Source of the DNA: Solibacillus sp. FSL H8-0538
GTDB lineage: Bacteria > Bacillota > Bacilli > Bacillales_A > Planococcaceae
Assembly: GCF_038003525.1 (NCBI RefSeq)
Contig: NZ_JBBOPI010000001.1
Location: forward strand, 2,657,001-2,721,000
Reading direction: 5' to 3'
Length of the DNA: 64,000 bases
A program made the translations under genes and the position numbers. The notes beneath the pieces were generated by a model that was not told the origin of the DNA, ran no database searches, and worked only from the letters and a program-made list of their open reading frames with translations. Positions 1 to 64,000 of this stretch are shown here, in pieces. Numbering within the stretch: the stretch's first letter is position 1; every line of letters begins with the position of its first letter.

Positions 1-611
1 AAGTCGCATTCGTAGCCAACTGGTGTAGCCACTACTACGTCCATTCCTACATGGGCTGCCGCAACAACTAAAGCATGCGCTACATTATTACCGTCACCTA
101 CGTAAGCAAGTTTCAAACCTTTTAACTCACCTTTATTTTCAGCAATTGTTTCAATGTCTGCAAGTGCTTGGCATGGATGATCAATATCTGTTAATCCGTT
201 AATAACAGGAATTGTCGCGTACGCAGCAAGTTCTTTTACCATCTCATGAGAGTTTGCGCGAATCATGATCCCGTCTAAATAGCCTGATAACACACGACCT
301 GTATCTGAAATCGGCTCGCCTCGACCAATTTGCATATCGCGTGCATTCATAAACATGCCGTAGCCACCTAGCTGTTGCATGCCTACTTCAAACGATACGC
401 GCGTACGTGTTGAACTTTTTTCAAAAATCATGCCTAGTGTTTTACCTTCTAACAAACGAGGACATTTGCCTGCTTTTGTAATTGTTTTTAATTGAGTCGC
501 TAATTTTATTAAGTCTTGAACTTCTTCACTTGTATAGTCAAGTAATGTTAGTAAGTCTTTGCCCTTAAGACTTGTTACTAACTTCAGTTGTACTTCCTCT
601 AACAGTTTCAT
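1..611 (-). CDS. argF: Ornithine carbamoyltransferase, 3' end outside the window
   Basis: Catalyses carbamoyl phosphate plus ornithine to citrulline in arginine synthesis; cytoplasmic. About 203 codons are visible from an ATG preceded by AAAGGAGCG, and the reading frame runs off the left edge without a stop. The carbamoyl-phosphate loop STRTR is at about residues 67-71 and the HPCQ motif at about 145-148, followed by the start of the second domain (LAYVGDGNN). These motifs are diagnostic of the aspartate/ornithine carbamoyltransferase family; the ornithine form is chosen from overall resemblance. No other arg gene is visible on this side, so operon structure is unknown. Confidence 0.93.
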
Positions 612-647
612 AATACTTTCGCTCCTTTAAGGTTAATCATATTCCAT

Positions 648-676
648 ATTATACATATGCATAATTATAAAATCAA
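648..676 (-). promoter_or_regulatory. Probable sigma-A promoter of argF
   Basis: On the minus strand TTGATT (671-676) and TATAAT (648-653) are separated by exactly 17 bases and lie just upstream of the argF ribosome binding site. The surrounding AT-rich stretch to about 860 contains several TGAAT/ATTCA half sites that could be ARG boxes, but none is a clear full site. Confidence 0.6.
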
Positions 677-857
677 GTGAATTAATATTTTATTTTTAAA
701 AAATCTAAATTTTACATTAATTCATTTATTAATACCACATTTCTTTCAACACAACCTTATTTAATACGTTTTAACTCACTTATCATTATTCATCTTATTT
801 TTATTTTTATGCATTTTTTGTATATTATTTTTTCTTTATTATTCACTTATATACAAA

Positions 858-892
858 ATTAAAAGCCTCCTCTTAGAAGAGAAGGCTTTACG
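858..892 (-). terminator. Terminator of the M42 peptidase gene
   Basis: A hairpin pairing AAGCCT..CTCTT with AAGAG..AGGCTT lies directly after the peptidase stop codon, followed on the minus strand by TTTT. Confidence 0.75.
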
Positions 893-899
893 ATTGCAG

Positions 900-1988
900 T
901 TATTCAAAAATAATTTTATTCACTGTATCACGGTCTAGCTTTTTGATCACCGCAACGATTAATTTTACTGCATTTTCATAGTCATCACGGTGAAGGATAC
1001 CTGCGTGTGAGTGGATGTAGCGTGTTGCTACGCCAATTGCTAGCGATGGTACACCGTTTGCTGTTATGTGAATGGAACCTGCGTCTGTTCCACCGCCAGC
1101 GAGTGCTTCAAATTGATACGGAATGTTGTTTTCTTCTGCAATGTCGATAACGAAGTCACGTAGTCCATTATGTGCAACCATTGACGCGTCGTAAATAACG
1201 ATTTGCGGCCCGGCACCCATTTTTGATGTGGACTCTTTAGGTGTTACGCCCGGTGTGTCTCCAGCAATGCCGACATCAACTGCAAAACCGATATCTGGCT
1301 CAATTTTATGTGTAGAAGTTTTTGCACCGCGTAAGCCGACTTCTTCTTGCACGTTTCCTACGCCGTACACGATATTAGGATGTTGCTCGTCTTTCAGTGC
1401 ACGTAGCACATCAATGGCAATCGCACAGCCGATTCGGTTATCCCATGCTTTTGCGAGTAGATGCTTGTCGTTTCTCATGACGTTGAATTCAAAATATGGT
1501 GTGACCATATCTCCAGGTAACACGCCCCAGCTTAGTGCTTCTTCCTTTGAGGTAGCACCGATATCGATGAACATTGCCTTAATATCCACTATTTTATTTC
1601 GTGCTTCAACAGGTAAAATATGGGGCGGTTTTGAACCGATGACGCCAATGACTTCCTCCCCTTTACGTGTTGTAATCGTTACGCGCTGCGCTAGCATTAC
1701 TTGACTCCACCAGCCCCCAACTGTTTGGAAGCTTATAAAGCCACGGTCATCGATTTTAGTAACCATAAAGCCCACTTCATCTAAGTGACCGGCTACCATA
1801 ATTTTGGGGCCGTTTGCATCGCCTACTTTTTTTGCGATTAAGCTGCCAAGGTTATCTGTTTCGATTTCATCTACGAATGGTGCGATATACTTTTTCATCA
1901 CTTCACGCGGTGCACGTTCATTACCAGCAATTCCGTTTGCATCAGTTAACTCTTTAAGCATTTGTAACGTTGGGTCTAGCTGTGTCAT
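900..1988 (-). CDS. ysdC: M42 family metallopeptidase, glutamyl aminopeptidase type
   Basis: Cytoplasmic dinuclear metal aminopeptidase of the M42 (FrvX/PepA/CelM) family, 362 aa, the usual length. The expected ligand clusters are visible: AGHLDEVG at about 65-72, WDNR at about 180, QEEVG at about 214, AVDVG at about 237, and a C-terminal histidine in IHSHAG. Start ATG has AGGAGGG at good spacing. It corresponds to B. subtilis YsdC by similarity and by its place near ysdB-ysdA-rplT. The gene ends in its own terminator; the dUTPase gene upstream has none of its own, so the two may be cotranscribed. Natural substrates of YsdC-type enzymes are poorly known. Confidence 0.92.
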
Positions 1989-2053
1989 TATTTCACCCTC
2001 CTATATATCTATTCACTCCATTATAGCTTGAGTAATTTGAAAAATGAATTAAT

Positions 2054-2536
2054 TTAATATCCCGAACGCTGACGCTCATAGTTTTTTTCATTTTTCGCGA
2101 TATAGGCTGAGATAATATCTTCTTCTGTAAAATCAAGGTTAAATGCTAATACACTGTACGCATTCCACATCGCAATATACGTTTGTTCGGATTGCTGCTC
2201 GATAAATGTCAGCACGGCTGTTGTCGTGTATAAAAACCATAGTGTAAGGTCCTGCTTCCCTTCCACTGTTGGCCACTGTTGCAATGCAAAGCCACGCATA
2301 TTGCCTAGCGACAGCATGAAATGAATTGAGTCAACAAACTCCTCTAAAATAACGTCACGCTCAGATGCACCTTTCGTTGACCAAAACTTAAAGCAGCGTG
2401 TTTCGTTCGCAAGCTCTGACAGTTCGACTAGTAAAGCTAGCCCTTTTTCATTAAAAACATCATGTTCAATATTTTGTGTGTCCTCGATAAAACGGTCAAG
2501 TTCACGCTGCATTTCAAATAATTTTTTGAATTCCAT
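2054..2536 (-). CDS. Dimeric all-alpha dUTP diphosphatase (MazG-like)
   Basis: 160 aa. Predicted to hydrolyse dUTP to dUMP and pyrophosphate, limiting uracil misincorporation. The dUTPase-2 pattern is visible: an ELxxE helix at residues about 37-45 (ELSELANE), the aromatic stretch CFKFW, and EEFVDSIHF around 66-74 giving the second acidic metal cluster. This is the all-alpha fold, unrelated to trimeric dUTPases. It sits between the M42 peptidase and divergently transcribed ysdB. Confidence 0.85.
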   Translation of the reverse strand: MEFKKLFEMQRELDRFIEDTQNIEHDVFNEKGLALLVELSELANETRCFKFWSTKGASERDVILEEFVDSIHFMLSLGNMRGFALQQWPTVEGKQDLTLWFLYTTTAVLTFIEQQSEQTYIAMWNAYSVLAFNLDFTEEDIISAYIAKNEKNYERQRSGY

Positions 2537-2564
2537 AAAAAATCCCTCATTTTCTTTCTAAAAG

Positions 2565-2591
2565 TGAAACTTCTACTGCTACTCAATCGTA
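2565..2591 (+). promoter_or_regulatory. Sigma-W-type promoter of ysdB
   Basis: TGAAAC (2565-2570), 17 bases, CGTA (2588-2591), about 37 bases before the ysdB start. This matches the ECF sigma-W consensus, and ysdB is an established member of the B. subtilis sigma-W regulon, so the envelope-stress control appears conserved. Confidence 0.75.
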
Positions 2592-2627
2592 TAGCAAAGA
2601 AACATGGTATGACAAGGGGGAACTTTC

Positions 2628-3008
2628 ATGGCTCTTCTAATCCGTTTACTTATTATTGTGCTCATCATTTACATATTTTATAAAGGGGTTCGTTATTTAA
2701 CCGATCCTAAGCGGAAGCTAGATGAAGCGTTTGAGAATGGACAATATTATTTTTATGATGATGTAAAGAATGTACGAAAAAATTTCTTCATCTCCTATAA
2801 GGGTGCTCTGTTTGAAGGCGAAAAATATTTAGGGACGACTGACAATGCGTTCGAAGTTGTATCTATCTTCGTTTTTGTCCATGAAGCAATGAAGCTACAA
2901 GGCTTTACAAAAGAGGATTTTCTTTATTTAGAGAAGGAAATAACGATGAACTATCCGAATGCAAAAATCAATTGGAAAAATCCTATTGAAAAGCTGATGA
3001 ATCAATGA
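2628..3008 (+). CDS. ysdB: Sigma-W pathway protein YsdB
   Basis: 126 aa. An N-terminal membrane segment (residues about 3-22, rich in Leu/Ile) is followed by a charged cytoplasmic part ending in a short helix rich in Lys and Glu. Similarity and position next to ysdA and ysdC identify it as YsdB. The biochemical role is unknown; in B. subtilis it belongs to the sigma-W antibiosis regulon. Transcribed opposite to its neighbours from its own sigma-W-like promoter and closed by a bidirectional terminator. Start ATG has AAGGGGG at good distance. Confidence 0.85.
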   Translation: MALLIRLLIIVLIIYIFYKGVRYLTDPKRKLDEAFENGQYYFYDDVKNVRKNFFISYKGALFEGEKYLGTTDNAFEVVSIFVFVHEAMKLQGFTKEDFLYLEKEITMNYPNAKINWKNPIEKLMNQ

Positions 3009-3010
3009 AT

Positions 3011-3052
3011 AAAGGACAAAGAAACATGAACTACGTTTCTTTGTCCTTTTTA
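3011..3052. terminator. Bidirectional terminator between ysdB and ysdA
   Basis: A perfect 15-bp stem (3011-3025 with 3035-3049) with A-rich and T-rich flanks, able to act for both convergent genes. Confidence 0.85.
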
Positions 3053-3060
3053 CTCGCTAT

Positions 3061-3324
3061 TTAGGCAATAAGTCTGACAATGAGATAAATTTGAACAGCC
3101 GTAATCAACGGAAAACCAAATGCAAAGGTATTGTGCTGGGTTTTATGACGGAATAAGTACATCCCTAACACACCACCAGCTGCCCCACCAAAAATCGCTA
3201 GAATAAATAATGTTTTTTCGGCAATTCGCCATTCTCTTTTTATGGCGCGTTTTTTATCAATATACATGAACGCACATAGTATGAGCGACATAATGCCTAC
3301 ATACGAAAGTAAAGCTAGTTCCAT
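3061..3324 (-). CDS. ysdA: DUF1294 membrane protein YsdA
   Basis: 87 aa. Two or three hydrophobic segments with the family landmarks YIDKKRA early and GGAAGG-LGMYLFRHKT in the middle. Function unknown. The start at 3324 (MELALL) is preferred over an upstream in-frame ATG at 3348 because AAGGGGTGG lies 7 bases before it. Same order as B. subtilis (ysdB-ysdA-rplT). Confidence 0.85.
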   Translation of the reverse strand: MELALLSYVGIMSLILCAFMYIDKKRAIKREWRIAEKTLFILAIFGGAAGGVLGMYLFRHKTQHNTFAFGFPLITAVQIYLIVRLIA

Positions 3325-3342
3325 ACATATTCCACCCCTTAT

Positions 3343-3526
3343 GAACAAATGCGCTAAAGCGCCTGTTTAGCCCCGACAAGCTGCTTGCGAGCCCGAAGTG
3401 AAGGCGCTCTCTTTGCCTTCGCCCGAGGACAGACCGCGACCTCGAGGGGCTGGCGCTTTAGCCTAGACGTTGCATTTACTTATTTGAATGTTATCCACAT
3501 GGCGAATTTTTATAATTTCCTTAACA
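3343..3526. repeat. Repeat family A, copy 1
   Basis: Intergenic repeat shared with 34911-35095 (close copy) and 12447-12598 (diverged). The ends pair as GCTAAAGCGCC + AGCCCC with GGGGCT + GGCGCTTTAGC, a long outer stem with a 5-base bulge, enclosing an inner region with CTTCGCCCGAGG. A constant tail follows, containing TTATCCACA at 3491-3499, a perfect consensus DnaA box. No open reading frame. Confidence 0.8.
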
Positions 3527-3529
3527 GTT

Positions 3530-3609
3530 AGAAAGTCACATCTGGCCCAAAATAGGGCGAGATGCTGTCCTTACTTATGTAGATAAGAAAGTTATACTTT
3601 CTTATCTAC
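3530..3609 (-). repeat. Repeat family B, copy 1 (double hairpin after the rplT terminator)
   Basis: Reading the minus strand: after the rplT terminator U-tract come hairpin H1 (GTAGATAAGAAAG with CTTTCTTATCTAC, 13 bp perfect), a spacer ATAAGTAAGGACA, then hairpin H2 (CATCTCGCCC, loop TATTTT, GGGCCAGATG) and the end GTGACTTTCTA. Confidence 0.85.
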
Positions 3610-3610
3610 C

Positions 3611-3646
3611 AAAAAAGACTGATAGGAACGAATCCCTACCAGTCTT
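3611..3646 (-). terminator. Terminator of the infC-rpmI-rplT operon
   Basis: Stem formed by AGACTGGTAGG and CCTATCAGTCT on the minus strand followed by TTTTTT; directly abuts repeat B copy 1. Confidence 0.85.
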
Positions 3647-3712
3647 GAGCTGTTTGAAATTAAATTATTTCGCTACTTAAGTTAAATCGTCTGTTCGAAA
3701 AGTTCGAAGTTC

Positions 3713-4072
3713 TTATTTAGCTTGTGCAGTTTTAGCAGCTTCTGCTAATTGAGCGAATGCTACTGCATCAGTTACAGCTAGGTCAGCTAACATTTTACGG
3801 TTAACTTCGATACCAGCTAATTTTAAACCGTGCATTAAACGGCTATATGAAAGACCATTCATACGAGCTGCCGCATTGATACGAGTGATCCATAATTTAC
3901 GGAAATCACGTTTCTTTTGACGACGGTCACGGTATGCATATTGACCTGATTTCATTACTGCTTGGTTAGCTACTTTATATAATGTATGTTTTGAACCATA
4001 ATAACCTTTAGCTAATTTTAAAACTCGTTTATGACGCTTGCGCGTTACTGTTCCGCCTTTTACGCGTGGCAT
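3713..4072 (-). CDS. rplT: 50S ribosomal protein L20
   Basis: 119 aa, the normal length. Very basic N-terminal extension ([16 protein letters not shown]) and the conserved C-terminal RNA-binding fold ([25 protein letters not shown]). Binds 23S rRNA early in 50S assembly; in Bacillales L20 also represses its own operon by binding the infC leader. Last gene of infC-rpmI-rplT. Confidence 0.99.
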
Positions 4073-4136
4073 ACTAATTACCTCCTGCTAATTCTTTCGA
4101 ATGTTAGTTGTTTTTGTTTGAACGATTGTTCAACGA

Positions 4137-4337
4137 TTATTTCATGTAAGTTAATAACGTACGGATACGTTTGAAATCGCCAGAAGTAGCGATTTTTGCT
4201 TTACGAAGCTTACGTTTCGCTTTAGTTGATTTGTTAGCGAATAAGTGGCTACCATAAGCACGGTCAAATTTTAATTTTCCAGTACCCGTCTTTTTGAAAC
4301 GCTTCGCAGCTCCACGGTGAGTTTTCATTTTTGGCAT
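4137..4337 (-). CDS. rpmI: 50S ribosomal protein L35
   Basis: 66 aa, typical length, strongly basic, with the family start [17 protein letters not shown]. Structural component of the large subunit; lies between infC and rplT with short gaps, so one operon under the infC leader. Confidence 0.98.
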
Positions 4338-4370
4338 GTCGATTTCCTCCTAAACTATTTCATCAAATAA

Positions 4371-4889
4371 TTATTGCTTTTCGTTCTTTGGTTGAAGAAC
4401 TAAGAACATGCTTCGGCCTTCCATCTTCGGTTTTTGTTCCACCGTAGATACTTCAGCACAAGCTTCAGCAAAGCGATCTAATACGCGCTGTCCGATTTCT
4501 TTGTGCGTGATAGCACGTCCTTTAAATCGGATACTACATTTAACTTTATCACCTTTTTCAAGGAATTTGATACCGTTACGTAGTTTCGTTTGGAAATCAT
4601 GTTCATCGATTGTGGGGCTCAGACGAACCTCTTTCATCACGATGATTTTTTGATTTTTACGAACTTCGCGGTCCTTCTTTTGCTGTTCGAACTTAAATTT
4701 ACCATAGTCCATGATACGAGCGACTGGCGGCTTGGCTTGAGGGGCCACAAGGACAAGATCCAAGTTTACACGAGTTGCAATTTCAAGCGCTTCGTTACGT
4801 GTTTTGACGCCTAGTTGATCTCCATTGTGATCGATTAATCGAAGTTCACGTGCGCGAATGCCTTCGTTTACATACATGTCTTTGCTAAT
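4371..4889 (-). CDS. infC: Translation initiation factor IF-3, AUU start
   Basis: Binds the 30S subunit, prevents premature 50S joining and checks initiator tRNA and start codon. 172 aa, matching B. subtilis IF3 (about 173). The mature N-terminus [20 protein letters not shown] is preceded by no ATG or GTG at a sensible place; GGAGGTGG lies 6-8 bases before the third of three consecutive ATT codons. ATT at 4889 is therefore the start, as is known for infC in other bacteria, where it supports autoregulation by IF3. The frame stays open upstream to an ATG at 5003, but that extension has no family match. Confidence 0.96.
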
Positions 4890-4981
4890 AATAATCCACC
4901 TCCAAGGTAGTGTCGCGAATACATGGTTTGGTGTATAGTCTAACCCGGTTGAACGGTACACCTCTTTGTCGTGTCCATATA

Positions 4982-5063
4982 AGAAAGACACATCTCGCCC
5001 CAAAATAAGTCGAGATGATGTCCTTTCTTATGTAGGAAAAGGAAAGATTTACTTTCTATTTCC
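4982..5063 (-). repeat. Repeat family B, copy 2 (inside the infC leader)
   Basis: Same double hairpin as at 3530-3609: H1 here is GGAAATAGAAAG with CTTTCCTTTTCC (imperfect), H2 is ATCTCG.. with ..CGAGAT, ending GTGTCTTTCTT. It begins right after the attenuator U-tract, in transcript orientation. Confidence 0.75.
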
Positions 5064-5097
5064 AACAAAAAAGGACGGACACTTGAGATGTCCGCCC
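5064..5097 (-). terminator. Attenuator terminator of the infC leader
   Basis: Minus-strand stem GGGCGGACA with TGTCCGTCC, loop TCTCAAG, followed by TTTTTTG. Its 5' arm shares bases with the antiterminator pairing described for the leader. Confidence 0.8.
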
Positions 5098-5227
5098 GCT
5101 TATATATGTATACGCAAAGTCCTGCGTAAAACAATTCAACGTGTCATACCTGCTAACAGCTTTATGCGTTCATCAGGTGAGAAGCGGGCAGCCTCTACTT
5201 TCAAACTTTGTATTCATAACTTAAATA

Positions 5228-5256
5228 ATCTTAACATCGCTATTAATAAGTGTCAA
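5228..5256 (-). promoter_or_regulatory. Sigma-A promoter of infC-rpmI-rplT
   Basis: TTGACA (5251-5256), 17 bases, TAAGAT (5228-5233) on the minus strand; near-consensus, placing the transcript start near 5221. Confidence 0.85.
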
Positions 5257-5291
5257 TACTTTTATTCCATTATTTTTTTAAAATGAAGTTT

Positions 5292-5535
5292 TCAATACCC
5301 ATCTTTCATATAAACGGTTACTTTTACTTTATCACCATTTGATGCTGTAATCGTTGTTGTCCCCTCTATTAAAGGCTTTAACAACGACACGCATAGTATG
5401 ATTTTTTTGGATTTGCATAATCAGAACCACTCACCGGATTTGGGGGATAAGCAGTTATTTTTACAATAGATGTATCGTCAGCAGTGGGCGGTAATATTTT
5501 TTGATCTACATTAAAATGCTCATATAAAAATAGTT
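5292..5535 (-). pseudogene. 3' fragment of an unidentified gene, frameshifted
   Basis: On the minus strand a readable stretch (FNVDQKILPPTADDTSIVKI...) runs into a stop soon after a run of seven A; inserting one base there restores a frame that continues to ...TTTITASNGDKVKVTVYMKD.. and a TGA at 5292. No start codon or ribosome binding site is visible. It resembles the C-terminal part of a secreted or surface beta-rich protein, but I do not recognise the family. The stretch 5536-5757 holds nothing I can identify. Confidence 0.45.
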
Positions 5536-5757
5536 TATGACATCACTTCAAGAATTAATCACGTATATCTCAATAATTATACATTGTTAAATCGCTCAAG
5601 ATTAGCGTACGCTTATATAGAAAGAAGCGGTTCACCAAAGCTTTTTCTACTATTTTCGCCATTTGCCCACTTGTTAAAAATCATATGGTAATTATTTTAA
5701 ATAACTTTGCTTATTATGAGGACTTACTTAAATGGTACATAATTCCCTTAACAAATT

Positions 5758-5787
5758 AGAAAAACGCACCAACAACTGTTGATGCGC
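5758..5787 (-). terminator. thrS terminator
   Basis: Stem GCGCATCAACA with TGTTGGTGCG on the minus strand, then TTTTTC, directly after the thrS stop. Confidence 0.85.
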
Positions 5788-5794
5788 TTCCTCA

Positions 5795-7726
5795 TTATTT
5801 TGCTACTTCTTTTTTAATATTGCTTAAGAACTCTTCAAATGATACTGTTTCTGAGTCTTTTGAGCCGTAACGACGAACGTTTACGCCGCCCGCTTCCACT
5901 TCTTTGTCCCCGATTACTAGCATGTACGGGATTTTTTTCATTTGGGATTCACGGATTTTGTAGCCTAGTTTTTCTTCACGATCATCCATTTCAACACGGA
6001 TACCTGCAGCAACTAATTTCTCCTCGATTTCACGAGCGTAGTCATAGTGTACTGCGTTTGATACTGGAATAACCGCTACTTGAACTGGCGCTAACCAAGT
6101 TGGGAATGCCCCTTTGTATTCTTCGATCAAGAAGGCTACGAAACGTTCCATAGTTGATACTACACCACGGTGGATAACTACTGGTCGTTGTGGTTGACCA
6201 TCTTCACCGATGTAAGAAAGATCGAAACGTTGTGGTAATAGGAAATCAAGTTGAGCAGTTGATAATGTTTCTTCTTTACCAATCGCTGTTTTCACTTGAA
6301 CGTCTAGTTTTGGACCGTAGAATGCAGCTTCATCTTCTGCTTCGTAGTAATCTAAACCAAGCTCATCCATTGCTTCTTTTAACATGCGTTGCGCAGTTTC
6401 CCACATTTCATCGTCATCAAAGTATTTCTCTTTATTGTTCGGATCACGGTAAGACAGACGGAATGAGTAGTCTGTTAAATCAAAGTCTTTGTATACGTCA
6501 AGAATTAACTCCACAACTTTTTTGAACTCTGATTTAATTTGGTCAGGACGTACGAATAGGTGAGCATCGTTTAAAGTCATCCCGCGTACACGTTGTAGAC
6601 CAGAAACTGCACCACTCATCTCGTAACGATGCATTGTACCAAGCTCTGCGATACGTAATGGTAAGTGACGGTAAGAATGCAGACCATTTTTGAAAATCAT
6701 CATATGGTGCGGGCAGTTCATCGGACGTAATACAAGTGTTTCATTGTCCATTTCCATAGGAGGGAACATGCCGTCTTGATAGTGATCCCAGTGACCTGAC
6801 GTTTCATATAAAGTTTTTGAACCAAGTACTGGTGTGTAAACATGTTTGTAACCTAATGATACTTCTTTATCTACGATGTAACGCTCGATTACACGACGGA
6901 TTGTCGCACCATTTGGTAACCATAGTGGTAAACCTTGACCTACCGTTTGAGACGTCATGAATAAGTCTAATTCTTTACCAATTTTACGGTGATCACGCTC
7001 TTTTGCTTCTTCAAGCATTTGTAGGTGATGTTTTAATTCTTCTTTTGTGAAGAATGCAGTACCGTATATACGTTGTAGCATTTTGTTGTCTGAGTTCCCT
7101 CTCCAATAAGCGCCCGCTAAAGAAAGAAGTTTGAACTCGCGTAATTTACCTGTTGACGGTACGTGGATACCACGGCAAAGGTCAAAGAAATCACCTTGGT
7201 AGTAAATTGATACTTGGTCATCTGCAGGAATTGCTTCAAGAAGTTCTAGTTTGTACTCGTCGCCAACTTCTTCGTAAATCTTTTGCGCTTCGTTGCGCGA
7301 TACAGCCTTGCGTTCAATTTCGATATTTTCAGCAATAATTTTTTTCATTTCTTTTTCGATTAACGGAAGATCTTCCATTGTTAGCGGTGTTTCTAGGTCA
7401 ATATCATAGTAGAAACCTGAGTCAATAACTGGACCAATCCCTAGTTTTACTTCTGGGAATAAGCGTTTTACCGCTTGTGCTGTTAAGTGAGCCGTTGAGT
7501 GACGTAGGATTTCTAAGCTTTCAGGTGATTTTGGTGTAATAATTTCAATTGCAGCATCTTCTTCAATCGGCGTTTTTAGGTCGATCAAAACGCCGTTAAT
7601 TTTACCTGCTAACGCTTGTTTGCGCAGACCCGGACTAATTGAGCCCGCTACGTCTTCAGTTGAAGCCCCGCGTGCGAATTCTTTTACCGCACCGTCCGGG
7701 AATGTTAATTTAATCATTTCTGACAT
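5795..7726 (-). CDS. thrS: Threonyl-tRNA synthetase
   Basis: Charges tRNA-Thr; class II synthetase, 643 aa, typical length. N-terminal TGS domain (about 1-62), editing domain with HSTAHL at about 74, catalytic core with the zinc motif RPMNCPHH, motif 2 ([16 protein letters not shown]) and motif 3 ([13 protein letters not shown]), and the C-terminal anticodon-binding domain. Start chosen at 7726 (MSEMIKLTF) because AAAGGAGGA stands just upstream; the open frame continues 39 codons further into the leader. Expression is governed by the upstream T-box. Confidence 0.98.
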
Positions 7727-7843
7727 GTGAATGTCCTCCTTTAGATTGTTTGTTGAGTATGAGGTGAGCGTGGGGTTATGAATTAGTTTCCTGAAGTTAT
7801 CTATCACTTCCGAAAAATATCGATCAACCCACAAAATAAACAC

Positions 7844-8097
7844 AAAAAAGCACCGTCCGCGTAAAGGGACGATGCGTATATGCTCGTGGTGCCACCCTTC
7901 TTCCTTCCGAGTTAAACTCGAATGAAGCTCAAGGTCAGTTAACGTACTGAAGAACGTTGACGGATTGGCCCCGTCACTGCTCCAAGGTAGTAAAGTATAT
8001 GTCGTACTAGGAAGCTCCCAGCCTAGGCTCCCCTCTCTAAAAGTCGGTTCATAAAACTTCTTATCCTTTTCAAAGCATTTACAAATGTTTTAATTAC
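7844..8097 (-). promoter_or_regulatory. T-box riboswitch of thrS
   Basis: The invariant T-box AGGGTGGCACCACG is on the minus strand at 7885-7898, followed by a terminator (GCATCGTCC with GGACGGTGC, 7850-7875, then TTTTTT). Upstream, a stem I region with AGAGAGGGGAGCC and a CTACCTTGGAGC stretch contains ACC (7986-7988), a threonine codon and the likely specifier. Uncharged tRNA-Thr would stabilise the antiterminator and allow thrS transcription. Confidence 0.92.
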
Positions 8098-8103
8098 TAG
8101 CAA

Positions 8104-8132
8104 AGTATACGCTCGTTTCGCACGAATTGCAA
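8104..8132 (-). promoter_or_regulatory. Sigma-A promoter of thrS
   Basis: TTGCAA (8127-8132), 17 bases, TATACT (8104-8109) on the minus strand, immediately before the T-box leader. Confidence 0.8.
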
Positions 8133-8159
8133 CTGCCCAAGATTGAATTTTTTGTGCAA

Positions 8160-9071
8160 TTAACTACGACGATTGGCGCCGTCCATTTGAATCGGTGTTG
8201 TCAGGGCCTTAATACGCTCCATAATTCGAGCAGCCTTCACTACCTCTACATCCCCACGCTGTGATTGCGCCAAATGATGCTCAAGACCCGCATAGTCAAA
8301 GTTGGACGTAATAAATGTCGGTAGTTCCTCGCTCATACGATAATGAAGAATCGTCCCTAAAATTTCATCGCGCGTCCAGCTTGATAATGTTTCCGCCCCA
8401 ATATCATCTAGCATCAGTACTGGTGCCTTCTTCACATAATCAATTTTTTCATTCAAGGATTGATCTTGAATGGAATTTTTCATCTCACGTAAAAATTCAG
8501 GAACGAAAACTACGACTGAACGCACTTTAAAAGTTGCTAATTCATTGGCAATGGCACCAAGCACAAATGACTTCCCAACGCCAAACTGACCATATAAATA
8601 GAAGCCCTTTGCCGGCAATTCGCCTGTTTGCTTATATTGCGCAACAAAGTCCGCAGCTTTATCAGCAATACTAAGACGTGAATGATTATCAATCGCTAAA
8701 TCTTTCAGCGTTGCCTTCAGTACGTCCTTTGGCATATGCATACTGGAAATCATATTCGCTACTTCTCGGCGCTCGTCCTCGCGTAGCTTTTGTTCACAAC
8801 GTTCATATGTTACATCAATGACATTACGCGTAATGAACAGTTTCGGTACAAAGCCCTTTAGTAAATTTGTACAGTTTGCGGTACTGCCACAACCACAGCA
8901 GTCTGTTGCTTGCGTTGTATATTCATAAAGCTTCGGTAAACTACGCTCAACCATTTCCTTGTTTACGATTTGATCGTTTTCAGCTAAAAACTTTTGCACT
9001 TTTTCGTTTTCCAACGTGTCACGTCGCATTGCCTCATAACGTTCTTGAAATGAAGGAATGCGTGCTTGCAC
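8160..9071 (-). CDS. dnaI: Primosomal helicase loader DnaI
   Basis: AAA+ ATPase that loads the replicative helicase DnaC onto DNA with DnaB and DnaD. N-terminal helicase-binding domain with a zinc knuckle (DCCGCGSTANC, about 57-68), then Walker A GQFGVGKS (about 162) and Walker B VLMLDDIGAE (about 216). As given it starts at GTG 9071 (303 aa). The N-terminus of B. subtilis DnaI (MEPI...) aligns to an in-frame IEPIKEALKK upstream, whose first codon is ATC at 9101, eight bases after AGGTG; the true start may be that unusual codon. Follows dnaB directly. Confidence 0.93.
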   Translation of the reverse strand: MQARIPSFQERYEAMRRDTLENEKVQKFLAENDQIVNKEMVERSLPKLYEYTTQATDCCGCGSTANCTNLLKGFVPKLFITRNVIDVTYERCEQKLREDERREVANMISSMHMPKDVLKATLKDLAIDNHSRLSIADKAADFVAQYKQTGELPAKGFYLYGQFGVGKSFVLGAIANELATFKVRSVVVFVPEFLREMKNSIQDQSLNEKIDYVKKAPVLMLDDIGAETLSSWTRDEILGTILHYRMSEELPTFITSNFDYAGLEHHLAQSQRGDVEVVKAARIMERIKALTTPIQMDGANRRS

Positions 9072-9102
9072 TTTTTTTAACGCTTCCTTAATCGGTTCGA
9101 TG

Positions 9103-10488
9103 TTAGTTCACCTGCCCATCTTGTTGCCCTAATTTTTCTAATATTTTTTGACGTTCTTTTTCAAAATCCACTGAGCTATCTGCTGGTGTTGCCTCCTGCG
9201 CCTTATCATCGCGCTTGTAAAACCAATCCGGCACCTGCTCCTCACGATAATTTGTTTTGCGTCCTGGCTTACGTGTTTGGTTTGCCGCATTTGCTGCATT
9301 TGTCGATTTTGCCGTTTTTTCATTTTTCCACTGAGCGTATTTATCTCGCTCCAGACGCGCTAATTCCATCGCCTCTTTGGCAGTTTTTAAATCTTTACGG
9401 TTCCAATGGTCAGCAATTTGTTCCACATATTTACGCGGTAATTTCATATCGGTGGACAGCATGACATACTCAAGCAGCACATTGACGACTCCAATAGGCA
9501 TGCCGTACTGCACAACCAAATCCTCTGCTAATTGGACAGATGCTGGAATCGGCTCCTTGCCATTATTTATTTCACGCAGCACTTGAAGTGGCGGCGTCGT
9601 TTCCAAATAATGGAGCCGTTCTTGCTCCTTCGATAGGTTTTGTGGTGTCATCGCAGGCTTTTGTCCAAACGTTTTCGCTAGCTTAGGTGCATCCTTTGAA
9701 ATTGTGAGCTTATAATAATCCGCCGCCGCTTTTTTTAGGCGTTCTGTTGGAAGCTTCATATGATCATCTAAAGCTAAAATGACCACCTTCTGCATATCAA
9801 GTGGTGATAAATGATACAAAAAGGCGAGCTTTGCAATCATTTCGCGCGCCTCTACTGTTAACGCACTAGAAGGCACTAACTGCTCCGACAGGCCGGATTT
9901 CAATAAATTAAAATCAAATTGCTCATAGTAAAACGGATAATCTTGTTGCGACTTTTCAGGCTCCTCATAAAAATCTTTTGGTACATTCGTATGCACCGGT
10001 TTATAAACATCAATAAAGGAGCGCGTCACTTCCTCATACGATTCCTTACTCGTCTGTGTTAAAAAGCGCTGACGTAGCTTACGATATGCATGTTCACCAA
10101 TTTTACTATATAAAAACATCGATAACAGAGGATCGTGGAAAAAGCTATGTGCATCAAGCGGGCGAACAAGTTCATAAATAAAACGTCGACTGTCTCCCCC
10201 GTCCTTACGCCATGTACGTAACAAGCCAATTGCTTCAAGTGCTACGCGTGCCTCGAACACCTTCCCGATTGGCATCGTTAGCACATTCATTAAATAATAA
10301 TGTGTCATCTCATAGCTTGACGGATGCTCTGCCTCTGCCCATAGCGTTAAATATAAGCTAACTGGCTCTGCTCCCGTTAGCGGCTGATAAAATAATGTTA
10401 AAAGCTGACGTTCATTTGTGGATAATGCATGAGGGAGCGTTATTTCAAAATGATCAGTTGGCTGTAGTTCTTTATACAAATGAACCAT
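9103..10488 (-). CDS. dnaB: Replication initiation and membrane attachment protein DnaB
   Basis: 461 aa. Firmicute DnaB (not the helicase) acts with DnaD and DnaI in helicase loading at oriC and in replication restart. Winged-helix region at the N-terminus, then DnaB/DnaD C-terminal-type domains with a VLLEYVM..KYVEQIADHWNRK pattern at about 345-375, and a lysine/asparagine-rich disordered linker before the last 60 residues. Start ATG has AGGAGGG nearby. Forms the usual nrdR-dnaB-dnaI group. Confidence 0.93.
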   Translation of the reverse strand: MVHLYKELQPTDHFEITLPHALSTNERQLLTLFYQPLTGAEPVSLYLTLWAEAEHPSSYEMTHYYLMNVLTMPIGKVFEARVALEAIGLLRTWRKDGGDSRRFIYELVRPLDAHSFFHDPLLSMFLYSKIGEHAYRKLRQRFLTQTSKESYEEVTRSFIDVYKPVHTNVPKDFYEEPEKSQQDYPFYYEQFDFNLLKSGLSEQLVPSSALTVEAREMIAKLAFLYHLSPLDMQKVVILALDDHMKLPTERLKKAAADYYKLTISKDAPKLAKTFGQKPAMTPQNLSKEQERLHYLETTPPLQVLREINNGKEPIPASVQLAEDLVVQYGMPIGVVNVLLEYVMLSTDMKLPRKYVEQIADHWNRKDLKTAKEAMELARLERDKYAQWKNEKTAKSTNAANAANQTRKPGRKTNYREEQVPDWFYKRDDKAQEATPADSSVDFEKERQKILEKLGQQDGQVN

Positions 10489-10507
10489 TTCAAGTCCCTC
10501 CTAAAAT

Positions 10508-10975
10508 TTATTTGTCTTTAGATTGGCGTAGAATTATCTCCTTTAATTCATCGATAAACACATTAATATCTTTGAATTGACGATAAACAGAAGCAAAACG
10601 CACATAGGCAACCTCATCGATTTTTGCAAGGCGGTCCATAACCATCTCACCAACATCTTCTGAACGGACTTCCGAATTTCCAATACGGCGTAAATCCTTT
10701 TCAATGGACATCACAATTTCTTCTAATACTTCGAGTGAAACAGGACGTTTTTCGCATGCTCGAATAAGCCCGCGTAATACTTTTTCGCGACTAAACTCTT
10801 CACGTGCCCCTTCTTTTTTCACAACGATCAAAGGTGTTTCTTCTATTTTTTCAAATGTAGTAAAACGAAAAGCACATGATTCACATTCTCTACGTCTACG
10901 TATTTCTTTATTATCATCTACAGGTCTAGAGTCTACAACGCGCGTTCCGTTGTACTGACAAGATGGACATCTCAT
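10508..10975 (-). CDS. nrdR: Transcriptional repressor NrdR
   Basis: 155 aa, typical length. N-terminal zinc ribbon ([12 protein letters not shown] at the start, [12 protein letters not shown] at about 32) and an ATP-cone domain from about residue 49 ([16 protein letters not shown]). Senses dATP/ATP and represses ribonucleotide reductase operons. Begins the nrdR-dnaB-dnaI cluster. Confidence 0.97.
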
Positions 10976-11140
10976 AGCGGTTTCTCCCGATTCATTTCAA
11001 TTTACTATTTGTATTATAACAAATAACATTATATGAGAAATAATAATTCACGCTTTATTAAAAAAAACGCTTTTAAGGTAGGATATATTTCCCTACCGTT
11101 TGTACTAGTATATGGCTTAACAAAGCGCCTCGCAACTTTA

Positions 11141-11183
11141 GGCAGTCACATCTCGCCCCAAAATGATGGACTTTCTTAAATAC
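11141..11183 (-). repeat. Repeat family B, copy 3 (truncated)
   Basis: Remnant of the double-hairpin repeat after the gapB terminator: TTTTTTT, TATTTAAGAAAG, then GGGGCGAGATGTGACT; most of H1 and half of H2 are lost. Confidence 0.55.
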
Positions 11184-11218
11184 TAAAAAAACCTTCCCGA
11201 GCAATTTACGGGAAGGTT
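11184..11218 (-). terminator. gapB terminator
   Basis: Stem AACCTTCCCG with CGGGAAGGTT (11190-11218), T-run on the minus strand. Confidence 0.88.
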
Positions 11219-11235
11219 TAGAAATTCATTTACAC

Positions 11236-12258
11236 TTATGCTTGAACTGTACTTAATGCTTTTGTTAATTTTTTTGCTAAGTCGACAACGCGCGCAGAGT
11301 AGCCCCATTCATTATCATACCAAGCAAGTACTTTCACTTTGCGAGAACCAATTACCATTGTAGTCAAGCCGTCGATTGTTGATGAGTACTTTGTTGTGTT
11401 GTAATCAGAGGATACTAAAGGCTCCATTGTGAAGTTTAAGATACCCTTCATTGGACCTGATGTTGCAGCACGCTCAAATGCAGCATTCACTTCTTCCACT
11501 GTAACGTCTTTCTGTAAGTCTACTACTAAATCTACTAAAGATACGTTAGGTGTTGGCACGCGTAAAGACATGCCGTGAATTTTACCATCTAATTCCGGTA
11601 ATACTAATCTTAAAGCTTTTGCAGCACCCGTAGATGTCGGAATAATTGATTGGGCACAACCACGAGCACGACGTAAATCTTTATGTGGATTATCCAAGTT
11701 TTTTTGGTCATTTGTAAATGAATGAACTGTAGTCATTAAACCGTTTACAATTCCAAACGTGTCATTTAATACCTTTGCTACTGGAGCTAGGCAGTTTGTT
11801 GTACAAGATGCATTTGAAATAATGTCATGCTTAGAAAAATCAAGCTTATCATCATTTACCCCTAAAACAACTGTGATATCTTCGTTTTTACCTGGAGCTG
11901 TTAAAATAACTTTTTTGGCACCAGCTTCTAAATGCAATGCTGCTTTTTCGCGGTCATTAAATTTACCTGTTGCTTCTATTACGATGTCTACACCCATTGT
12001 AGCCCAAGGTAATTGAAGTGGGTCGCGCTCGCTAACAATTGCCACATGTTTACCATTAACAATTAATGAGTCTCCCACTGCTTCAATTGTACCGTCGAAA
12101 GTACCATGATTTGTGTCATACTTAATTAAATGCGCTAACGTTTCAGGTGGGTAACTCGCATTAATCGCCACTACATTTAAGTCGTCTTGCACAATCGCCT
12201 GTCTGAATACCATACGACCGATGCGGCCAAATCCGTTAATAGCAATAGAAACTGTCAT
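11236..12258 (-). CDS. gapB: Glyceraldehyde-3-phosphate dehydrogenase, GapB type
   Basis: 340 aa. N-terminal Rossmann fold (INGFGRIGRM), catalytic cysteine in SNASCTTNCLAP at about 150-161, and the C-terminal WYDNEWGY. Sequence and position between nrdR and coaE match B. subtilis gapB, which uses NADP and works in gluconeogenesis. The residues after beta-2 (NASYPPETLAHL) agree with the NADP-type GapB rather than the NAD-type GapA. Start ATG has GGGAGG upstream. Confidence 0.9.
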   Translation of the reverse strand: MTVSIAINGFGRIGRMVFRQAIVQDDLNVVAINASYPPETLAHLIKYDTNHGTFDGTIEAVGDSLIVNGKHVAIVSERDPLQLPWATMGVDIVIEATGKFNDREKAALHLEAGAKKVILTAPGKNEDITVVLGVNDDKLDFSKHDIISNASCTTNCLAPVAKVLNDTFGIVNGLMTTVHSFTNDQKNLDNPHKDLRRARGCAQSIIPTSTGAAKALRLVLPELDGKIHGMSLRVPTPNVSLVDLVVDLQKDVTVEEVNAAFERAATSGPMKGILNFTMEPLVSSDYNTTKYSSTIDGLTTMVIGSRKVKVLAWYDNEWGYSARVVDLAKKLTKALSTVQA

Positions 12259-12446
12259 TATTTTAATATCCTCCCGTAATATACATATTAATTATGTTTA
12301 CTTTATATGGTCATTAGTATAACACATTAAACCGAAATGGGAACATTATTCGATTACATTTAAAAAGTTATTATATTCTGACAATGAAAATTAAATATAA
12401 CGCTTATCTTCCTATATCCCAAATGCCTTAACAGTCCATTTTCCAA

Positions 12447-12598
12447 GAACAAAAGCGCTAGAAAATTCGAGTTGAATGCGCCATTTGCCTTCGCCCGAGG
12501 ACAGAACACAAACTCGAGGGACTGGCGCCTTCACCTAGAAGTTACATTTCCTTATTGATATGTTCTCCACAAAGCGGAATATTATTATTTTCTTCACA
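12447..12598. repeat. Repeat family A, copy 2 (degenerate)
   Basis: Matches copies at 3343 and 34911 in AAAAGCGCTA, in CTTCGCCCGAGGACAGA, in ACTCGAGGGACTGGCGC and in the tail, but the 5' arm has decayed and the DnaA-box position reads TTCTCCACA. Confidence 0.65.
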
Positions 12599-12600
12599 AC

Positions 12601-12644
12601 AAAAAAACTGAGTAAAAAGTGTCCGCTCATCACTTTTCACTCAG
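12601..12644 (-). terminator. coaE-side terminator
   Basis: Stem CTGAGT-AAAAGTG with CACTTTT-ACTCAG, followed on the minus strand by TTTTTTT. About 200 bases after the coaE stop; the intervening 12645-12843 has no recognisable gene. Confidence 0.75.
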
Positions 12645-12843
12645 CTTCCTTTAATTAGGCTCTGTTAAACACAACAAACAATTGTGCAGTCACGCTAAAG
12701 GGCAACACAATACTGTTCATGGTGGCAATACCGCATGGATGTAGTTTATTGCTAACTTCACGCTATACAAGGCGTGATTGGATTGATCTTACACTCCAAT
12801 ATTCCCCATAAATATCAACAAAGAAATTTAACAAAACCTAAAA

Positions 12844-13437
12844 TTAAATTACTGCCCAGTCTATTAAAATCTTCTTCAATTGCTGCGCTGTTGATTCAAG
12901 CGTGTCATTATTGAAAATGACCGCATGTGCACCCGCTTCTTTTACAGAAAGGGGGAGCTGTGAGGCAATACGTGCCGCCGCTTCTTGTTGTGTCAAATCA
13001 TTACGCTCCATTAAGCGTTGTAATTGAACTTGTTTAGATACCGATACGACTAAAATCTTATCTACAAAATGCTGTAACTTACTTTCAAACAGTAATGGAA
13101 TATCCATCACAACAGTTGGCGCACCATTTGCAATATGTTCATCACGTTGTCGTAGCATTTCCGCTCGGATCGCGGGGTGAATAATTGAATTTAAGACGTC
13201 TCGTTTTTCTGCATCATGGAAAATGATTGAGCCCACTTTAGCGCGGTCCATTGTGCCATCCTCACAAATAACGTCTACCCCAAAAGCATCTGCTATTTTC
13301 TGAAGTGTTGACTTACCTGGCTCAACAACGATACGGGCTACTAAATCTGCATCAACGATTGGGAGCTGATAGTCTGCTAGCATTTTTGCGATTGTACTTT
13401 TTCCACTTGCAATACTTCCTGTTAATCCAATAATCAT
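12844..13437 (-). CDS. coaE: Dephospho-CoA kinase
   Basis: 197 aa. Last step of coenzyme A synthesis. P-loop GLTGSIASGKS at residues 4-14, DADLVAR at about 32-38, and the lid/CoA region HPAIRAEM. Start at 13437 (MIIGLTG) from family alignment and AGAGGTG upstream; the longer open frame overlaps mutM and is not coding. Lies 13 bases after mutM, in a polA-mutM-coaE group. Confidence 0.95.
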   Translation of the reverse strand: MIIGLTGSIASGKSTIAKMLADYQLPIVDADLVARIVVEPGKSTLQKIADAFGVDVICEDGTMDRAKVGSIIFHDAEKRDVLNSIIHPAIRAEMLRQRDEHIANGAPTVVMDIPLLFESKLQHFVDKILVVSVSKQVQLQRLMERNDLTQQEAAARIASQLPLSVKEAGAHAVIFNNDTLESTAQQLKKILIDWAVI

Positions 13438-13450
13438 GTAAACGACACCT

Positions 13451-14323
13451 CTATTTTTGGCAGTTTGAACAATACACCGACGTGCGACCGCCGATGACCA
13501 TTGATTTTGTAGCATTCCCGCATGTCGGACAAACCTTTTTACCATACATTTCCAACCGGTGCTGCATGCCTCCAGCCTCACCATTTATATTACGGTAATC
13601 TGAAATGGTCGACCCGCCCGTATCAATGCTTTCCTGAAGAATGACACGAATTGCTTCAAATAACTTAATTTTTCGTGCGCGACTAATACGATTCGTTTTA
13701 CGCCCAGGGTGAATATTCATTTTAAATAGCGCTTCTGTTGCATAAATATTTCCGCAACCTGAAATGACTTGTCCGTCCATAATCACTTCTTTAATCGGTT
13801 TATTTTCGTATTTCGCTTTTGCACATTGCGCTAAGAAAAATCCACATGCATCCTCGTCAAAAGGTTCCGGCGCCATTTGTAGCAGCGGCGGGTGATCTGC
13901 AATTTGCTTCACAAACCGTAGCTCTCCGAAGCGGCGAATATCTGAATACACGAGTAGCTCGCCCGTATTTAATGTAAGAATGGCATGCACATGCTTGCGG
14001 AATTTAACTTCTGTAATTTCAAGGACATCTTGAACGATAAACCACGCGCCAGTCATACCGAGATGATTGACTAAAACAAAATCTTCGCCGTCCTTTTCAA
14101 TCGTAAAGAAAATATATTTCGAACGGCGATTAATTTCTTTAATGATCATTCCTGCAAGTACTTCTTCAAATAAATGTGGTTCAATATTCTTTACGATGCA
14201 TTGCTTACCTGCATTTGTTGAGGCAAACACGACGTCGGATAACGCTACCCTTTCAATCGTTTTTCCTTCAACAACTGGCTTCAATGCGCGAACCACACCT
14301 TCTACTTCTGGTAATTCCGGCAT
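13451..14323 (-). CDS. mutM: Formamidopyrimidine-DNA glycosylase
   Basis: 290 aa. Bifunctional glycosylase/AP lyase that removes 8-oxoguanine and Fapy lesions. The catalytic N-terminal proline follows Met (MPELPEVEGV), a conserved Lys lies in beta-2, the H2TH region is at about 130-220 (IKEVIMDGQVISGCGNIYA), and a C-terminal zinc finger CPTCG...YCSNC ends the protein. Twelve bases after polA. Confidence 0.97.
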   Translation of the reverse strand: MPELPEVEGVVRALKPVVEGKTIERVALSDVVFASTNAGKQCIVKNIEPHLFEEVLAGMIIKEINRRSKYIFFTIEKDGEDFVLVNHLGMTGAWFIVQDVLEITEVKFRKHVHAILTLNTGELLVYSDIRRFGELRFVKQIADHPPLLQMAPEPFDEDACGFFLAQCAKAKYENKPIKEVIMDGQVISGCGNIYATEALFKMNIHPGRKTNRISRARKIKLFEAIRVILQESIDTGGSTISDYRNINGEAGGMQHRLEMYGKKVCPTCGNATKSMVIGGRTSVYCSNCQK

Positions 14324-14334
14324 AATTTCGCTCC

Positions 14335-16962
14335 TTATTTTGCCTCATACCAAGATGCGCCATATGAAAAGTCTACCTTTAATGGAACAAGTAGCTCAAT
14401 CGCATGCTCCATCACTTCTGGTACGATACGCTCTAAAATTTCAATTTCCTGTGGTGGTGCCTCGAAAATTAATTCATCATGCACTTGTAGTAATAGTCTT
14501 GAACGGAGCCCTTCTGAGCGTAAACGAGCATCCATATCAATCATCGCCTTTTTAATAATATCCGCTGCACTGCCTTGGATAGGTGTGTTCATCGCTGTAC
14601 GTTCAGCAAAGCTACGCAGATTAAAGTTTGAGCTCGTAATATCTGGTAAATAGCGACGGCGGTTTAAAATTGTTGTTACATAACCTTTTAATTTGGCCTC
14701 TTGCACAACGGAATCCATATAGCCTTTTACACCTGGGAAGCTTGCTAAGTAATTTTCAATAAATGTTGCTGCTTCTTTACGCGTAATATCTAAGTTTTGT
14801 GATAGACCGTAATCACTGATTCCATACACAATCCCAAAGTTTACAGCTTTTGCAGCGCGGCGCATATTCGAATCTACTTCCTCCGCTGACACTTTGAACA
14901 CATCCATCGCTGTACGTGTATGAATATCCATGCCTTGCTTGAACGCATCTACTAGTGCAGGGTCCTCACACATATGCGCTAATACACGTAGCTCAATTTG
15001 CGAGTAGTCGGCCGCGAATAGCACCCAGCCTTCTTGTGATGGGACGAACGCTTGACGAATTTTACGACCTTCCTCTAAACGAATCGGGATGTTTTGTAAA
15101 TTCGGATCAGTAGAGCTTAAACGACCTGTCGCAGTTAATGCCTGCTGGAAGCGCGTGTGCACCTTGCTATCTTCATCGTGTACTTCTTTTACTAAGCCTT
15201 CAATATATGTCGACTTCAATTTTGCAAGTGTACGGTACGTTAAAATATGTTTCACTACATCATGTTCAGACTGTAGTTTTTCCAGCACATCTGCCGCTGT
15301 TGAATAGCCTGTCTTCGTTTTTTTTATAACCGGAAGACCCAGCTTATCAAACAAAATAACACCTAATTGCTTCGGTGAATTAATATTAAATTTTTCGCCT
15401 GCAAGCTCGTAAATATCCTTTTCAATAATTTCTAGCTTCGCGGCAAGATCCGCACCCATTTTTTCTAATGTTGGTACGTCCACTTTAATGCCTTCACTTT
15501 CCATTTTCCCTAAAATTGAAGCTAATGGAAGCTCTAAATTTTTATATAGTTCAAACTGTTCGTTTTGCTGAAGTTTTTCCTCAAGGACTGGTTGTAGGTT
15601 CCAGACAGCAACTGCTTTACGGCTTACATGCTCTGCTAATATGTCCGATGCTGGTACCACCCATTTTGCACCTTTGCCATAAATTGCTTCGTTTGACTGC
15701 ACATCTGTGTAGCCGAATTCCTTTGCAAGCGTTGCCACATCATCCCCAGAAATGGATGGCTTTACAATGTACGAAGCAAGTAGTAGGTCAAACTCCACAC
15801 CTTGTAGTTCAATATCAACGCGCTGCAGGATCGCTTGTGTTGCCTTGCTATCGGCGATGTATTTTTTCTTAGATGGATCTTTTAGCCAATCTTTTAGTAA
15901 ACGATTACCAGATGCAATATCCATTGGTATATACACCGTTTCCTTACCGTCTGTTAAGCTAATGCCAAGTGCATGGCAGCTATGGTAATGCTCATTTTCA
16001 AGCTCGACATGTACCGCCATTACATCCTTGAATAAATCTGCTGTTATTTCGTTGACAACGTTAAATTTAAGCTCTGCTTGTTCCTTCACCTCGTCGGCAA
16101 AATCACTTTTTTCGATTAATGATTTAAAGCCAAGCTCCTGCCAAACTGCAATTAACTCTTCTTCGTTTGGACCTGGATATGCTAATTCATCTAAGCCTAC
16201 TTCAATCGGAGCTTCTGTATAAATCGTCGCTAACTGCTTGGATAAATGCGCCTGTTCTTCATTTGCGACCAGCTTTTCTTTCATTTTTGAAGCCTTCATA
16301 TCGTCAATTGCTGTATATAAGGCTTCAACAGAACCATGCTCTTTTAACAACTTAATCGCAGTTTTTTCACCAACGCCAGGAACCCCAGGAATATTATCAG
16401 AAGCATCGCCCATTAAGCCCTTCATATCAATGATTTGTAATGGGGCAAGGCCATACTTTTCTTCGATATGAGCTGGTGTATACTTCTCCATATCCGTTAT
16501 ACCTTTACGTGTGATATACACCGTTACTTGATCCGTTGCGAGCTGCGTTAAATCTTTATCGCCAGAAACAATAATGACTTCCGTTTGCTCAGTAGCAGCT
16601 TGTTTCGCGAGCGTACCTATAATATCATCTGCCTCATACATCGGAAGCTCATAACGCTTAATGCCGTACGCATCAATTAATTTACGTAGGTACGGAAACT
16701 GCTCAGATAATTCAGGGGGTGTTTTTTGACGTCCCCCCTTATATTCACCGTACGATTCATGTCGGAAAGTCGTTTTTCCTGCATCGAACGCAACGAGCAT
16801 TTTTGTCGGCTGCTCTTCCTCTAAAATTTTTTGTAACATTGTTGTAAACCCGTAAACGGCATTTGTATGAATACCACTATCATTTGTTAATAGCGGCAAG
16901 GCGAAAAACGCACGGTACGCTAAACTATTTCCATCTAAAAGAAGTAATTTTTCCTTTGTCAT
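14335..16962 (-). CDS. polA: DNA polymerase I
   Basis: 875 aa. N-terminal 5'-3' exonuclease (LLLDGNSLAYRAFFALP; DKDLTQL), a middle 3'-5' exonuclease-like domain whose usual DxE metal site reads VELENE (degenerate, as in other Bacillus Pol I), and a polymerase domain with motif A (ADYSQIELRV), motif B (RRAAKAVNFGIVYG) and motif C (VHDELIFE). Start at 16962 (MTKEKLLLLDG) with GGAGGAG; an upstream in-frame ATG lacks support. First gene of polA-mutM-coaE. Confidence 0.98.
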   Translation of the reverse strand: MTKEKLLLLDGNSLAYRAFFALPLLTNDSGIHTNAVYGFTTMLQKILEEEQPTKMLVAFDAGKTTFRHESYGEYKGGRQKTPPELSEQFPYLRKLIDAYGIKRYELPMYEADDIIGTLAKQAATEQTEVIIVSGDKDLTQLATDQVTVYITRKGITDMEKYTPAHIEEKYGLAPLQIIDMKGLMGDASDNIPGVPGVGEKTAIKLLKEHGSVEALYTAIDDMKASKMKEKLVANEEQAHLSKQLATIYTEAPIEVGLDELAYPGPNEEELIAVWQELGFKSLIEKSDFADEVKEQAELKFNVVNEITADLFKDVMAVHVELENEHYHSCHALGISLTDGKETVYIPMDIASGNRLLKDWLKDPSKKKYIADSKATQAILQRVDIELQGVEFDLLLASYIVKPSISGDDVATLAKEFGYTDVQSNEAIYGKGAKWVVPASDILAEHVSRKAVAVWNLQPVLEEKLQQNEQFELYKNLELPLASILGKMESEGIKVDVPTLEKMGADLAAKLEIIEKDIYELAGEKFNINSPKQLGVILFDKLGLPVIKKTKTGYSTAADVLEKLQSEHDVVKHILTYRTLAKLKSTYIEGLVKEVHDEDSKVHTRFQQALTATGRLSSTDPNLQNIPIRLEEGRKIRQAFVPSQEGWVLFAADYSQIELRVLAHMCEDPALVDAFKQGMDIHTRTAMDVFKVSAEEVDSNMRRAAKAVNFGIVYGISDYGLSQNLDITRKEAATFIENYLASFPGVKGYMDSVVQEAKLKGYVTTILNRRRYLPDITSSNFNLRSFAERTAMNTPIQGSAADIIKKAMIDMDARLRSEGLRSRLLLQVHDELIFEAPPQEIEILERIVPEVMEHAIELLVPLKVDFSYGASWYEAK

Positions 16963-17089
16963 GAAATCTCCTCCATCTATATAAACTTGCACGTTTTATA
17001 TGCAAATTTTCGTTTATGTATAATTGGTCTCCACTACCTACTTTAGCGATTGTTCCCGTGAAATGCCAATATTAATAAATGAAATAATT

Positions 17090-17167
17090 AGAAAGACACA
17101 ACTCGCCCTAAATAGGGCGAGTTGATGTCCTTACTTATATGGTTAAGAAAGTTATACTTTCTTAACC
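17090..17167 (-). repeat. Repeat family B, copy 4
   Basis: Minus strand: T-run, H1 GGTTAAGAAAG / CTTTCTTAACC, spacer ATATAAGTAAGGACATC, H2 AACTCGCCC / GGGCGAGTT, end GTGTCTTTCTA. Both stems differ from copy 1 by paired substitutions. The terminator it follows (AAGATG...CATCTT) was split by the IS1182 insertion. Confidence 0.85.
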
Positions 17168-17261
17168 ACAAAAAAAGATGCTCGCCTAAGCAGAGGGCAC
17201 TGAAAAAGTTGAATTCTACTGATAATTCTAATAAGTAAGTGCTAAATAGTGATAGGTCATT

Positions 17262-17445
17262 GGTGCTCTGGCACTCGCTTTCCGCGGGCGGTGGCGAGCC
17301 TCCTCGGGCCAACACGATGTTGGTCACAAAGGCGTTGCCACAGGACGTGGCGTTCTTAGCCTTCGTTCCTAAAAGCTCCTGCGGGGTCTCACCTGTACCG
17401 CTTTTCCCGCAGGAGTCTCGCGCCGCCGCACCAATGCTTTCTGAA
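17262..17445. repeat. Repeat C1, copy a
   Basis: GC-rich structured block: outer part CTTTCCGCGGGC..GCCTCCTCGG with CTCCTGCGGGG and CCCGCAGGAG, enclosing the core 17307-17370 (CCAAC/GTTGG and a nested AAGGC..GCCAC/GTGGC..GCCTT hairpin). The same core is found in C2. Confidence 0.75.
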
Positions 17446-17471
17446 TAAAATAAAGCAGAGGCATTAAAATA

Positions 17472-17925
17472 CTATAAAAAAATATTGTTTCGTGGTTTTT
17501 CAGTTAGTAGCTTCAATATTCGTTTCATATTGACAGCGAATATCGTTGTGGCCCCTTGTATTTCCATGCCAAATAGGCACGTAGCCGATACCGAATCCTA
17601 CCCGTGTCTGTTTTTCACTTCACTGCTCTTCGCTTCTACTATGTAGCGATTTGCGGCTAATTGTTTAAATGATTCCGTATTTTGAGCGTTCCACTAAGTC
17701 GATGTCTAATACACTATGAATCGCCTTTAATAATAAATATTTATATATACGGATTTTGGGGAATCGCTTTACGTCCATTGTCTAAACAATATTTTGTTTT
17801 TAACTCTTCTAAAATGAATGAAAAGCCAAAAAGTTCATTGATTTGGCGAAGCATGTTATCTTTAGGCACAACAAGTTCGTAAATCGCAATAAATGGGCTT
17901 AAGTTGAGTGTTTCTTGGTTTAAAA
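17472..17925 (-). pseudogene. IS1182-family transposase remnant
   Basis: The N-terminal piece (NQETLNLSPFIAIYELVVPK...) reads from about 17925 to 17765. The C-terminal piece (QLAANRYIVEAKSSEVKNRHG, a stop, then ..FGMEIQGATTIFAVNMKRIL..) reads from about 17685 to a TAG at 17472. The RY.IEAKN.E.KN.HG and QGA.TIFAVNLKRI motifs are typical of the IS1182 DDE transposase C-terminus. Some 300 central residues are missing and an internal stop is present, so it cannot be active. Confidence 0.8.
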
Positions 17926-18024
17926 CAATTTTGAAAAACTATCAATAATGCGTTCCAATTAGAATGCAAAAAAAATCATCCTTTTTTTGTGTGAGCGAAT
18001 GACGCATTCATTCTTAACAGATAC

Positions 18025-18276
18025 AAGTTGATTGGAGTGGAGGCGACGACTTCTAGGGGATTAGCGAGCAGCTTGAGACCCTGGAATGAGGCCAACACGA
18101 TGTTGGTCACAAAGGCGTTGCCACAGGACGTGGCGTACTTAGCCTTTGTTCCTTTGTTACCCGAAAGCGGCTCAAGGCTCGCCCCCAGAAAAGCGTTCGC
18201 CGCAACGGAAATCAACGACATCGAAGAAAAAAGCCAGTTCTTAAACGATGTCTCGTTCTAGAACTGGCTAAACTAC
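18025..18276. repeat. Repeat C2, copy a
   Basis: Starts TTGATTGGAGTGGAGGCGAC, contains the shared core at 18090-18153, then GCGGCTCAAGGCTCGCCCCC and a final hairpin AGCCAGTTCT/AGAACTGGCT (18231-18269). It sits between the transposase start and the element end. Confidence 0.75.
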
Positions 18277-18315
18277 TTTTTAGAATTTTTTCAAATGCTC
18301 GCCTAAGCAAACATC

Positions 18316-18753
18316 TTACTTCAATTTTTTAAACTTAAATTCTTCGACGCTAGCTTTTTCTTCAATGTAAAAAATTTCTTGATAGATTACTGTTAGTAAA
18401 AACGCGTTCATAAACGCAAACACTAAGTATAACGGCATACCACCAAGTTCTGGCTTCATCAGGATTCGGGCAAATACTTCGACAAAACCTACTTGCGTGA
18501 AGTAAAAGATCATTCCAATGCCCACTTGCCAAATTTGAAGCTTGTCCTTACGCTTTTCAAACCATAGAACTTTTTTAAACGAATTACGAACATCCTCTGC
18601 AATGAACAGACTTAAACCAAACATAATGATAAACAATAAAGATATATTAAAAATACCGACTTTCATCCACTCAAAATTTGTTGAGTTAAAAAGTGCGGTA
18701 ATTGACGTTGCCATAATAAATGCGAGTAATGTATTTTGAATCCAATTGCTCAA
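18316..18753 (-). CDS. Small integral membrane protein, unknown
   Basis: 145 aa, three or four hydrophobic segments (about 6-24, 31-51, 77-97, 108-130) and a charged C-terminus rich in Lys/Glu. I do not recognise the family. Start taken as TTG at 18753 (SNWIQNTLLAF) because AAGGGGTGA stands 5-6 bases upstream; the longer open frame to 18912 has no ribosome binding site and runs towards the next repeat element. It is isolated between two insertion remnants, and its terminator is interrupted by one of them. Confidence 0.65.
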   Translation of the reverse strand: MSNWIQNTLLAFIMATSITALFNSTNFEWMKVGIFNISLLFIIMFGLSLFIAEDVRNSFKKVLWFEKRKDKLQIWQVGIGMIFYFTQVGFVEVFARILMKPELGGMPLYLVFAFMNAFLLTVIYQEIFYIEEKASVEEFKFKKLK

Positions 18754-18860
18754 GTGAGTCACCCCTTCTTGAAATCTCACTATTATTATATCATTTTTTA
18801 TATTATTATAAAGTATTTTATTTGAACGTTTCATGAACGTGCGAAAGAAGCACAAAAAAG

Positions 18861-19578
18861 AGGGCACTGCAAAAAGTTGATTTCTAATGAAAATTCTAAT
18901 AGGTATATGCAAAATAGTGATAGGTCAATGGTGCTCTGGCACTCGCTTTTCACGGGCGGTGGCGAGCCTCCTCGGGCCAACACGATGTTGGTCACAAAGG
19001 CGTTGCCACAGGACGTGGCGTTCTTAGCCTTCGTTCCTAAAAGCTCCTGCGGGGTCTCACCTGTACCGCTTTTCCCGCAGGAGTCTCGCGCCGCCGCACC
19101 AATGCTTTCTGAATAAAATAAAGCAGAATTATAAACATACTATTAATAAATACTATTTTGGGGTTTTTCAGTGCCCTAGCTTAAAAGGAGGGGTTTCTTG
19201 GTTTGAAATCCTCAGGAGCACCACCTGTAATTCGTTCCTTTTAGTAGACAAGAAAATCACTCTTTTTAGATAAGGGAATAATCCATTTATTCTTAACAGG
19301 TACTAGTTGATTGGAGTGGAGGCGACGACTTCCAGGGGATTAGCGAGCAGCTTGAGATCCTGGAATGAGGCCAACACGATGTTGGTCAAAAAGGCGTTGC
19401 CACAGGACGTGGCGTACTTAGCCTTTGTTCCTTTGTTACCCCGAAGCGGCTCAAGGCTCGCCCCCAGAAAAGCGTTCGCCGCAACGGAAATCAACGACAT
19501 CGAAGAAAAAAGCCAGTTCTTGAACGATGTCTCGTTCAAGAACTGGCTAAACTACTATATAGACTTTTTCAGTGGCCT
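18861..19578. mobile_element. MITE-like deletion derivative of the IS1182 element
   Basis: Begins AGGGCACTG (18861) and contains repeat C1 copy b (about 18940-19112), then the last few transposase codons (minus-strand TEKPQNSIY before a stop) and CAGTGCCCT (19169-19177). A junction follows to the first codons and upstream region of the transposase (TTTCTTGGTTTGAAATC at 19193) and repeat C2 copy b (19305-19556), ending ACTTTTTCAGTGGCC. The transposase is almost wholly deleted while both ends are kept. Confidence 0.7.
19305..19556. repeat. Repeat C2, copy b
   Basis: Near-identical to 18025-18276. The terminal hairpin is perfect here: a 17-bp stem AGCCAGTTCTTGAACGA with its complement and loop TGTC. 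Confidence 0.75.
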
Positions 19579-19621
19579 CGCTTAAAAGTCAATGGCAATT
19601 GACTTTTAGTACAGCCCCGTA

Positions 19622-19664
19622 AGAAAGACACAACTCGCCCAAAATAGGGCGAGTTGTGTCTTTT
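19622..19664 (-). repeat. Repeat family B, copy 5 (H2 only, likely terminator)
   Basis: Only hairpin H2 is present: AAGACACAACTCGCCC with GGGCGAGTTGTGTCTT, loop TATTTT, then CTTA. It follows the last gene of the accessory operon and, with its T-rich 3' side, probably serves as that operon's terminator. Confidence 0.7.
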
Positions 19665-19676
19665 CCCACTAAAAAA

Positions 19677-21767
19677 CTATTGATTAATTTTACTCGCTTT
19701 ATACGCACATTTGCCACCTTCAAACGCATAATAGCCCCACATCCCGTGCGTATACGTTGCGTCTGTTGTCGATACTACTTCTTTGCCATTCACGAATACT
19801 GTTATGCGTTCGTCAATGCAAACTACCTTTAAGTCGTATGGCGTATTTAGATGCCAGTCATACTTTGCAGACACTAAAACCTTTCTACCAGAATTATTTA
19901 GCCCAATAGCGACCGTTTGTTTATCTATAAACCCAGCGAAATAATAGCGTTCAGCCCCTTCTGCACGGAAAATCAAACCGTGTTGGTAGCCCGCTGCCGG
20001 AATAATTGTCGACTCAATAATAGACTGTTTCATATAATAGTGACCTGTTACACTTATGCAATCTGTGTCACTTTCCATTTGTAGTTGATCGTTTTTCAAT
20101 GTCCATTGCCCGCGATGATGTGCAAATGGTGTTACGCATTTAAATTCCATCACTTGCTTCGCAAAATCAATTGTATAGGAAGGGGTACCTGTAATTAAAA
20201 ACTCATCCAAAAAAATTTTACCAAATGCACGGAATGTTGCTGGGGAATGTGTTTGAATTTTAATACCCACTTCCTCGACGATATCACCATCAGTATCGGG
20301 AATCGTAAATTCAATTGTCTGCCAGTCGCTTGAAGCAATAACTGCTGAGCCCGTTAAAATTGCTTGTTTCGAATGAGTTAAACGAATATATGGCGTTAGG
20401 AGTATAGCTTTGCCGTAGTACTGTTCCGCCATTACCTTCATCGAAACACGCTGGCCGCTATATGCGGTGGCAGAAAAGTTCGGCTCGTATTTTTCATCCA
20501 TCAGCTGCTTACGGCGATAAAATGTACGGTAATATACATGAGACTGATCATGACCATACAATCGGTCTAGAAAAATCTCTAACGCACCAGGATTTTCATA
20601 GCCAACCTCATCGGTATGTTTCAAAAATGTTTTAAACGGATAGGACGTTCTAAAGCCATGTGTTGAACCGGGGAGCGTAAAGTCAAAATAAATATCTTGT
20701 TCCTTATAGCTATCACGTAATTGCTGCGGTGCTTGCTCATTCGCTAATTGGTAACCAATTAATGCTACCTGTTTTGCAAATGTCGGTAAATCCACATTAT
20801 TTAAGTAGCCAGAAATACTTGAGGCAACAATTGCATCATTAATCGACTCACGATAATGTGGAGCGATTCCTTCAATGCCGTTTAATACACCAACAATGGA
20901 GCCGACACTTCCTGCATTACAATCTGTATCCCAACCACACATTGTTGCAATTTCAATCGTTCTACTCGTATTCCCCTCACCGTACAATAACGCTAAAATA
21001 CAAACGCCCGCATTCGGGATGATATGGCAAATACCACCGTACTTATCATAGCCCCATTGTTCTTCTAAAAACTGACGGCAGCTACGGAAATCTTCGGGGT
21101 GTTGCGCGTGAAAATTCAGTACAGCGTGCACTACTTTCGCATAGGTGCTATCGGCGGGAATTTCTCGGAGCCCAATCGCTATAATGTCTCGAACCGGTTG
21201 CTCTGTAAACGCCGCTGCAATACAAGCTGCGATAAAGCGCGCACCATAAAGTCCATTGCCATCATGCGAAACACTCGCTGCGATTTCTGCATAATCAGCT
21301 GCCTGCGTTGGTTCATTCGGAAAAATCCAACCAAATGAATCAATAAAAATCTGCCCACCAATTTGCTCTGCTAAAAGCTGACCGTTAACAGCGATCGAAC
21401 CGGACTGTGGTGCGGGTATCCCCTTTTTTAAATTTAAATAGGCGGTATGTTCTGTACTAATTCGATCGCCACCCCACCAAATAATACCAAGGCCTTCACG
21501 CATATAATTTAACCATGTTTTTGCAACATCCTGTGATTGCAGCGGACGATTTTTCGCCAGATCTGTCACTGCGCGTATAAAGAAAATCGGACCATTCGCA
21601 TCATCATCAGCGGAAAACACAGTATAATCTTTCACGTATTTCGTCACATCACCATAAACATCCTGAATGATTTCAGGTGTCCATTCCACTGGCTCAACCG
21701 GTGCGCCTAAACGAATCCCCGCATTCATTGCTAAAATTCCAGCATACACTTTCACTACATAATTCAT
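19677..21767 (-). CDS. Large ADP-ribosylglycohydrolase-family protein with C-terminal beta-sandwich domains
   Basis: 696 aa. Residues 1 to about 340 are the all-alpha ADP-ribosylglycohydrolase (ARH) fold, with acidic metal-binding motifs ADDDANG at about 53 and CGWDTDCNAGSVG at about 282. Residues from about 390 look like two beta-sandwich modules (a galactose-binding-like part, then a concanavalin-like part with AGYQHGLIFRAEGAERYYF). No signal peptide, so it is cytoplasmic despite carbohydrate-binding-like modules. Predicted to hydrolyse an N- or O-glycosidic bond of a ribosyl or related compound; the substrate is unknown. Last gene of the operon. GGAGGTG lies 16 bases before the ATG, rather far; an in-frame ATT two codons upstream is a possible alternative. 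Confidence 0.85.
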   Translation of the reverse strand: MNYVVKVYAGILAMNAGIRLGAPVEPVEWTPEIIQDVYGDVTKYVKDYTVFSADDDANGPIFFIRAVTDLAKNRPLQSQDVAKTWLNYMREGLGIIWWGGDRISTEHTAYLNLKKGIPAPQSGSIAVNGQLLAEQIGGQIFIDSFGWIFPNEPTQAADYAEIAASVSHDGNGLYGARFIAACIAAAFTEQPVRDIIAIGLREIPADSTYAKVVHAVLNFHAQHPEDFRSCRQFLEEQWGYDKYGGICHIIPNAGVCILALLYGEGNTSRTIEIATMCGWDTDCNAGSVGSIVGVLNGIEGIAPHYRESINDAIVASSISGYLNNVDLPTFAKQVALIGYQLANEQAPQQLRDSYKEQDIYFDFTLPGSTHGFRTSYPFKTFLKHTDEVGYENPGALEIFLDRLYGHDQSHVYYRTFYRRKQLMDEKYEPNFSATAYSGQRVSMKVMAEQYYGKAILLTPYIRLTHSKQAILTGSAVIASSDWQTIEFTIPDTDGDIVEEVGIKIQTHSPATFRAFGKIFLDEFLITGTPSYTIDFAKQVMEFKCVTPFAHHRGQWTLKNDQLQMESDTDCISVTGHYYMKQSIIESTIIPAAGYQHGLIFRAEGAERYYFAGFIDKQTVAIGLNNSGRKVLVSAKYDWHLNTPYDLKVVCIDERITVFVNGKEVVSTTDATYTHGMWGYYAFEGGKCAYKASKINQ

Positions 21768-21778
21768 CGGAATCGTTA

Positions 21779-22948
21779 TTATGCACCTCCGTATGCCTCA
21801 TTTACAACTTGTTGCATTATCTTTGCCCCTTCAATATCTTGTTGAATAATCGCCTTTGCTACTTTCGCAAAGGATTTAGCTTCCTGCTCAAAATCTAGTC
21901 GATTAGCAGATTCAAGCAATAGCACATCATCCTTGTGAATGACGCCACTCCCATACTTAGCACCTAAAATTGCACCGACCATCACACCAATTGAATCCGT
22001 ATCGCGCCCCGAATTAATACCATCCTTTAACGTTTTATAAAATTCGCCGTCATTAAAAATGATAAACGCAAGCGCCAGTGGTAATTCTTCAATTGAAAAT
22101 AAACGACTTGGTGTATAGTGATTCGACGGAATACCGACTTTTGCAATTTTGCGGTGTACATCATCGCCCATTGGAGAAAACGGTGCAATTTTTTCGTGTA
22201 GTATTTGTACTGCTTCTTCGTAACTAGTATCGCTCGCTTTTAACATATGAGCTGCCTCAGCCACTGCAATTATGGCCTGCTTCGTACCATCTTTTGCAAC
22301 ATCAATCGCTGTTGCAATAATGGCTTCAATCGTCACATTTGGTTGAAATGCTTTTGCTACACATGCTGCCAGTACACCAGCCGCCTCGAGTCCATAGCTC
22401 ACCTGATGCCCAGATGCAAATAATATTGCTTCATTATATGCAGCAAATGGATTACCGGCATTAACTATTCCCACTGGTGCAATATACATGGCCGCGCCAC
22501 AATTGACCATATTGCCATATCCTCCTTCGCGCGGCTCACAATTAGCGAGCACATGGCGAAGGAAAATATGTTTTTCAGGATAAAATAACCGATCTAAAAT
22601 AAATGCATCTTTTTGAAATTCGGGTATAAATGTCTTCTTAAATGCAAGCTCTTTTACGAACGAATTTGCAAGATCATACGCATCCACATGACGACGTTCT
22701 TGCTTATATACACGGCACAGGGCGAGCGTCATTAATGTATCATCTGTTACAATGCCATGACCGCGCTGCTTCCCTAACGTTACATCTGAACCAAGCTGTT
22801 CCTTATACCAATTCGTCTTAATTGAGTCCACATAGCCATACTGCTTTTGGATTTGCTGGCGACTTAGTTTTTCAATCGGTGCGCCTAATGCATCTCCAAG
22901 TGCCGTTGCCAGAAGTACACCTTTTACTCGATCTTCAAAATTTAGCAT
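21779..22948 (-). CDS. ADP-ribosylglycohydrolase-family protein
   Basis: 389 aa, single-domain ARH fold. Family motifs: GVLLATALGDALGAPIE at about 10-26, VTDDTLMTLAL at about 67 and SGRDTDSIGVMVGAILG at about 307, giving the binuclear magnesium site. The N-terminal GDALG and DTDS motifs are closer to the DraG/YegU canonical form than those of the long paralogue next door. Expected to remove ribosyl groups or cleave a nucleoside-like glycoside. Start ATG has AGGAGAA. Lies 11 bases before the long paralogue and 12 after the binding-protein gene. Confidence 0.88.
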   Translation of the reverse strand: MLNFEDRVKGVLLATALGDALGAPIEKLSRQQIQKQYGYVDSIKTNWYKEQLGSDVTLGKQRGHGIVTDDTLMTLALCRVYKQERRHVDAYDLANSFVKELAFKKTFIPEFQKDAFILDRLFYPEKHIFLRHVLANCEPREGGYGNMVNCGAAMYIAPVGIVNAGNPFAAYNEAILFASGHQVSYGLEAAGVLAACVAKAFQPNVTIEAIIATAIDVAKDGTKQAIIAVAEAAHMLKASDTSYEEAVQILHEKIAPFSPMGDDVHRKIAKVGIPSNHYTPSRLFSIEELPLALAFIIFNDGEFYKTLKDGINSGRDTDSIGVMVGAILGAKYGSGVIHKDDVLLLESANRLDFEQEAKSFAKVAKAIIQQDIEGAKIMQQVVNEAYGGA

Positions 22949-22960
22949 CTAGTATTCTCC

Positions 22961-24421
22961 TTACTTAATTGTATCGTTCGCTAACTGTGTAATTGCCTCG
23001 CCGCCTGCTTCATTCCATTTTTGAACGAATTCATCAAATGCGTCGATTGATTTTTTACCCGTAATGATGTCTGCTGAATATTCTTTGTATAGATTTTCCA
23101 TTGCATCCCACTGCGCAATATATTCTTCTGGTAATGAGAAGTTATTATCTTGCGTATAAAATTGTGACACAGCGTCTTTAGAAGCAACTCCAGCTGCGCT
23201 TAATACAGGTGTTGATTTACTTACCGCGACTTCTAATGCTGGATTTGCTGGCTCCCAGTAACGTGCATACCACTCTGCGTAATATTTATCTGTTAATTCA
23301 ATTTCGCCGTTTACGGTGTTGTATTGCTCACCCTCAAAGCCAAACATGTCAAACTGCATACCTGCTGGACTTGCTAAATAATCTAAAATGTCGAATACTA
23401 ACTCTTTGTTCGGCGATTGGGATGAAATGGCTAAACCACGTGTTTCCTTTGTGACACTTGTTGCGCCGTAGCCTTGTCCAATACCTTTAGCTGGTGGTAA
23501 TACAGTAAGTTCAGCTGACTCACCATTTACTTCTTTTTGACGCGAGTTGTAGAAATCGATTACTTTGCCATTTGTTCCAATAATTACGCCTGTTTCATTG
23601 TTATAGAAAGCATCCTCTTTTGTATCCCATTGCTTCGTTAAATATTGGTTATCTAATAAGCCTGCTGCATAGAGTTCGCTATAGTAAGCTAGTTTATTTT
23701 TCTCAGCTTCTGAAACCTTGCTATACACATAGCCAGAGCCATTATCAATCCAAGTACTTGTCTCACCAAATGCCATATTAAACACAAAATCTAGCTCGGT
23801 AATCGCTCCTGCAACTGTTACTCCGTTTTTCACAAACCCTTTGTCTACAAGCTCTTGGAAAAACGCTTTGTAGTTATCCGGAGTTGGATCTGCCAGTAGC
23901 GCTGCGCCTGAAGACGTTTGCTCTAAGAAATCCGTACGTACAACTGGCACTTTATTATCAATCCCCTTTACCCATAAAAGATACGGGTAGTTTGCTAAAC
24001 GTGTTTCATTATGTGGCATTAAAATAGCCTTTAAATACTCGGATTCCGCAATATACGGTGTTAGATCTTCCAGTAAATCTTGGCTTGCAATTTGCTCATC
24101 GCCACCTTGGAAGTAAATTAAATCAGGAATTTCACCACTATATAATAGTAGGTTTAATTTTTCAGAATAGGTGCCTTGTGCTACTTCCACAAGTTCAAAC
24201 TCTACATCAATTCCTTTATCCGCTTTTAATTTCTCAGCAAGTGTATCGTAAAATTTCACTGCTGCTGGATTGGAAGGACCATCATCTTTAAAGACAACTT
24301 TAATAACGGTACTACCCTCTTCTGTTACGACTGGTTCTGCTGGTGTTTGCGTATCATCACTACATGCAGCAAGTACAACGAATAACATCGTGCACAATAA
24401 ATAAAAACTAAATTTTTTCAT
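22961..24421 (-). CDS. ABC importer substrate-binding lipoprotein
   Basis: 486 aa. Signal peptide with lipobox (LLCTMLFVVLAAC, Cys at residue 20), then a family 1 extracellular solute-binding fold as in LplA/YtcQ-type carbohydrate importers (GEIPDLIYFQGGDEQ; LAISSQSPNKELVFDILDYL). Lipid-anchored outside the membrane, it would deliver its ligand to the two permeases encoded just upstream. The family binds oligosaccharides and related glycosides; the ligand is not deducible here. Confidence 0.9.
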   Translation of the reverse strand: MKKFSFYLLCTMLFVVLAACSDDTQTPAEPVVTEEGSTVIKVVFKDDGPSNPAAVKFYDTLAEKLKADKGIDVEFELVEVAQGTYSEKLNLLLYSGEIPDLIYFQGGDEQIASQDLLEDLTPYIAESEYLKAILMPHNETRLANYPYLLWVKGIDNKVPVVRTDFLEQTSSGAALLADPTPDNYKAFFQELVDKGFVKNGVTVAGAITELDFVFNMAFGETSTWIDNGSGYVYSKVSEAEKNKLAYYSELYAAGLLDNQYLTKQWDTKEDAFYNNETGVIIGTNGKVIDFYNSRQKEVNGESAELTVLPPAKGIGQGYGATSVTKETRGLAISSQSPNKELVFDILDYLASPAGMQFDMFGFEGEQYNTVNGEIELTDKYYAEWYARYWEPANPALEVAVSKSTPVLSAAGVASKDAVSQFYTQDNNFSLPEEYIAQWDAMENLYKEYSADIITGKKSIDAFDEFVQKWNEAGGEAITQLANDTIK

Positions 24422-24444
24422 TGAAATACCCCCATCTTAATTTT

Positions 24445-25323
24445 TTATTCTTTCACTCCGCCGTCCATCGCGCCCTTTGTGAAGTACTTCAGGATGAGCG
24501 GATAAAGTAATAACATCGGTACGACCGCAACGACAATTGTTGCAGCTTGTAATGAACCAAAATCTAAACTCGCCAGAAATTCGGCTGATTTCCCATCAAT
24601 CCCGTTTAGCAGTGTTGTATTATCTTGCGAGACTACAAACTGTCGCAACACAACCTGCAAAGGCCATTTTGATGGATCTGTTATATAAATCGTCGCACGG
24701 AAATATTCATTCCAGTGATACACGCCGTAAAATAGTGCGAGTGTGGCAAGTGCAGGCTTTGACAGAGGAATCATAATTTGCGTAAAAATACGGAAATGGC
24801 TTGCCCCATCAATTTTTGCCGCTTCAATAATGCTATCTGGTACCTCTTGGAAGAAACGCATTAAAATAAATAAATAATAGACATTGATCGCCTTATACAA
24901 AATAAGCGAAGCATAGGAATTTAGAAGGCCTAAATCCTTCATTAATAAATATTCCGTAATCATTGACGGCTCAAATACCATAACCGCAATAAGTAAAATA
25001 AGCACAATATTTTTCCCTACAAAGTTTGTCCGTGCTAATACATAGGCCGTTAATGCTGTTAAAAACAAATTCACTATTGTCCCTACAATTGTAATGAACA
25101 CGGAGTTTAAAATACTGCGCACAATAAGTGGATTTGCTAAAATAATTTCATAATTTATAAGAGAAAAACCCTTTGGCAAGATGCCTAGGCCTGACAGTTC
25201 AGACACTTTGCTTGGATCAGATAAGGACATCGCCAAAATATTTAGTAGAGGGATTAAAATAGCTAGTACAAATATAAATAAGACAAACTGAATAATGGAT
25301 TTCATTACACTGAAATTCCTCAT
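24445..25323 (-). CDS. ABC importer permease, LplC/YtcP type
   Basis: 292 aa, six hydrophobic segments. The EAA loop for ATPase contact is seen as EAAKIDGASHFRIFTQIMIP at about 175-194. The C-terminal WPLQVVLRQFV..N region is typical of the LplC-type CUT1 inner-membrane permease. Start at 25323 (MRNFSVM) with GGGAGGA; it begins 13 bases after the preceding permease ends. Confidence 0.9.
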   Translation of the reverse strand: MRNFSVMKSIIQFVLFIFVLAILIPLLNILAMSLSDPSKVSELSGLGILPKGFSLINYEIILANPLIVRSILNSVFITIVGTIVNLFLTALTAYVLARTNFVGKNIVLILLIAVMVFEPSMITEYLLMKDLGLLNSYASLILYKAINVYYLFILMRFFQEVPDSIIEAAKIDGASHFRIFTQIMIPLSKPALATLALFYGVYHWNEYFRATIYITDPSKWPLQVVLRQFVVSQDNTTLLNGIDGKSAEFLASLDFGSLQAATIVVAVVPMLLLYPLILKYFTKGAMDGGVKE

Positions 25324-25336
25324 TTTATTCCTCCCT

Positions 25337-26239
25337 TCACCAAACACCCTTGCCTGTTAAGCGTTTCGAAATAAAGTGTGTGCTTAAAATTAACACTAAG
25401 CCAATCACACCTTTAAATAAGCTCGCCGCTGTTGCATAGGCATACTGACCATTTAAAATCCCGATGCGGTATACATATGTATCTAAAATATCGATGACAC
25501 TTAACACCGAATCATTCATTAAGTTAAACACTTGATCAAAGCCAGCATTCATAAAGAAGCCTAAGTTTAAAATGAATACCGTCACAACCGTACTCATCAT
25601 TGCTGGTACTGTAACATAACGCATTTGTTGGAAGGTCGTCGCGCCGTCTATTTTCGCTGCCTCATAAAGTGCCGGGCTAATCTTTAAAATTGCCGCAATG
25701 TAAAGGATTGTATCCCAACCAGCACTACGCCACATTTCAGAGAAAATGAGCACCCAGCGAATATGCTCCTTACTCGTCATAAAATCAAGCGACGGTAAGT
25801 TGAAAAATCCACGGATAACATTAACTCCGCCTTCCACTGGATTTAAAAATGCAATCCAAATTCCCGCAATAACAACCCATGATAAAAAGTGAGGTAAATA
25901 GGAAACGGATTGTATAAATTTACGATACGGTCCGAACCGCAATTCATTGATCATGAGCGATAAAATAATTGGAATCGGGAAAATAAATATCATTTTCATC
26001 GTACTAATAATAACTGTATTCATGAGCACATCTTTAAACGCTGGAGATCCAAATAGCACGTTAAAATGTTTGAGGCCAACCCAAGTGTTTTCTCCGATAA
26101 TCCGGTAATCCTGAAAAGCAAGCTTCATATTTAAAATCGGAATAATATGAAACACTATGAAATAAATCATTCCGGGCAACAGCATGACATATAAAACCCA
26201 GTCTTTTCGCATTTGCCTCAATGTATTTTTAATTTTCAT
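25337..26239 (-). CDS. ABC importer permease, LplB type
   Basis: 300 aa. Six membrane segments with the EAA motif EAAKIDGATTFQQMRYVTVP at about 188-207 and the N-terminal family pattern YVMLLPGMIYFIVFHIIP. Partner of the LplC-type permease. No ATPase is encoded in the operon; carbohydrate importers of this class commonly share a single MsmX-type ATPase encoded elsewhere. Start ATG has AAAGGGGTG. Confidence 0.9.
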   Translation of the reverse strand: MKIKNTLRQMRKDWVLYVMLLPGMIYFIVFHIIPILNMKLAFQDYRIIGENTWVGLKHFNVLFGSPAFKDVLMNTVIISTMKMIFIFPIPIILSLMINELRFGPYRKFIQSVSYLPHFLSWVVIAGIWIAFLNPVEGGVNVIRGFFNLPSLDFMTSKEHIRWVLIFSEMWRSAGWDTILYIAAILKISPALYEAAKIDGATTFQQMRYVTVPAMMSTVVTVFILNLGFFMNAGFDQVFNLMNDSVLSVIDILDTYVYRIGILNGQYAYATAASLFKGVIGLVLILSTHFISKRLTGKGVW

Positions 26240-26269
26240 AAAACACCCCTTTGTATGGTTCGACTCCTC

Positions 26270-26575
26270 CTACACCTCAATATTCATTAATGGCGCATGC
26301 TGCTGTGTTCCGTACACATCCCGGTCTCCTGGACTACCCGATGAAATTTTACGTGCAATCGTAATTTTAATTCCGAGCGCCTGATCAAAATAAATAAAAT
26401 GATAAATCTCATCTAGCGCAATATTATAAGCTTTCGCAATGACTTCCTTTGTCAATACACCACTCGCCTTCACTTCCTCATATGCCTGTTTGTTATCAAA
26501 TAACACATCTAGCGTCAATTCAAAGGGACCTGAATTTTTGCTACGTAAAATTTTTGCCTTTTCATACAGCTTCAC
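26270..26575 (-). CDS. DUF4387 protein, AtuA partner
   Basis: 101 aa. Matches the DUF4387 family (AKILRSKNSGPFELTLDVLF at the N-terminus, ARKISSGSPGDRDVYGTQQHAP at the C-terminus), known to lie beside or be fused to AtuA/DUF1446 proteins. Start is GTG at 26575, overlapping the AtuA stop by four bases (GTGA), so the two are translationally coupled. Function unknown; probably a small subunit or accessory of the AtuA-like protein. Confidence 0.85.
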   Translation of the reverse strand: MKLYEKAKILRSKNSGPFELTLDVLFDNKQAYEEVKASGVLTKEVIAKAYNIALDEIYHFIYFDQALGIKITIARKISSGSPGDRDVYGTQQHAPLMNIEV

Positions 26576-27936
26576 GCTAGTGACACCTCCACTATTTCTA
26601 GGCGAAAAGGGTTGTCCGTAATTTCCATTAGGTGATAAATTGAAAATTCATATACTGGGCCAAACTCAACATCACTAGGCGCGAATGGAAATGCCAGGTT
26701 GCCGGCGGTGGATTTACGATTTTCATAGCCATAATGTAAATACGTTGAACGAACATTTGCACAAATGGCATTTGCCGTTTCCTGATTTTCCGCTAGCACT
26801 TCAAACATTATCCCTACCTCATGCCCCGTAAAAGTTTCTGGCTCCTGCTCACCTAGCACCGCATCTTTTCCGTAGTGATAAAAATTCACCTTGTACGTAT
26901 CTTTCGGGATTTCTGAAAAATACGTTTGCACCTGCTGTAACACTTGTGCTTCTACATCTTCTAGCTGCCCTAACAATAGTGGATCACGAATACCTGCTAG
27001 CACGAACGTACGGTATGCTACTTTACGTGCACCTTCTAACTTAATCTTCATGACGTCACTCGGAATGTACTGACTATTACGCACCTCTACGACACCCTCT
27101 GCTATTTCAGTAAACGTACAGAGCTCTAGGTTTAACATAAAGCCTGGCCCATGCAAAATATACGGGTGTTCCTTTTCGTAAAACGTATGAGCAGCAACAC
27201 TTGTTGGCGTACATTTCCGAATCGGATTTAAAGACTGTACAGTAAAATAATCTTCATATAATGTACCTAAAATACAGTCCTTCGTAGTACCTGGTTCCGC
27301 ACATAATGCCCCACATTCTAAAATTTTTCCGAGATGATACGCCAATCCCTCGTCCATCCCGTGATAAATGCCTAATGCAGCAAAAGGAGATGGGTCATAG
27401 CTTCGACCGCACACGATAATATCGCACCGCTCCTCTAGCGCTCGCAAAATAGGCTCATGTCCCATCTGCGCTACAATTGTTTGTGTATGTAAAATCAATT
27501 CCTCCGTCAGCGGGGGAATATGACGGCTAAGTGGGTTAATTTTTCCCGCTTGATTTGCTTTTATTATTTGCTGTTGATCAAAGTCGGCCCAAATAATCGC
27601 AATTTTCGCCGATTGCTGCTGTTCTTGTAAAATTTCTCTTATAACGTCCATTGTTCGCTCTACATGTGTTTTAGCACCTGCCCCACCGGCCGAACCGATA
27701 ATAACTGGTATTTTATGCTGTAGACCCATTTCAATCATCAGTGATAAGTCTTTTTTCAAGGCAAGTCGGCTTACAATCGATACATTGGCTCCTAATTTAT
27801 GTGGCCCGGCATCGGTTGATCCAGCATCCACTACAATGCCATGAATATCCTGGTCGAATGCTTTTAAAAAGGATGCTACCGGAAAACCGTAGCCAAGCAT
27901 GCCACACGGAGATAAAATATTTACTCCACCCATCAT
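26572..27936 (-). CDS. AtuA-like (DUF1446) protein
   Basis: 454 aa. Acyclic terpene utilisation AtuA family: N-terminal ILSPCGMLGYGFP, VVDAGSTDAGPHKLG at about 35-50, IIGSAGGAGAKTHVERT at about 82-98, ERCDIIVCGRSYDPSPFAALG at about 175-195. AtuA is needed for citronellol/geraniol breakdown in Pseudomonas, but its reaction is unresolved and many members occur in unrelated pathways. Here it pairs with DUF4387 and stands beside a ribokinase and an ABC importer, suggesting a role on the aglycone or a downstream acid. Start at 27936 with GGAGGGA. Confidence 0.85.
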   Translation of the reverse strand: MMGGVNILSPCGMLGYGFPVASFLKAFDQDIHGIVVDAGSTDAGPHKLGANVSIVSRLALKKDLSLMIEMGLQHKIPVIIGSAGGAGAKTHVERTMDVIREILQEQQQSAKIAIIWADFDQQQIIKANQAGKINPLSRHIPPLTEELILHTQTIVAQMGHEPILRALEERCDIIVCGRSYDPSPFAALGIYHGMDEGLAYHLGKILECGALCAEPGTTKDCILGTLYEDYFTVQSLNPIRKCTPTSVAAHTFYEKEHPYILHGPGFMLNLELCTFTEIAEGVVEVRNSQYIPSDVMKIKLEGARKVAYRTFVLAGIRDPLLLGQLEDVEAQVLQQVQTYFSEIPKDTYKVNFYHYGKDAVLGEQEPETFTGHEVGIMFEVLAENQETANAICANVRSTYLHYGYENRKSTAGNLAFPFAPSDVEFGPVYEFSIYHLMEITDNPFRLEIVEVSLA

Positions 27937-27969
27937 CCTATTCCCTCCGTTTCTAGCTAGCTTAAGCAA

Positions 27970-28854
27970 TTAATTATTTTTAAGTTGCCCAAGTCTTGCC
28001 ATGACTTCCGTATTAGAAGGCATGCCACCTTGCGCACCAAATTTTTCAACAGAAATAGATGCGGCACTATTGGCAAATTGAACGGCCTCCTGAAGTTTGT
28101 AGCCCTCACAAATTGCATAAGAAAGCGCCCCGTTAAACGTATCGCCTGCACCAGTTGTATCGATTACTTTTGCGCTATAGCCTTTAACGTGAACAGGCTG
28201 CTCTCCATCATAAAAGTAAGCACCATTACCGCCTAATGTAACAATTACTTTATTTGGATAGTCCTTTACAACCTCTGTAAACAATTTCCCAAAAATTTCT
28301 TCACATTCATTTTCATTCGGCGTTAAATAGGTCACATCTTTTAACCATTTCACATCAAAATATTTTGCGGGTGCAGGGTTTAATAATACCGGCACACCGG
28401 ACTCCTTACATTTCATTAAAATATAGTCCACCGTTGGCACTGGAATTTCAAGTTGTAATACAACGAGCTTACTTTGTGAAATAACAGACCATTGCTGATC
28501 AATTAATGCTTCATCTACATCATAATTTGCTCCTGGTACGACAATGATGCGATTATCCTTTTCATAAAGTAAAATATTCGCAATGCCAGTAGCTTTTTTA
28601 CTAGTGGCTATCCCTTTCACATCTACGTTTTCATTTTCTAAATTGCTATACAATGTCGTGCCAAAGGAATCGTTTCCTACACAGCCAATCATTGCTGTAG
28701 GTGCACCCAGTCGCGCAGCAGCGACAGCCTGATTTGCCCCTTTGCCTCCGGGAATCGTTTCAAAAAATTCGCCCAATACGGTTTGTCCTTGCGTTGGAAA
28801 ATGATTTGTACTGATGACTAAGTCCATATTCAAACTGCCAATGACGGTAATCAA
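27970..28854 (-). CDS. rbsK: Ribokinase
   Basis: 294 aa, PfkB family. N-terminal ITVIGSLNMDLV, the GGKGANQAVAAARLG signature at about 37-51, and the C-terminal DTTGAGDTFNGAL with catalytic aspartate at about 240. Phosphorylates D-ribose to ribose 5-phosphate; other PfkB substrates are possible but similarity to ribokinase is strong. First gene of the operon. The start is TTG at 28854, with AAAGGAGAGGG before it. Confidence 0.9.
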   Translation of the reverse strand: MITVIGSLNMDLVISTNHFPTQGQTVLGEFFETIPGGKGANQAVAAARLGAPTAMIGCVGNDSFGTTLYSNLENENVDVKGIATSKKATGIANILLYEKDNRIIVVPGANYDVDEALIDQQWSVISQSKLVVLQLEIPVPTVDYILMKCKESGVPVLLNPAPAKYFDVKWLKDVTYLTPNENECEEIFGKLFTEVVKDYPNKVIVTLGGNGAYFYDGEQPVHVKGYSAKVIDTTGAGDTFNGALSYAICEGYKLQEAVQFANSAASISVEKFGAQGGMPSNTEVMARLGQLKNN

Positions 28855-28988
28855 TTGTTCCCTCTCCTTTCATGTTGTGCTTCTACGCTGGCGTAACTTT
28901 TTATTTAGAAGCTGTTCAATAGAAAAAACCTAATAATTTTGTAACTGCTTTTGGTTGTGTTCTGATAAATTCTCTCTATTAAAATATG

Positions 28989-29006
28989 TATGTATTCAGT
29001 TACATA
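28989..29006. promoter_or_regulatory. Candidate operator upstream of rbsK
   Basis: Perfect inverted repeat TATGTA-6-TACATA in the 160-base AT-rich leader region before rbsK. No regulator gene is present in the cluster, so its binding protein would be encoded elsewhere. No convincing -35/-10 pair was found beside it. Confidence 0.3.
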
Positions 29007-29017
29007 GATTATGTCTA

Positions 29018-29311
29018 TTTAATAAATTGCTGTACACCAAAATCTGAACTTGACAGCACATTCCACTCCAGGCGGGCGCTTTCCGCGGGCGTGGCTTGAG
29101 CCTCCTCGGGCCAACACGATGTTGATCACGAAGGCGTTGCCACAGGACGTGGCGTTCTTAGCCTTCGATCCTAAACGCTTCGTGCGGGGTCTCATGGCTC
29201 ACGCTTTTCCCGCAGGAGTCGCCGCCTTCCGTTCCATGTGCCTATAAAGTAGTACACCTTCTTTTAAAGTAAAGAACATGTTTTGGTAAAGACCTTTAAT
29301 AAATTGCTGTA
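29018..29311. mobile_element. Stand-alone C1 element between 17-bp direct repeats
   Basis: TTTAATAAATTGCTGTA occurs at 29018-29034 and again at 29295-29311. Between them lies a 260-bp insert with short terminal inverted repeats ACCAAAA/TTTTGGT and a C1-type block (about 29058-29247) that pairs TTCCACTCCAGGCGGGC at one end with GGAGTCGCCGCC..GTTCC at the other and contains the shared core. No transposase is encoded. Confidence 0.65.
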
Positions 29312-29326
29312 ATTAATTTTAAGAAT

Positions 29327-29370
29327 AGAAAGACACAACTCTTCGAAAATAGGGCGAGATGTGTCCTTCT
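29327..29370 (-). repeat. Repeat family B, copy 6 (degenerate)
   Basis: H2 only, with one arm decayed (GACACATCTCGCCC against GAAGAGTTGTGTCTTTCTA). Confidence 0.55.
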
Positions 29371-29371
29371 A

Positions 29372-29505
29372 ATTTTTAACTCTTCTAAAATGAATGAAAA
29401 ATCAACCAGTTCATTGATTCGCAAAGCCATGTTATCTTTTGGCACAACAATATCGTAAATTGCCATAAACGTGCTTAAGTTGAGTGTTTCTTGGTTTGAA
29501 ATCAT
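29372..29505 (-). pseudogene. N-terminal fragment of IS1182 transposase
   Basis: Codes ISNQETLNLSTFMAIYDIVVPKDNM.. and ..FSFILEEL before diverging into repeat B. It is the same N-terminal piece as at 17765-17925; the rest of the transposase is absent. Confidence 0.7.
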
Positions 29506-29572
29506 CGGAGTACTACTTGTAATTCGTTCCTTTTAGTAGATAAGAGAATGTTACATTCATTCTTAGCGTTTA

Positions 29573-29840
29573 CAAGTTGATTGGAGTGGAGGCGACGACT
29601 TCTAGGGGATTAGCGAGCAGCCTGAGACCCTGGACTGAGGCCGACACGAAGTTGGTCACAAAGGCGTTGCCACAAGGACGTGGCGTACTTAGCCTTTGTT
29701 CCTTTACTCTCCTGAAGCGGCTCAAGGCTCGCCCCCAGAAAAGCGTTCGCCGCAACGGAAATCAACGACATCGAAGAAAAAAGCCAGTTCTTCAACGATG
29801 CCTCGTTCAAGAACTGACTTAACTCTTTAATGACTTTTTC
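29573..29840. repeat. Repeat C2, copy c, with element end
   Basis: Third copy of C2 (TTGATTGGAGTGGAGG at 29578, core near 29638-29702, terminal hairpin AGCCAGTTCTTCAACG.. near 29782), followed by ACTTTTTCAGTG, the IS1182-type end sequence. It closes the debris between the accessory operon and hflC. Confidence 0.7.
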
Positions 29841-29879
29841 AGTGCTGTCGCAATTGACAGCCTCTTTCGTTTAAATAAA

Positions 29880-30902
29880 TTATTCTACATAACCAGATAA
29901 TAACTTCGCATATGGTGAATCAGATGGAAGAATAATAACCGTATCCTCACCAATCGTTTTCTTATAAGACTCTAATGTTCGGTAAAGCGAGTAAAACTCT
30001 GGATCCTTTGAAAATGCCTCATTATAAATTTTAGCCGCCTGTGACTCACCTTCCGCTTGAATTAGCGCTGCGTCTTTGTTCGCAGTAGCGAGCAACTCCT
30101 GCACTTGACGATCCGTTTGAGCTTCAATACGGCGTTTATCCGCGTCTCCTTCAGATAAATATGTTTGTGAAGTCGTTTCACGCTCGGATACCATTCGCGT
30201 ATAAACAGATTGTTCATTTTCAGCAGGTAAATCGATACGGCGAATACGTACATCCATTACTTCAATGCCATAATCATCCTTTGCTAAGAACTCATTTACT
30301 CGTGCTGTCACACGATCATTAATACTGCCTCGTGAAGAATTTTCATCACTAATAATATCATCATAGTCTAGCTGTCCAAGCTCAGTGCGGATAACCGAAT
30401 AAATAAACTCCTCCATACGCGATTCCGCATTAACTAATGTCCCTGCATTTGAAATCAATGCCTTTGGATCGGTTACACGCCAAACTGCATAGTTATCAAT
30501 AATAATACGCTTTTTATCAAATGTACTAATTTCTTCCTCCGTCATATCATAGGTCATTAAATTTTTCGGTAGCGTTGTGACACTTTGAATGAATGGAATT
30601 TTCATATGAAGTCCCGGCTCACGCTCATATTTCACTACTTCACCGAACTGACGAACAACCTTATATTCGCTTTCCTTTACAACATAGAGATTGGCTATCA
30701 AAATAACGAATACAGCGAATAATACCGTTACTACAATGCCTGATGCCATCCATTGACGCATGTTAACTGGCTTTTTCGGGGCTTTTGACTTGTTACTCGT
30801 TGGTTCTTCCATATCAACCACTTTGCCTGGCTTGTTATTTTTATTCGCAAATAATTTGCGGATGAATTTTTCTAAGTCGCCGTCAAAATTATTATTGCTC
30901 AT
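29880..30902 (-). CDS. hflC: Protease modulator HflC
   Basis: 340 aa. SPFH/prohibitin-domain protein with one N-terminal membrane anchor (about 50-72) after a Lys-rich cytoplasmic tail, then the band-7 domain (SEYKVVRQFGEVVKYEREPGL) and a coiled coil. With HflK it forms a large membrane complex around FtsH. The N-terminal tail is longer than in E. coli HflC. The start overlaps the hflK stop by one base. Confidence 0.9.
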   Translation of the reverse strand: MSNNNFDGDLEKFIRKLFANKNNKPGKVVDMEEPTSNKSKAPKKPVNMRQWMASGIVVTVLFAVFVILIANLYVVKESEYKVVRQFGEVVKYEREPGLHMKIPFIQSVTTLPKNLMTYDMTEEEISTFDKKRIIIDNYAVWRVTDPKALISNAGTLVNAESRMEEFIYSVIRTELGQLDYDDIISDENSSRGSINDRVTARVNEFLAKDDYGIEVMDVRIRRIDLPAENEQSVYTRMVSERETTSQTYLSEGDADKRRIEAQTDRQVQELLATANKDAALIQAEGESQAAKIYNEAFSKDPEFYSLYRTLESYKKTIGEDTVIILPSDSPYAKLLSGYVE

Positions 30903-31852
30903 TAGTTGCCACTCCCTTCTGTTGTTTTAGGTTGCGTCGATTGAATCGGCAAGTATTTCAACGTATCTCCACCGTCATCATTCATAATGTAAATTTGAGC
31001 AGTTGGAAGTACTGCTTCTAATGTTTCAATGACTAAACGCTCACGCGTAATTGCTTTGTTCCCGCTGTACTGCTCGTATAACTTATTAAATACCGCTACT
31101 TCCCCTTCAGCTTGTTGAATACGCGCTGTTTTTTGCCCTTCAGCTTTTGAAATAATGGCATCCTTTTCCCCTTGCGCCTCACTTAACCGTTTATTTTCAT
31201 ATTTTTTTGCTTCATTTATTTTGGTGTTTTTGGTTTCACGTGCATCTGTTACCGCTGTGAAGGCTGCGCGCACTTCCGCGTTTGGTAATTCTACGTCCTG
31301 TAGCTTGACGCCAAGTACACTAATTCCAATATCATATTTTTCGATTAATGAAATAAGTAAATCACGTGTATTCGCTTCGATATCTGCTTTTCCATCTGTT
31401 AATGCCGCATCAATTTTCGAGCTTCCGATAATTGAACGAATTGCACTGGAAGTAGCACTATGCAAAATTTCCTGCGGGTTTTGTGAATTAAATAAATATT
31501 TTTTCGGATCGCTAATTTTCCACTGTACGACTAGATCGGTTAATACAATGAATTCATCGCCCGTAATCATTTTCGTTTCCTTATCAAATGCTTCGAGTGT
31601 TCCGTCAGCATTTTGCTTGTAACCAAACTGCAGACTGAGTGTTTCTTTCTTTAAAATCTCAGCCCTTTGAATCGGCCACGGAAGCTTAAAATGCAACCCT
31701 GAGTCCGTAACCATATCATCTGCACGACCAAATGTAATGACGACCGCTTGTTCAGATTCATCAACCGTATACCAAGATGTTAATGCTGCTATTAAACCAA
31801 CGACAACAAAAACCCCAAGGCCAAACGTTAACATTGTACGTTTAACGCTCAT
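30902..31852 (-). CDS. hflK: FtsH modulator HflK
   Basis: 316 aa. N-terminal membrane anchor (about 5-27), SPFH domain (ESEQAVVITFGRADDMVTDSGLHFKLPWPIQ), and a long Lys/Glu/Ala-rich coiled coil from about 205 (TDARETKNTKINEAKKYENK). Shorter at the N-terminus than E. coli HflK. Start at 31852 (MSVKRTM) with GAGGGGG upstream. Forms hflKC with the following gene; in B. subtilis polA is next to phoR and no such pair lies here. Confidence 0.9.
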   Translation of the reverse strand: MSVKRTMLTFGLGVFVVVGLIAALTSWYTVDESEQAVVITFGRADDMVTDSGLHFKLPWPIQRAEILKKETLSLQFGYKQNADGTLEAFDKETKMITGDEFIVLTDLVVQWKISDPKKYLFNSQNPQEILHSATSSAIRSIIGSSKIDAALTDGKADIEANTRDLLISLIEKYDIGISVLGVKLQDVELPNAEVRAAFTAVTDARETKNTKINEAKKYENKRLSEAQGEKDAIISKAEGQKTARIQQAEGEVAVFNKLYEQYSGNKAITRERLVIETLEAVLPTAQIYIMNDDGGDTLKYLPIQSTQPKTTEGSGN

Positions 31853-31933
31853 GTTTCTTCCCCCTCTATATGTACTGTTTTTTATTCCCAATTCATTTAC
31901 GAGTCAAACGTTGGAAAAGTTTCACAAAAACGC

Positions 31934-31970
31934 AAAAAATAGTGAACAGTTAAACTGTCCACTATTTTTT
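31934..31970. terminator. Bidirectional terminator between phoR and hflK
   Basis: AAAAAATAGTG-ACAGT pairs with ACTGT-CACTATTTTTT; a strong stem with A and T runs. Confidence 0.82.
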
Positions 31971-32069
31971 ATTATCGCTAGAATATGCGAATATTTGAAA
32001 CAGGGGGTTTCTATTACTTAACTTATCACCCGAATATAAATTTCTAGTATCAGCTTTGTAAATAAATTG

Positions 32070-33617
32070 TTAAGACTTCTTATCCAGAGGTAATAAAACT
32101 TTAATGCATGTTCCTTTTCCCACTTCGCTTGTCAATTGAATTTTCCCGTGATGCGCCTCCACTAAATGTTTCACAATCGATAACCCAAGCCCGGTTCCAC
32201 CTGAGTCACGGCTACGTGCTCGATCAACGCGATAAAAACGTTCAAACACACGTGGTATTTCACTTTTTTCAATTCCAATTCCTTGGTCATTTACTTCAAC
32301 AATCCCGTAAGCATCTGAAGTACTAATTCGCAATGATACCGTTTTCCCTTCTTTTGAATAGGAAATCGCATTATTTATTAAGTTTGTGAAAATTTGAATG
32401 AGACGATTTGCATCGCCAATTACGTGTACATCCTTCGAGATATCCACATCGAACTGCATATCTTTGTTATCAAGTTGCGTGCTGGTCAGATCCATCGCTC
32501 GAATCAACACATCCTGCAAGCTTGTCGACGTTACATCCAACGAAAAACCGTGACGTTCAATTTTAGAAAGCTCCAGTAAATCATTTACTAGCATTTGCAG
32601 GCGATTACTTTCTTGATAAATAATTTCTAAAAATGATAGCAGCATTTGCTCATCTTTAAAAGCTCCATCCAGTAATGTTTCAGAGAAGCCTTTAATCGAA
32701 GTAATCGGCGTGCGTAGCTCATGCGAAACATTTGCAACAAAGTCTTTTCGAATTTGCTCTAAACGTATTAACTCACTCACATCATGCATAACGATGACTA
32801 CACCTAACCAGCGTCCATGTTCACCCATAACTGGCGCACCATATGCTTGCTTGTATAATATCTCTTGCTGTATTTCCATTTCTAACTGCTGTCTATATGG
32901 CATTTCCGTTAAAAATACATGATCAATAAATTCCTCTAGCTGTACAGGCAAGCCAAGCATTAAAAAGCTTTTGCCACTAACGTCCTCATAGTCTATATCA
33001 AAGCGTTGTAAAAACTTTTTATTGACAATGGATACTTGGCCTTCACGGTCAATCATCATGAGGGCACTACCCATATTTTCGATTAGCGTTTTGAGACGTT
33101 CTTCTTCGATTTCACGTGTTTTTGTAATATCCTGTAAGTTTCGCGCCAAAATATTAATCGAATTCCGCAGCTCAACAACAGTTTTTGGCCCATTAGCAAA
33201 AGCCCGCGCGCGGTAATTCCCAATTGCAAGCTCTCTTGCTGTGCGCGTGACATTTACAATTGGCTCCACGAAATTGTGAACAACTCTGTTCGATACGATG
33301 CCAATTAATACAAAGGCCGCAACCATTAACAAAGTAAGTACAACTACTAAACGGTTTTGCATCGGCTGAAATTGTTCCTGTTCCGTACTAATTATAAAAG
33401 TTTCTAAAAGCGCTTGACGGTCGACTTCTGACAACGTGATATTACGCTCATCAATAACTTGCTCCAGTTGCGCTTGTGACGTTTCTGCTGTTATATCAAC
33501 ATATTCTTCCACATAAAATGGAAAAAGCTGACCTATGACAAGACCTAGGACAGCTAAGATGGATCCGACTAGAAAAATAAATGAATAAAATAAACGACTA
33601 GTCATTGATTTCATCAT
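32070..33617 (-). CDS. phoR: Phosphate-responsive sensor histidine kinase PhoR
   Basis: 515 aa. N-terminal membrane segment, extracytoplasmic loop (about 33-90), second membrane segment (about 91-110), HAMP, PAS (about 175-280), then HisKA with the phosphorylated histidine in VSHELRTPITSIKGF and a HATPase domain (NLINNAISYSKEG; DQGIGI; GGTGLGLSIV). Phosphorylates PhoP under phosphate limitation. Overlaps phoP by four bases. Confidence 0.92.
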   Translation of the reverse strand: MMKSMTSRLFYSFIFLVGSILAVLGLVIGQLFPFYVEEYVDITAETSQAQLEQVIDERNITLSEVDRQALLETFIISTEQEQFQPMQNRLVVVLTLLMVAAFVLIGIVSNRVVHNFVEPIVNVTRTARELAIGNYRARAFANGPKTVVELRNSINILARNLQDITKTREIEEERLKTLIENMGSALMMIDREGQVSIVNKKFLQRFDIDYEDVSGKSFLMLGLPVQLEEFIDHVFLTEMPYRQQLEMEIQQEILYKQAYGAPVMGEHGRWLGVVIVMHDVSELIRLEQIRKDFVANVSHELRTPITSIKGFSETLLDGAFKDEQMLLSFLEIIYQESNRLQMLVNDLLELSKIERHGFSLDVTSTSLQDVLIRAMDLTSTQLDNKDMQFDVDISKDVHVIGDANRLIQIFTNLINNAISYSKEGKTVSLRISTSDAYGIVEVNDQGIGIEKSEIPRVFERFYRVDRARSRDSGGTGLGLSIVKHLVEAHHGKIQLTSEVGKGTCIKVLLPLDKKS

Positions 33618-34324
33618 TTTTTTGGCTCCTCAAATTTATAACCTAATCCTCGAATCGTTTTGATGAAGACCGGTTTTCTACTGTTTTCTTCAATTTTGTC
33701 GCGTAAATGACTAATATGTACGTCAACAATACGTGTATCACCAGCAAAGTCATAATTCCATACTGCACTTAATAGCTGATCACGTGTTAATACGCGGTTT
33801 TTATTTTCTAATAAATATACAAGTAACTCAAATTCCTTCGGTGTAAATTCCAATACTTCCACATCCAAAAATGCTTCAAAGCGTTCTGGATAAACATGTA
33901 AATCACCAAATGAATAGATAAGCTCTGCCGGTTCTTCAACTTCTTCTACAACCGGAGCAGAGAATCGACGTAGCACTGCCTTTACGCGTGCAATGACCTC
34001 ACGAGGACTAAACGGCTTTGTCATGTAATCGTCTGCCCCTAGTTCCAGTCCAAGTACTTTATCAAACTCATCATCACGAGCCGTTAGCATAATGATTGGA
34101 ATATTTTTACGTAAACGACGGAGCTCTTTGCATACTTCCATTCCATCTAAAATTGGCAACATTAAATCAAGCAACATTAAATCTGGGGACTGTTTTATCG
34201 CCGTATCTAATCCCGCTTGCCCATCATGTGCCAATAAGACTGAAAATCCCGCCTGTTCCAAATTATATTTTAATAAGGTAGCTATCGAAATTTCATCTTC
34301 TACTACTAAAACTGTTTTTACCAT
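33614..34324 (-). CDS. phoP: Phosphate regulon response regulator PhoP
   Basis: 236 aa. Receiver domain with VVEDE (acidic pocket), phospho-acceptor Asp in DLMLLDLMLP (about 51-54) and Lys in MTKPFSPRE, then an OmpR-type winged helix (FTPKEFELLVYLLENKNRVLTRDQLL). Start at 34324 (MVKTVLVV) with GGAGGAA. Confidence 0.94.
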   Translation of the reverse strand: MVKTVLVVEDEISIATLLKYNLEQAGFSVLLAHDGQAGLDTAIKQSPDLMLLDLMLPILDGMEVCKELRRLRKNIPIIMLTARDDEFDKVLGLELGADDYMTKPFSPREVIARVKAVLRRFSAPVVEEVEEPAELIYSFGDLHVYPERFEAFLDVEVLEFTPKEFELLVYLLENKNRVLTRDQLLSAVWNYDFAGDTRIVDVHISHLRDKIEENSRKPVFIKTIRGLGYKFEEPKK

Positions 34325-34380
34325 GTATGGTTCCTCCAAAATCGACTTGAAACCCCCATTTCAAATCTATGAACTATCAC

Positions 34381-34815
34381 TTAATATGGAGGGGATACCT
34401 TAAATATGCCCTCTACAATCGGCTGCTTGTCTGCATTAAATGCCCTCACACTAACATCGATTACGTGCTGTTTTGCATCTACATGTTCCACTTGAAGCAT
34501 GAAATCTATCGTTTCATAATGAAAGACAGGATTTAAAAACTTTAGGTTTTGCTCACGAATGTGCGAACCTGGGCCTGGCATATGCTTTGAAATGGCAGAA
34601 GTAATAATACCATTTAACATAATGGCGGGTACAATAGGTTTTTCAAAAGGTGTACTTGCCGCGTAATCATGCTGAATATAAAGAGGATTACTATCGTTTG
34701 TTAGACCTAAATATAATAGTAAATCTTTATCTTCGATTGTTTCTGTTAAATGCAATTTTTCCCCTACTAGTATTTCTTCAACTTTTTTGCCTAATTTCCC
34801 ATTTTTTCGTAACAA
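34381..34815 (-). CDS. MaoC-like hot-dog dehydratase
   Basis: 144 aa. MaoC/(R)-specific enoyl-CoA hydratase fold; the hydratase motif region shows LTNDSNPLYIQHDYAASTPF at about 37-56, with the D..N.(P)...D pattern. A partner acyl-CoA is likely but not known. The start appears to be TTG at 34815, 11 bases after AAAAGGGG. Lies between mdh and phoP, a place where such genes occur in some Bacillales. Confidence 0.78.
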   Translation of the reverse strand: MLRKNGKLGKKVEEILVGEKLHLTETIEDKDLLLYLGLTNDSNPLYIQHDYAASTPFEKPIVPAIMLNGIITSAISKHMPGPGSHIREQNLKFLNPVFHYETIDFMLQVEHVDAKQHVIDVSVRAFNADKQPIVEGIFKVSPPY

Positions 34816-34910
34816 ATTATGCGCAACCCCTTTTATTTGAGATTACCTTCATAGTAACAATTTTTTCAGAAAAGTACAATTATGTATATCAAACCTTTTA
34901 TAGATAGAAG

Positions 34911-35095
34911 GAACAAAAGCGCTAAAGCGCCTGTTTAGCCCCGACAGCTGCTTGCGAGCCCGAAGCGAAAGTAAACGCTCCACCACTTTCGCCCGAGGGA
35001 TCGAAGCGACCTCGAGGGGCTGGCGCTTTAGCCTAGACGTTTCATTTACTTTTTTGAAAGTTATCCACATGGCGAAATTTTATAATTTCCTTAAC
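34911..35095. repeat. Repeat family A, copy 3
   Basis: Close copy of 3343-3526: the same long stem (GCTAAAGCGCC..AGCCCC with GGGGCT..GGCGCTTTAGC), the same tail, and again a perfect DnaA box TTATCCACA at 35061-35069. The central segment differs (GAAAGTAAACGCTCCACCACTTTC forms its own short hairpin). Confidence 0.85.
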
Positions 35096-35102
35096 AAAAA
35101 TA

Positions 35103-35139
35103 AAGCACTCCCTGTTCAAAATTGAACAAGAAGTGCCTT
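35103..35139 (-). terminator. mdh terminator
   Basis: GGCACT-CTTGTTCAA pairs with TTGAACA-GGAGTGC on the minus strand, followed by TTTATTTTT. Confidence 0.82.
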
Positions 35140-35143
35140 AGTT

Positions 35144-36082
35144 TTAAGTTAATACTGCCATAACTGCTTTCACAGCTTCAACAGATTTATCTAATTCAGC
35201 TTTTTCAGTAGCAGTTAATTCAAGTTCGAAGATTTTTTCGATCCCGTTAGCACCAAGTAAAGTTGGCACGCCTAAGTATATACCTTCGTAACCAAATTCA
35301 CCTTCAAGATAAGCAATAGATGGTAAAATACGTTTTTGGTCTTTAATTACTGCCTCAGCCATTTCAACAATAGCAGCAGCTGGAGCGTAGTATGCAGAAC
35401 CATTACCTAGTAAGTTTACAATTTCGCCACCGCCAGTACGCGTACGTTGGACGATTTGTTCTAAACGCTCAGGAGCGATTAACGTTTCTAATGGAATACC
35501 ACCAGCGAAAGAATAGCGAGTAAGTGGTACCATAGTATCACCGTGGCCACCTAATACGAAACCAGTAACGTCTTTAACCGATACGTTAAGCTCTTCTGCA
35601 ACAAATGCACAGAAACGAGCTGTATCAAGCACACCTGATTGACCAATTACACGGTTTTTAGGGAAACCAGTTTCTTGGAATACTGTGTAAGTCATAGCAT
35701 CAACTGGATTTGTAAGAACGATGATAATTGCATTTGGAGAATGTGCTGCGATTTCTTTAGATACAGATTTCATAACGCCTTGGTTGATTTGAACTAAGTC
35801 GTCACGGCTCATACCTGGTTTACGAGCAACACCCGCAGTGATGATCACTACGTCTGAATCAGCAATATCTGCATAGTCAGAAGTACCTTTAACATATGAG
35901 TCGAAGCCTTGTACAGGAGCAGCTTCCCACATATCCAGTGCTTTACCTTTAGTTGGATTTTCTACTTGAGGGATATCAACTAATACTACATCGCCAAGTT
36001 CTTTTTGTGCCACTAAGAATGCCGCTGTTGCACCAGTAAAGCCCCCACCGATAACTGAGATTTTCTTTCTTTTTAAAGACAT
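35144..36082 (-). CDS. mdh: Malate dehydrogenase
   Basis: 312 aa, LDH-like MDH. Rossmann start [16 protein letters not shown], substrate-binding arginines in [10 protein letters not shown] (about 86-95), NPVD at about 123, catalytic His in [10 protein letters not shown] (about 180). Oxidises malate to oxaloacetate with NAD in the TCA cycle. Follows icd, with a terminator and repeat B between them. Confidence 0.97.
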
Positions 36083-36131
36083 TCGAATACACTCCTTTTG
36101 ATTGGGTTTGATTGTATACGTCTTTATACTT

Positions 36132-36208
36132 AGAAAGACACATCTCGCCCAAAATAGGGCAAGATGATGTCCTTTATTATGTAGTTAAGAAAGTTATCCT
36201 TTCTTAAC
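36132..36208 (-). repeat. Repeat family B, copy 7
   Basis: Minus strand: after the icd terminator T-run, H1 GTTAAGAAAG / CTTTCTTAAC, spacer with AAAGGACATC, H2 ATCTTGCCC / GGGCGAGAT (one G.T pair), end GTGTCTTTCTAAG. Confidence 0.85.
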
Positions 36209-36212
36209 TATT

Positions 36213-36250
36213 AAAAAAAGAGAGAAGACACATGCTCTCTCCCTCTTTTT
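36213..36250 (-). terminator. icd terminator
   Basis: AGAGAG / CTCTCT stem (36219-36240) with TTTTTTT on the minus strand; a weaker T-rich run lies on the plus side. Confidence 0.72.
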
Positions 36251-36388
36251 ATTGTGATACTTGATCATACTAATGTCAATATTTTCTATTTCACATGAAG
36301 CAAAATAACAAATAGTGAAGTAATTCACATAAATTATTATATTGGATTTCTTCAGTAAAAGTATTAGTCAAATAAAGATCTAGTAAAA

Positions 36389-37654
36389 TTATAGGTTTTC
36401 AATTAATGCATCAGCGAATTTAGAACATGAAACTTCTGTAGCGCCATCCATTAAACGTGCAAAGTCGTAAGTTACAACTTTCGATGCAATTGTTTTTTCT
36501 ACTGAATTTGTAATTGAATCAGCAGCTTCTTTCCAACCAAGGTGTTCTAATAGAAGAACGCCAGAAAGTAATACTGATGATGGGTTTACTTTGTCTAAAC
36601 CAGCATATTTAGGTGCAGTCCCGTGAGTAGCTTCGAAGATCGCGTGACCAGTAACATAGTTAATGTTAGCGCCTGGAGCGATACCGATACCACCAACTTG
36701 TGCAGCTAATGCATCAGAAATATAGTCACCATTTAAGTTCATTGTAGCTACTACATCAAACTCTTTTGGACGAGTTAAAATTTGTTGTAAGAAGATATCA
36801 GCGATTGAATCTTTTACTAAAATTTTTCCTGAAGCTAATGCGTCAGCTTGTGCTTTGTTAGCAGCTTCTTCACCTTGTTCAGCTTTGATAGCATCATATT
36901 GGTTCCAAGTGAAAGTTTGATCAGCAAATTCAGTTTCTGCTAATTCATAACCCCATTTTTTAAATCCACCTTCAGTGAACTTCATGATGTTACCTTTGTG
37001 TACTAAAGTAACTGATGGACGTTTGTGCTCGATTGCATATTCGATTGCAGAACGAACTAAACGTTCAGTACCTTCTTTAGATACAGGTTTTACACCAATA
37101 CCTGAAGTTTCTGGGAAACGAATGTTTTTAGTACCGAACTCTGTTTGTAAGAAGTCGATAAGTTTTTTAGCTTGTTCAGAACCTGACTCAAATTCAATAC
37201 CAGCATAGATATCTTCTGTATTTTCACGGAAAATAACCATATCAACATCTTCTGGACGTTTAACTGGAGATGGAACACCTTCGAAGTGACGTACTGGACG
37301 TAAGCATACATATAGGTCAAGTTGTTGACGTAATGCTACGTTTAGGGAACGGATACCGCCACCGATTGGAGTTGTAAGAGGACCTTTGATTGCAATTAGG
37401 TACTCATTGATTTTATCAAGAGTTTCTTGTGGTAACCATTCACCAGTTTGGTTGAATGCTTTTTCACCAGCAAGTACTTCTAACCATTCAATTTTCTTTT
37501 CGCCGTTGTATGCTTTTTCAACTGCAGCGTCGATTACGCGAGATGCTGCTGCCCAAATATCTGGACCAATACCGTCACCCTCGATGAAAGGAATTACCGG
37601 GTTGTTTGGAACATTTAATTTGCCATTTTCTACTACAATTTTACCGTTAGTCAT
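36389..37654 (-). CDS. icd: Isocitrate dehydrogenase (NADP)
   Basis: 421 aa. Oxidative decarboxylation of isocitrate to 2-oxoglutarate. Substrate-binding loop [18 protein letters not shown] (about 111-128), [10 protein letters not shown] (about 143), catalytic Lys in [20 protein letters not shown], and the metal site [17 protein letters not shown]. The NADP-type K..Y region ([12 protein letters not shown]) is present. Middle gene of citZ-icd-mdh. Confidence 0.97.
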
Positions 37655-37682
37655 AAATATTGCCTCCTATATTCGTAAATCC

Positions 37683-37707
37683 AGGACTGTGCATAGAGCA
37701 CAGTCCT
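37683..37707 (-). other. Intercistronic hairpin between citZ and icd
   Basis: Perfect 10-bp stem AGGACTGTGC/GCACAGTCCT with loop ATAGA and no U-tract. It could be an mRNA-processing or stability element in the citZ-icd transcript rather than a terminator. Confidence 0.55.
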
Positions 37708-37732
37708 AGATAATCTTAGCATATTTTCTATA

Positions 37733-38848
37733 TTATCGCTCATTTACTGGAACGTATTTTTGCATTCCTGGTCCTACATAATCTGCACGTGGGCGGATTA
37801 GGCGGTTATTTGAATATTGTTCAAGGATATGTGCTACCCAACCTGATGTACGAGATACAGCGAAGATTGGTGTGAATAAGTCATGTTCGATGCCTAATGA
37901 ATCATAAACTGATGCAGAGAAGAAATCTACGTTTGCCGGTAGGTTCTTTTGCTCTACAATCATGTCATGGATTTTAACTGACATTTCATAAAGCTCTGGT
38001 TTACCAGTAAGTTCAGTTAATTTTTGTGACATTACACGTAAATGTGGTGCACGTGGGTCGCCTTTACGGTATACGCGGTGACCGAAGCCCATGATTTTTT
38101 CTTTATTGTCTAATTTGTTTTGGATGTAAGATTCAACTTTACCAAGTGAACCAATTTCAGATAACATTTTCATTACTTGCTCATTCGCACCACCGTGAAG
38201 TGGACCTTTAAGTGCGCCGATAGCTGCAGTAACACCAGAGTAAACATCTGATAATGTAGCTACACATACGCGAGCAGTGAATGTAGATGCGTTTAATTCG
38301 TGATCAGCATGTAGAACTAGTGCTTTATCGAATGCTTCTATTTCGATTGCTGCTGGTTCCGCGCCTTTTAACATGTATAAGAAATTAGCTGCGTAGCCAA
38401 GCTCTGGTTTTGGAGCTACTGGCTCTAGACCATTGCGGATACGTGCGAATGCAGTTACTACTGTAGCAATTTTCGCTTGTAGGCGGATTGCTTTACGATA
38501 GTTTGCTTCTGGATCCATAACGTCTGCTTCTTCGTCAAAAACACCTAGTAACGAAACAGCCGTACGTAGTGCAGCCATTGGGTGTACTGTAGTTAATGGA
38601 TATGATTTAAATTGTTCTAGAATAGCAGCTGGAACTTCCATATTGTCTGCTAATTGTTGTTTTAATTCAGCTAGCTCGTCCGCCTTTGGTAAACGAGTGT
38701 GCCATAATAAGTAAATTACTTCTTCGAAAGAAGCATTGTCTGCTAAATCGTCAATGTCGTACCCTACATATGTAAGTGTGTCATCGATAATTGAACTGAT
38801 TTTAGACTCTGCTGCAACGATGCCCTCTAAACCTTTAGTTGCTGACAT
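37733..38848 (-). CDS. citZ: Citrate synthase
   Basis: 371 aa. Condenses acetyl-CoA and oxaloacetate. Catalytic histidines appear in LHADHELNAS (about 219) and GFGHRVYRKGDPRA (about 257-270), and the Asp region in DFFSASVYDSLGI (about 310). Start at 38848 (MSATKGLEGI) with GAAGGAGAG; the open frame upstream has no family match. First of citZ-icd-mdh. Confidence 0.97.
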   Translation of the reverse strand: MSATKGLEGIVAAESKISSIIDDTLTYVGYDIDDLADNASFEEVIYLLWHTRLPKADELAELKQQLADNMEVPAAILEQFKSYPLTTVHPMAALRTAVSLLGVFDEEADVMDPEANYRKAIRLQAKIATVVTAFARIRNGLEPVAPKPELGYAANFLYMLKGAEPAAIEIEAFDKALVLHADHELNASTFTARVCVATLSDVYSGVTAAIGALKGPLHGGANEQVMKMLSEIGSLGKVESYIQNKLDNKEKIMGFGHRVYRKGDPRAPHLRVMSQKLTELTGKPELYEMSVKIHDMIVEQKNLPANVDFFSASVYDSLGIEHDLFTPIFAVSRTSGWVAHILEQYSNNRLIRPRADYVGPGMQKYVPVNER

Positions 38849-39108
38849 AAATAATCTCTCCTTCATGTAATAAGTTAGTTTTGTAAGTGCTTTCTTTCCC
38901 AAAAGTAAAAGCACTCGTATTGTTCTGCTCAATGAACCTATTAGTAAATCGCTTACACAATTCATTATAATCAATTTTGACGGCTTTGTGAATGAAAAGC
39001 CAGGAATCCAAGAAAATGACGCATTTTTAATAGAATTGGTGAACAAGAGAGAATTATAAGTTTCAAACGAGATAGATATAACATATTTTAGGAGTTGACT
39101 ACTTTAGA

Positions 39109-40071
39109 ATGAATAAAAATTCTCTATTTTCATCCAAAAGTACTATACGTTTTTCGGTAATTATTATCTATTTAATAGTCATTTTAGCCATTTTACCTAT
39201 TTCTTCTGCTATATTTTTAGCATATTTAATTTTCCCAATTGTAAATTTTTGCAATACTAAACTAAAAATCCCCTACTTAATTGCAATATGTTTAGTATCA
39301 TTCTTCATATTTTCACTATTCGCCTTGCTTGGATTTATCCTGTTTCAAAGTTTAGTGCAAATTCTACCTTCTATCCAAACGAATATTACTTCCTTTTCAA
39401 CCACTTATATTTCACATCCACTATTCCCAGTATTTATCGAAAAACTAGCTACTATTTTAGATACCGTAGTCATGTTCAGTGCCTCTCTTGCAAAAAACAT
39501 TTTGAATTCAATTTTTGAGCTACTCATTTTTATTATTGCCTTTTATTTTGCTTTATATGAATCAAAAAAAAATCGACTTTGGTTTTTTGCCTTCACCCCA
39601 AAATCTCTTCGTTCGGTGTGGCAACATTATTTTACAAAGTCGATGCAGTTATTAAGTTACTTCATTAATGTAGGTTTCCAACTATTCACATTAACATTCA
39701 TCTTACTCAGCTGCGGGCTTACTGCTTTACAATTTGATGCTCCTATTAGTAAAGCGTTTCTAATTTCTTTAGCGGACGCATTGCCATTTTTAGGAATTGG
39801 TTTATTTTTAATCCCTGCTGCAGTTTATTTTTTCTTTACCGACCAACTACTACTTTGTGTCGCTTTACTCGTACTATATATCTTTATTCAAGTAACAAGG
39901 CAGCTGGCTGAATCAAAATTATGGGCGCATACGTTTCAATTACGCATGGTCCACACCTTTTTCATCAGTGCTGCCTCGATTTTATTATTTGGGATTTACG
40001 GGATTTTACTAAGCCCTATTTTTCTCGTCATTGCAGTTAAAGTAAAACAATCGTCTATCTTTGAACGATAA
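39109..40071 (+). CDS. ytvI: AI-2E family transporter-like membrane protein YtvI
   Basis: 320 aa, about eight hydrophobic segments. AI-2E exporter/UPF0118 family; the late ADALPFLGIGLFLIPAA region and ...GIYGILLSPIFLVI are characteristic. Function of YtvI is unknown; some family members export AI-2 or act as Na+/H+ antiporters. Lies beside citZ and fxsA as in B. subtilis. Its 3' end overlaps that of fxsA by 17 bases in convergent orientation. Confidence 0.83.
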   Translation: MNKNSLFSSKSTIRFSVIIIYLIVILAILPISSAIFLAYLIFPIVNFCNTKLKIPYLIAICLVSFFIFSLFALLGFILFQSLVQILPSIQTNITSFSTTYISHPLFPVFIEKLATILDTVVMFSASLAKNILNSIFELLIFIIAFYFALYESKKNRLWFFAFTPKSLRSVWQHYFTKSMQLLSYFINVGFQLFTLTFILLSCGLTALQFDAPISKAFLISLADALPFLGIGLFLIPAAVYFFFTDQLLLCVALLVLYIFIQVTRQLAESKLWAHTFQLRMVHTFFISAASILLFGIYGILLSPIFLVIAVKVKQSSIFER

Positions 40072-40444
40072 CAACTTGACCGTTTTTCATCTTTTTACGA
40101 AGCCAGAAGAAAATGACCGGCTTAAATATATTGCGTGTGATGCCTGTGACCATTAGTAAACCAATAATATCTGTGATAAAACCTGGGACAACAAGCAACA
40201 CACCTCCAACGAAAATCATAAATGTTTCGATCATCGCTACACCGGGTGCTTGTCCATTCGCAATGCTTGTTTGAATTGTTTGAAATGATTGCATTCCTTT
40301 ATTTTTTGCAATCATGACACCAAAAACACTAGTTAAAACAATGAGTAATAATGTATAAAAAACGCCAATTGCTTTACCTACTATAATAAAAGTCGCAATT
40401 TCAGCGAATAACACCAATACAAAGCTAAGCATTATTTTTTTCAT
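40055..40444 (-). CDS. fxsA: FxsA family membrane protein
   Basis: 129 aa. Three to four membrane segments with the FxsA landmarks EIATFIIVGKAIGVFYTLLL and the GGVLLVVPGFITDIIGLLM region. FxsA suppresses F-exclusion of phage T7 in E. coli; its cell role is unclear. Start at 40444 (MKKIMLS) with GAGGGGA. The last 17 bases overlap ytvI. Confidence 0.87.
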   Translation of the reverse strand: MKKIMLSFVLVLFAEIATFIIVGKAIGVFYTLLLIVLTSVFGVMIAKNKGMQSFQTIQTSIANGQAPGVAMIETFMIFVGGVLLVVPGFITDIIGLLMVTGITRNIFKPVIFFWLRKKMKNGQVVIVQR

Positions 40445-40503
40445 AGATTCCCCTCCAATGCTTTTCTTATTACTATATACGTTTTCAACCAACAAAAAGT
40501 TTC

Positions 40504-40542
40504 AAAAAAAAGCGACAAAATCCACCATCGGATTTTGTCGCT
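40504..40542 (-). terminator. pfkA-pyk terminator
   Basis: Perfect 13-bp stem AGCGACAAAATCC/GGATTTTGTCGCT, then TTTTTTT on the minus strand. Confidence 0.92.
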
Positions 40543-40573
40543 TGGATAGGCACCATGCCCATCAGTCAACCGT

Positions 40574-42334
40574 TTAAAGAACGCTCGCGTGTCCTTTGTA
40601 AATAACACCTGTCTCTGCGTCCATTGTAATTTCCTGACCGTGACGAATTAATGTTGTCGCTTCTTTTACGCCAACAATAACTGGAATCCCTAAACTTAGG
40701 CCAACAACTGCAGCGTGACTTGTTAAGCCGCCTTCCTCCGTAATAATACCAACACAGTTTTCTATGGCTGGCATCATTTCACGGTCCGTTCCAACTGTCA
40801 CTAACACACAGCCTTCCGTATCGTATGCTAAAGCTTCACCAGCGTTCTTCGCAACAACCACTTTACCTATTACAGAAGCTTTACCAATTCCTTGACCACG
40901 TGCTAGTAAATCACCAATTACGTGAACTTTCATTAAGTTCGTTGTGCCGGCTTCCCCTACTGGTACACCTGCAGTAATTACGACAACATCTCCATGATCA
41001 ACGAAATTATGCTTTAGTGCTTCGTCTACAGCAAGTTCTAAAATTTCATCTGTCGTTGTTACGCGTTGGCATAATATAGGTTTTACACCCCATACAAGTG
41101 TTAATAATTGTGCTGTATTCAATGAACCCGTCACAGCAACAATCGGTACACCTGGGCGGTACTTCGCAATCATTTTCGCTGTGTTACCACTTTCTGTTGG
41201 TGCCAGTACCGCTTTAACACCTAAGTTAATTGACGTATAGGCTACTGCTTGAGAAATTGCCTCTGTCATATTCGCTTCTTTTTCACGGCTACGCTGCGAA
41301 ACAATCGCACGGTAATCCAGTGAATCTTCTGTACGTTCAGCAATTTTATTCATTGTTGCTACAGATTCAACAGGGTAAATTCCTGCGGCCGTTTCACCTG
41401 ATAGCATAATCGCATCTGTTCCATCAATAATCGCGTTAGCAACATCACTTGCCTCTGCTCGTGTAGGACGTGGGTTACGTTGCATTGAATCAAGCATTTG
41501 TGTAGCAGTAATAACCGGTTTACCAACTTGATTACATTTTTTAATTAATAATTTTTGGACAAGTGGCACTTCTTCTGCTGGAATTTCAACTCCAAGATCA
41601 CCACGTGCAACCATTAATCCGTCTGACACTTCAATAATGGCATCAATATTGTCAACGCCCTCTTGGTTTTCGATTTTTGGGATAATTTGAATATGGCCGC
41701 CATTGTTTTGCTCTAATAGTTCGCGGATTTCTAACACGTCTTTTGCTGTACGCACAAATGATGCGGCAACAAAATCCACGCCTTGCTCGATACCAAATAA
41801 AATATCCTGTGCGTCTTTTTCTGTAATCCCAGGAAGTCGAATTGATACGCCTGGTACGTTAACACCTTTTTTATTTTTTAAAATACCTGCGTTTTCAACG
41901 ATTGTATGGATTAATCCCTTTTCTACATCTTTTGCTAATACACGTAGCTCGATTAAACCATCGTCTAATAAAATAATGTCATTTTGATCAACGTCTTCGA
42001 TTAATTGTTCATATGTTACAGAAAAACAGCTCTCCGTTCCAACTACTTCAGTCATTGAAATATCGATTACTTGCCCTGTTACAAGGTGAAGCTCACCATT
42101 TTCCATTGAGTGTGTACGAATTTCTGGACCTTTTGTATCGAGTAAAATGCCGACCGGGTTTCCAGTTTTTTCTGACGCATCACGGATAGCTGCAATACGA
42201 ATGGCATGCTCCTCATGATTGCCGTGTGAAAAGTTTAACCGGGCAACATTCATACCTGCTTCTATTAAATTTTCTAACATTTCTGGTGATTCACTTGCCG
42301 GACCAATTGTACATACTATTTTAGTTTTTCTCAT
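40574..42334 (-). CDS. pyk: Pyruvate kinase
   Basis: 586 aa. Converts PEP to pyruvate with ATP formation. (beta/alpha)8 core: [16 protein letters not shown], metal/substrate site [12 protein letters not shown] (about 239-250), [17 protein letters not shown] and SGETAAG. The extra C-terminal PEP-utiliser-like domain of Bacillales enzymes is present from about 475 ([27 protein letters not shown]). Directly after pfkA. Confidence 0.98.
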
Positions 42335-42359
42335 ATTCTGTCCTCTCCATTTGCACGCT

Positions 42360-43343
<984 letters not shown>

Positions 43344-43420
43344 CTATAACTATTACTATTCACATTAACATGAAAAACGTGTTATGTAACTATTCTAGAA
43401 AACAAAAATCATTACTTTAT

Positions 43421-43456
43421 TAAAAAAATAAAAAGAATGCGTTTTCACGCATTCTT
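43421..43456 (-). terminator. accD-accA terminator
   Basis: AAGAATGCG/CGCATTCTT stem (43433-43456) with a T-rich run on the minus strand. Confidence 0.87.
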
Positions 43457-43485
43457 CCTTTTTCTAATTAACGAGTAGCGTAAAA

Positions 43486-44442
43486 TTATTCCTCGATAAA
43501 TTGACCAATATTTTTAAACTTATCATAACGATCTATAATTAATTCATCAGGCGACAGCTTGTTTAAATTCTCTAATGTGTCTTGAATGCAATCCTTCATC
43601 GCCAATGCTTGCTTTTCTACATTTTTATGAGCACCACCTGAAATTTCAGGAATAATGCCATCAATGATACCCATCTCCTTTAAATCTGGCGCTGTAATTT
43701 TCATCGCTTCAGCAGCCTGCTTCGCTAAAGTTGCATCCTTCCATAAAATCGATGCGGCACCTTCTGGAGAAATGACCGAGTATGTCGAGTTTTCAAGCAT
43801 GAAAATTTTATTGGCCACACCTAGTGCTAAGGCACCACCACTCCCACCTTCTCCGATCACAATACTAATAACCGGTACCCGTAAGCCAGCCATTTCAAAC
43901 AGATTGCGCGCAATTGCCTCACTTTGTCCGCGTTCTTCAGCAGCCTTCCCCGGGTAAGCCCCCTTCGTATCAATAAAACAAATGATCGGACGGCCAAATT
44001 TTTCGGCCTGCAGCATTAATCGTAGTGCTTTTCGGTAACCTTCTGGATGTGGCATCCCAAAATTACGGCGAATGTTTTCCTTCGTCGTCTTCCCGCGCTG
44101 ATGACCAATAATCGTCACCGCCTGCCCGTTAAACGAGGCAATACCGCCAACAATTGCTTCATCGTCCTTGAACGAACGATCCCCATGCAGTTCAATAAAA
44201 TCATCAAATACACGACTAATATAATCAAGTGTTGTTGGGCGTTCAGGATGGCGAGCTACTTGTACACGGTCCCAAGGCTCCATATTTTCGTAGATACTAT
44301 GTTCAAGCTGACAAAGACGATTTTCTAGCTTTTCAATTTCTCCACTCATATCTACATCCGCGTCGTGTGCGATTGTTTTTAATTCGTCTATTTTTTCACG
44401 TAGCTTTACTACAGGTTGCTCAAATGCCATTGTTTTAGACAT
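43486..44442 (-). CDS. accA: Acetyl-CoA carboxylase carboxyltransferase, alpha subunit
   Basis: 318 aa. With AccD transfers CO2 from carboxybiotin to acetyl-CoA, giving malonyl-CoA. Crotonase-like fold: [21 protein letters not shown] (about 154-174) and the oxyanion-hole glycines [14 protein letters not shown] (about 195-208). Start at 44442 ([10 protein letters not shown]) with AAGGAGG, overlapping the accD stop by eight bases. Confidence 0.97.
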
Positions 44443-45307
44443 GTGATATGCCTCCTTGTACATGCAATTTTACAATTGTTGCAATTTTTCCGCGCATATC
44501 TTTGCGATGGAATATTGCATCGAGTTGACCGTGTTCAAGTAAAAACTCTGCTGTTTGGAAATCATCAGGCAGCTTTTCACGAACCGTTTGTTCAATAACA
44601 CGTCGCCCTGCAAAGCCAATCAAACTTTGAGGCTCAGCAATATTTAAATCGCCAATCGATGCAAAACTTGCCGATACGCCACCCGTTGTTGGATGAGTCA
44701 TAATCGAAATATAAAGTAACCCAGCATCGCTATGTCGCTTTAGTGCAACGCTTGTTTTAGCCATTTGCATAAGCGAGAGTACGCCTTCTTGCATACGTGC
44801 CCCTCCACTTGCTGTAAAAATGATGAACGGAATTTTAAGCTCCGTTGCCTTTTCAATTGCGCGCGTAATTTTTTCCCCTACTACCGAGCCCATAGAGCCC
44901 ATACGGAAGTGCGAATCCATCACAGCGATTGCTATTTTTTCTCCCTGTAGCGTTCCAGTTCCTGTTAAAACTGCTTCATTTAAGCCGGTTTTTTTGACAT
45001 CTGCCTCAACCTTTTCTATATAGGCAGGAAACCCAAGTGGATTCGATGTTCTTAAATGATCGTCTAGTGATTCGAATGAGCCCTCATCTAAAAAGATTCG
45101 AACTCGTTCCTTTGCCGTCATTTTGAAATGATGCTGACATTTAGGACAAACTTTTAGATTCGTTTCAATTTCCTTCGTTACATGGATTTTCTTACATTGC
45201 GGGCATTTCGTTACAATTCCTTCTGGAAACGCCTTTTCCTTAGATTGATTAATGATGATTCCATTATTTTTTTTGCGATTTATCGTAAATAAGTCTCGAA
45301 TAGACAT
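44435..45307 (-). CDS. accD: Acetyl-CoA carboxylase carboxyltransferase, beta subunit
   Basis: 290 aa. N-terminal four-cysteine zinc finger (KCPQCKK at about 34, KVCPKCQHH at about 53), then the carboxyltransferase domain with [10 protein letters not shown] (about 162) and [18 protein letters not shown] (about 200). Partner of AccA, with translational overlap. Confidence 0.97.
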
Positions 45308-45344
45308 CGTTATCCCCCTTTGTGAATATGTACATTCACTCTTG

Positions 45345-45989
45345 TTACGTTAATGTTTGTAAGTCACGCATCCAGTCGTCATATGCTTCAATCGCTTCCT
45401 CGCTATAGCCCATTTGGATGGATTTAATGAGCATTTGTAATACGACCTTTTCATCTGACGTAATGCTTTTTTTTAATGGTGTAATACTATATGCAAGTAA
45501 CTGAAGCCATATTTTTAATGCAAGACGGTTTCCCGAAGCAATCATACATTCGCGTAAAATGTCTTCTCGCAGTAGCCCCTGCTCGAGCTCAAGCTTCACA
45601 AATAAGCTCTCCCAAACCGGTAGCTGTTGTAGTTCGGCATTATCACAAATCATTCGAATAGCTTCTTTTTCATGCATTTGTCTCGACATATGAACATCGT
45701 CAACCGATTTAGGCTCCTGTAAAATAAATGAAGATAGTATTTCGACAAGTTGGTGATGCTGTACAGCAGCTAAAAACGTTCCGCCGCCATGCTTCGTTTC
45801 AATTAATCCGAGTAACTCTAAACTTCGCAGTGCCTCTCGCACCGAAGAACGGCCAACATTTAATGTTTCACTTAAAACACGTTCGGAAGGCAGCTTGTCA
45901 CCTGGCTGAATTTTTTGTGTAACAATTAATTGACGGAGCTGCTTGACGATTTGGATGAACATCTTTTTCGTTGCTTGTTTGTCGTCCAT
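45345..45989 (-). CDS. FadR-type GntR transcriptional regulator
   Basis: 214 aa. N-terminal winged helix ([47 protein letters not shown], about 25-75), then an all-helical ligand domain (FadR/FCD-like, poorly conserved). Start at 45989 (MDDKQATKK) from AGAGGTGC. It is 37 bases upstream of accD and cotranscribed in direction, so control of fatty-acid synthesis is plausible; the ligand is unknown. In B. subtilis malic enzyme ytsJ lies here instead. Confidence 0.85.
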
Positions 45990-46009
45990 AAGCACCTCTT
46001 TCTACAAAA

Positions 46010-46270
46010 GCGTATTTGCGCCTGTTCACACGCGATTGGCAAAAAAACCAGTCCGTGCAGTATTGTCAAAATGACCAACTTCGAGGTGGCCTCAAACTGT
46101 TGGAGATCCCAAAGTGAAAGTACTCTTTTCAACTTTCACCCCAGGAATCTTAGCAACCTAAGTTCGCTGCATCCATGCAGCAACGGTTACATGACCCACA
46201 TCTTGTGAGCCCGACCTCTTTTGCGAGAGCGCAAATGTCTAGCTATCTCTTGAAATTTAAATTTCTGCCC
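46010..46270. repeat. Structured intergenic block, distant relative of repeat A
   Basis: Outer arms AAAAGCGTATTTGCGCCTGTT and GCGCAAATGTCTAGC resemble the ends of repeat A (AAAAGCGCTAAAGCGCCTGTT, GGCGCTTTAGCCTAGACG) and can pair. The inside has a perfect GCTGCAT/ATGCAGC hairpin near 46167-46183. No gene is seen in 45990-46476. Confidence 0.4.
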
Positions 46271-46416
46271 AAAAGTGGTCTGACCAGTTTTATAGCATAA
46301 GCATACAAAAACGACGGAAAAATGTAAAGTAAAAACAAATTCGAACGGTTAATGTTATAAATCTTCCTCACTAAAAAATACTCTCGCCCTTTTTTTATGT
46401 CATTTTCCGATTATAA

Positions 46417-46445
46417 TTGACATTGATTTCTTAAATAGCCAAAAT
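46417..46445 (+). promoter_or_regulatory. Probable promoter of the pentad-repeat gene
   Basis: TTGACA (46417-46422), 17 bases, CAAAAT (46440-46445), about 30 bases before the start codon; the -35 is perfect, the -10 weak. Confidence 0.5.
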
Positions 46446-46476
46446 GAAAAGAGATCTTTTAAAGGATGGATGATGG

Positions 46477-47472
46477 ATGGTTGGATTTTTCCGGAAATTA
46501 TTTTCAGTTGATACTACACCGATAGACAAAAGATACAACGAGAATGGATTCAATCTCTATGGCATACATAAAAATGGAACGAAATACAATGATGCTGGAT
46601 TTGATCTACGAGGATTTAACCAAGATGGAAAAACAATAAATAGACGATATTACGATGAAAACGGCTTTGATGCAAAAGGTATTCACCTAACAGGCAAAAA
46701 GTATATCGCAGGATACGATTGCTTCGGCTACGATTCGTTAGGCTTTAATCGCGATGGCTGGAACCGAGAAGGCTTTTATCATGATGGCTTCAATAAACAA
46801 GGCATCGATAAAGATGGATTCAATCGTGAGGGTTGGAATGAATTTAATTTTAATCGTGAGGGACTTCACAAAAACGGCACACGTTTCGATAAAAAAGGCT
46901 TTGCGGCTGATGGCTTTAATCGAGACGGAATTGACCGCAACGGATTTAATCGCGGTGGGTATAATCAAAATGGCATCGACCGCGAAGGATTTAATCAAGA
47001 TGGCTATAATAAAAAGGGCTTTGACCGCAACGGGTTTGACCGACAAGGATTCGATAAAAATGGCTTTGACATAGAAGGTTATACATCAGCCGGATTTGAT
47101 ATCGAAGGGTTTGACCGCAATGGATTTAATAAACAGGGCTTCAATCGAAAAGGCTTTGATGCACAGGGCTTTGATAAATTCGGGTTTAATCAAGATAAAT
47201 TCGATCGAGAAGGGTTTAAAGATAATGGATTTAATGCACTGGGCTTTGACCGTAATGGATTCAACAAACAAGGCTTTAACGCTCAAGGCTTTAATGCAAA
47301 AGGATTCAATCAACACGGATTTAATGTACACGGACTCAACGCGCAAGGGTTTGATAGTACAGGATTTGACAAAGATGGTTTGGACATATATGGATTTGAC
47401 CGTGATGGCTACGACCGGCAAGGTTTTAACCGACAAGGTGAGCGGAAAGTTGAAACGGCGATTGACCAATAA
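46477..47472 (+). CDS. Pentad-repeat (G-F-N/D-x-x) protein, unknown function
   Basis: 331 aa. After about 15 residues (MVGFFRKLFSVDTTP) almost the whole protein is an array of about fifty five-residue units, consensus Gly-aromatic/aliphatic-Asn/Asp-x-x (GFNRD, GFDKN, GYNQN, GIDRE). The register shifts at a few inserts (HKNGTRFDKKG, HLTGKKYIAG). No signal peptide or membrane segment. The order differs from classical pentapeptide repeats (A-D/N-L-x-x), and no RTX GGxGxD motif is present. Glycine and phenylalanine codons vary freely between units, so the protein pattern is held by selection rather than by very recent duplication. RBS AAAGGATGG. It may form a solenoid or bind cations through its many Asn/Asp, but this is a guess. 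Stands between the acc regulator and dnaE. Confidence 0.8.
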   Translation: MVGFFRKLFSVDTTPIDKRYNENGFNLYGIHKNGTKYNDAGFDLRGFNQDGKTINRRYYDENGFDAKGIHLTGKKYIAGYDCFGYDSLGFNRDGWNREGFYHDGFNKQGIDKDGFNREGWNEFNFNREGLHKNGTRFDKKGFAADGFNRDGIDRNGFNRGGYNQNGIDREGFNQDGYNKKGFDRNGFDRQGFDKNGFDIEGYTSAGFDIEGFDRNGFNKQGFNRKGFDAQGFDKFGFNQDKFDREGFKDNGFNALGFDRNGFNKQGFNAQGFNAKGFNQHGFNVHGLNAQGFDSTGFDKDGLDIYGFDRDGYDRQGFNRQGERKVETAIDQ

Positions 47473-47489
47473 ACGGTCATTCGCCTTTT
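47457..47489 (+). terminator. Terminator of the pentad-repeat gene
   Basis: GGCGATTGACC pairs with GGTCATTCGCC with one mismatch, followed by TTTTC; it overlaps the stop codon. Confidence 0.7.
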
Positions 47490-47492
47490 CAT

Positions 47493-50400
47493 TTATTGTA
47501 TAAACAATTGCTTTATTTTTAATTGAGGTTTATTGAATCGATGTTCAAGAAAGCCTTCAGCATAGACGAATTTTTCTTCTTTCAACATACCCAGTACTGC
47601 ATTATATTCTTTCGGAAACATTGTTATCGAGACTGTACCAAATTCATCCTGTAGCTGAACAAAGGCCATTAATTCACCTTTTTTCGTACGAATTTGACGA
47701 ATTTCCTCAATTACTCCGATCATTTTCACAAAAGAGTTTTCTTTCATTGCCATTAACGATTGCGTCGTTGCGTTAACAGCTGGCCAATTTATGCGCTCCC
47801 CCGTAATCGGGTGGTCGGTTAAATATAATCCGAGTACTTCTTTTTCGAATTGCAACTTCATCTTTTCGGGCATCGGCTCTGCCTGAACATGCTTCAACTT
47901 CCCAAATGCAAACATGGACGAGGAGAATAAATCTTCATCCTCACTAGGACGTACAATTTCCGCCTGCTTCACCGCTGCTTCAACCGTTGCCAGCAATGTG
48001 GCTCGGTCTCGCCCAAAGTCATCAAGCGCGCCAGCCTTAATAAGTGGTTCAATTACTTTTCTATTAAAGACACTCGCACTAAGTGATACCGCAACATCAA
48101 AAATATCCGTGAACGGCTCCGATTTTTCACCACGTACAGCAAGGAGCTTTTGCAGGAATGGCTGCGGAACACCTTTAATCGCGGATAAGCTAAAACGGAT
48201 TTTGCCATTTTCCACTTTAAAATGACGCATACTTTTTTGGATAGATGGCGGTAATATTTCCACACCTTTCACCTTTGCCTCAGCAATGATTTGTGCAAGC
48301 TTATCCGGATTTCCCGTCGCATTTGTCAGGAGTGCGGCATAAAAATTCACCGGAAAGTTCGCTTTTAAAAAGGCCATTTGATAAGAAATCAAACTATAGG
48401 CCACAGCATGGCTTTTCGGGAAACCGTAATCTGCAAAGCGCACAATTAATGCATATACTTCCTCTGCTGTTTGAGCTGGGAAACCTTGATTAACTGCACC
48501 TTTTACAAATGCTGCACGCTTCTCCTCTAGCACCTCGCGTTTTTTCTTACTGACGGCACGACGTAGTAAATCTGCCTCTCCAATCGTAAAGCCTGCCATT
48601 ACGTTCGCAATTCGCATAATTTGCTCCTGATACACAATAACCCCGTACGTTTCTCGTAAAATCGATTCTAGTATGGGATGTGGCATTACTACCGGCTCAA
48701 ACTCGTGCTTGCGGCGGGCATATACTGAGATAAAATCCATGGGACCTGGACGATACAGCGCATTCACTGCGACAATATCTAAAAAATGCGTTGGCTGGAT
48801 TTCACGTAACGCCTGGCGCATCCCATCAGACTCTAACTGAAAGATTCCAACAGTATCCCCTTCCTGTAATAAACTAAATGTGTTCGCATCAGTCAAAGGG
48901 ATTTGATTTAAATCTAGTTGTATATCGTGTGTGAACTGAATCGATCGACGAATTTGTTCTAAAATCGTTAAATTGCGCAGTCCTAAAAAGTCCATTTTCA
49001 GTAAACCTGACTGCTCCACTTCTTGCATCGGCCATTGCGTCAAATAAATACCATCATGACCATCTTCAATCGGCACAACGTCTACGAGCGGAACGGGACT
49101 TAGCACAACTCCAGCTGCATGCGTAGAAGCATTTCGGGGCAAGCCTTCTAGCTTCAATGCCGCGCCAAACCATTTTCCACGAATCGGTTCTGCTGCAATC
49201 CAAGCACGTAATTTTTCCGATTGTGCGAACGCATCTTGCAAAGTAACACCCTGTTTATTTGGAATTAACTTTGAAATCATTTCGAGTGTTTCGTTTTCAA
49301 AATTAAACATTCTGGCTACATCACGGGCAACAGCTTTTGCAGATAATGTCCCAAACGTTATAATTTGCGCGACATACTGCTTGCCGTATTTTTTCGCAAC
49401 GTACTGAATGACTTCCTGACGTCTCGTATCGAGAAAATCAATATCAATATCCGGCAACGACACACGCTGTGGATTTAAAAATCGCTCAAATAATAAATCA
49501 TATTGCAGCGGATCTACTTGCGTAATTTGAAGTGAGTAGGCAACGAGCGAGCTTGCAGATGATCCCCGTCCCGGACCAGTTAAAATACTCGCCTCCCGCG
49601 CAAATCGCATAAAATCCTCAACAATTAGAAAATAATCGGCATACCCCATTGACTTAATGACGTTTAACTCATAATGTAATCTTTCCTTATAAGCTAGCGG
49701 TAGCTCGTCCACTTGCAATCTTTGCTGAAGCCCTGTATGTGCATGTTCTAGTAAAATGCTCTCCGCTGTTTGCCCTGCTTCAAGTGGAAATTTCGGCATA
49801 TACACCGCTTTTTCATCAATCGTTACATAACAGCTTAATAATAGTTCACGTGACTGCTGTAACCACTCAGGACGATCTGCAAATCGCTGCGTCCACTCCT
49901 CCGCGGATAATACATATTGATGTGCTGTTTTATTGGATTGCAGGGATTCATTTAATTTCACGCCTGTTTCGATAGCATGAGCTACCTCATAGGCAAAATG
50001 ATCTCCCTGCTGTAAAAATAAACTCTCATGTGTCGCAATAATCGTTACACCGAGTTTATGACTAAACTGAACGGCTAGCTCTTCCTCTTGCGCCAGCTGT
50101 GCCTTGCGTGCAATACCGACGTAAGTCTTTTCTTGAAACATGGCCTTCAGTTCACGTCCATAAGCATCATTATTTTCACGTAGCCATAATGCAGATTCCT
50201 CGAGTACAGGAATCATCACCGCACACCCTTTTGCATAAGCGGCTAGCCAGCGAACGGGGATTGTTTCGTCCGGACGGATCGCAATACTACTACTAATTTT
50301 TAATAAATGCTGATAACCTTCATTATTTTTCGCATACAATACAAGCGGCAATACCGTTTCCTCGGAAAATTGCACACGTACTGTTAAGCCGATAACCGGA

Positions 50401-50576
50401 CGAATACCCGCTTGCTTCATCGCATACCAAAAAGGCAAAAGCCCGTACAATTTCGTATTGACCATTGCACATGCTTCTGCCTTTTGTTGTTGTAAAAAAG
50501 GGATGAGCTCTTCGATACGAATTGTACTTTTAAGTAAATCTGCACTCGTCCGTATTTGTGGATATACAATTGACAC
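47493..50576 (-). CDS. dnaE: DNA polymerase III alpha subunit, DnaE type
   Basis: 1027 aa. Firmicute DnaE, which extends RNA primers and works beside PolC; no exonuclease domain is present. N-terminal PHP domain, catalytic core with GPGRGSSASSLVAYSL and the aspartate motif PDIDIDFLDTRR (about 372), the palm/fingers to about 800, then an OB-fold near the C-terminus (IGVIEEIRQIRTKKGELMAFVQLQD). The start is set to GTG 50576 (SIVYPQIRTSADLL) because GGAGGG abuts the ATG at 50582 with no spacing but stands six bases before this GTG, and it fits the family N-terminus. Confidence 0.95.
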   Translation of the reverse strand: MSIVYPQIRTSADLLKSTIRIEELIPFLQQQKAEACAMVNTKLYGLLPFWYAMKQAGIRPVIGLTVRVQFSEETVLPLVLYAKNNEGYQHLLKISSSIAIRPDETIPVRWLAAYAKGCAVMIPVLEESALWLRENNDAYGRELKAMFQEKTYVGIARKAQLAQEEELAVQFSHKLGVTIIATHESLFLQQGDHFAYEVAHAIETGVKLNESLQSNKTAHQYVLSAEEWTQRFADRPEWLQQSRELLLSCYVTIDEKAVYMPKFPLEAGQTAESILLEHAHTGLQQRLQVDELPLAYKERLHYELNVIKSMGYADYFLIVEDFMRFAREASILTGPGRGSSASSLVAYSLQITQVDPLQYDLLFERFLNPQRVSLPDIDIDFLDTRRQEVIQYVAKKYGKQYVAQIITFGTLSAKAVARDVARMFNFENETLEMISKLIPNKQGVTLQDAFAQSEKLRAWIAAEPIRGKWFGAALKLEGLPRNASTHAAGVVLSPVPLVDVVPIEDGHDGIYLTQWPMQEVEQSGLLKMDFLGLRNLTILEQIRRSIQFTHDIQLDLNQIPLTDANTFSLLQEGDTVGIFQLESDGMRQALREIQPTHFLDIVAVNALYRPGPMDFISVYARRKHEFEPVVMPHPILESILRETYGVIVYQEQIMRIANVMAGFTIGEADLLRRAVSKKKREVLEEKRAAFVKGAVNQGFPAQTAEEVYALIVRFADYGFPKSHAVAYSLISYQMAFLKANFPVNFYAALLTNATGNPDKLAQIIAEAKVKGVEILPPSIQKSMRHFKVENGKIRFSLSAIKGVPQPFLQKLLAVRGEKSEPFTDIFDVAVSLSASVFNRKVIEPLIKAGALDDFGRDRATLLATVEAAVKQAEIVRPSEDEDLFSSSMFAFGKLKHVQAEPMPEKMKLQFEKEVLGLYLTDHPITGERINWPAVNATTQSLMAMKENSFVKMIGVIEEIRQIRTKKGELMAFVQLQDEFGTVSITMFPKEYNAVLGMLKEEKFVYAEGFLEHRFNKPQLKIKQLFIQ

Positions 50577-50594
50577 TGTCATCCCTCCTAAATT

Positions 50595-51539
50595 TTATTG
50601 ATAATCGCGGCAAATTTCCTTTAAATCTTCAATAACTAGGTCCGCTTCTTCCCATGAACTTGCTGAAGCACCAGAAGCTAACGGATGTCCGCCACCGTTG
50701 TATTTTTTCGCTAATTGATTAATGATTGGCCCTTTTGAACGAAGGCGTACGCGAATTGTTTCCCCCTCTTCAATAAAGATGACCCATGCGCAAATGCCTT
50801 TTACATTGCCAAGTGAACCGACAAGTAAAGACGTTTCAGAAGGCGTCACATCAAAGTCACGTAATACGTCATTCGTTACTTTAATGTAAGCAGCGCCGTT
50901 TTCATCAATAACAAAGTTTTGATATAAATAACCTTGTAAATGTAATAGCTTACGATCCATTTCATACATACCATCAAATAATTTATTACGGTCGAAATTA
51001 TATTGAATTAACTGACCAGCAGCATCAAATGTTTTCACACCCGCACTTGGGAATAGGAATCGACCTGTATCTCCCACAATTCCAGCGAATAATAAACGTG
51101 CCGCCGCGTCAGACATTTTCCAATGATGTGTTTCCTTTGCTTCTTCGTATAATTCATAAATCATTTCACTACAAGAACTTGCATCGGTATCTACCCATAA
51201 AAAATCACCATATGCATCGTCATTAGGATGATGGTCAATTTTAATAACATATGCACCCTTAGTATAGCGCTGGTCGTCAATTCGTTCCGTATTTGCCGTA
51301 TCAGTAACGATTACTAATGCATTTTCAAAAACCGCATCTTCAATTGCATCGGGATGCGCCATAAACGATAAGGAATCATCGTGCTGACCAATGGCATAAA
51401 CTTGCTTTTCAGGATAATTCGTTCGAATAAGCTCCGCTAGCCCCATTTGTGAACCGTATGCATCGGGATCTGGGCGAACATGGCGGTGCAGTATAATTTT
51501 GTCATACTGCTGAATTGTGTCGATGATTTGTCGTTTCAA
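50595..51539 (-). CDS. nrnA: Oligoribonuclease / pAp phosphatase NrnA
   Basis: 314 aa, DHH/DHHA1 family. Degrades nano-RNA of 2-5 nt and dephosphorylates pAp. N-terminal HRHVRPDPDAYGSQMGL (about 18-34), VTDTAN (about 83), DHHPNDD (about 107), and the DHHA1 glycine motif YNGGGHPLASGA (about 281). Start TTG at 51539 with AGGAGG. Lies 18 bases upstream of dnaE in direction of transcription. Confidence 0.93.
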   Translation of the reverse strand: MKRQIIDTIQQYDKIILHRHVRPDPDAYGSQMGLAELIRTNYPEKQVYAIGQHDDSLSFMAHPDAIEDAVFENALVIVTDTANTERIDDQRYTKGAYVIKIDHHPNDDAYGDFLWVDTDASSCSEMIYELYEEAKETHHWKMSDAAARLLFAGIVGDTGRFLFPSAGVKTFDAAGQLIQYNFDRNKLFDGMYEMDRKLLHLQGYLYQNFVIDENGAAYIKVTNDVLRDFDVTPSETSLLVGSLGNVKGICAWVIFIEEGETIRVRLRSKGPIINQLAKKYNGGGHPLASGASASSWEEADLVIEDLKEICRDYQ

Positions 51540-51631
51540 AAGCTATTCCTCCTGGTGTATAGTGAATTCCATTCGCAATTTCCTCTAAAAATCGTTACAA
51601 TAATATCAGCTTTGCTCTTGGGAGGTTCACT

Positions 51632-51940
51632 ATGTTATTAAATTTAATTTTTGTATCTTTTATTGTTGTATCACTTGTTTTTTATTTTTATTTCAAAACG
51701 AAGCAATTTCGTGCCACGCTACCAATTCGCAAAAAATGGTATACAGCTAAAGCTGGTGTTGCGCTAGGCGTATTTATTATCGCCTTCGGATTAAATGCAA
51801 CAATTATTTATCCAACGCTTGTTGGCTATGGTGTTGCTGCAGTATTCTTCATTTTAGGCATTGGCATGTCTGTTAATCATTTCAAACGTGCTCGCCATGA
51901 AGGGCAATATATTCAAGAAGAGTATGAACTTAATAAATAG
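51632..51940 (+). CDS. ytpI: YtpI family membrane protein
   Basis: 102 aa, three membrane segments (about 4-20, 40-60, 66-84) and a charged tail. Matches YtpI; its function is unknown. Divergent from nrnA, as in B. subtilis. RBS GGGAGG. Confidence 0.85.
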   Translation: MLLNLIFVSFIVVSLVFYFYFKTKQFRATLPIRKKWYTAKAGVALGVFIIAFGLNATIIYPTLVGYGVAAVFFILGIGMSVNHFKRARHEGQYIQEEYELNK

Positions 51941-51950
51941 TTTTATGTAA

Positions 51951-51981
51951 AAGTAATGTGCAAATGCACATTGCTTTTTTT
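51951..51981 (+). terminator. ytpI terminator
   Basis: GTAATGTGCA/TGCACATTGC stem then TTTTTTT. Confidence 0.85.
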
Positions 51982-51989
51982 AATCGCTC

Positions 51990-52034
51990 AGAAAGGACAT
52001 CTTCTAACCTCTTTTGGGAAGGGATGTGTCTTTC
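51990..52034 (+). repeat. Repeat family B, copy 8 (plus orientation)
   Basis: AGAAAGGACATC..GATGTGTCTTTCTA follows the ytpI terminator. It is in plus orientation, as ytpI is on the plus strand, so the repeat keeps its orientation relative to the upstream gene. Only the H2-like outer stem is kept, with a diverged inside. Confidence 0.65.
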
Positions 52035-52037
52035 TAA

Positions 52038-53345
52038 TTACCGTTCGAGTAGCTGGAACATCATCATTGCCTTGCCGACAAGAATGGCTCCATTAAATAC
52101 TTCAAAGTCCATTTTTACGAATTTACGACTCATGTCTAGTATACGCGGGCGGACAGTTAATACACTTTCCATTTGCACTGGTTTAATAAAGTAAATGGTC
52201 ATATTTTCTGCAACAGCATCCCCGCGTTTACGGCGCTTCAGTGCAAATGAGCCCACTTCTGAAAGTAGCGTTGTGAATGCACCGTAGGATATGGCACCAA
52301 ACTGATTCGTCATTTGCGGCGTTACCGTAAATTCAACGACCACATCTTCCTCGCCCATTACTCTCATTTCATTTTTCACGAGATCATCAATCGTCTCACC
52401 GTGATGTGGCTGACGCTGCGCAAGTTGTAGGGCTTTTAACACGTCCTGACGGCTAATCACACCTTGAAGTAGACCATCGTCATTTACAACTGGAAGTAAA
52501 TCAATCCCTTCCCAAATCATACGATGACCAGCAGAGGCAACACTTGTTTTCATCGAGGCGGCGATTGGATTTTTCGTCATCACTTTATCAATTGGCTCGT
52601 CTCCCTCTTTACCAATTACATCCTTACTTGTCACCATCCCGACAAGCTTGTTTTGGCTTGTCACAACTGGATAAGCACCATGTGTAGTCCGGAAATTTTG
52701 TTTGTGGAAATCCGCTATCGTATGATCATTACGTAGCACCGCGGTATCTTCTATCGGTACATAAATGTCTTCAATTAATAAAATATCTTTCTTAATTAGC
52801 TGGTCGTAAATGGCACGGTTGATCATCGTTGCTACTGTAAACGTATCGTAGCTTGTTGATATAATTGGCAAATCTAGTGAATCTGCTAACTTGATCGCCT
52901 CTTCCGATGTATCAAAGCCACCAGTAATTAAAACTGCCGCACCTGTTGTTAAAGCAGATTCATGTGCTCGCGTACGGTTCCCTACGATTAATAAGCAACC
53001 TGCATCTGTATAGCGCATCATGTCTTCAAGCTTCATCGCACCGATAACAAACTTCGTCAACGTTTTATGCAAGCCTGATTTTCCACCTAACACTTGGCCG
53101 TCAATAATATTTACAATCTCAGCAAACGTTAAACGTTCAATATTTTCTTTCTTCTTCTTTTCAATACGAATTGTTCCTACACGTTCAATCGAGCTAACTA
53201 AACGGCGATTTTCTGCTTCTTTAATGGCACGATAAGCTGTCCCTTCACTCACTTGCATTTCTTTTGCAATTTGTCGCACCGAAATTTTATCGCCTACAGG
53301 AAGTGATTCGATGTATTGTAGAATCTTCTCATGTTTTGTTGACAC
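52038..53345 (-). CDS. ytoI: CBS-DRTGG-hotdog regulator YtoI
   Basis: 435 aa. N-terminal winged helix (SVRQIAKEMQVSEGTAYRAIKEAENRRL), DRTGG domain (about 75-190), two CBS domains (about 195-310: KVMTKNPIAA; VISRQDVLKALQ) and a C-terminal hot-dog thioesterase-like domain (about 330-435). Architecture as B. subtilis YtoI. CBS and DRTGG domains sense adenine nucleotides in relatives; role unknown. The start appears to be GTG at 53345 with AGGTG upstream. Confidence 0.9.
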   Translation of the reverse strand: MSTKHEKILQYIESLPVGDKISVRQIAKEMQVSEGTAYRAIKEAENRRLVSSIERVGTIRIEKKKKENIERLTFAEIVNIIDGQVLGGKSGLHKTLTKFVIGAMKLEDMMRYTDAGCLLIVGNRTRAHESALTTGAAVLITGGFDTSEEAIKLADSLDLPIISTSYDTFTVATMINRAIYDQLIKKDILLIEDIYVPIEDTAVLRNDHTIADFHKQNFRTTHGAYPVVTSQNKLVGMVTSKDVIGKEGDEPIDKVMTKNPIAASMKTSVASAGHRMIWEGIDLLPVVNDDGLLQGVISRQDVLKALQLAQRQPHHGETIDDLVKNEMRVMGEEDVVVEFTVTPQMTNQFGAISYGAFTTLLSEVGSFALKRRKRGDAVAENMTIYFIKPVQMESVLTVRPRILDMSRKFVKMDFEVFNGAILVGKAMMMFQLLER

Positions 53346-53369
53346 ATTATCACCTATTTCTCATCATTC

Positions 53370-53601
53370 GTTCCTGTCAATAGTGTACCATATTTTGTGT
53401 CAGTAGTTCTAAAAATCAAATTCTTCCCAGCGAATTGGGCGTCCAGATTTTGAATTAGGCTTGGACCAGCTTAGTTAGCCGTTGTCGTATGCATGCTAAG
53501 AATTTCGACTCCTTACAAAATTTATGACATCCACCAAGAAAGCAGCTACTATTTCTGTCTGGTTGTAGCGAAACTGCTGTTCAGCTGCTTTCTTTTTTTG
53601 C
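53370..53601. other. Intergenic region with a plus-strand terminator-like hairpin
   Basis: Near 53538-53599 GAAAGCAGCT pairs with AGCTGCTTTC over a 30-base loop and is followed by TTTTTTT on the plus strand. No plus-strand gene precedes it, so it may end an unannotated small RNA, or act inefficiently for ytkL on the minus strand. I see no ORF. Confidence 0.35.
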
Positions 53602-54282
53602 TTATAGCTTCACAAACTCACCCGCCTGCAAAATCTGTACATCGCAATTTTCAACAAGCTTTTTAAAATCATTTGGATCCTGCTTAATCGGGGGGAACGT
53701 ATTGTAATGAATTGGCACAACGATTTTTGGCTTTAACAGCGACACCGCATACGCAGCATCTTCAAGCCCCATCGTAAAATTATCGCCAATTGGTAAAAAC
53801 GCCACATCAATTGTATGACGCTCCCCGATTAATTTCATATCACCAAACAATGCCGTATCTCCTGCGTGATAAATCGTTAAGCCTTCTGCCGTAAATAAAA
53901 TCCCACCCGGCATGCCCATATAAATAATTTCCTTTTGCTCTGTTATATAAGAATTGCTGTGAAATGCTTGCGTGTACTTTACCGTTCCGAAATCAAACGG
54001 ATGCGCTCCACCAATATTCATCGCATGTACGTTAATTCCTTGCCACGATAAATAATTTGAAAGTTCATGTGATCCAACAACAAGAGCGCCACTTGATTTT
54101 GCAATTTCCACTGTGTCACCTAGATGTTCATTATGCCCATGCGTTAATAAAATTACATCCGGTTTTTCTGTTTCCACTTGCAGATCAGTTAAGTCATTTC
54201 CTCGAATAAATGGATCAATTAAAATCGTTGTTTCGTTCGTCTGAATTTTAACAATCGAATGCCCATGAAAAGAAATTTGCAT
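53602..54282 (-). CDS. ytkL: UPF0173 metallo-beta-lactamase-fold hydrolase
   Basis: 226 aa. Metal-binding [10 protein letters not shown] at about 50-59 (HxHxxH variant), [18 protein letters not shown] at about 135 and IPIHYNTFP at about 193. UPF0173 protein like B. subtilis YtkL; its substrate is unknown. Start ATG has AAGGGGG. Confidence 0.92.
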
Positions 54283-54416
54283 AGAAATGCCCCCTTATGA
54301 ATATTTTCAATTAAAGTTATTCGATAAAAATGCGATTTTCCCTTTAATTTGGTATGCTAATAAGGCACATTCATTGAATCTGTCAATTATGCAAAAATTG
54401 CTAGGAGGTTTTTCAA

Positions 54417-55505
54417 ATGACAAAATTACAACAATTACAACGCTATTTAAATGAAAACAATGTAGATGCTGCATTTATTACAACACCTGATAATGTATTC
54501 TACTTTTCAGGATTTAAAAGCGATCCTCATGAACGCTTACTTGGCGTGATGGTATTTAAGGATGCAAAGCCATTTTTAATTTGCCCTCAAATGGAAGTGC
54601 CTGATGCGCTTGCGGCTGGATGGAATTTCGAAGCTGTTGGGCACCAGGATACAGAAAACGCATGGGATGTTGTTGCAAAAACGATTGCTTCTCGCAATTT
54701 AGAGATTTCTGCTATGGCAATCGAAAAATCTCATTTATCAGTAGAGCGCCTAGAAGAATTACAAGCGCGCTACCCATCGGCTACATTTACTCGTCTAGAC
54801 GATAAAATTAATGCAATGCGTGTCATTAAAGACGAAGCTGAGCTAGAAAAAATGCGTAAAGCGGCTGCACTAGCAGATTTCGCCATTGAAGTAGGTGTAA
54901 GTGAAATTGCTGAAGGCAAAACGGAAATGGAAGTTTTAAACGCGATTGAGTCTGCGATTAAAGCAAAAGGCTATGCCATGAGCTTTGATACAATGGTTTT
55001 AGCTGGTGAAAAAGCTGCGTCTCCACACGGTCACCCTGGTGATCGTAAAATTCAACGTGGAGATATGATTTTATTCGACCTTGGTGTACTTTACGAAGGG
55101 TACTGCTCAGATATTACGCGTACAGTTGCATTTGGTGAGCCAAACGAAGAACAAAAAGCAATCTATAATGCTGTTCGTAAAGCAAATGAAGATGCAATTG
55201 CAGCAGTAAAACCAGGCGTGCGCGCAATGGACTTGGATAAAATTGCCCGTGATGCAATTACAGAAGCTGGCTACGGTCAATATTTTACACACCGTTTAGG
55301 TCACGGTCTTGGTATTTCCGTGCATGAGTTCCCTTCTATTACAGGTACAAACGAAGTGGCATTAAACCCTGGTACAGTTTTCACAATTGAACCAGGTATT
55401 TATAAAACAAATATTGCTGGTGTTCGTATTGAAGATGATGTTGTGGTAACTGAAGACGGCGTTGAAGTATTAACGAAGTACACGAAGGAACTAGTCATTC
55501 TTTAA
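54417..55505 (+). CDS. Xaa-Pro peptidase (M24B)
   Basis: 362 aa. N-terminal creatinase-like domain (about 1-130) and a pita-bread catalytic domain with metal ligands in FDLGVLYEGYCSDITRT (Asp, Asp; about 221-237), HRLGHGLGISVHE (His), FTIEPGIY (Glu) and RIEDDVVV (Glu). Cleaves dipeptides or N-terminal residues before proline. Divergent from ytkL. RBS TAGGAGG. Ends in a strong terminator. Confidence 0.93.
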   Translation: MTKLQQLQRYLNENNVDAAFITTPDNVFYFSGFKSDPHERLLGVMVFKDAKPFLICPQMEVPDALAAGWNFEAVGHQDTENAWDVVAKTIASRNLEISAMAIEKSHLSVERLEELQARYPSATFTRLDDKINAMRVIKDEAELEKMRKAAALADFAIEVGVSEIAEGKTEMEVLNAIESAIKAKGYAMSFDTMVLAGEKAASPHGHPGDRKIQRGDMILFDLGVLYEGYCSDITRTVAFGEPNEEQKAIYNAVRKANEDAIAAVKPGVRAMDLDKIARDAITEAGYGQYFTHRLGHGLGISVHEFPSITGTNEVALNPGTVFTIEPGIYKTNIAGVRIEDDVVVTEDGVEVLTKYTKELVIL

Positions 55506-55658
55506 TTTTTTGACGTTGGTAAACACTGCTGTTGTATTATCAGCTAGTTACAACCGTACTACGTGCACAAACAGCATGACTTGCAGAGGACGTGCTGACT
55601 TTTGCGTTATCACATGAATGTTACACCGCAGAAGTTCTTCTTTAACCTAGCCAATTTA

Positions 55659-55702
55659 AAAAGAGTAGTTGCATGAAAATTTGCAACTACTCTTTTTATT
55701 TT
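55659..55702 (+). terminator. Terminator of the Xaa-Pro peptidase gene
   Basis: Perfect 13-bp stem AAAGAGTAGTTGC/GCAACTACTCTTT, then TTATTTTTG. The 150 bases between stop and stem hold no gene. Confidence 0.9.
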
Positions 55703-55872
55703 TGAATATAGTACATAAAATTTCATAAACTATAATAATGAACCTTTTTTTACTACTATAGAAATACTATTTCTCTACTAAATTCTTCTTTTGACTGTTT
55801 ATTTGAGTGTATATCCGTATTCTTTAAATAATTTTGGCATCCTAGTATTCCAGTTTTTTTGTAACTGTAGGC

Positions 55873-55938
55873 TTGCAAGATCGTTTTAAAGAAGTTTTAA
55901 CCTATATGGAAACAGTGATGGAAGATGTTATTAACTAA
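55873..55938 (+). pseudogene. Possible 3' tail of a lost gene
   Basis: 22 codons ending in TAA read LQDRFKEVLTYMETVMEDVIN, a helix-like amphipathic tail with no ribosome binding site. The rest of 55703-56008 holds nothing I recognise. Confidence 0.25.
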
Positions 55939-56047
55939 CTTCAACCTAATTTTTCAAACAACGTCCTGTGTACAACTGTAAGAGCTACCTTTTTGCCAAT
56001 ACAACAACAAAGGAGGATTTCCAGTTAAAAAATTACTAAGGATTTTA

Positions 56048-56785
56048 TTGTTGTGTTCCATTTTCTTATTTTGGCCTTCATTTCAAGGGGAGCAAGATCA
56101 TGTCTTTGCTGCGACAACACACTATGTCCATGCAAAGGGCGATATTATTTTACGTGACGCTCCTAACAAGGATGCAAAACAAATTGGTAAGGTGAAAAAT
56201 GATTCACAAGTAACCGTTTTCTCTACATCCAATGGGTGGTCATACATTCAGTCAGGTCCACTAAAAGGCTATGTATATTCAACTGCACTTAAGAAAAAAA
56301 ATCCACAAGAAAAAACGTCTCCTATTATCACGTCCGGCTTATCACCTACTGTCGGTAAAAGCTATACGTACGATCCCTCATTTGAAGAGAATGGGGAGAA
56401 AACAACTTATCAAGCATCAAAGCAATACGGGGTAACGGAGCTGTTGAAGGCAGACTTACAAGGCTATGCCTATTTAGAATCAGAAGAATTATTTGAAATG
56501 GGTGTTGCGAACTCCGATGTATTTTTCTTCTCGTACACATATCCAATGAAAGCTGGTAGCTCTATTTATGATATTGATTATTCGTTTGAGGGGAACGATG
56601 CGTACACGAAAGTATTCGTGGAAAGTACAACCCATACGTTAACAACTAAAGCTGGAACGTTTAAAAATGTCATTGTATTAAAATATCCGAACGATACAAA
56701 AGTTTATTTAGCAAAAGGGATTGGCGTAATTAAAATTGCAGATAAAAACGGCAACGCATATGTTGAATTAGTTTCAGTCAAATAA
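56048..56785 (+). CDS. Secreted bacterial SH3-domain protein
   Basis: About 245-253 aa. A hydrophobic signal segment ends near FAA; an SH3b domain follows (about 24-82: VHAKGDIILRDAPNKDAKQIGKV, GWSYIQSGPLKGYVY), then an uncharacterised C-terminal domain of about 150 residues. Probably extracellular or wall-associated. The TTG at 56048 has AAGGA nearby, but a better AAAGGAGG (56009-56016) stands seven bases before GTT at 56024. That codon would begin VKKLLRILLLCS, a proper signal peptide with positive residues, so the natural start seems to have become GTT or to use it. Confidence 0.75.
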   Translation: MLCSIFLFWPSFQGEQDHVFAATTHYVHAKGDIILRDAPNKDAKQIGKVKNDSQVTVFSTSNGWSYIQSGPLKGYVYSTALKKKNPQEKTSPIITSGLSPTVGKSYTYDPSFEENGEKTTYQASKQYGVTELLKADLQGYAYLESEELFEMGVANSDVFFFSYTYPMKAGSSIYDIDYSFEGNDAYTKVFVESTTHTLTTKAGTFKNVIVLKYPNDTKVYLAKGIGVIKIADKNGNAYVELVSVK

Positions 56786-56802
56786 CTATAGTTTCAAATT
56801 AC

Positions 56803-56845
56803 AAAAAGCTGACAAAAGTGCCTCATGCACCTCGTCAGCTTTTTT
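56803..56845. terminator. Terminator between the SH3 gene and ald
   Basis: AAAAAGCTGAC/GTCAGCTTTTT stem, usable in both directions between convergent genes. Confidence 0.85.
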
Positions 56846-56909
56846 ATGGTTTGCAATATACATATTCATTTCAATTTAACACTGAAATGAAATCACTTGA
56901 AAATATATT

Positions 56910-58040
56910 TTATACTTGTGACAGAGCAGTTAGTGCTTCATCTACTGGTACATATGGTAAGCCTTGGTCGTCTGCAACAGCTTTGTATACTATTTTGCCG
57001 GCTAATGTATTTAACCCGAGCTTTAATGCTGGATTGTCTACACATGCTTTCACATAGCCTTTATTGGCAATTTGTAACGCGTATGGCACCGTATTATTCG
57101 TTAGTGCGACTGTTGATGTACGTGGTACCGCACCTGGCATATTCGCCACTGTATAATGAACGACCCCGTGCTTAATGAATGTTGGGTTGTCATGCGTCGT
57201 AACCCGCTCAGACGTTTCAAAGCACCCACCTTGGTCGATTGCGATATCGACAACAACAGAGCCTGGAGACATCGATTGAATCATTGCTTCTGTTACTAAT
57301 TTCGGTGCTTTAGCTCCAGGAATTAATACAGAACCGACAACTAAATCCGCTTCTTTTACCGCTTGTGCAATATTGTACGGATTTGAAATTAATGTCTGTA
57401 CATCACGACCAAAAATATCTTCTAGCTGACGAAGACGCTCTGGGCTTAAATCAATTACCGTTACGTCTGCACCCATACCGACAGCAATTTTGGCAGCGTT
57501 CGTGCCAGCAATACCGCCACCAATTACTGCTACTTTCCCACGTTGCACCCCTGAAACGCCTCCAAGTAAAATACCTTTTCCGCCTTCCATTTTCTCTAAA
57601 TACTGTGCTCCAATTTGCGTAGCCATTTTCCCAGCTACTTCACTCATTGGTGTTAATAGTGGTAATGAGCGGTTCGGCAATTGAACAGTTTCATAGGCAA
57701 TGCCGACAACTTTCTTCTCTAGTAAAGCTTGTGTCAATTCCGGCTCTGGTGCTAAATGTAAGTACGTAAATAAGATTAAGCCTTCGCTAAAATATTTATA
57801 TTCGCATGCAATCGGCTCTTTAACCTTCATAACCATGTCAGCAGTCCAAGCTTCTTCTGCTGTTGCTACAATGCTTGCACCTGCTGCTTGATAATCTTCG
57901 TCTGTAAACGAAGAACCTAAACCTGCACCTGTTTCGATAATTACCTTATGCCCAGCAGTTGTCAACGTCACAACCCCAGCAGGCGTCATTGCCACACGGT
58001 TTTCATTATTTTTAATTTCTTTTGGAACACCAATCTTCAT
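56910..58040 (-). CDS. ald: Alanine dehydrogenase
   Basis: 376 aa. NAD-dependent interconversion of alanine and pyruvate plus ammonia. N-terminal [36 protein letters not shown] with catalytic Lys (about 75), His in YLHLAPE (about 96), NAD fold [28 protein letters not shown] (about 170). Start at 58040 (MKIGV): GGGGAGG abuts the earlier ATG, so the second is used. Confidence 0.96.
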
Positions 58041-58442
58041 CAAATTCATCCTCCCCAGATGTGAAAATAATTGTACTATTGAATTACGGATGTAAATCAT
58101 ATCCATTCTACCAAGTTTATCATTAGAATATAAGTGCTTAAACAAGAAAATTAGGCATTTTTTAATTAAATTATATATTTATTAGAATTTTCTAGCTTCT
58201 TTTGTCTGTTTCTCACTTGATCTCTATTAAAATATGGCTAACAATAACTATTTATTTAAAGGTGTCAACTTTATGGCTTCTACATTCATCACATTATATA
58301 CAAAATTTCTACGTTTCTAACAGAATATTAGTAAAACATTAGCAATACATGAGAATTATTTACATTTTTTCTATGTAGGGTATTTCCATATGGCAAACTT
58401 TTGATATAATGTAAGCAGATACAGTATAAGGAGGAAATGAAA

Positions 58443-58889
58443 ATGGCAAATCACTATAAAAGTATTGTAGTAGCAGTAGACGGTTCTAAAGAAGCAGAAT
58501 ATGCATTCCGTAAATCAATTGATGTAGCAAATCGTAACGTAGGTGCAACATTAAACCTTGTAAACGTTATCGATACTCGCTCTTTCGCGGCTATCGAAGC
58601 ATACGATCGTTCAATCGCAGAGCGTGCTCAACAACATTCTGAAGAATTATTAAATGGCTATAAAAAGCAAGCTGAAGAAGCGGGCGTAGCAACTGTAAAC
58701 TTAGTAATTGAATATGGTTCTCCAAAAAACATCATCACTAAAGAGCTTTCAAAAGTTGTGGAAGCGGACCTAATTATTTGTGGCGCAACTGGTTTAAACG
58801 CAGTTGAACGTTTCTTAATCGGTTCTGTATCAGAAGCAATCGTTCGTTCAGCAAGTTGCGACGTTTTAGTAATTCGTACGCCTGAGTGA
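58443..58889 (+). CDS. Universal stress protein UspA family
   Basis: 148 aa. IVVAVDGSKEAEYAFRKSI at the N-terminus and the ATP-binding ICGATGLNAVERFLIGSVSEAIVRSASCDVLVIR (G-2x-G-9x-G-S type) at about 115-145, so an ATP-binding member. The second ATG (58443) is preferred: it lies eight bases from GGAGG, the first only two. Divergent from ald. A TATAAT at 58405-58410 has no good -35 partner. The rest of 58041-58436 holds no gene. Confidence 0.92.
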   Translation: MANHYKSIVVAVDGSKEAEYAFRKSIDVANRNVGATLNLVNVIDTRSFAAIEAYDRSIAERAQQHSEELLNGYKKQAEEAGVATVNLVIEYGSPKNIITKELSKVVEADLIICGATGLNAVERFLIGSVSEAIVRSASCDVLVIRTPE

Positions 58890-58913
58890 TTTTCATTTAG
58901 TTGACAACCCTTT

Positions 58914-58993
58914 AGAAAGACACAACTCGTCCAAAATAGGACGAGTTCATGTCCTTACTTATGCGAATGGGAAAGTTATACTTTCTTATCCAT
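58914..58993 (-). repeat. Repeat family B, copy 9
   Basis: Minus strand: after the ytxK terminator T-run, H1 GGATAAGAAAG / CTTTCCCATTC (partly decayed), spacer ATAAGTAAGGACATG, H2 AACTCGTCC / GGACGAGTT, end GTGTCTTTCTA. The C-G to T-A change in H2 is compensated on both arms relative to other copies. Confidence 0.85.
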
Positions 58994-58994
58994 T

Positions 58995-59030
58995 AAAAAA
59001 AGAGAAAGTTCGCCTAGGCGAACTTTCTCT
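58995..59030 (-). terminator. ytxK terminator
   Basis: A perfect 30-base palindrome (59001-59030, arms AGAGAAAGTTCGCCT and complement) starting two bases after the stop codon, then TTTTTTT on the minus strand. Confidence 0.9.
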
Positions 59031-59032
59031 TT

Positions 59033-59962
59033 TTATTTGCTTTCTTTCCACATTTGTACTTTTTCAAAGAACATAGCAAGTGCTTGCTTATTTGACATAT
59101 TTGGCACTTTTGCTAGCAGCACTTCACGCGGTGCTTTTAACTGTGCACTTTGCTTTTGCAAAATTAAAATGCTCTTCTCATGCGCACGAGTAGAGAACAT
59201 ATTTTCAGGTAGCTGAATGACTGCTTGGATCCAAGCATGACCTTTTAAATATTTATGCAATTGTTTCGCCTGCTCTGATTCAAATAAATTCCCAGGAACT
59301 AAGAAAAATGCATAGCCACCCTCTTTTGTGTGATTCAATGATTGCTCAATGAATAGATGATGTGCATAGCTCATGCCCTCTGCCGCACAAAGTTCATAAT
59401 CGAGTGCAACTTCCTCGTTTGGATAGAAGCCAACTGGTAAATCACAAATGACAGCATCGACTGGATCTACCAATAGTTTTTCTAGTGAATCTTGACGGAA
59501 TAATGTTATAGGCTGCTCTACTAAATCTGCTGTTGCAGCTGCTAAGCGAATTAATAGTTCATCCACCTCTACACCTGTTGCATGTAACTTGCCGTCCATT
59601 GCATTCATTACGGTTAATAGTAAATTTCCTGTTCCAAGTGCAGGGTCTAATACAGAAACCGAACCATTTTCAATTTCTTTTTCAAAAAACTGTTCAACAA
59701 AATATCCTACTAGTAAACCAAGTGTATCTGGTGTCATTTGATGATTTGGCTGAGCGCTTTTTCGCATTCCTTTTAAAATCGCTATTTGAATTGCCTTACG
59801 CATATCTTCCTTCGTGGCACCTTCAACTTGCCACTCGAACTTGGCATCTAATGTATCTTCTAGCGTTTGTAGTAACGCCTCTAAATAATCTATTTCTTCA
59901 TCAGTTGCAATCTTTTCTGCTTGGTCGTTAATAAATCCAAAAATTTGCTCAAACTTATCCAT
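59033..59962 (-). CDS. ytxK: Class I SAM-dependent methyltransferase YtxK
   Basis: 309 aa. N-terminal helical part, then an N6-adenine-like methyltransferase core: SVLDPALGTGNLLLTVM (SAM motif, about 110-126), GVEVDELLIRLA, DAVICDLPVGFYP (the DPPY-like site reads DLPV, about 176). Matches B. subtilis YtxK; its substrate is unknown and it is not a restriction system, since no partner is present. Start at 59962 with GAAAGGGTG. Follows tpx on the minus strand. Confidence 0.87.
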   Translation of the reverse strand: MDKFEQIFGFINDQAEKIATDEEIDYLEALLQTLEDTLDAKFEWQVEGATKEDMRKAIQIAILKGMRKSAQPNHQMTPDTLGLLVGYFVEQFFEKEIENGSVSVLDPALGTGNLLLTVMNAMDGKLHATGVEVDELLIRLAAATADLVEQPITLFRQDSLEKLLVDPVDAVICDLPVGFYPNEEVALDYELCAAEGMSYAHHLFIEQSLNHTKEGGYAFFLVPGNLFESEQAKQLHKYLKGHAWIQAVIQLPENMFSTRAHEKSILILQKQSAQLKAPREVLLAKVPNMSNKQALAMFFEKVQMWKESK

Positions 59963-60058
59963 AAAGAACACCCTTTCAAACGAACAACCCACTCAAAAAT
60001 TTGAGTGGGTGTCATTTTTGTCTATTTACACTTTACTATAAAACGTATAAAAACGAAA

Positions 60059-60565
60059 TTATTTAGTCAGTGCTTTTACAGCTTCAATCGCTGCCTCGTA
60101 ATTTGGGTGATCTGTTGCTTCAGGAACATATTCCACATAAGCAACTTTACCTTCTGTATCTACTACGAAAATAGCACGTGTCAATAGGCGTAAATGTTGA
60201 ATATGTACGCCGTAAGCTTCCCCGAATGAAGCATCGCGGTGATCTGAAACCGTTTGAACAGCGTCAATACCTGCAGCTCCGCACCAACGTTTTTGGGCGA
60301 ACGGTAAATCCATTGATACTGTATAAATAATTACGTTGTCGCCAAGCTCTGCAGCAACCTCATTAAATTTACGTGTTTGTGCGTCACATACACCTGTATC
60401 AAGTGATGGTACTACTGAAAACAAACGAATTTTACCTTCTGAGTCTTTTAAAGAAACCGGTGATAGATCATTTGCAAGCACTGTGAAATCCGGTGCCACG
60501 TCGCCTACTTTTACTTCGTTACCGATTAATGTTACTGCATTATTTTTGAATGTTGTTTGTACCAT
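60059..60565 (-). CDS. tpx: Thiol peroxidase
   Basis: 168 aa, atypical 2-Cys peroxiredoxin. Peroxidatic Cys in SVVPSLDTGVCDAQT (about 60) and resolving Cys in KRWCGAAGI (about 94). Reduces peroxides with thioredoxin. Start ATG has AAGGAGG. A hairpin at 59988-60011 (ACCCACTCAAA arms) after the stop may terminate it. Confidence 0.96.
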   Translation of the reverse strand: MVQTTFKNNAVTLIGNEVKVGDVAPDFTVLANDLSPVSLKDSEGKIRLFSVVPSLDTGVCDAQTRKFNEVAAELGDNVIIYTVSMDLPFAQKRWCGAAGIDAVQTVSDHRDASFGEAYGVHIQHLRLLTRAIFVVDTEGKVAYVEYVPEATDHPNYEAAIEAVKALTK

Positions 60566-60795
60566 AATAACGCCTCCTTGTTATTCCCTTATATTACTAA
60601 AAACAAAACGAACAATGCAACTAAGTTACCTTAGTAAATAAGGTATTCGTACTCGTCCACATCCAAGTGGCGATAACATTGCATCCGTGCGACAGATGTT
60701 TTTGTTGTAACCACAATGGCCAACATCATATTGTCCTCAATCGTTACAACGGTGTAGCGCCAATGCTAAAACAAGGAAAATTTCACTAAACAAAC

Positions 60796-60821
60796 GAAAA
60801 GCCGCCCTAGATTAGGCGACT
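60796..60821 (-). terminator. sppA-yteJ terminator
   Basis: AGTCGCC/GGGCGGCT stem, then TTTTCGTTT on the minus strand. The rest of 60566-60883 holds no gene; it contains an unusual mixed-sequence stretch (60650-60780) without clear pairing. Confidence 0.6.
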
Positions 60822-60883
60822 GAACGTTAATAGGAATGTCTAAAGTTTAATCTTACCATAAGTTGCAGTAATTAAACCTATTA

Positions 60884-61366
60884 CTATTCATAAACTTTCT
60901 CATGCACAACGGTTGTATCGGCAAAGTAATCAGCTACACTTTTATTTTTTGGCGTAAAGCCGACAATTAAGTACGGTAAATAAAATACAGCATTATTAAT
61001 AAAACGACCAATGCCTTCACGGAATAACACTGTTACCCAGTCAAGCTCTTCCCCATTATCCTTTTGCACACGAAGCCCAAATACCATCTTGCCGAGCGTT
61101 TGCCTGCAGAACTTTGTCATAATAACGAAATAGGCATAGTAAATAGCTGCAGAGATAATGGCAATAGGCGCATACCATTCATCTCCCGCCAAACTCCAAT
61201 CCATCAAATGGAAAATTGGCTTAATCGTAATCCCAATTATTGCACTAACAATGAGTGAATCCATCACAAATGCCCATAATCGCATCCAGAAGCCTGCTGT
61301 TTTATGCGAAAAAATCTGCTCCTTAGGCTGCGGTACTTCTAGAAATGTCTCTACTATTTCTGTCAT
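60884..61366 (-). CDS. yteJ: RDD family membrane protein YteJ
   Basis: 160 aa. RDD fold: AGFWMRLWAFVMDSLIV near 25-41 (here R..D), two more membrane segments, and LGKMVFGLRVQKDNGEELDW. Begins 12 bases after sppA, as in B. subtilis where YteJ and SppA act together against lantibiotics, YteJ inhibiting SppA. Confidence 0.88.
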   Translation of the reverse strand: MTEIVETFLEVPQPKEQIFSHKTAGFWMRLWAFVMDSLIVSAIIGITIKPIFHLMDWSLAGDEWYAPIAIISAAIYYAYFVIMTKFCRQTLGKMVFGLRVQKDNGEELDWVTVLFREGIGRFINNAVFYLPYLIVGFTPKNKSVADYFADTTVVHEKVYE

Positions 61367-61378
61367 TAGGCATCCTCC

Positions 61379-62389
61379 TTAGTGATCACCGTATAAATAC
61401 ATCATACGTGGTGAATTTGTTGAAGAGATGATTTTCGAGATATACTGTGATTCAGCTGAAGGCGCAAAAAATGACCCTACCTTCATACCAAGTAACGAAG
61501 CCCAGCTATCTGACTCTGCTACATATTCAAATAACGTAGCATCTTGAAGATCATAATCTGCTCGAATGGCAGCAATGACATCTTTTTCAGTACCGATTTC
61601 ATCCACTAAGCCAGCCTTTAATGCTTGTGTACCACCTAAAATCCGGCCATCCGCTACTTTTTTTATCGTAGCTTCTGACATGCCACGTCCTTCTTCAATT
61701 ACATCGACAAATTCCTCATAAAGCTCATCAATCATTTCCTGAACCATCGCTAATTCTTCATCTGTAGTTGCACGCGCGCCACTAAACATATCTTTATGCG
61801 CGCCGGATTTAATCGTTTCGAATTCAATACCTACTTTCTCTGCAAGCTTCTCGTAGTTATAAGACTGCATAATTACACCAATTGAACCGGTAATTGTTTC
61901 ACGCTGCGCAAAAATTTTATCTCCAGGTGCTGCAATATAGTATCCTCCTGAAGCTGCCATAGAACCCATAGATACATAGATTGGAATTTGGCGCTCCTCT
62001 TTAATTTGTACCAATTTACTATGAATCTCTGCTGACTCTAATACACCGCCACCTGGAGAGTTCACTGATAGCACAATCCCTTTTACTGATTCATCGTTTA
62101 AAATGGATTCCAGTTGTTCAAGGAAATACTGATGATCATATTCTACACTTTCCCATAGCGCTGTTGGGCCGACATCCTGAATTACACCATTTACTGTTAA
62201 ATGCGCAATTCGATTATCAAAATCCCCTTCTTCTACTATCTCTTCGTATGTCATCGCGTCCATATCCATAAGGCTTTCAAAGCTCGTAAAGAAATCTGTT
62301 TTGAAAACTGCAATAATTGCATTAAGCCCTAATGAGAAAAACAGTAGTACTGCTGCAATGCCTAATGCTGCCCATCGTTTCGAATTCAT
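61379..62389 (-). CDS. sppA: Signal peptide peptidase SppA
   Basis: 336 aa. N-terminal membrane anchor (about 7-25), ClpP-like domain with VNSPGGGVLES (about 110), catalytic Ser in ITGSIGVIMQ (about 169) and Lys in IKSGAHKDMFSG (about 200). Degrades cleaved signal peptides and takes part in envelope stress defence. RBS GGAGGA. Confidence 0.94.
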   Translation of the reverse strand: MNSKRWAALGIAAVLLFFSLGLNAIIAVFKTDFFTSFESLMDMDAMTYEEIVEEGDFDNRIAHLTVNGVIQDVGPTALWESVEYDHQYFLEQLESILNDESVKGIVLSVNSPGGGVLESAEIHSKLVQIKEERQIPIYVSMGSMAASGGYYIAAPGDKIFAQRETITGSIGVIMQSYNYEKLAEKVGIEFETIKSGAHKDMFSGARATTDEELAMVQEMIDELYEEFVDVIEEGRGMSEATIKKVADGRILGGTQALKAGLVDEIGTEKDVIAAIRADYDLQDATLFEYVAESDSWASLLGMKVGSFFAPSAESQYISKIISSTNSPRMMYLYGDH

Positions 62390-62510
62390 TGATTATCCTC
62401 CTTTATTTACTATATACGACTCTATACTACAAAAAGCTTCAGTGTATTCTTTAAAAAAGAGATGAGGAAGCAGACAAAATACTACTTCTTCACCTATTAC
62501 CCGGGAAATA

Positions 62511-64000
62511 TTAACTATTTAAGAGTTTATTTTCTTCATTTACACGTAATTCCACACGTCGAATTTTACCGGAAATTGTTTTCGGTAGCTCGTCTAAAAA
62601 TTCGATTGCACGCGGATATTTATACGGTGCTGTTAATTTCTTTACGTGATCTTGTAATTCTTGAATAATGGTCGGGCTATTTTTTAATGTTGGATTAAGT
62701 AATACAACAAATGCTTTTACAATACTACCACGAATTTCATCAGGACTTGCGACAACCGCACATTCACTGACAAAGGGGTGTTTAACAAGCGCGTCCTCAA
62801 CTTCAAATGGCCCAATTGTGTAACCTGAAGAAACGATAATGTCGTCTCCGCGTCCTTCAAACCAGAAGTAGCCCTCTGCATCTTTGCGTGCCCGATCTCC
62901 GGTCATATACCAGTCACCACGAAACTGCATTGCTGTACGCTCAGGATCTTTATAGTAGCGTTTAAATAATGCTGGCGTTGAGCGATGTACGGCAATATCA
63001 CCGATTTCACCCACACCCACTGGCTCACCTAAATCATCTACTAGATCAACAATATTTCCTGGCGTTGGTTTCCCCATCGAACCTGGTCGTGCCTCCATGC
63101 CAACTAAAGTACCCACGAGTAATGTATTTTCCGTCTGGCCGTAACCGTCTCGAACTTGTAAATTAAATTCACGTAAAAATATTTCAATTACTTCGCGGTT
63201 TAAAGGCTCCCCAGCAGACACTGCACTTTTTAAATTTTCTAAATTATAGCTACTTAAATTATCTACCTTAGCCATAATACGATATTCCGTTGGCGTACAG
63301 CATAGTACATTAATTTGATGCTCTTGAAGCAATCCCAAATATGTAGGAGCTTCGAATTTTCCTTTATATACGAATGCCGTTGCACCACTACCTAATACTG
63401 CTAAAAACGGACTCCAAATCCACTTTTGCCATCCTGGTGCAGCTGTTGCCCACACGATATCACCAGCGCTTACGCCAAGCCAACTAGTTGCTGTCGTACG
63501 TAAATGTGCATATGCCCAGCCATGTGTATGCACCGCACCTTTGGGATTACCTGTTGTACCACTTGTATACGCAAGAAATGCTATATCTGATGAAGTGGTC
63601 CCAATTGGCTCGAATCTTGTTTCTTCAGTTTGTGCCAATTCCATAAGCGAAATCCAGTTTTCCTTCGCTTGGCCTGTTACAAAAAGCTTTAGACCATCTA
63701 AATGCTCGACATAATCGAATTCTTCAATATAGTTTTCAAAAGCAACAACGGCCTTTGCTTCAGCGTGTACAATTCGATAATCAATATCTTTTGCACGTAG
63801 TAATTCTGAACTCGGAATAATAACGAGTCCTGCTTTTAATGCACCGATATAAGTAACATAGGCTTCTACTGAACGCGGAACCATCACGAGAATTACGTCA
63901 CCTTTTGTTAAGCCATTCTTTTTAAATACATTTGCAACTTGATTCGCTTTTTTCAATAATTCCGCATATGTATAATGCTCTGTTTCACCATTCTCATGCT
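62511..64000 (-). CDS. mbcS: Acyl-CoA synthetase, MbcS-like, 5' end outside the window
   Basis: At least 496 codons; the frame continues past the right edge (HENGETEHYTYAELLKKANQ), so a TTG at 63956 is not the start. Adenylate-forming family: AYTSGTTGNPKGAVHTHGW (P-loop), DGYGQTE, YMTGDRARKDAEGYFWFEGRGDD, and the C-terminal lysine in PKTISGKIRRVELR. Activates a short, medium or branched acyl group to the CoA thioester; the exact acid is not predictable. The neighbourhood matches ytcI/mbcS of B. subtilis near sppA. Confidence 0.87.
   Translation of the reverse strand, partial: HENGETEHYTYAELLKKANQVANVFKKNGLTKGDVILVMVPRSVEAYVTYIGALKAGLVIIPSSELLRAKDIDYRIVHAEAKAVVAFENYIEEFDYVEHLDGLKLFVTGQAKENWISLMELAQTEETRFEPIGTTSSDIAFLAYTSGTTGNPKGAVHTHGWAYAHLRTTATSWLGVSAGDIVWATAAPGWQKWIWSPFLAVLGSGATAFVYKGKFEAPTYLGLLQEHQINVLCCTPTEYRIMAKVDNLSSYNLENLKSAVSAGEPLNREVIEIFLREFNLQVRDGYGQTENTLLVGTLVGMEARPGSMGKPTPGNIVDLVDDLGEPVGVGEIGDIAVHRSTPALFKRYYKDPERTAMQFRGDWYMTGDRARKDAEGYFWFEGRGDDIIVSSGYTIGPFEVEDALVKHPFVSECAVVASPDEIRGSIVKAFVVLLNPTLKNSPTIIQELQDHVKKLTAPYKYPRAIEFLDELPKTISGKIRRVELRVNEENKLLNS

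Follow-up and report, generated by a model that had tools for sequence, protein, structure and literature searches.

The window analysed here, a 64,000-nt stretch of the genome of Solibacillus sp. FSL H8-0538, carries at nine places the sequence of a short repeat. The element is roughly 80-90 nt long, is bounded by two hairpins (H1 on the left, H2 on the right) and has no coding region. The copy at 3528-3609 (minus strand; H1 at 3579-3609, H2 at 3532-3572) is full and lies behind the terminator of rplT, a gene assigned by Pfam. A full but diverged copy at 4980-5066 (minus) sits within the leader of infC (assigned by Pfam), upstream of the gene and directly behind the L20-leader terminator; any read-through of this terminator should lead to transcription of the copy. 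Further full copies occur at 17088-17169 (minus), upstream of polA and after a T-run bordering on another repeat module; at 36130-36211 (minus), behind the terminator of an isocitrate/isopropylmalate dehydrogenase-family gene; and at 58912-58993 (minus), behind that of a YtxK-like methylase gene, the last with H1 partly broken. H2 alone is present at 19620-19669 (minus), after a T-run ending an ADP-ribosylglycohydrolase-family gene, at 29326-29372 (minus), a degenerate copy without a clear terminator, and at 51991-52037 (plus), behind the ytpI terminator. A remnant at 11138-11183 (minus) follows the terminator of a glyceraldehyde-3-phosphate dehydrogenase gene, again assigned by Pfam. Some of the H2-only copies look like deletions between TAAGAAAG words common to H1 and H2. 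Another repeat family, with copies of about 115 nt, is found at 3412-3526, 12484-12598 and 34982-35096, and one of its copies, which is G+C-rich, adjoins the repeat at 3530.

A sequence-only reading of the window had described nine double hairpins, starting at 3530, 4982, 11141, 17090, 19622, 29327, 36132, 51990 and 58914. Element sequence is indeed present at all nine places, but the double hairpin is complete in only five of them (3530, 4982, 17090, 36132 and 58914); those at 19622, 29327 and 51990 retain H2 only, and 11141 is a remnant. The same reading placed six of the copies shortly after intrinsic terminators and 17090 after one split by an IS. T-runs lie 5' of eight of the nine; no convincing terminator was found upstream of 29327, and the T-run at 19622 follows straight after the stop codon, without a hairpin. 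Its statement that each copy keeps the orientation of the upstream gene agrees with the list of open reading frames, provided that an 81-aa plus-strand ORF is disregarded at 29327. For 17090 the agreement holds only across the intervening repeat module, the other terminator arm of which is untraced. The compensated stem changes it named do exist, with the reservation that H1 of 58914 is partly broken.

On the sense strand, which is the minus strand for eight of the nine window copies, the order of parts is T-tract, A/G/T, H1, ATAAGT, H2, CTAA. H1, which abuts the very left end of the element, is GTGGATAAGAAAG-tataa-CTTTCTTATCCAC or a variant of it, and H2 is AAGGACATCATCTCGCCC-tatttt-GGGCGAGATGTGTCTTT; the two hairpins differ and are not inverted copies of each other. 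The right end, H2 followed by TTTTCTAA, resembles a terminator (hairpin plus TTTTTA). Both ends are fairly fixed in this genome, running from GTGG/GTAG to TTTCTAA: among the 150 copies listed, 113 start with GTGG or GTAG and 111 have the right end TTCTAA, whatever the base flanking them on the left. The five full window copies, folded alone, gave z-scores of -6.3 to -10.8, and none of 200 shuffles was as stable. By eye only, the linker AAGAAAAG is complementary to the T-tract. Rfam, scanned with the window and eight loci, gave no match on the element at gathering score.

The family is large. A pattern describing one H2 arm matched the genome 176 times with up to two mismatches and 238 times with up to three, against 0 and 1 matches, respectively, for a reversed control. 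Covariance model R1, built without the T-tract, identified at least 150 full-length copies on both contigs with E-values of 2.4e-7 or better, and copy totals for this genome are to be taken as lower bounds. The 150 places listed include four of the five full window copies (all but 4982), and the neighbouring DNA of all 150 was analysed. Covariance-model scans of the genome and its relatives extended the family recognised in the window to at least 150 full-length copies here and, with model R2 at an E-value of 1e-4, to 38 of 261 genomes of the bacterial family (our own included), in 6 of 19 genera. Exact patterns gave no match in genome and viral contigs; these were patterns of the genome's own subfamilies, its own records were perhaps excluded, and the result is not evidence of absence. 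A search of plasmid and phage records likewise returned no match to the element.

The genomic copies share a T-tract on their left. T accounts for 78-95% of bases at each of positions -7 to -2 upstream of the 150 listed copies; the base at -1 is A in 77, T in 38, G in 35 and C in none, and 63% have T at +1. Immediately ahead of the T-tract, 60% of the copies have a stem scoring 11 or more, a proportion that falls to 13% for 2000 other T-runs and to 5% once the upstream sequence is shuffled; a folding energy of -8 or lower is reached by 67%, 15% and 10%, respectively. A scored hairpin preceded 18.9% of 1384 control intergenic T-tracts, so that position behind terminators, inferred beforehand from the window, exceeds chance (60% against 19%). 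By a strict rule, 88 of the 150 listed copies are terminator-like, the rest mostly having a T-tract without a scored hairpin; the score misses some long or bulged hairpins. Since 60 of the 150 fall below the hairpin score, the T-tract is the main determinant. A simple ORF map places 126 of the copies in intergenic DNA, 16 across the edge of an ORF and eight within ORFs, of which seven fall short of 120 aa and may be spurious. The upstream stop codon lies at a median distance of 53.5 nt. The DNA fetched lies near the copies, and the gene and T-tract controls are not a random sample of the genome.

Orientation is biased with respect to both the upstream gene and the replication fork. The upstream gene is on the same strand for 102 of the 126 intergenic copies, against 667 of the 1384 intergenic control T-tracts and 169 of the 262 controls that have a hairpin; the orientation bias seen in the window holds genome-wide. 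Among chromosomal copies, 132 of 148 are co-directional with the fork, compared with 306 of 412 nearby ORFs of at least 150 aa (p 1e-4). If the upstream gene lies on the same strand as the copy, copies divide 93:8 with and against the fork and control T-tracts 413:233 (p 1e-9); if it lies on the other strand, 19 of 23 copies (19:4) still run with the fork, against 202 of 692 controls (202:490; p 3e-7). GC skew and gene strands switch near 1.9 Mb, in agreement with the assumed origin and terminus. The fork bias in this genome is a prediction of insertion into the lagging-strand template, and the strand bias points to single-stranded DNA. When the start of the contig is taken as the origin in four single-contig relatives, 36 of their 43 listed copies run with the fork, which is more than half but not above a gene bias of 0.75 (p 0.22).

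Comparison of filled and empty sites provides evidence of mobility. At one locus within a single genus (L155), the copy is present in G185 and G186, and the site is empty in G189, G193, G184, G182, G192 and G181; these are the eight of 16 genomes searched that aligned across the site, two more having given one flank only. In the empty state, ATTTCTTA, the T-rich stretch behind the terminator, runs directly into the next ribosome-binding site, and the filled state shows no target duplication. A paralogous empty site is offered by a copy lying inside an IS200 copy, L132, as the same place is uninterrupted in L130 and L131. At this one orthologous and one paralogous locus, target sequence was neither duplicated nor lost. 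One copy is nested in the H2 loop of another, and identical copies occupy distant sites in the genome, in groups of two and four. In relatives, head-to-tail arrays with units of about 85 nt occur at L259 (G271), G114:C352:30359-30703 and G113:C7:153210-153381; the array junction in G271 reads TTTTTCTAC followed directly by GCGGAT. The repeat is therefore a real, mobile, terminator-targeting family of miniature elements without an Rfam match. A terminator-targeting mobile repeat was one of two options put forward by the sequence-only reading, and it is supported by the placement at T-tracts and terminators, the orientation and the clean empty sites. Intergenic repeats with mobile traits also include bcr1 and similar repeats of the Bacillus group.

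Copies in relatives follow the same T-tract rule. The family search scored at most 17 candidates per genome under strict filters, and copy numbers are not comparable between genomes. Among 59 relatives' copies, which include loci common to G181 and G182, 54 have T at -3, 55 have T at -2 and two have C at -1, and a scored hairpin lies upstream in 31; 43 end in TTTCTAA, 35 of these with TTTTTCTAA. The left stem varies by species, being GTGGAT/ATCCAC, GCGGAT/ATCCGC, GTCGAT/ATCGAC or ACTGAT/ATCAGT. Orthologous copies have been retained between species. Several are at the same loci in G181 and G182, so that the copies of these two genomes may be inherited fossils. One weak match (L037, in G053) was left aside as doubtful. 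Copies starting with ACTGAT were seen at L038, L149, L153 and L154 (genomes G029, G114, G113 and G117), and the preceding base is C in three of these four; the left end may influence target choice. At three loci, each in a different species, L036 (G031), L222 (G182) and L279 (G192), the copy ends directly at AGGAGGAGCAAG, a likely ribosome-binding site. The genes flanking L036 are, judging from the encoded protein ends, presumably purF and purM, so that the copy may lie inside an operon.

The other option raised for the repeat was a functional 3' RNA, in which the hairpins would act in each read-through transcript, for example as a back-up terminator or a block to exonucleases, and be selected locus by locus. 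The stable folds, the gene-sense orientation of 102 of the 126 intergenic copies, the retention of orthologous copies between species and the presence of the 4982 copy in a transcribed leader all suit such a role, as do the compensated changes within subfamilies. Across genera, in an alignment of 103 distinct rows (A7, fitted to the structure and including a few opposite-strand matches), 89.4% of pair cells are standard, compared with 76.8% after shuffling and 42-55% after sliding, and two-sided changes occur in 28 of 30 pairs, with 366 such cells against 120 in shuffles. Within our genome, pairs 3/29, 5/27 and 48/69 switch together between five subfamilies, which were defined by diagnostic columns, hierarchical clustering having yielded none useful. 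The 26 compensated double changes within subfamilies exceed shuffles, of which 1000 gave a mean of 10.5 and a maximum of 20. Compensated changes, as claimed from the window, are thus real: they separate subfamilies and genera, with a modest excess over shuffles within subfamilies. Selection on every locus, however, is hard to reconcile with the pattern of private changes, computed without gaps from 120 of the 150 listed copies. Stem positions change within subfamilies nearly as often as unpaired ones (rates of 0.070-0.071 and 0.080), and outside the diagnostic pairs, 344 one-sided changes (240 breaks and 104 wobbles) and 11 uncompensated doubles stand against the 26 compensated doubles. Sense-strand G.T and A.C changes number 101 and 79, a difference that is not significant (p 0.12), the largest subfamily carries two mismatches in H1, and the fork bias persists where the upstream gene is opposite. 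On these grounds, we regard a functional 3' RNA at each locus as very unlikely. As the compensated changes lie between subfamilies and genera and are modest in excess within subfamilies, they record constraint mainly on the source elements, with inserted copies decaying nearly neutrally; the modest excess could, we infer, come from finer lineages or template-switch repair. The repeat also accounts for numerous terminator-adjacent hairpins of this genome, which might otherwise pass for functional 3' RNA elements.

Other kinds of enzyme could be responsible for moving the element. Group IIC introns insert directly behind intrinsic terminators (PMC4424553, in the part available), and a reverse transcriptase of this type, whose introns may use replication-fork primers, could mobilise the repeat. 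RVT_1 matches occur in six of nine genomes searched, and in relative G274, where such introns apparently also lie behind terminators, two loci (L281 and L287) with an RT frame of 440 aa begin GTGTGCC directly after TTTTTTAT behind a hairpin, which is the niche of the repeat; from the RT and the GTGTG start alone, both look like group II introns. Our genome, in contrast, has no RVT_1 or GIIM match despite at least 150 copies, some of them identical, and no RVT_1 match was found in G181 and G182. Nor did Rfam scans of the window and eight loci return a group II family or any ribozyme match, and 82 nt leaves no room for a ribozyme. A group II origin is disfavoured for our genome, and we give little credence to mobilisation by such a reverse transcriptase. 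Another recombinase, for instance an IS110-like or unknown enzyme that recognises hairpin plus T-tract, would be compatible with the finding that no enzyme searched for tracks the element, IS110-like enzymes not having been among them. The right end, though, is mostly TTCTAA (in those 111 of the 150 listed copies) irrespective of the left flank, without a shared core, and the strand bias points to single-stranded DNA; we consider such a recombinase unlikely.

The absence of target duplication, the hairpin ends, the one-sided targeting of T-tracts and the lagging-strand orientation are together marks of Y1/HUH single-strand transposition. We therefore judge the repeat to be probably a non-autonomous, hairpin-ended, single-strand element of IS200/Y1-like type, whose mobilising enzyme is unidentified. 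An enzyme supplied in trans, by inference most likely a Y1/HUH (IS200-like) transposase, would recognise the hairpins on single-stranded DNA and, at replication forks, insert the element into the template of the lagging strand. As the sites themselves show, insertion takes place 3' of a T-tract ending mostly in A, G or T, with the same element end towards it, and the commonest target is the U-tract of an intrinsic terminator. As the element's own right end looks like a terminator, a single mode of recognition may suffice for both the donor end and the target. An insertion behind a terminator spares both the terminator and the gene, which allows copies to persist and afterwards to decay almost neutrally. 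More tentatively, and with rather less conviction, we speculate that the repeat represents a whole class of miniature single-strand elements, which occurs in several genera of the bacterial family and locates its targets by mimicking terminators. With a right end that is itself a hairpin and T-tract, any enzyme cutting behind this structure would also cut behind host terminators in the lagging-strand template. IS200 copies of these bacteria follow the same rule, and the repeat may belong to an orphan or unrecognised enzyme. The element combines a base-precise preference for a nearly harmless site behind terminators with a measurable replication-strand signature. If found, its enzyme would be a compact means of inserting DNA behind genes, and would make it possible to test whether targets are chosen through structural mimicry and not by a short guide word alone.

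Candidate enzymes were sought in our genome and in relatives. Our genome has three IS200-like Y1 genes without stops (full-length domain matches) and one fragment, but the presence of Y1 genes does not track the element: they occur in 21 of the 38 element-bearing genomes and in 149 of the 223 others, and none was detected at an E-value of 1e-5 in the high-copy genomes G181, G182, G187 and G271. No autonomous element with the repeat's ends was found among the IS loci examined, and model R2 detected no copy at the ends of the IS200 copies L130 and L131. A RAYT partner was rejected because none of four loci that we label RAYT-like (L134 and L291-L293; three are in carrier genomes, the G265 locus being in a genome without a listed copy) had a copy nearby by model R2 and Y1 genes are not associated with the element; a TnpB partner was set aside after its single locus, L135, gave no model match. 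IS200 copies themselves are found at sites like those of the repeat. A left-end query matched 18 of the 32 IS200-type loci examined, and the left end could be read in 17 of these 18, in some by extrapolating as far as 9 nt; all 17, namely L130, L131 and L132 in our genome and 14 loci among L192-L220 in relatives, lie behind a hairpin and T-tract. Most right ends mimic such a site, consisting of a hairpin plus TTTTGATT, TTCTGATT or TTTTTATT. A literature search from which most subscription papers were out of scope turned up neither a terminator preference of IS200 nor the repeat, and the accessible portions of PMC9208149 and PMC2267715 mention neither.

Among known systems, the repeat resembles IS200/IS605 elements and palindrome-associated transposable elements (PATEs), which likewise have hairpins at both ends, make no duplication, insert on one strand 3' of a short word with a lagging-strand bias, and need an enzyme acting in trans (for IS200/IS605, see the accessible parts of PMC7290912 and PMC6006769). 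As far as these sources could be seen, the bias is not universal, 22 IS605 copies of another bacterium showing no strand preference (PMC7290912); IS608 recognises its tetranucleotide by base pairing (PMC5934647, seen in part). Hairpins in IS200/IS605 are subterminal, with the guide word 5' of the foot (from sources available in part, PMC6006769 among them), whereas H1 of the repeat reaches the very left end. The repeat's ends are also unlike those of the IS200 copies read, no partner transposase has been identified, and its T-tract target is looser than a fixed tetranucleotide. The repeat is novel as a variant of hairpin-ended single-strand elements. With REP/REPIN sequences (as defined in the available parts of PMC6006769, PMC3116915 and PMC3733652) it shares high-copy extragenic hairpins, a GTGG or GTAG start, which is the REP tag (PMC6006769, from the same excerpts), and tandem clusters, also formed by REPINs (PMC3116915, likewise). 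Unlike in REP/REPIN, however, the tag of the repeat is base-paired and becomes GCGG, ACTG or GTCG in relatives with matching changes, H1 and H2 are not an inverted pair, and none of the four RAYT-like loci is flanked by copies. The paired, variable tag and the missing RAYT adjacency rule out membership of REP/REPIN.

Other repeats were also observed in the window. Seven matches to Bacillaceae-1 RNA, several within larger repeated modules, are located with these modules at 17296-19439, 29098-29179, 29641-29708 and 46142-46209. A module with AGGGCACTGAAAAAGT-like ends also splits the left end of IS200 in L130. Lastly, positions 46477-47472 hold a 331-aa ORF made largely of 15-bp repeats, with a weak match, below cut-off, to the Pfam Decapeptide repeat.
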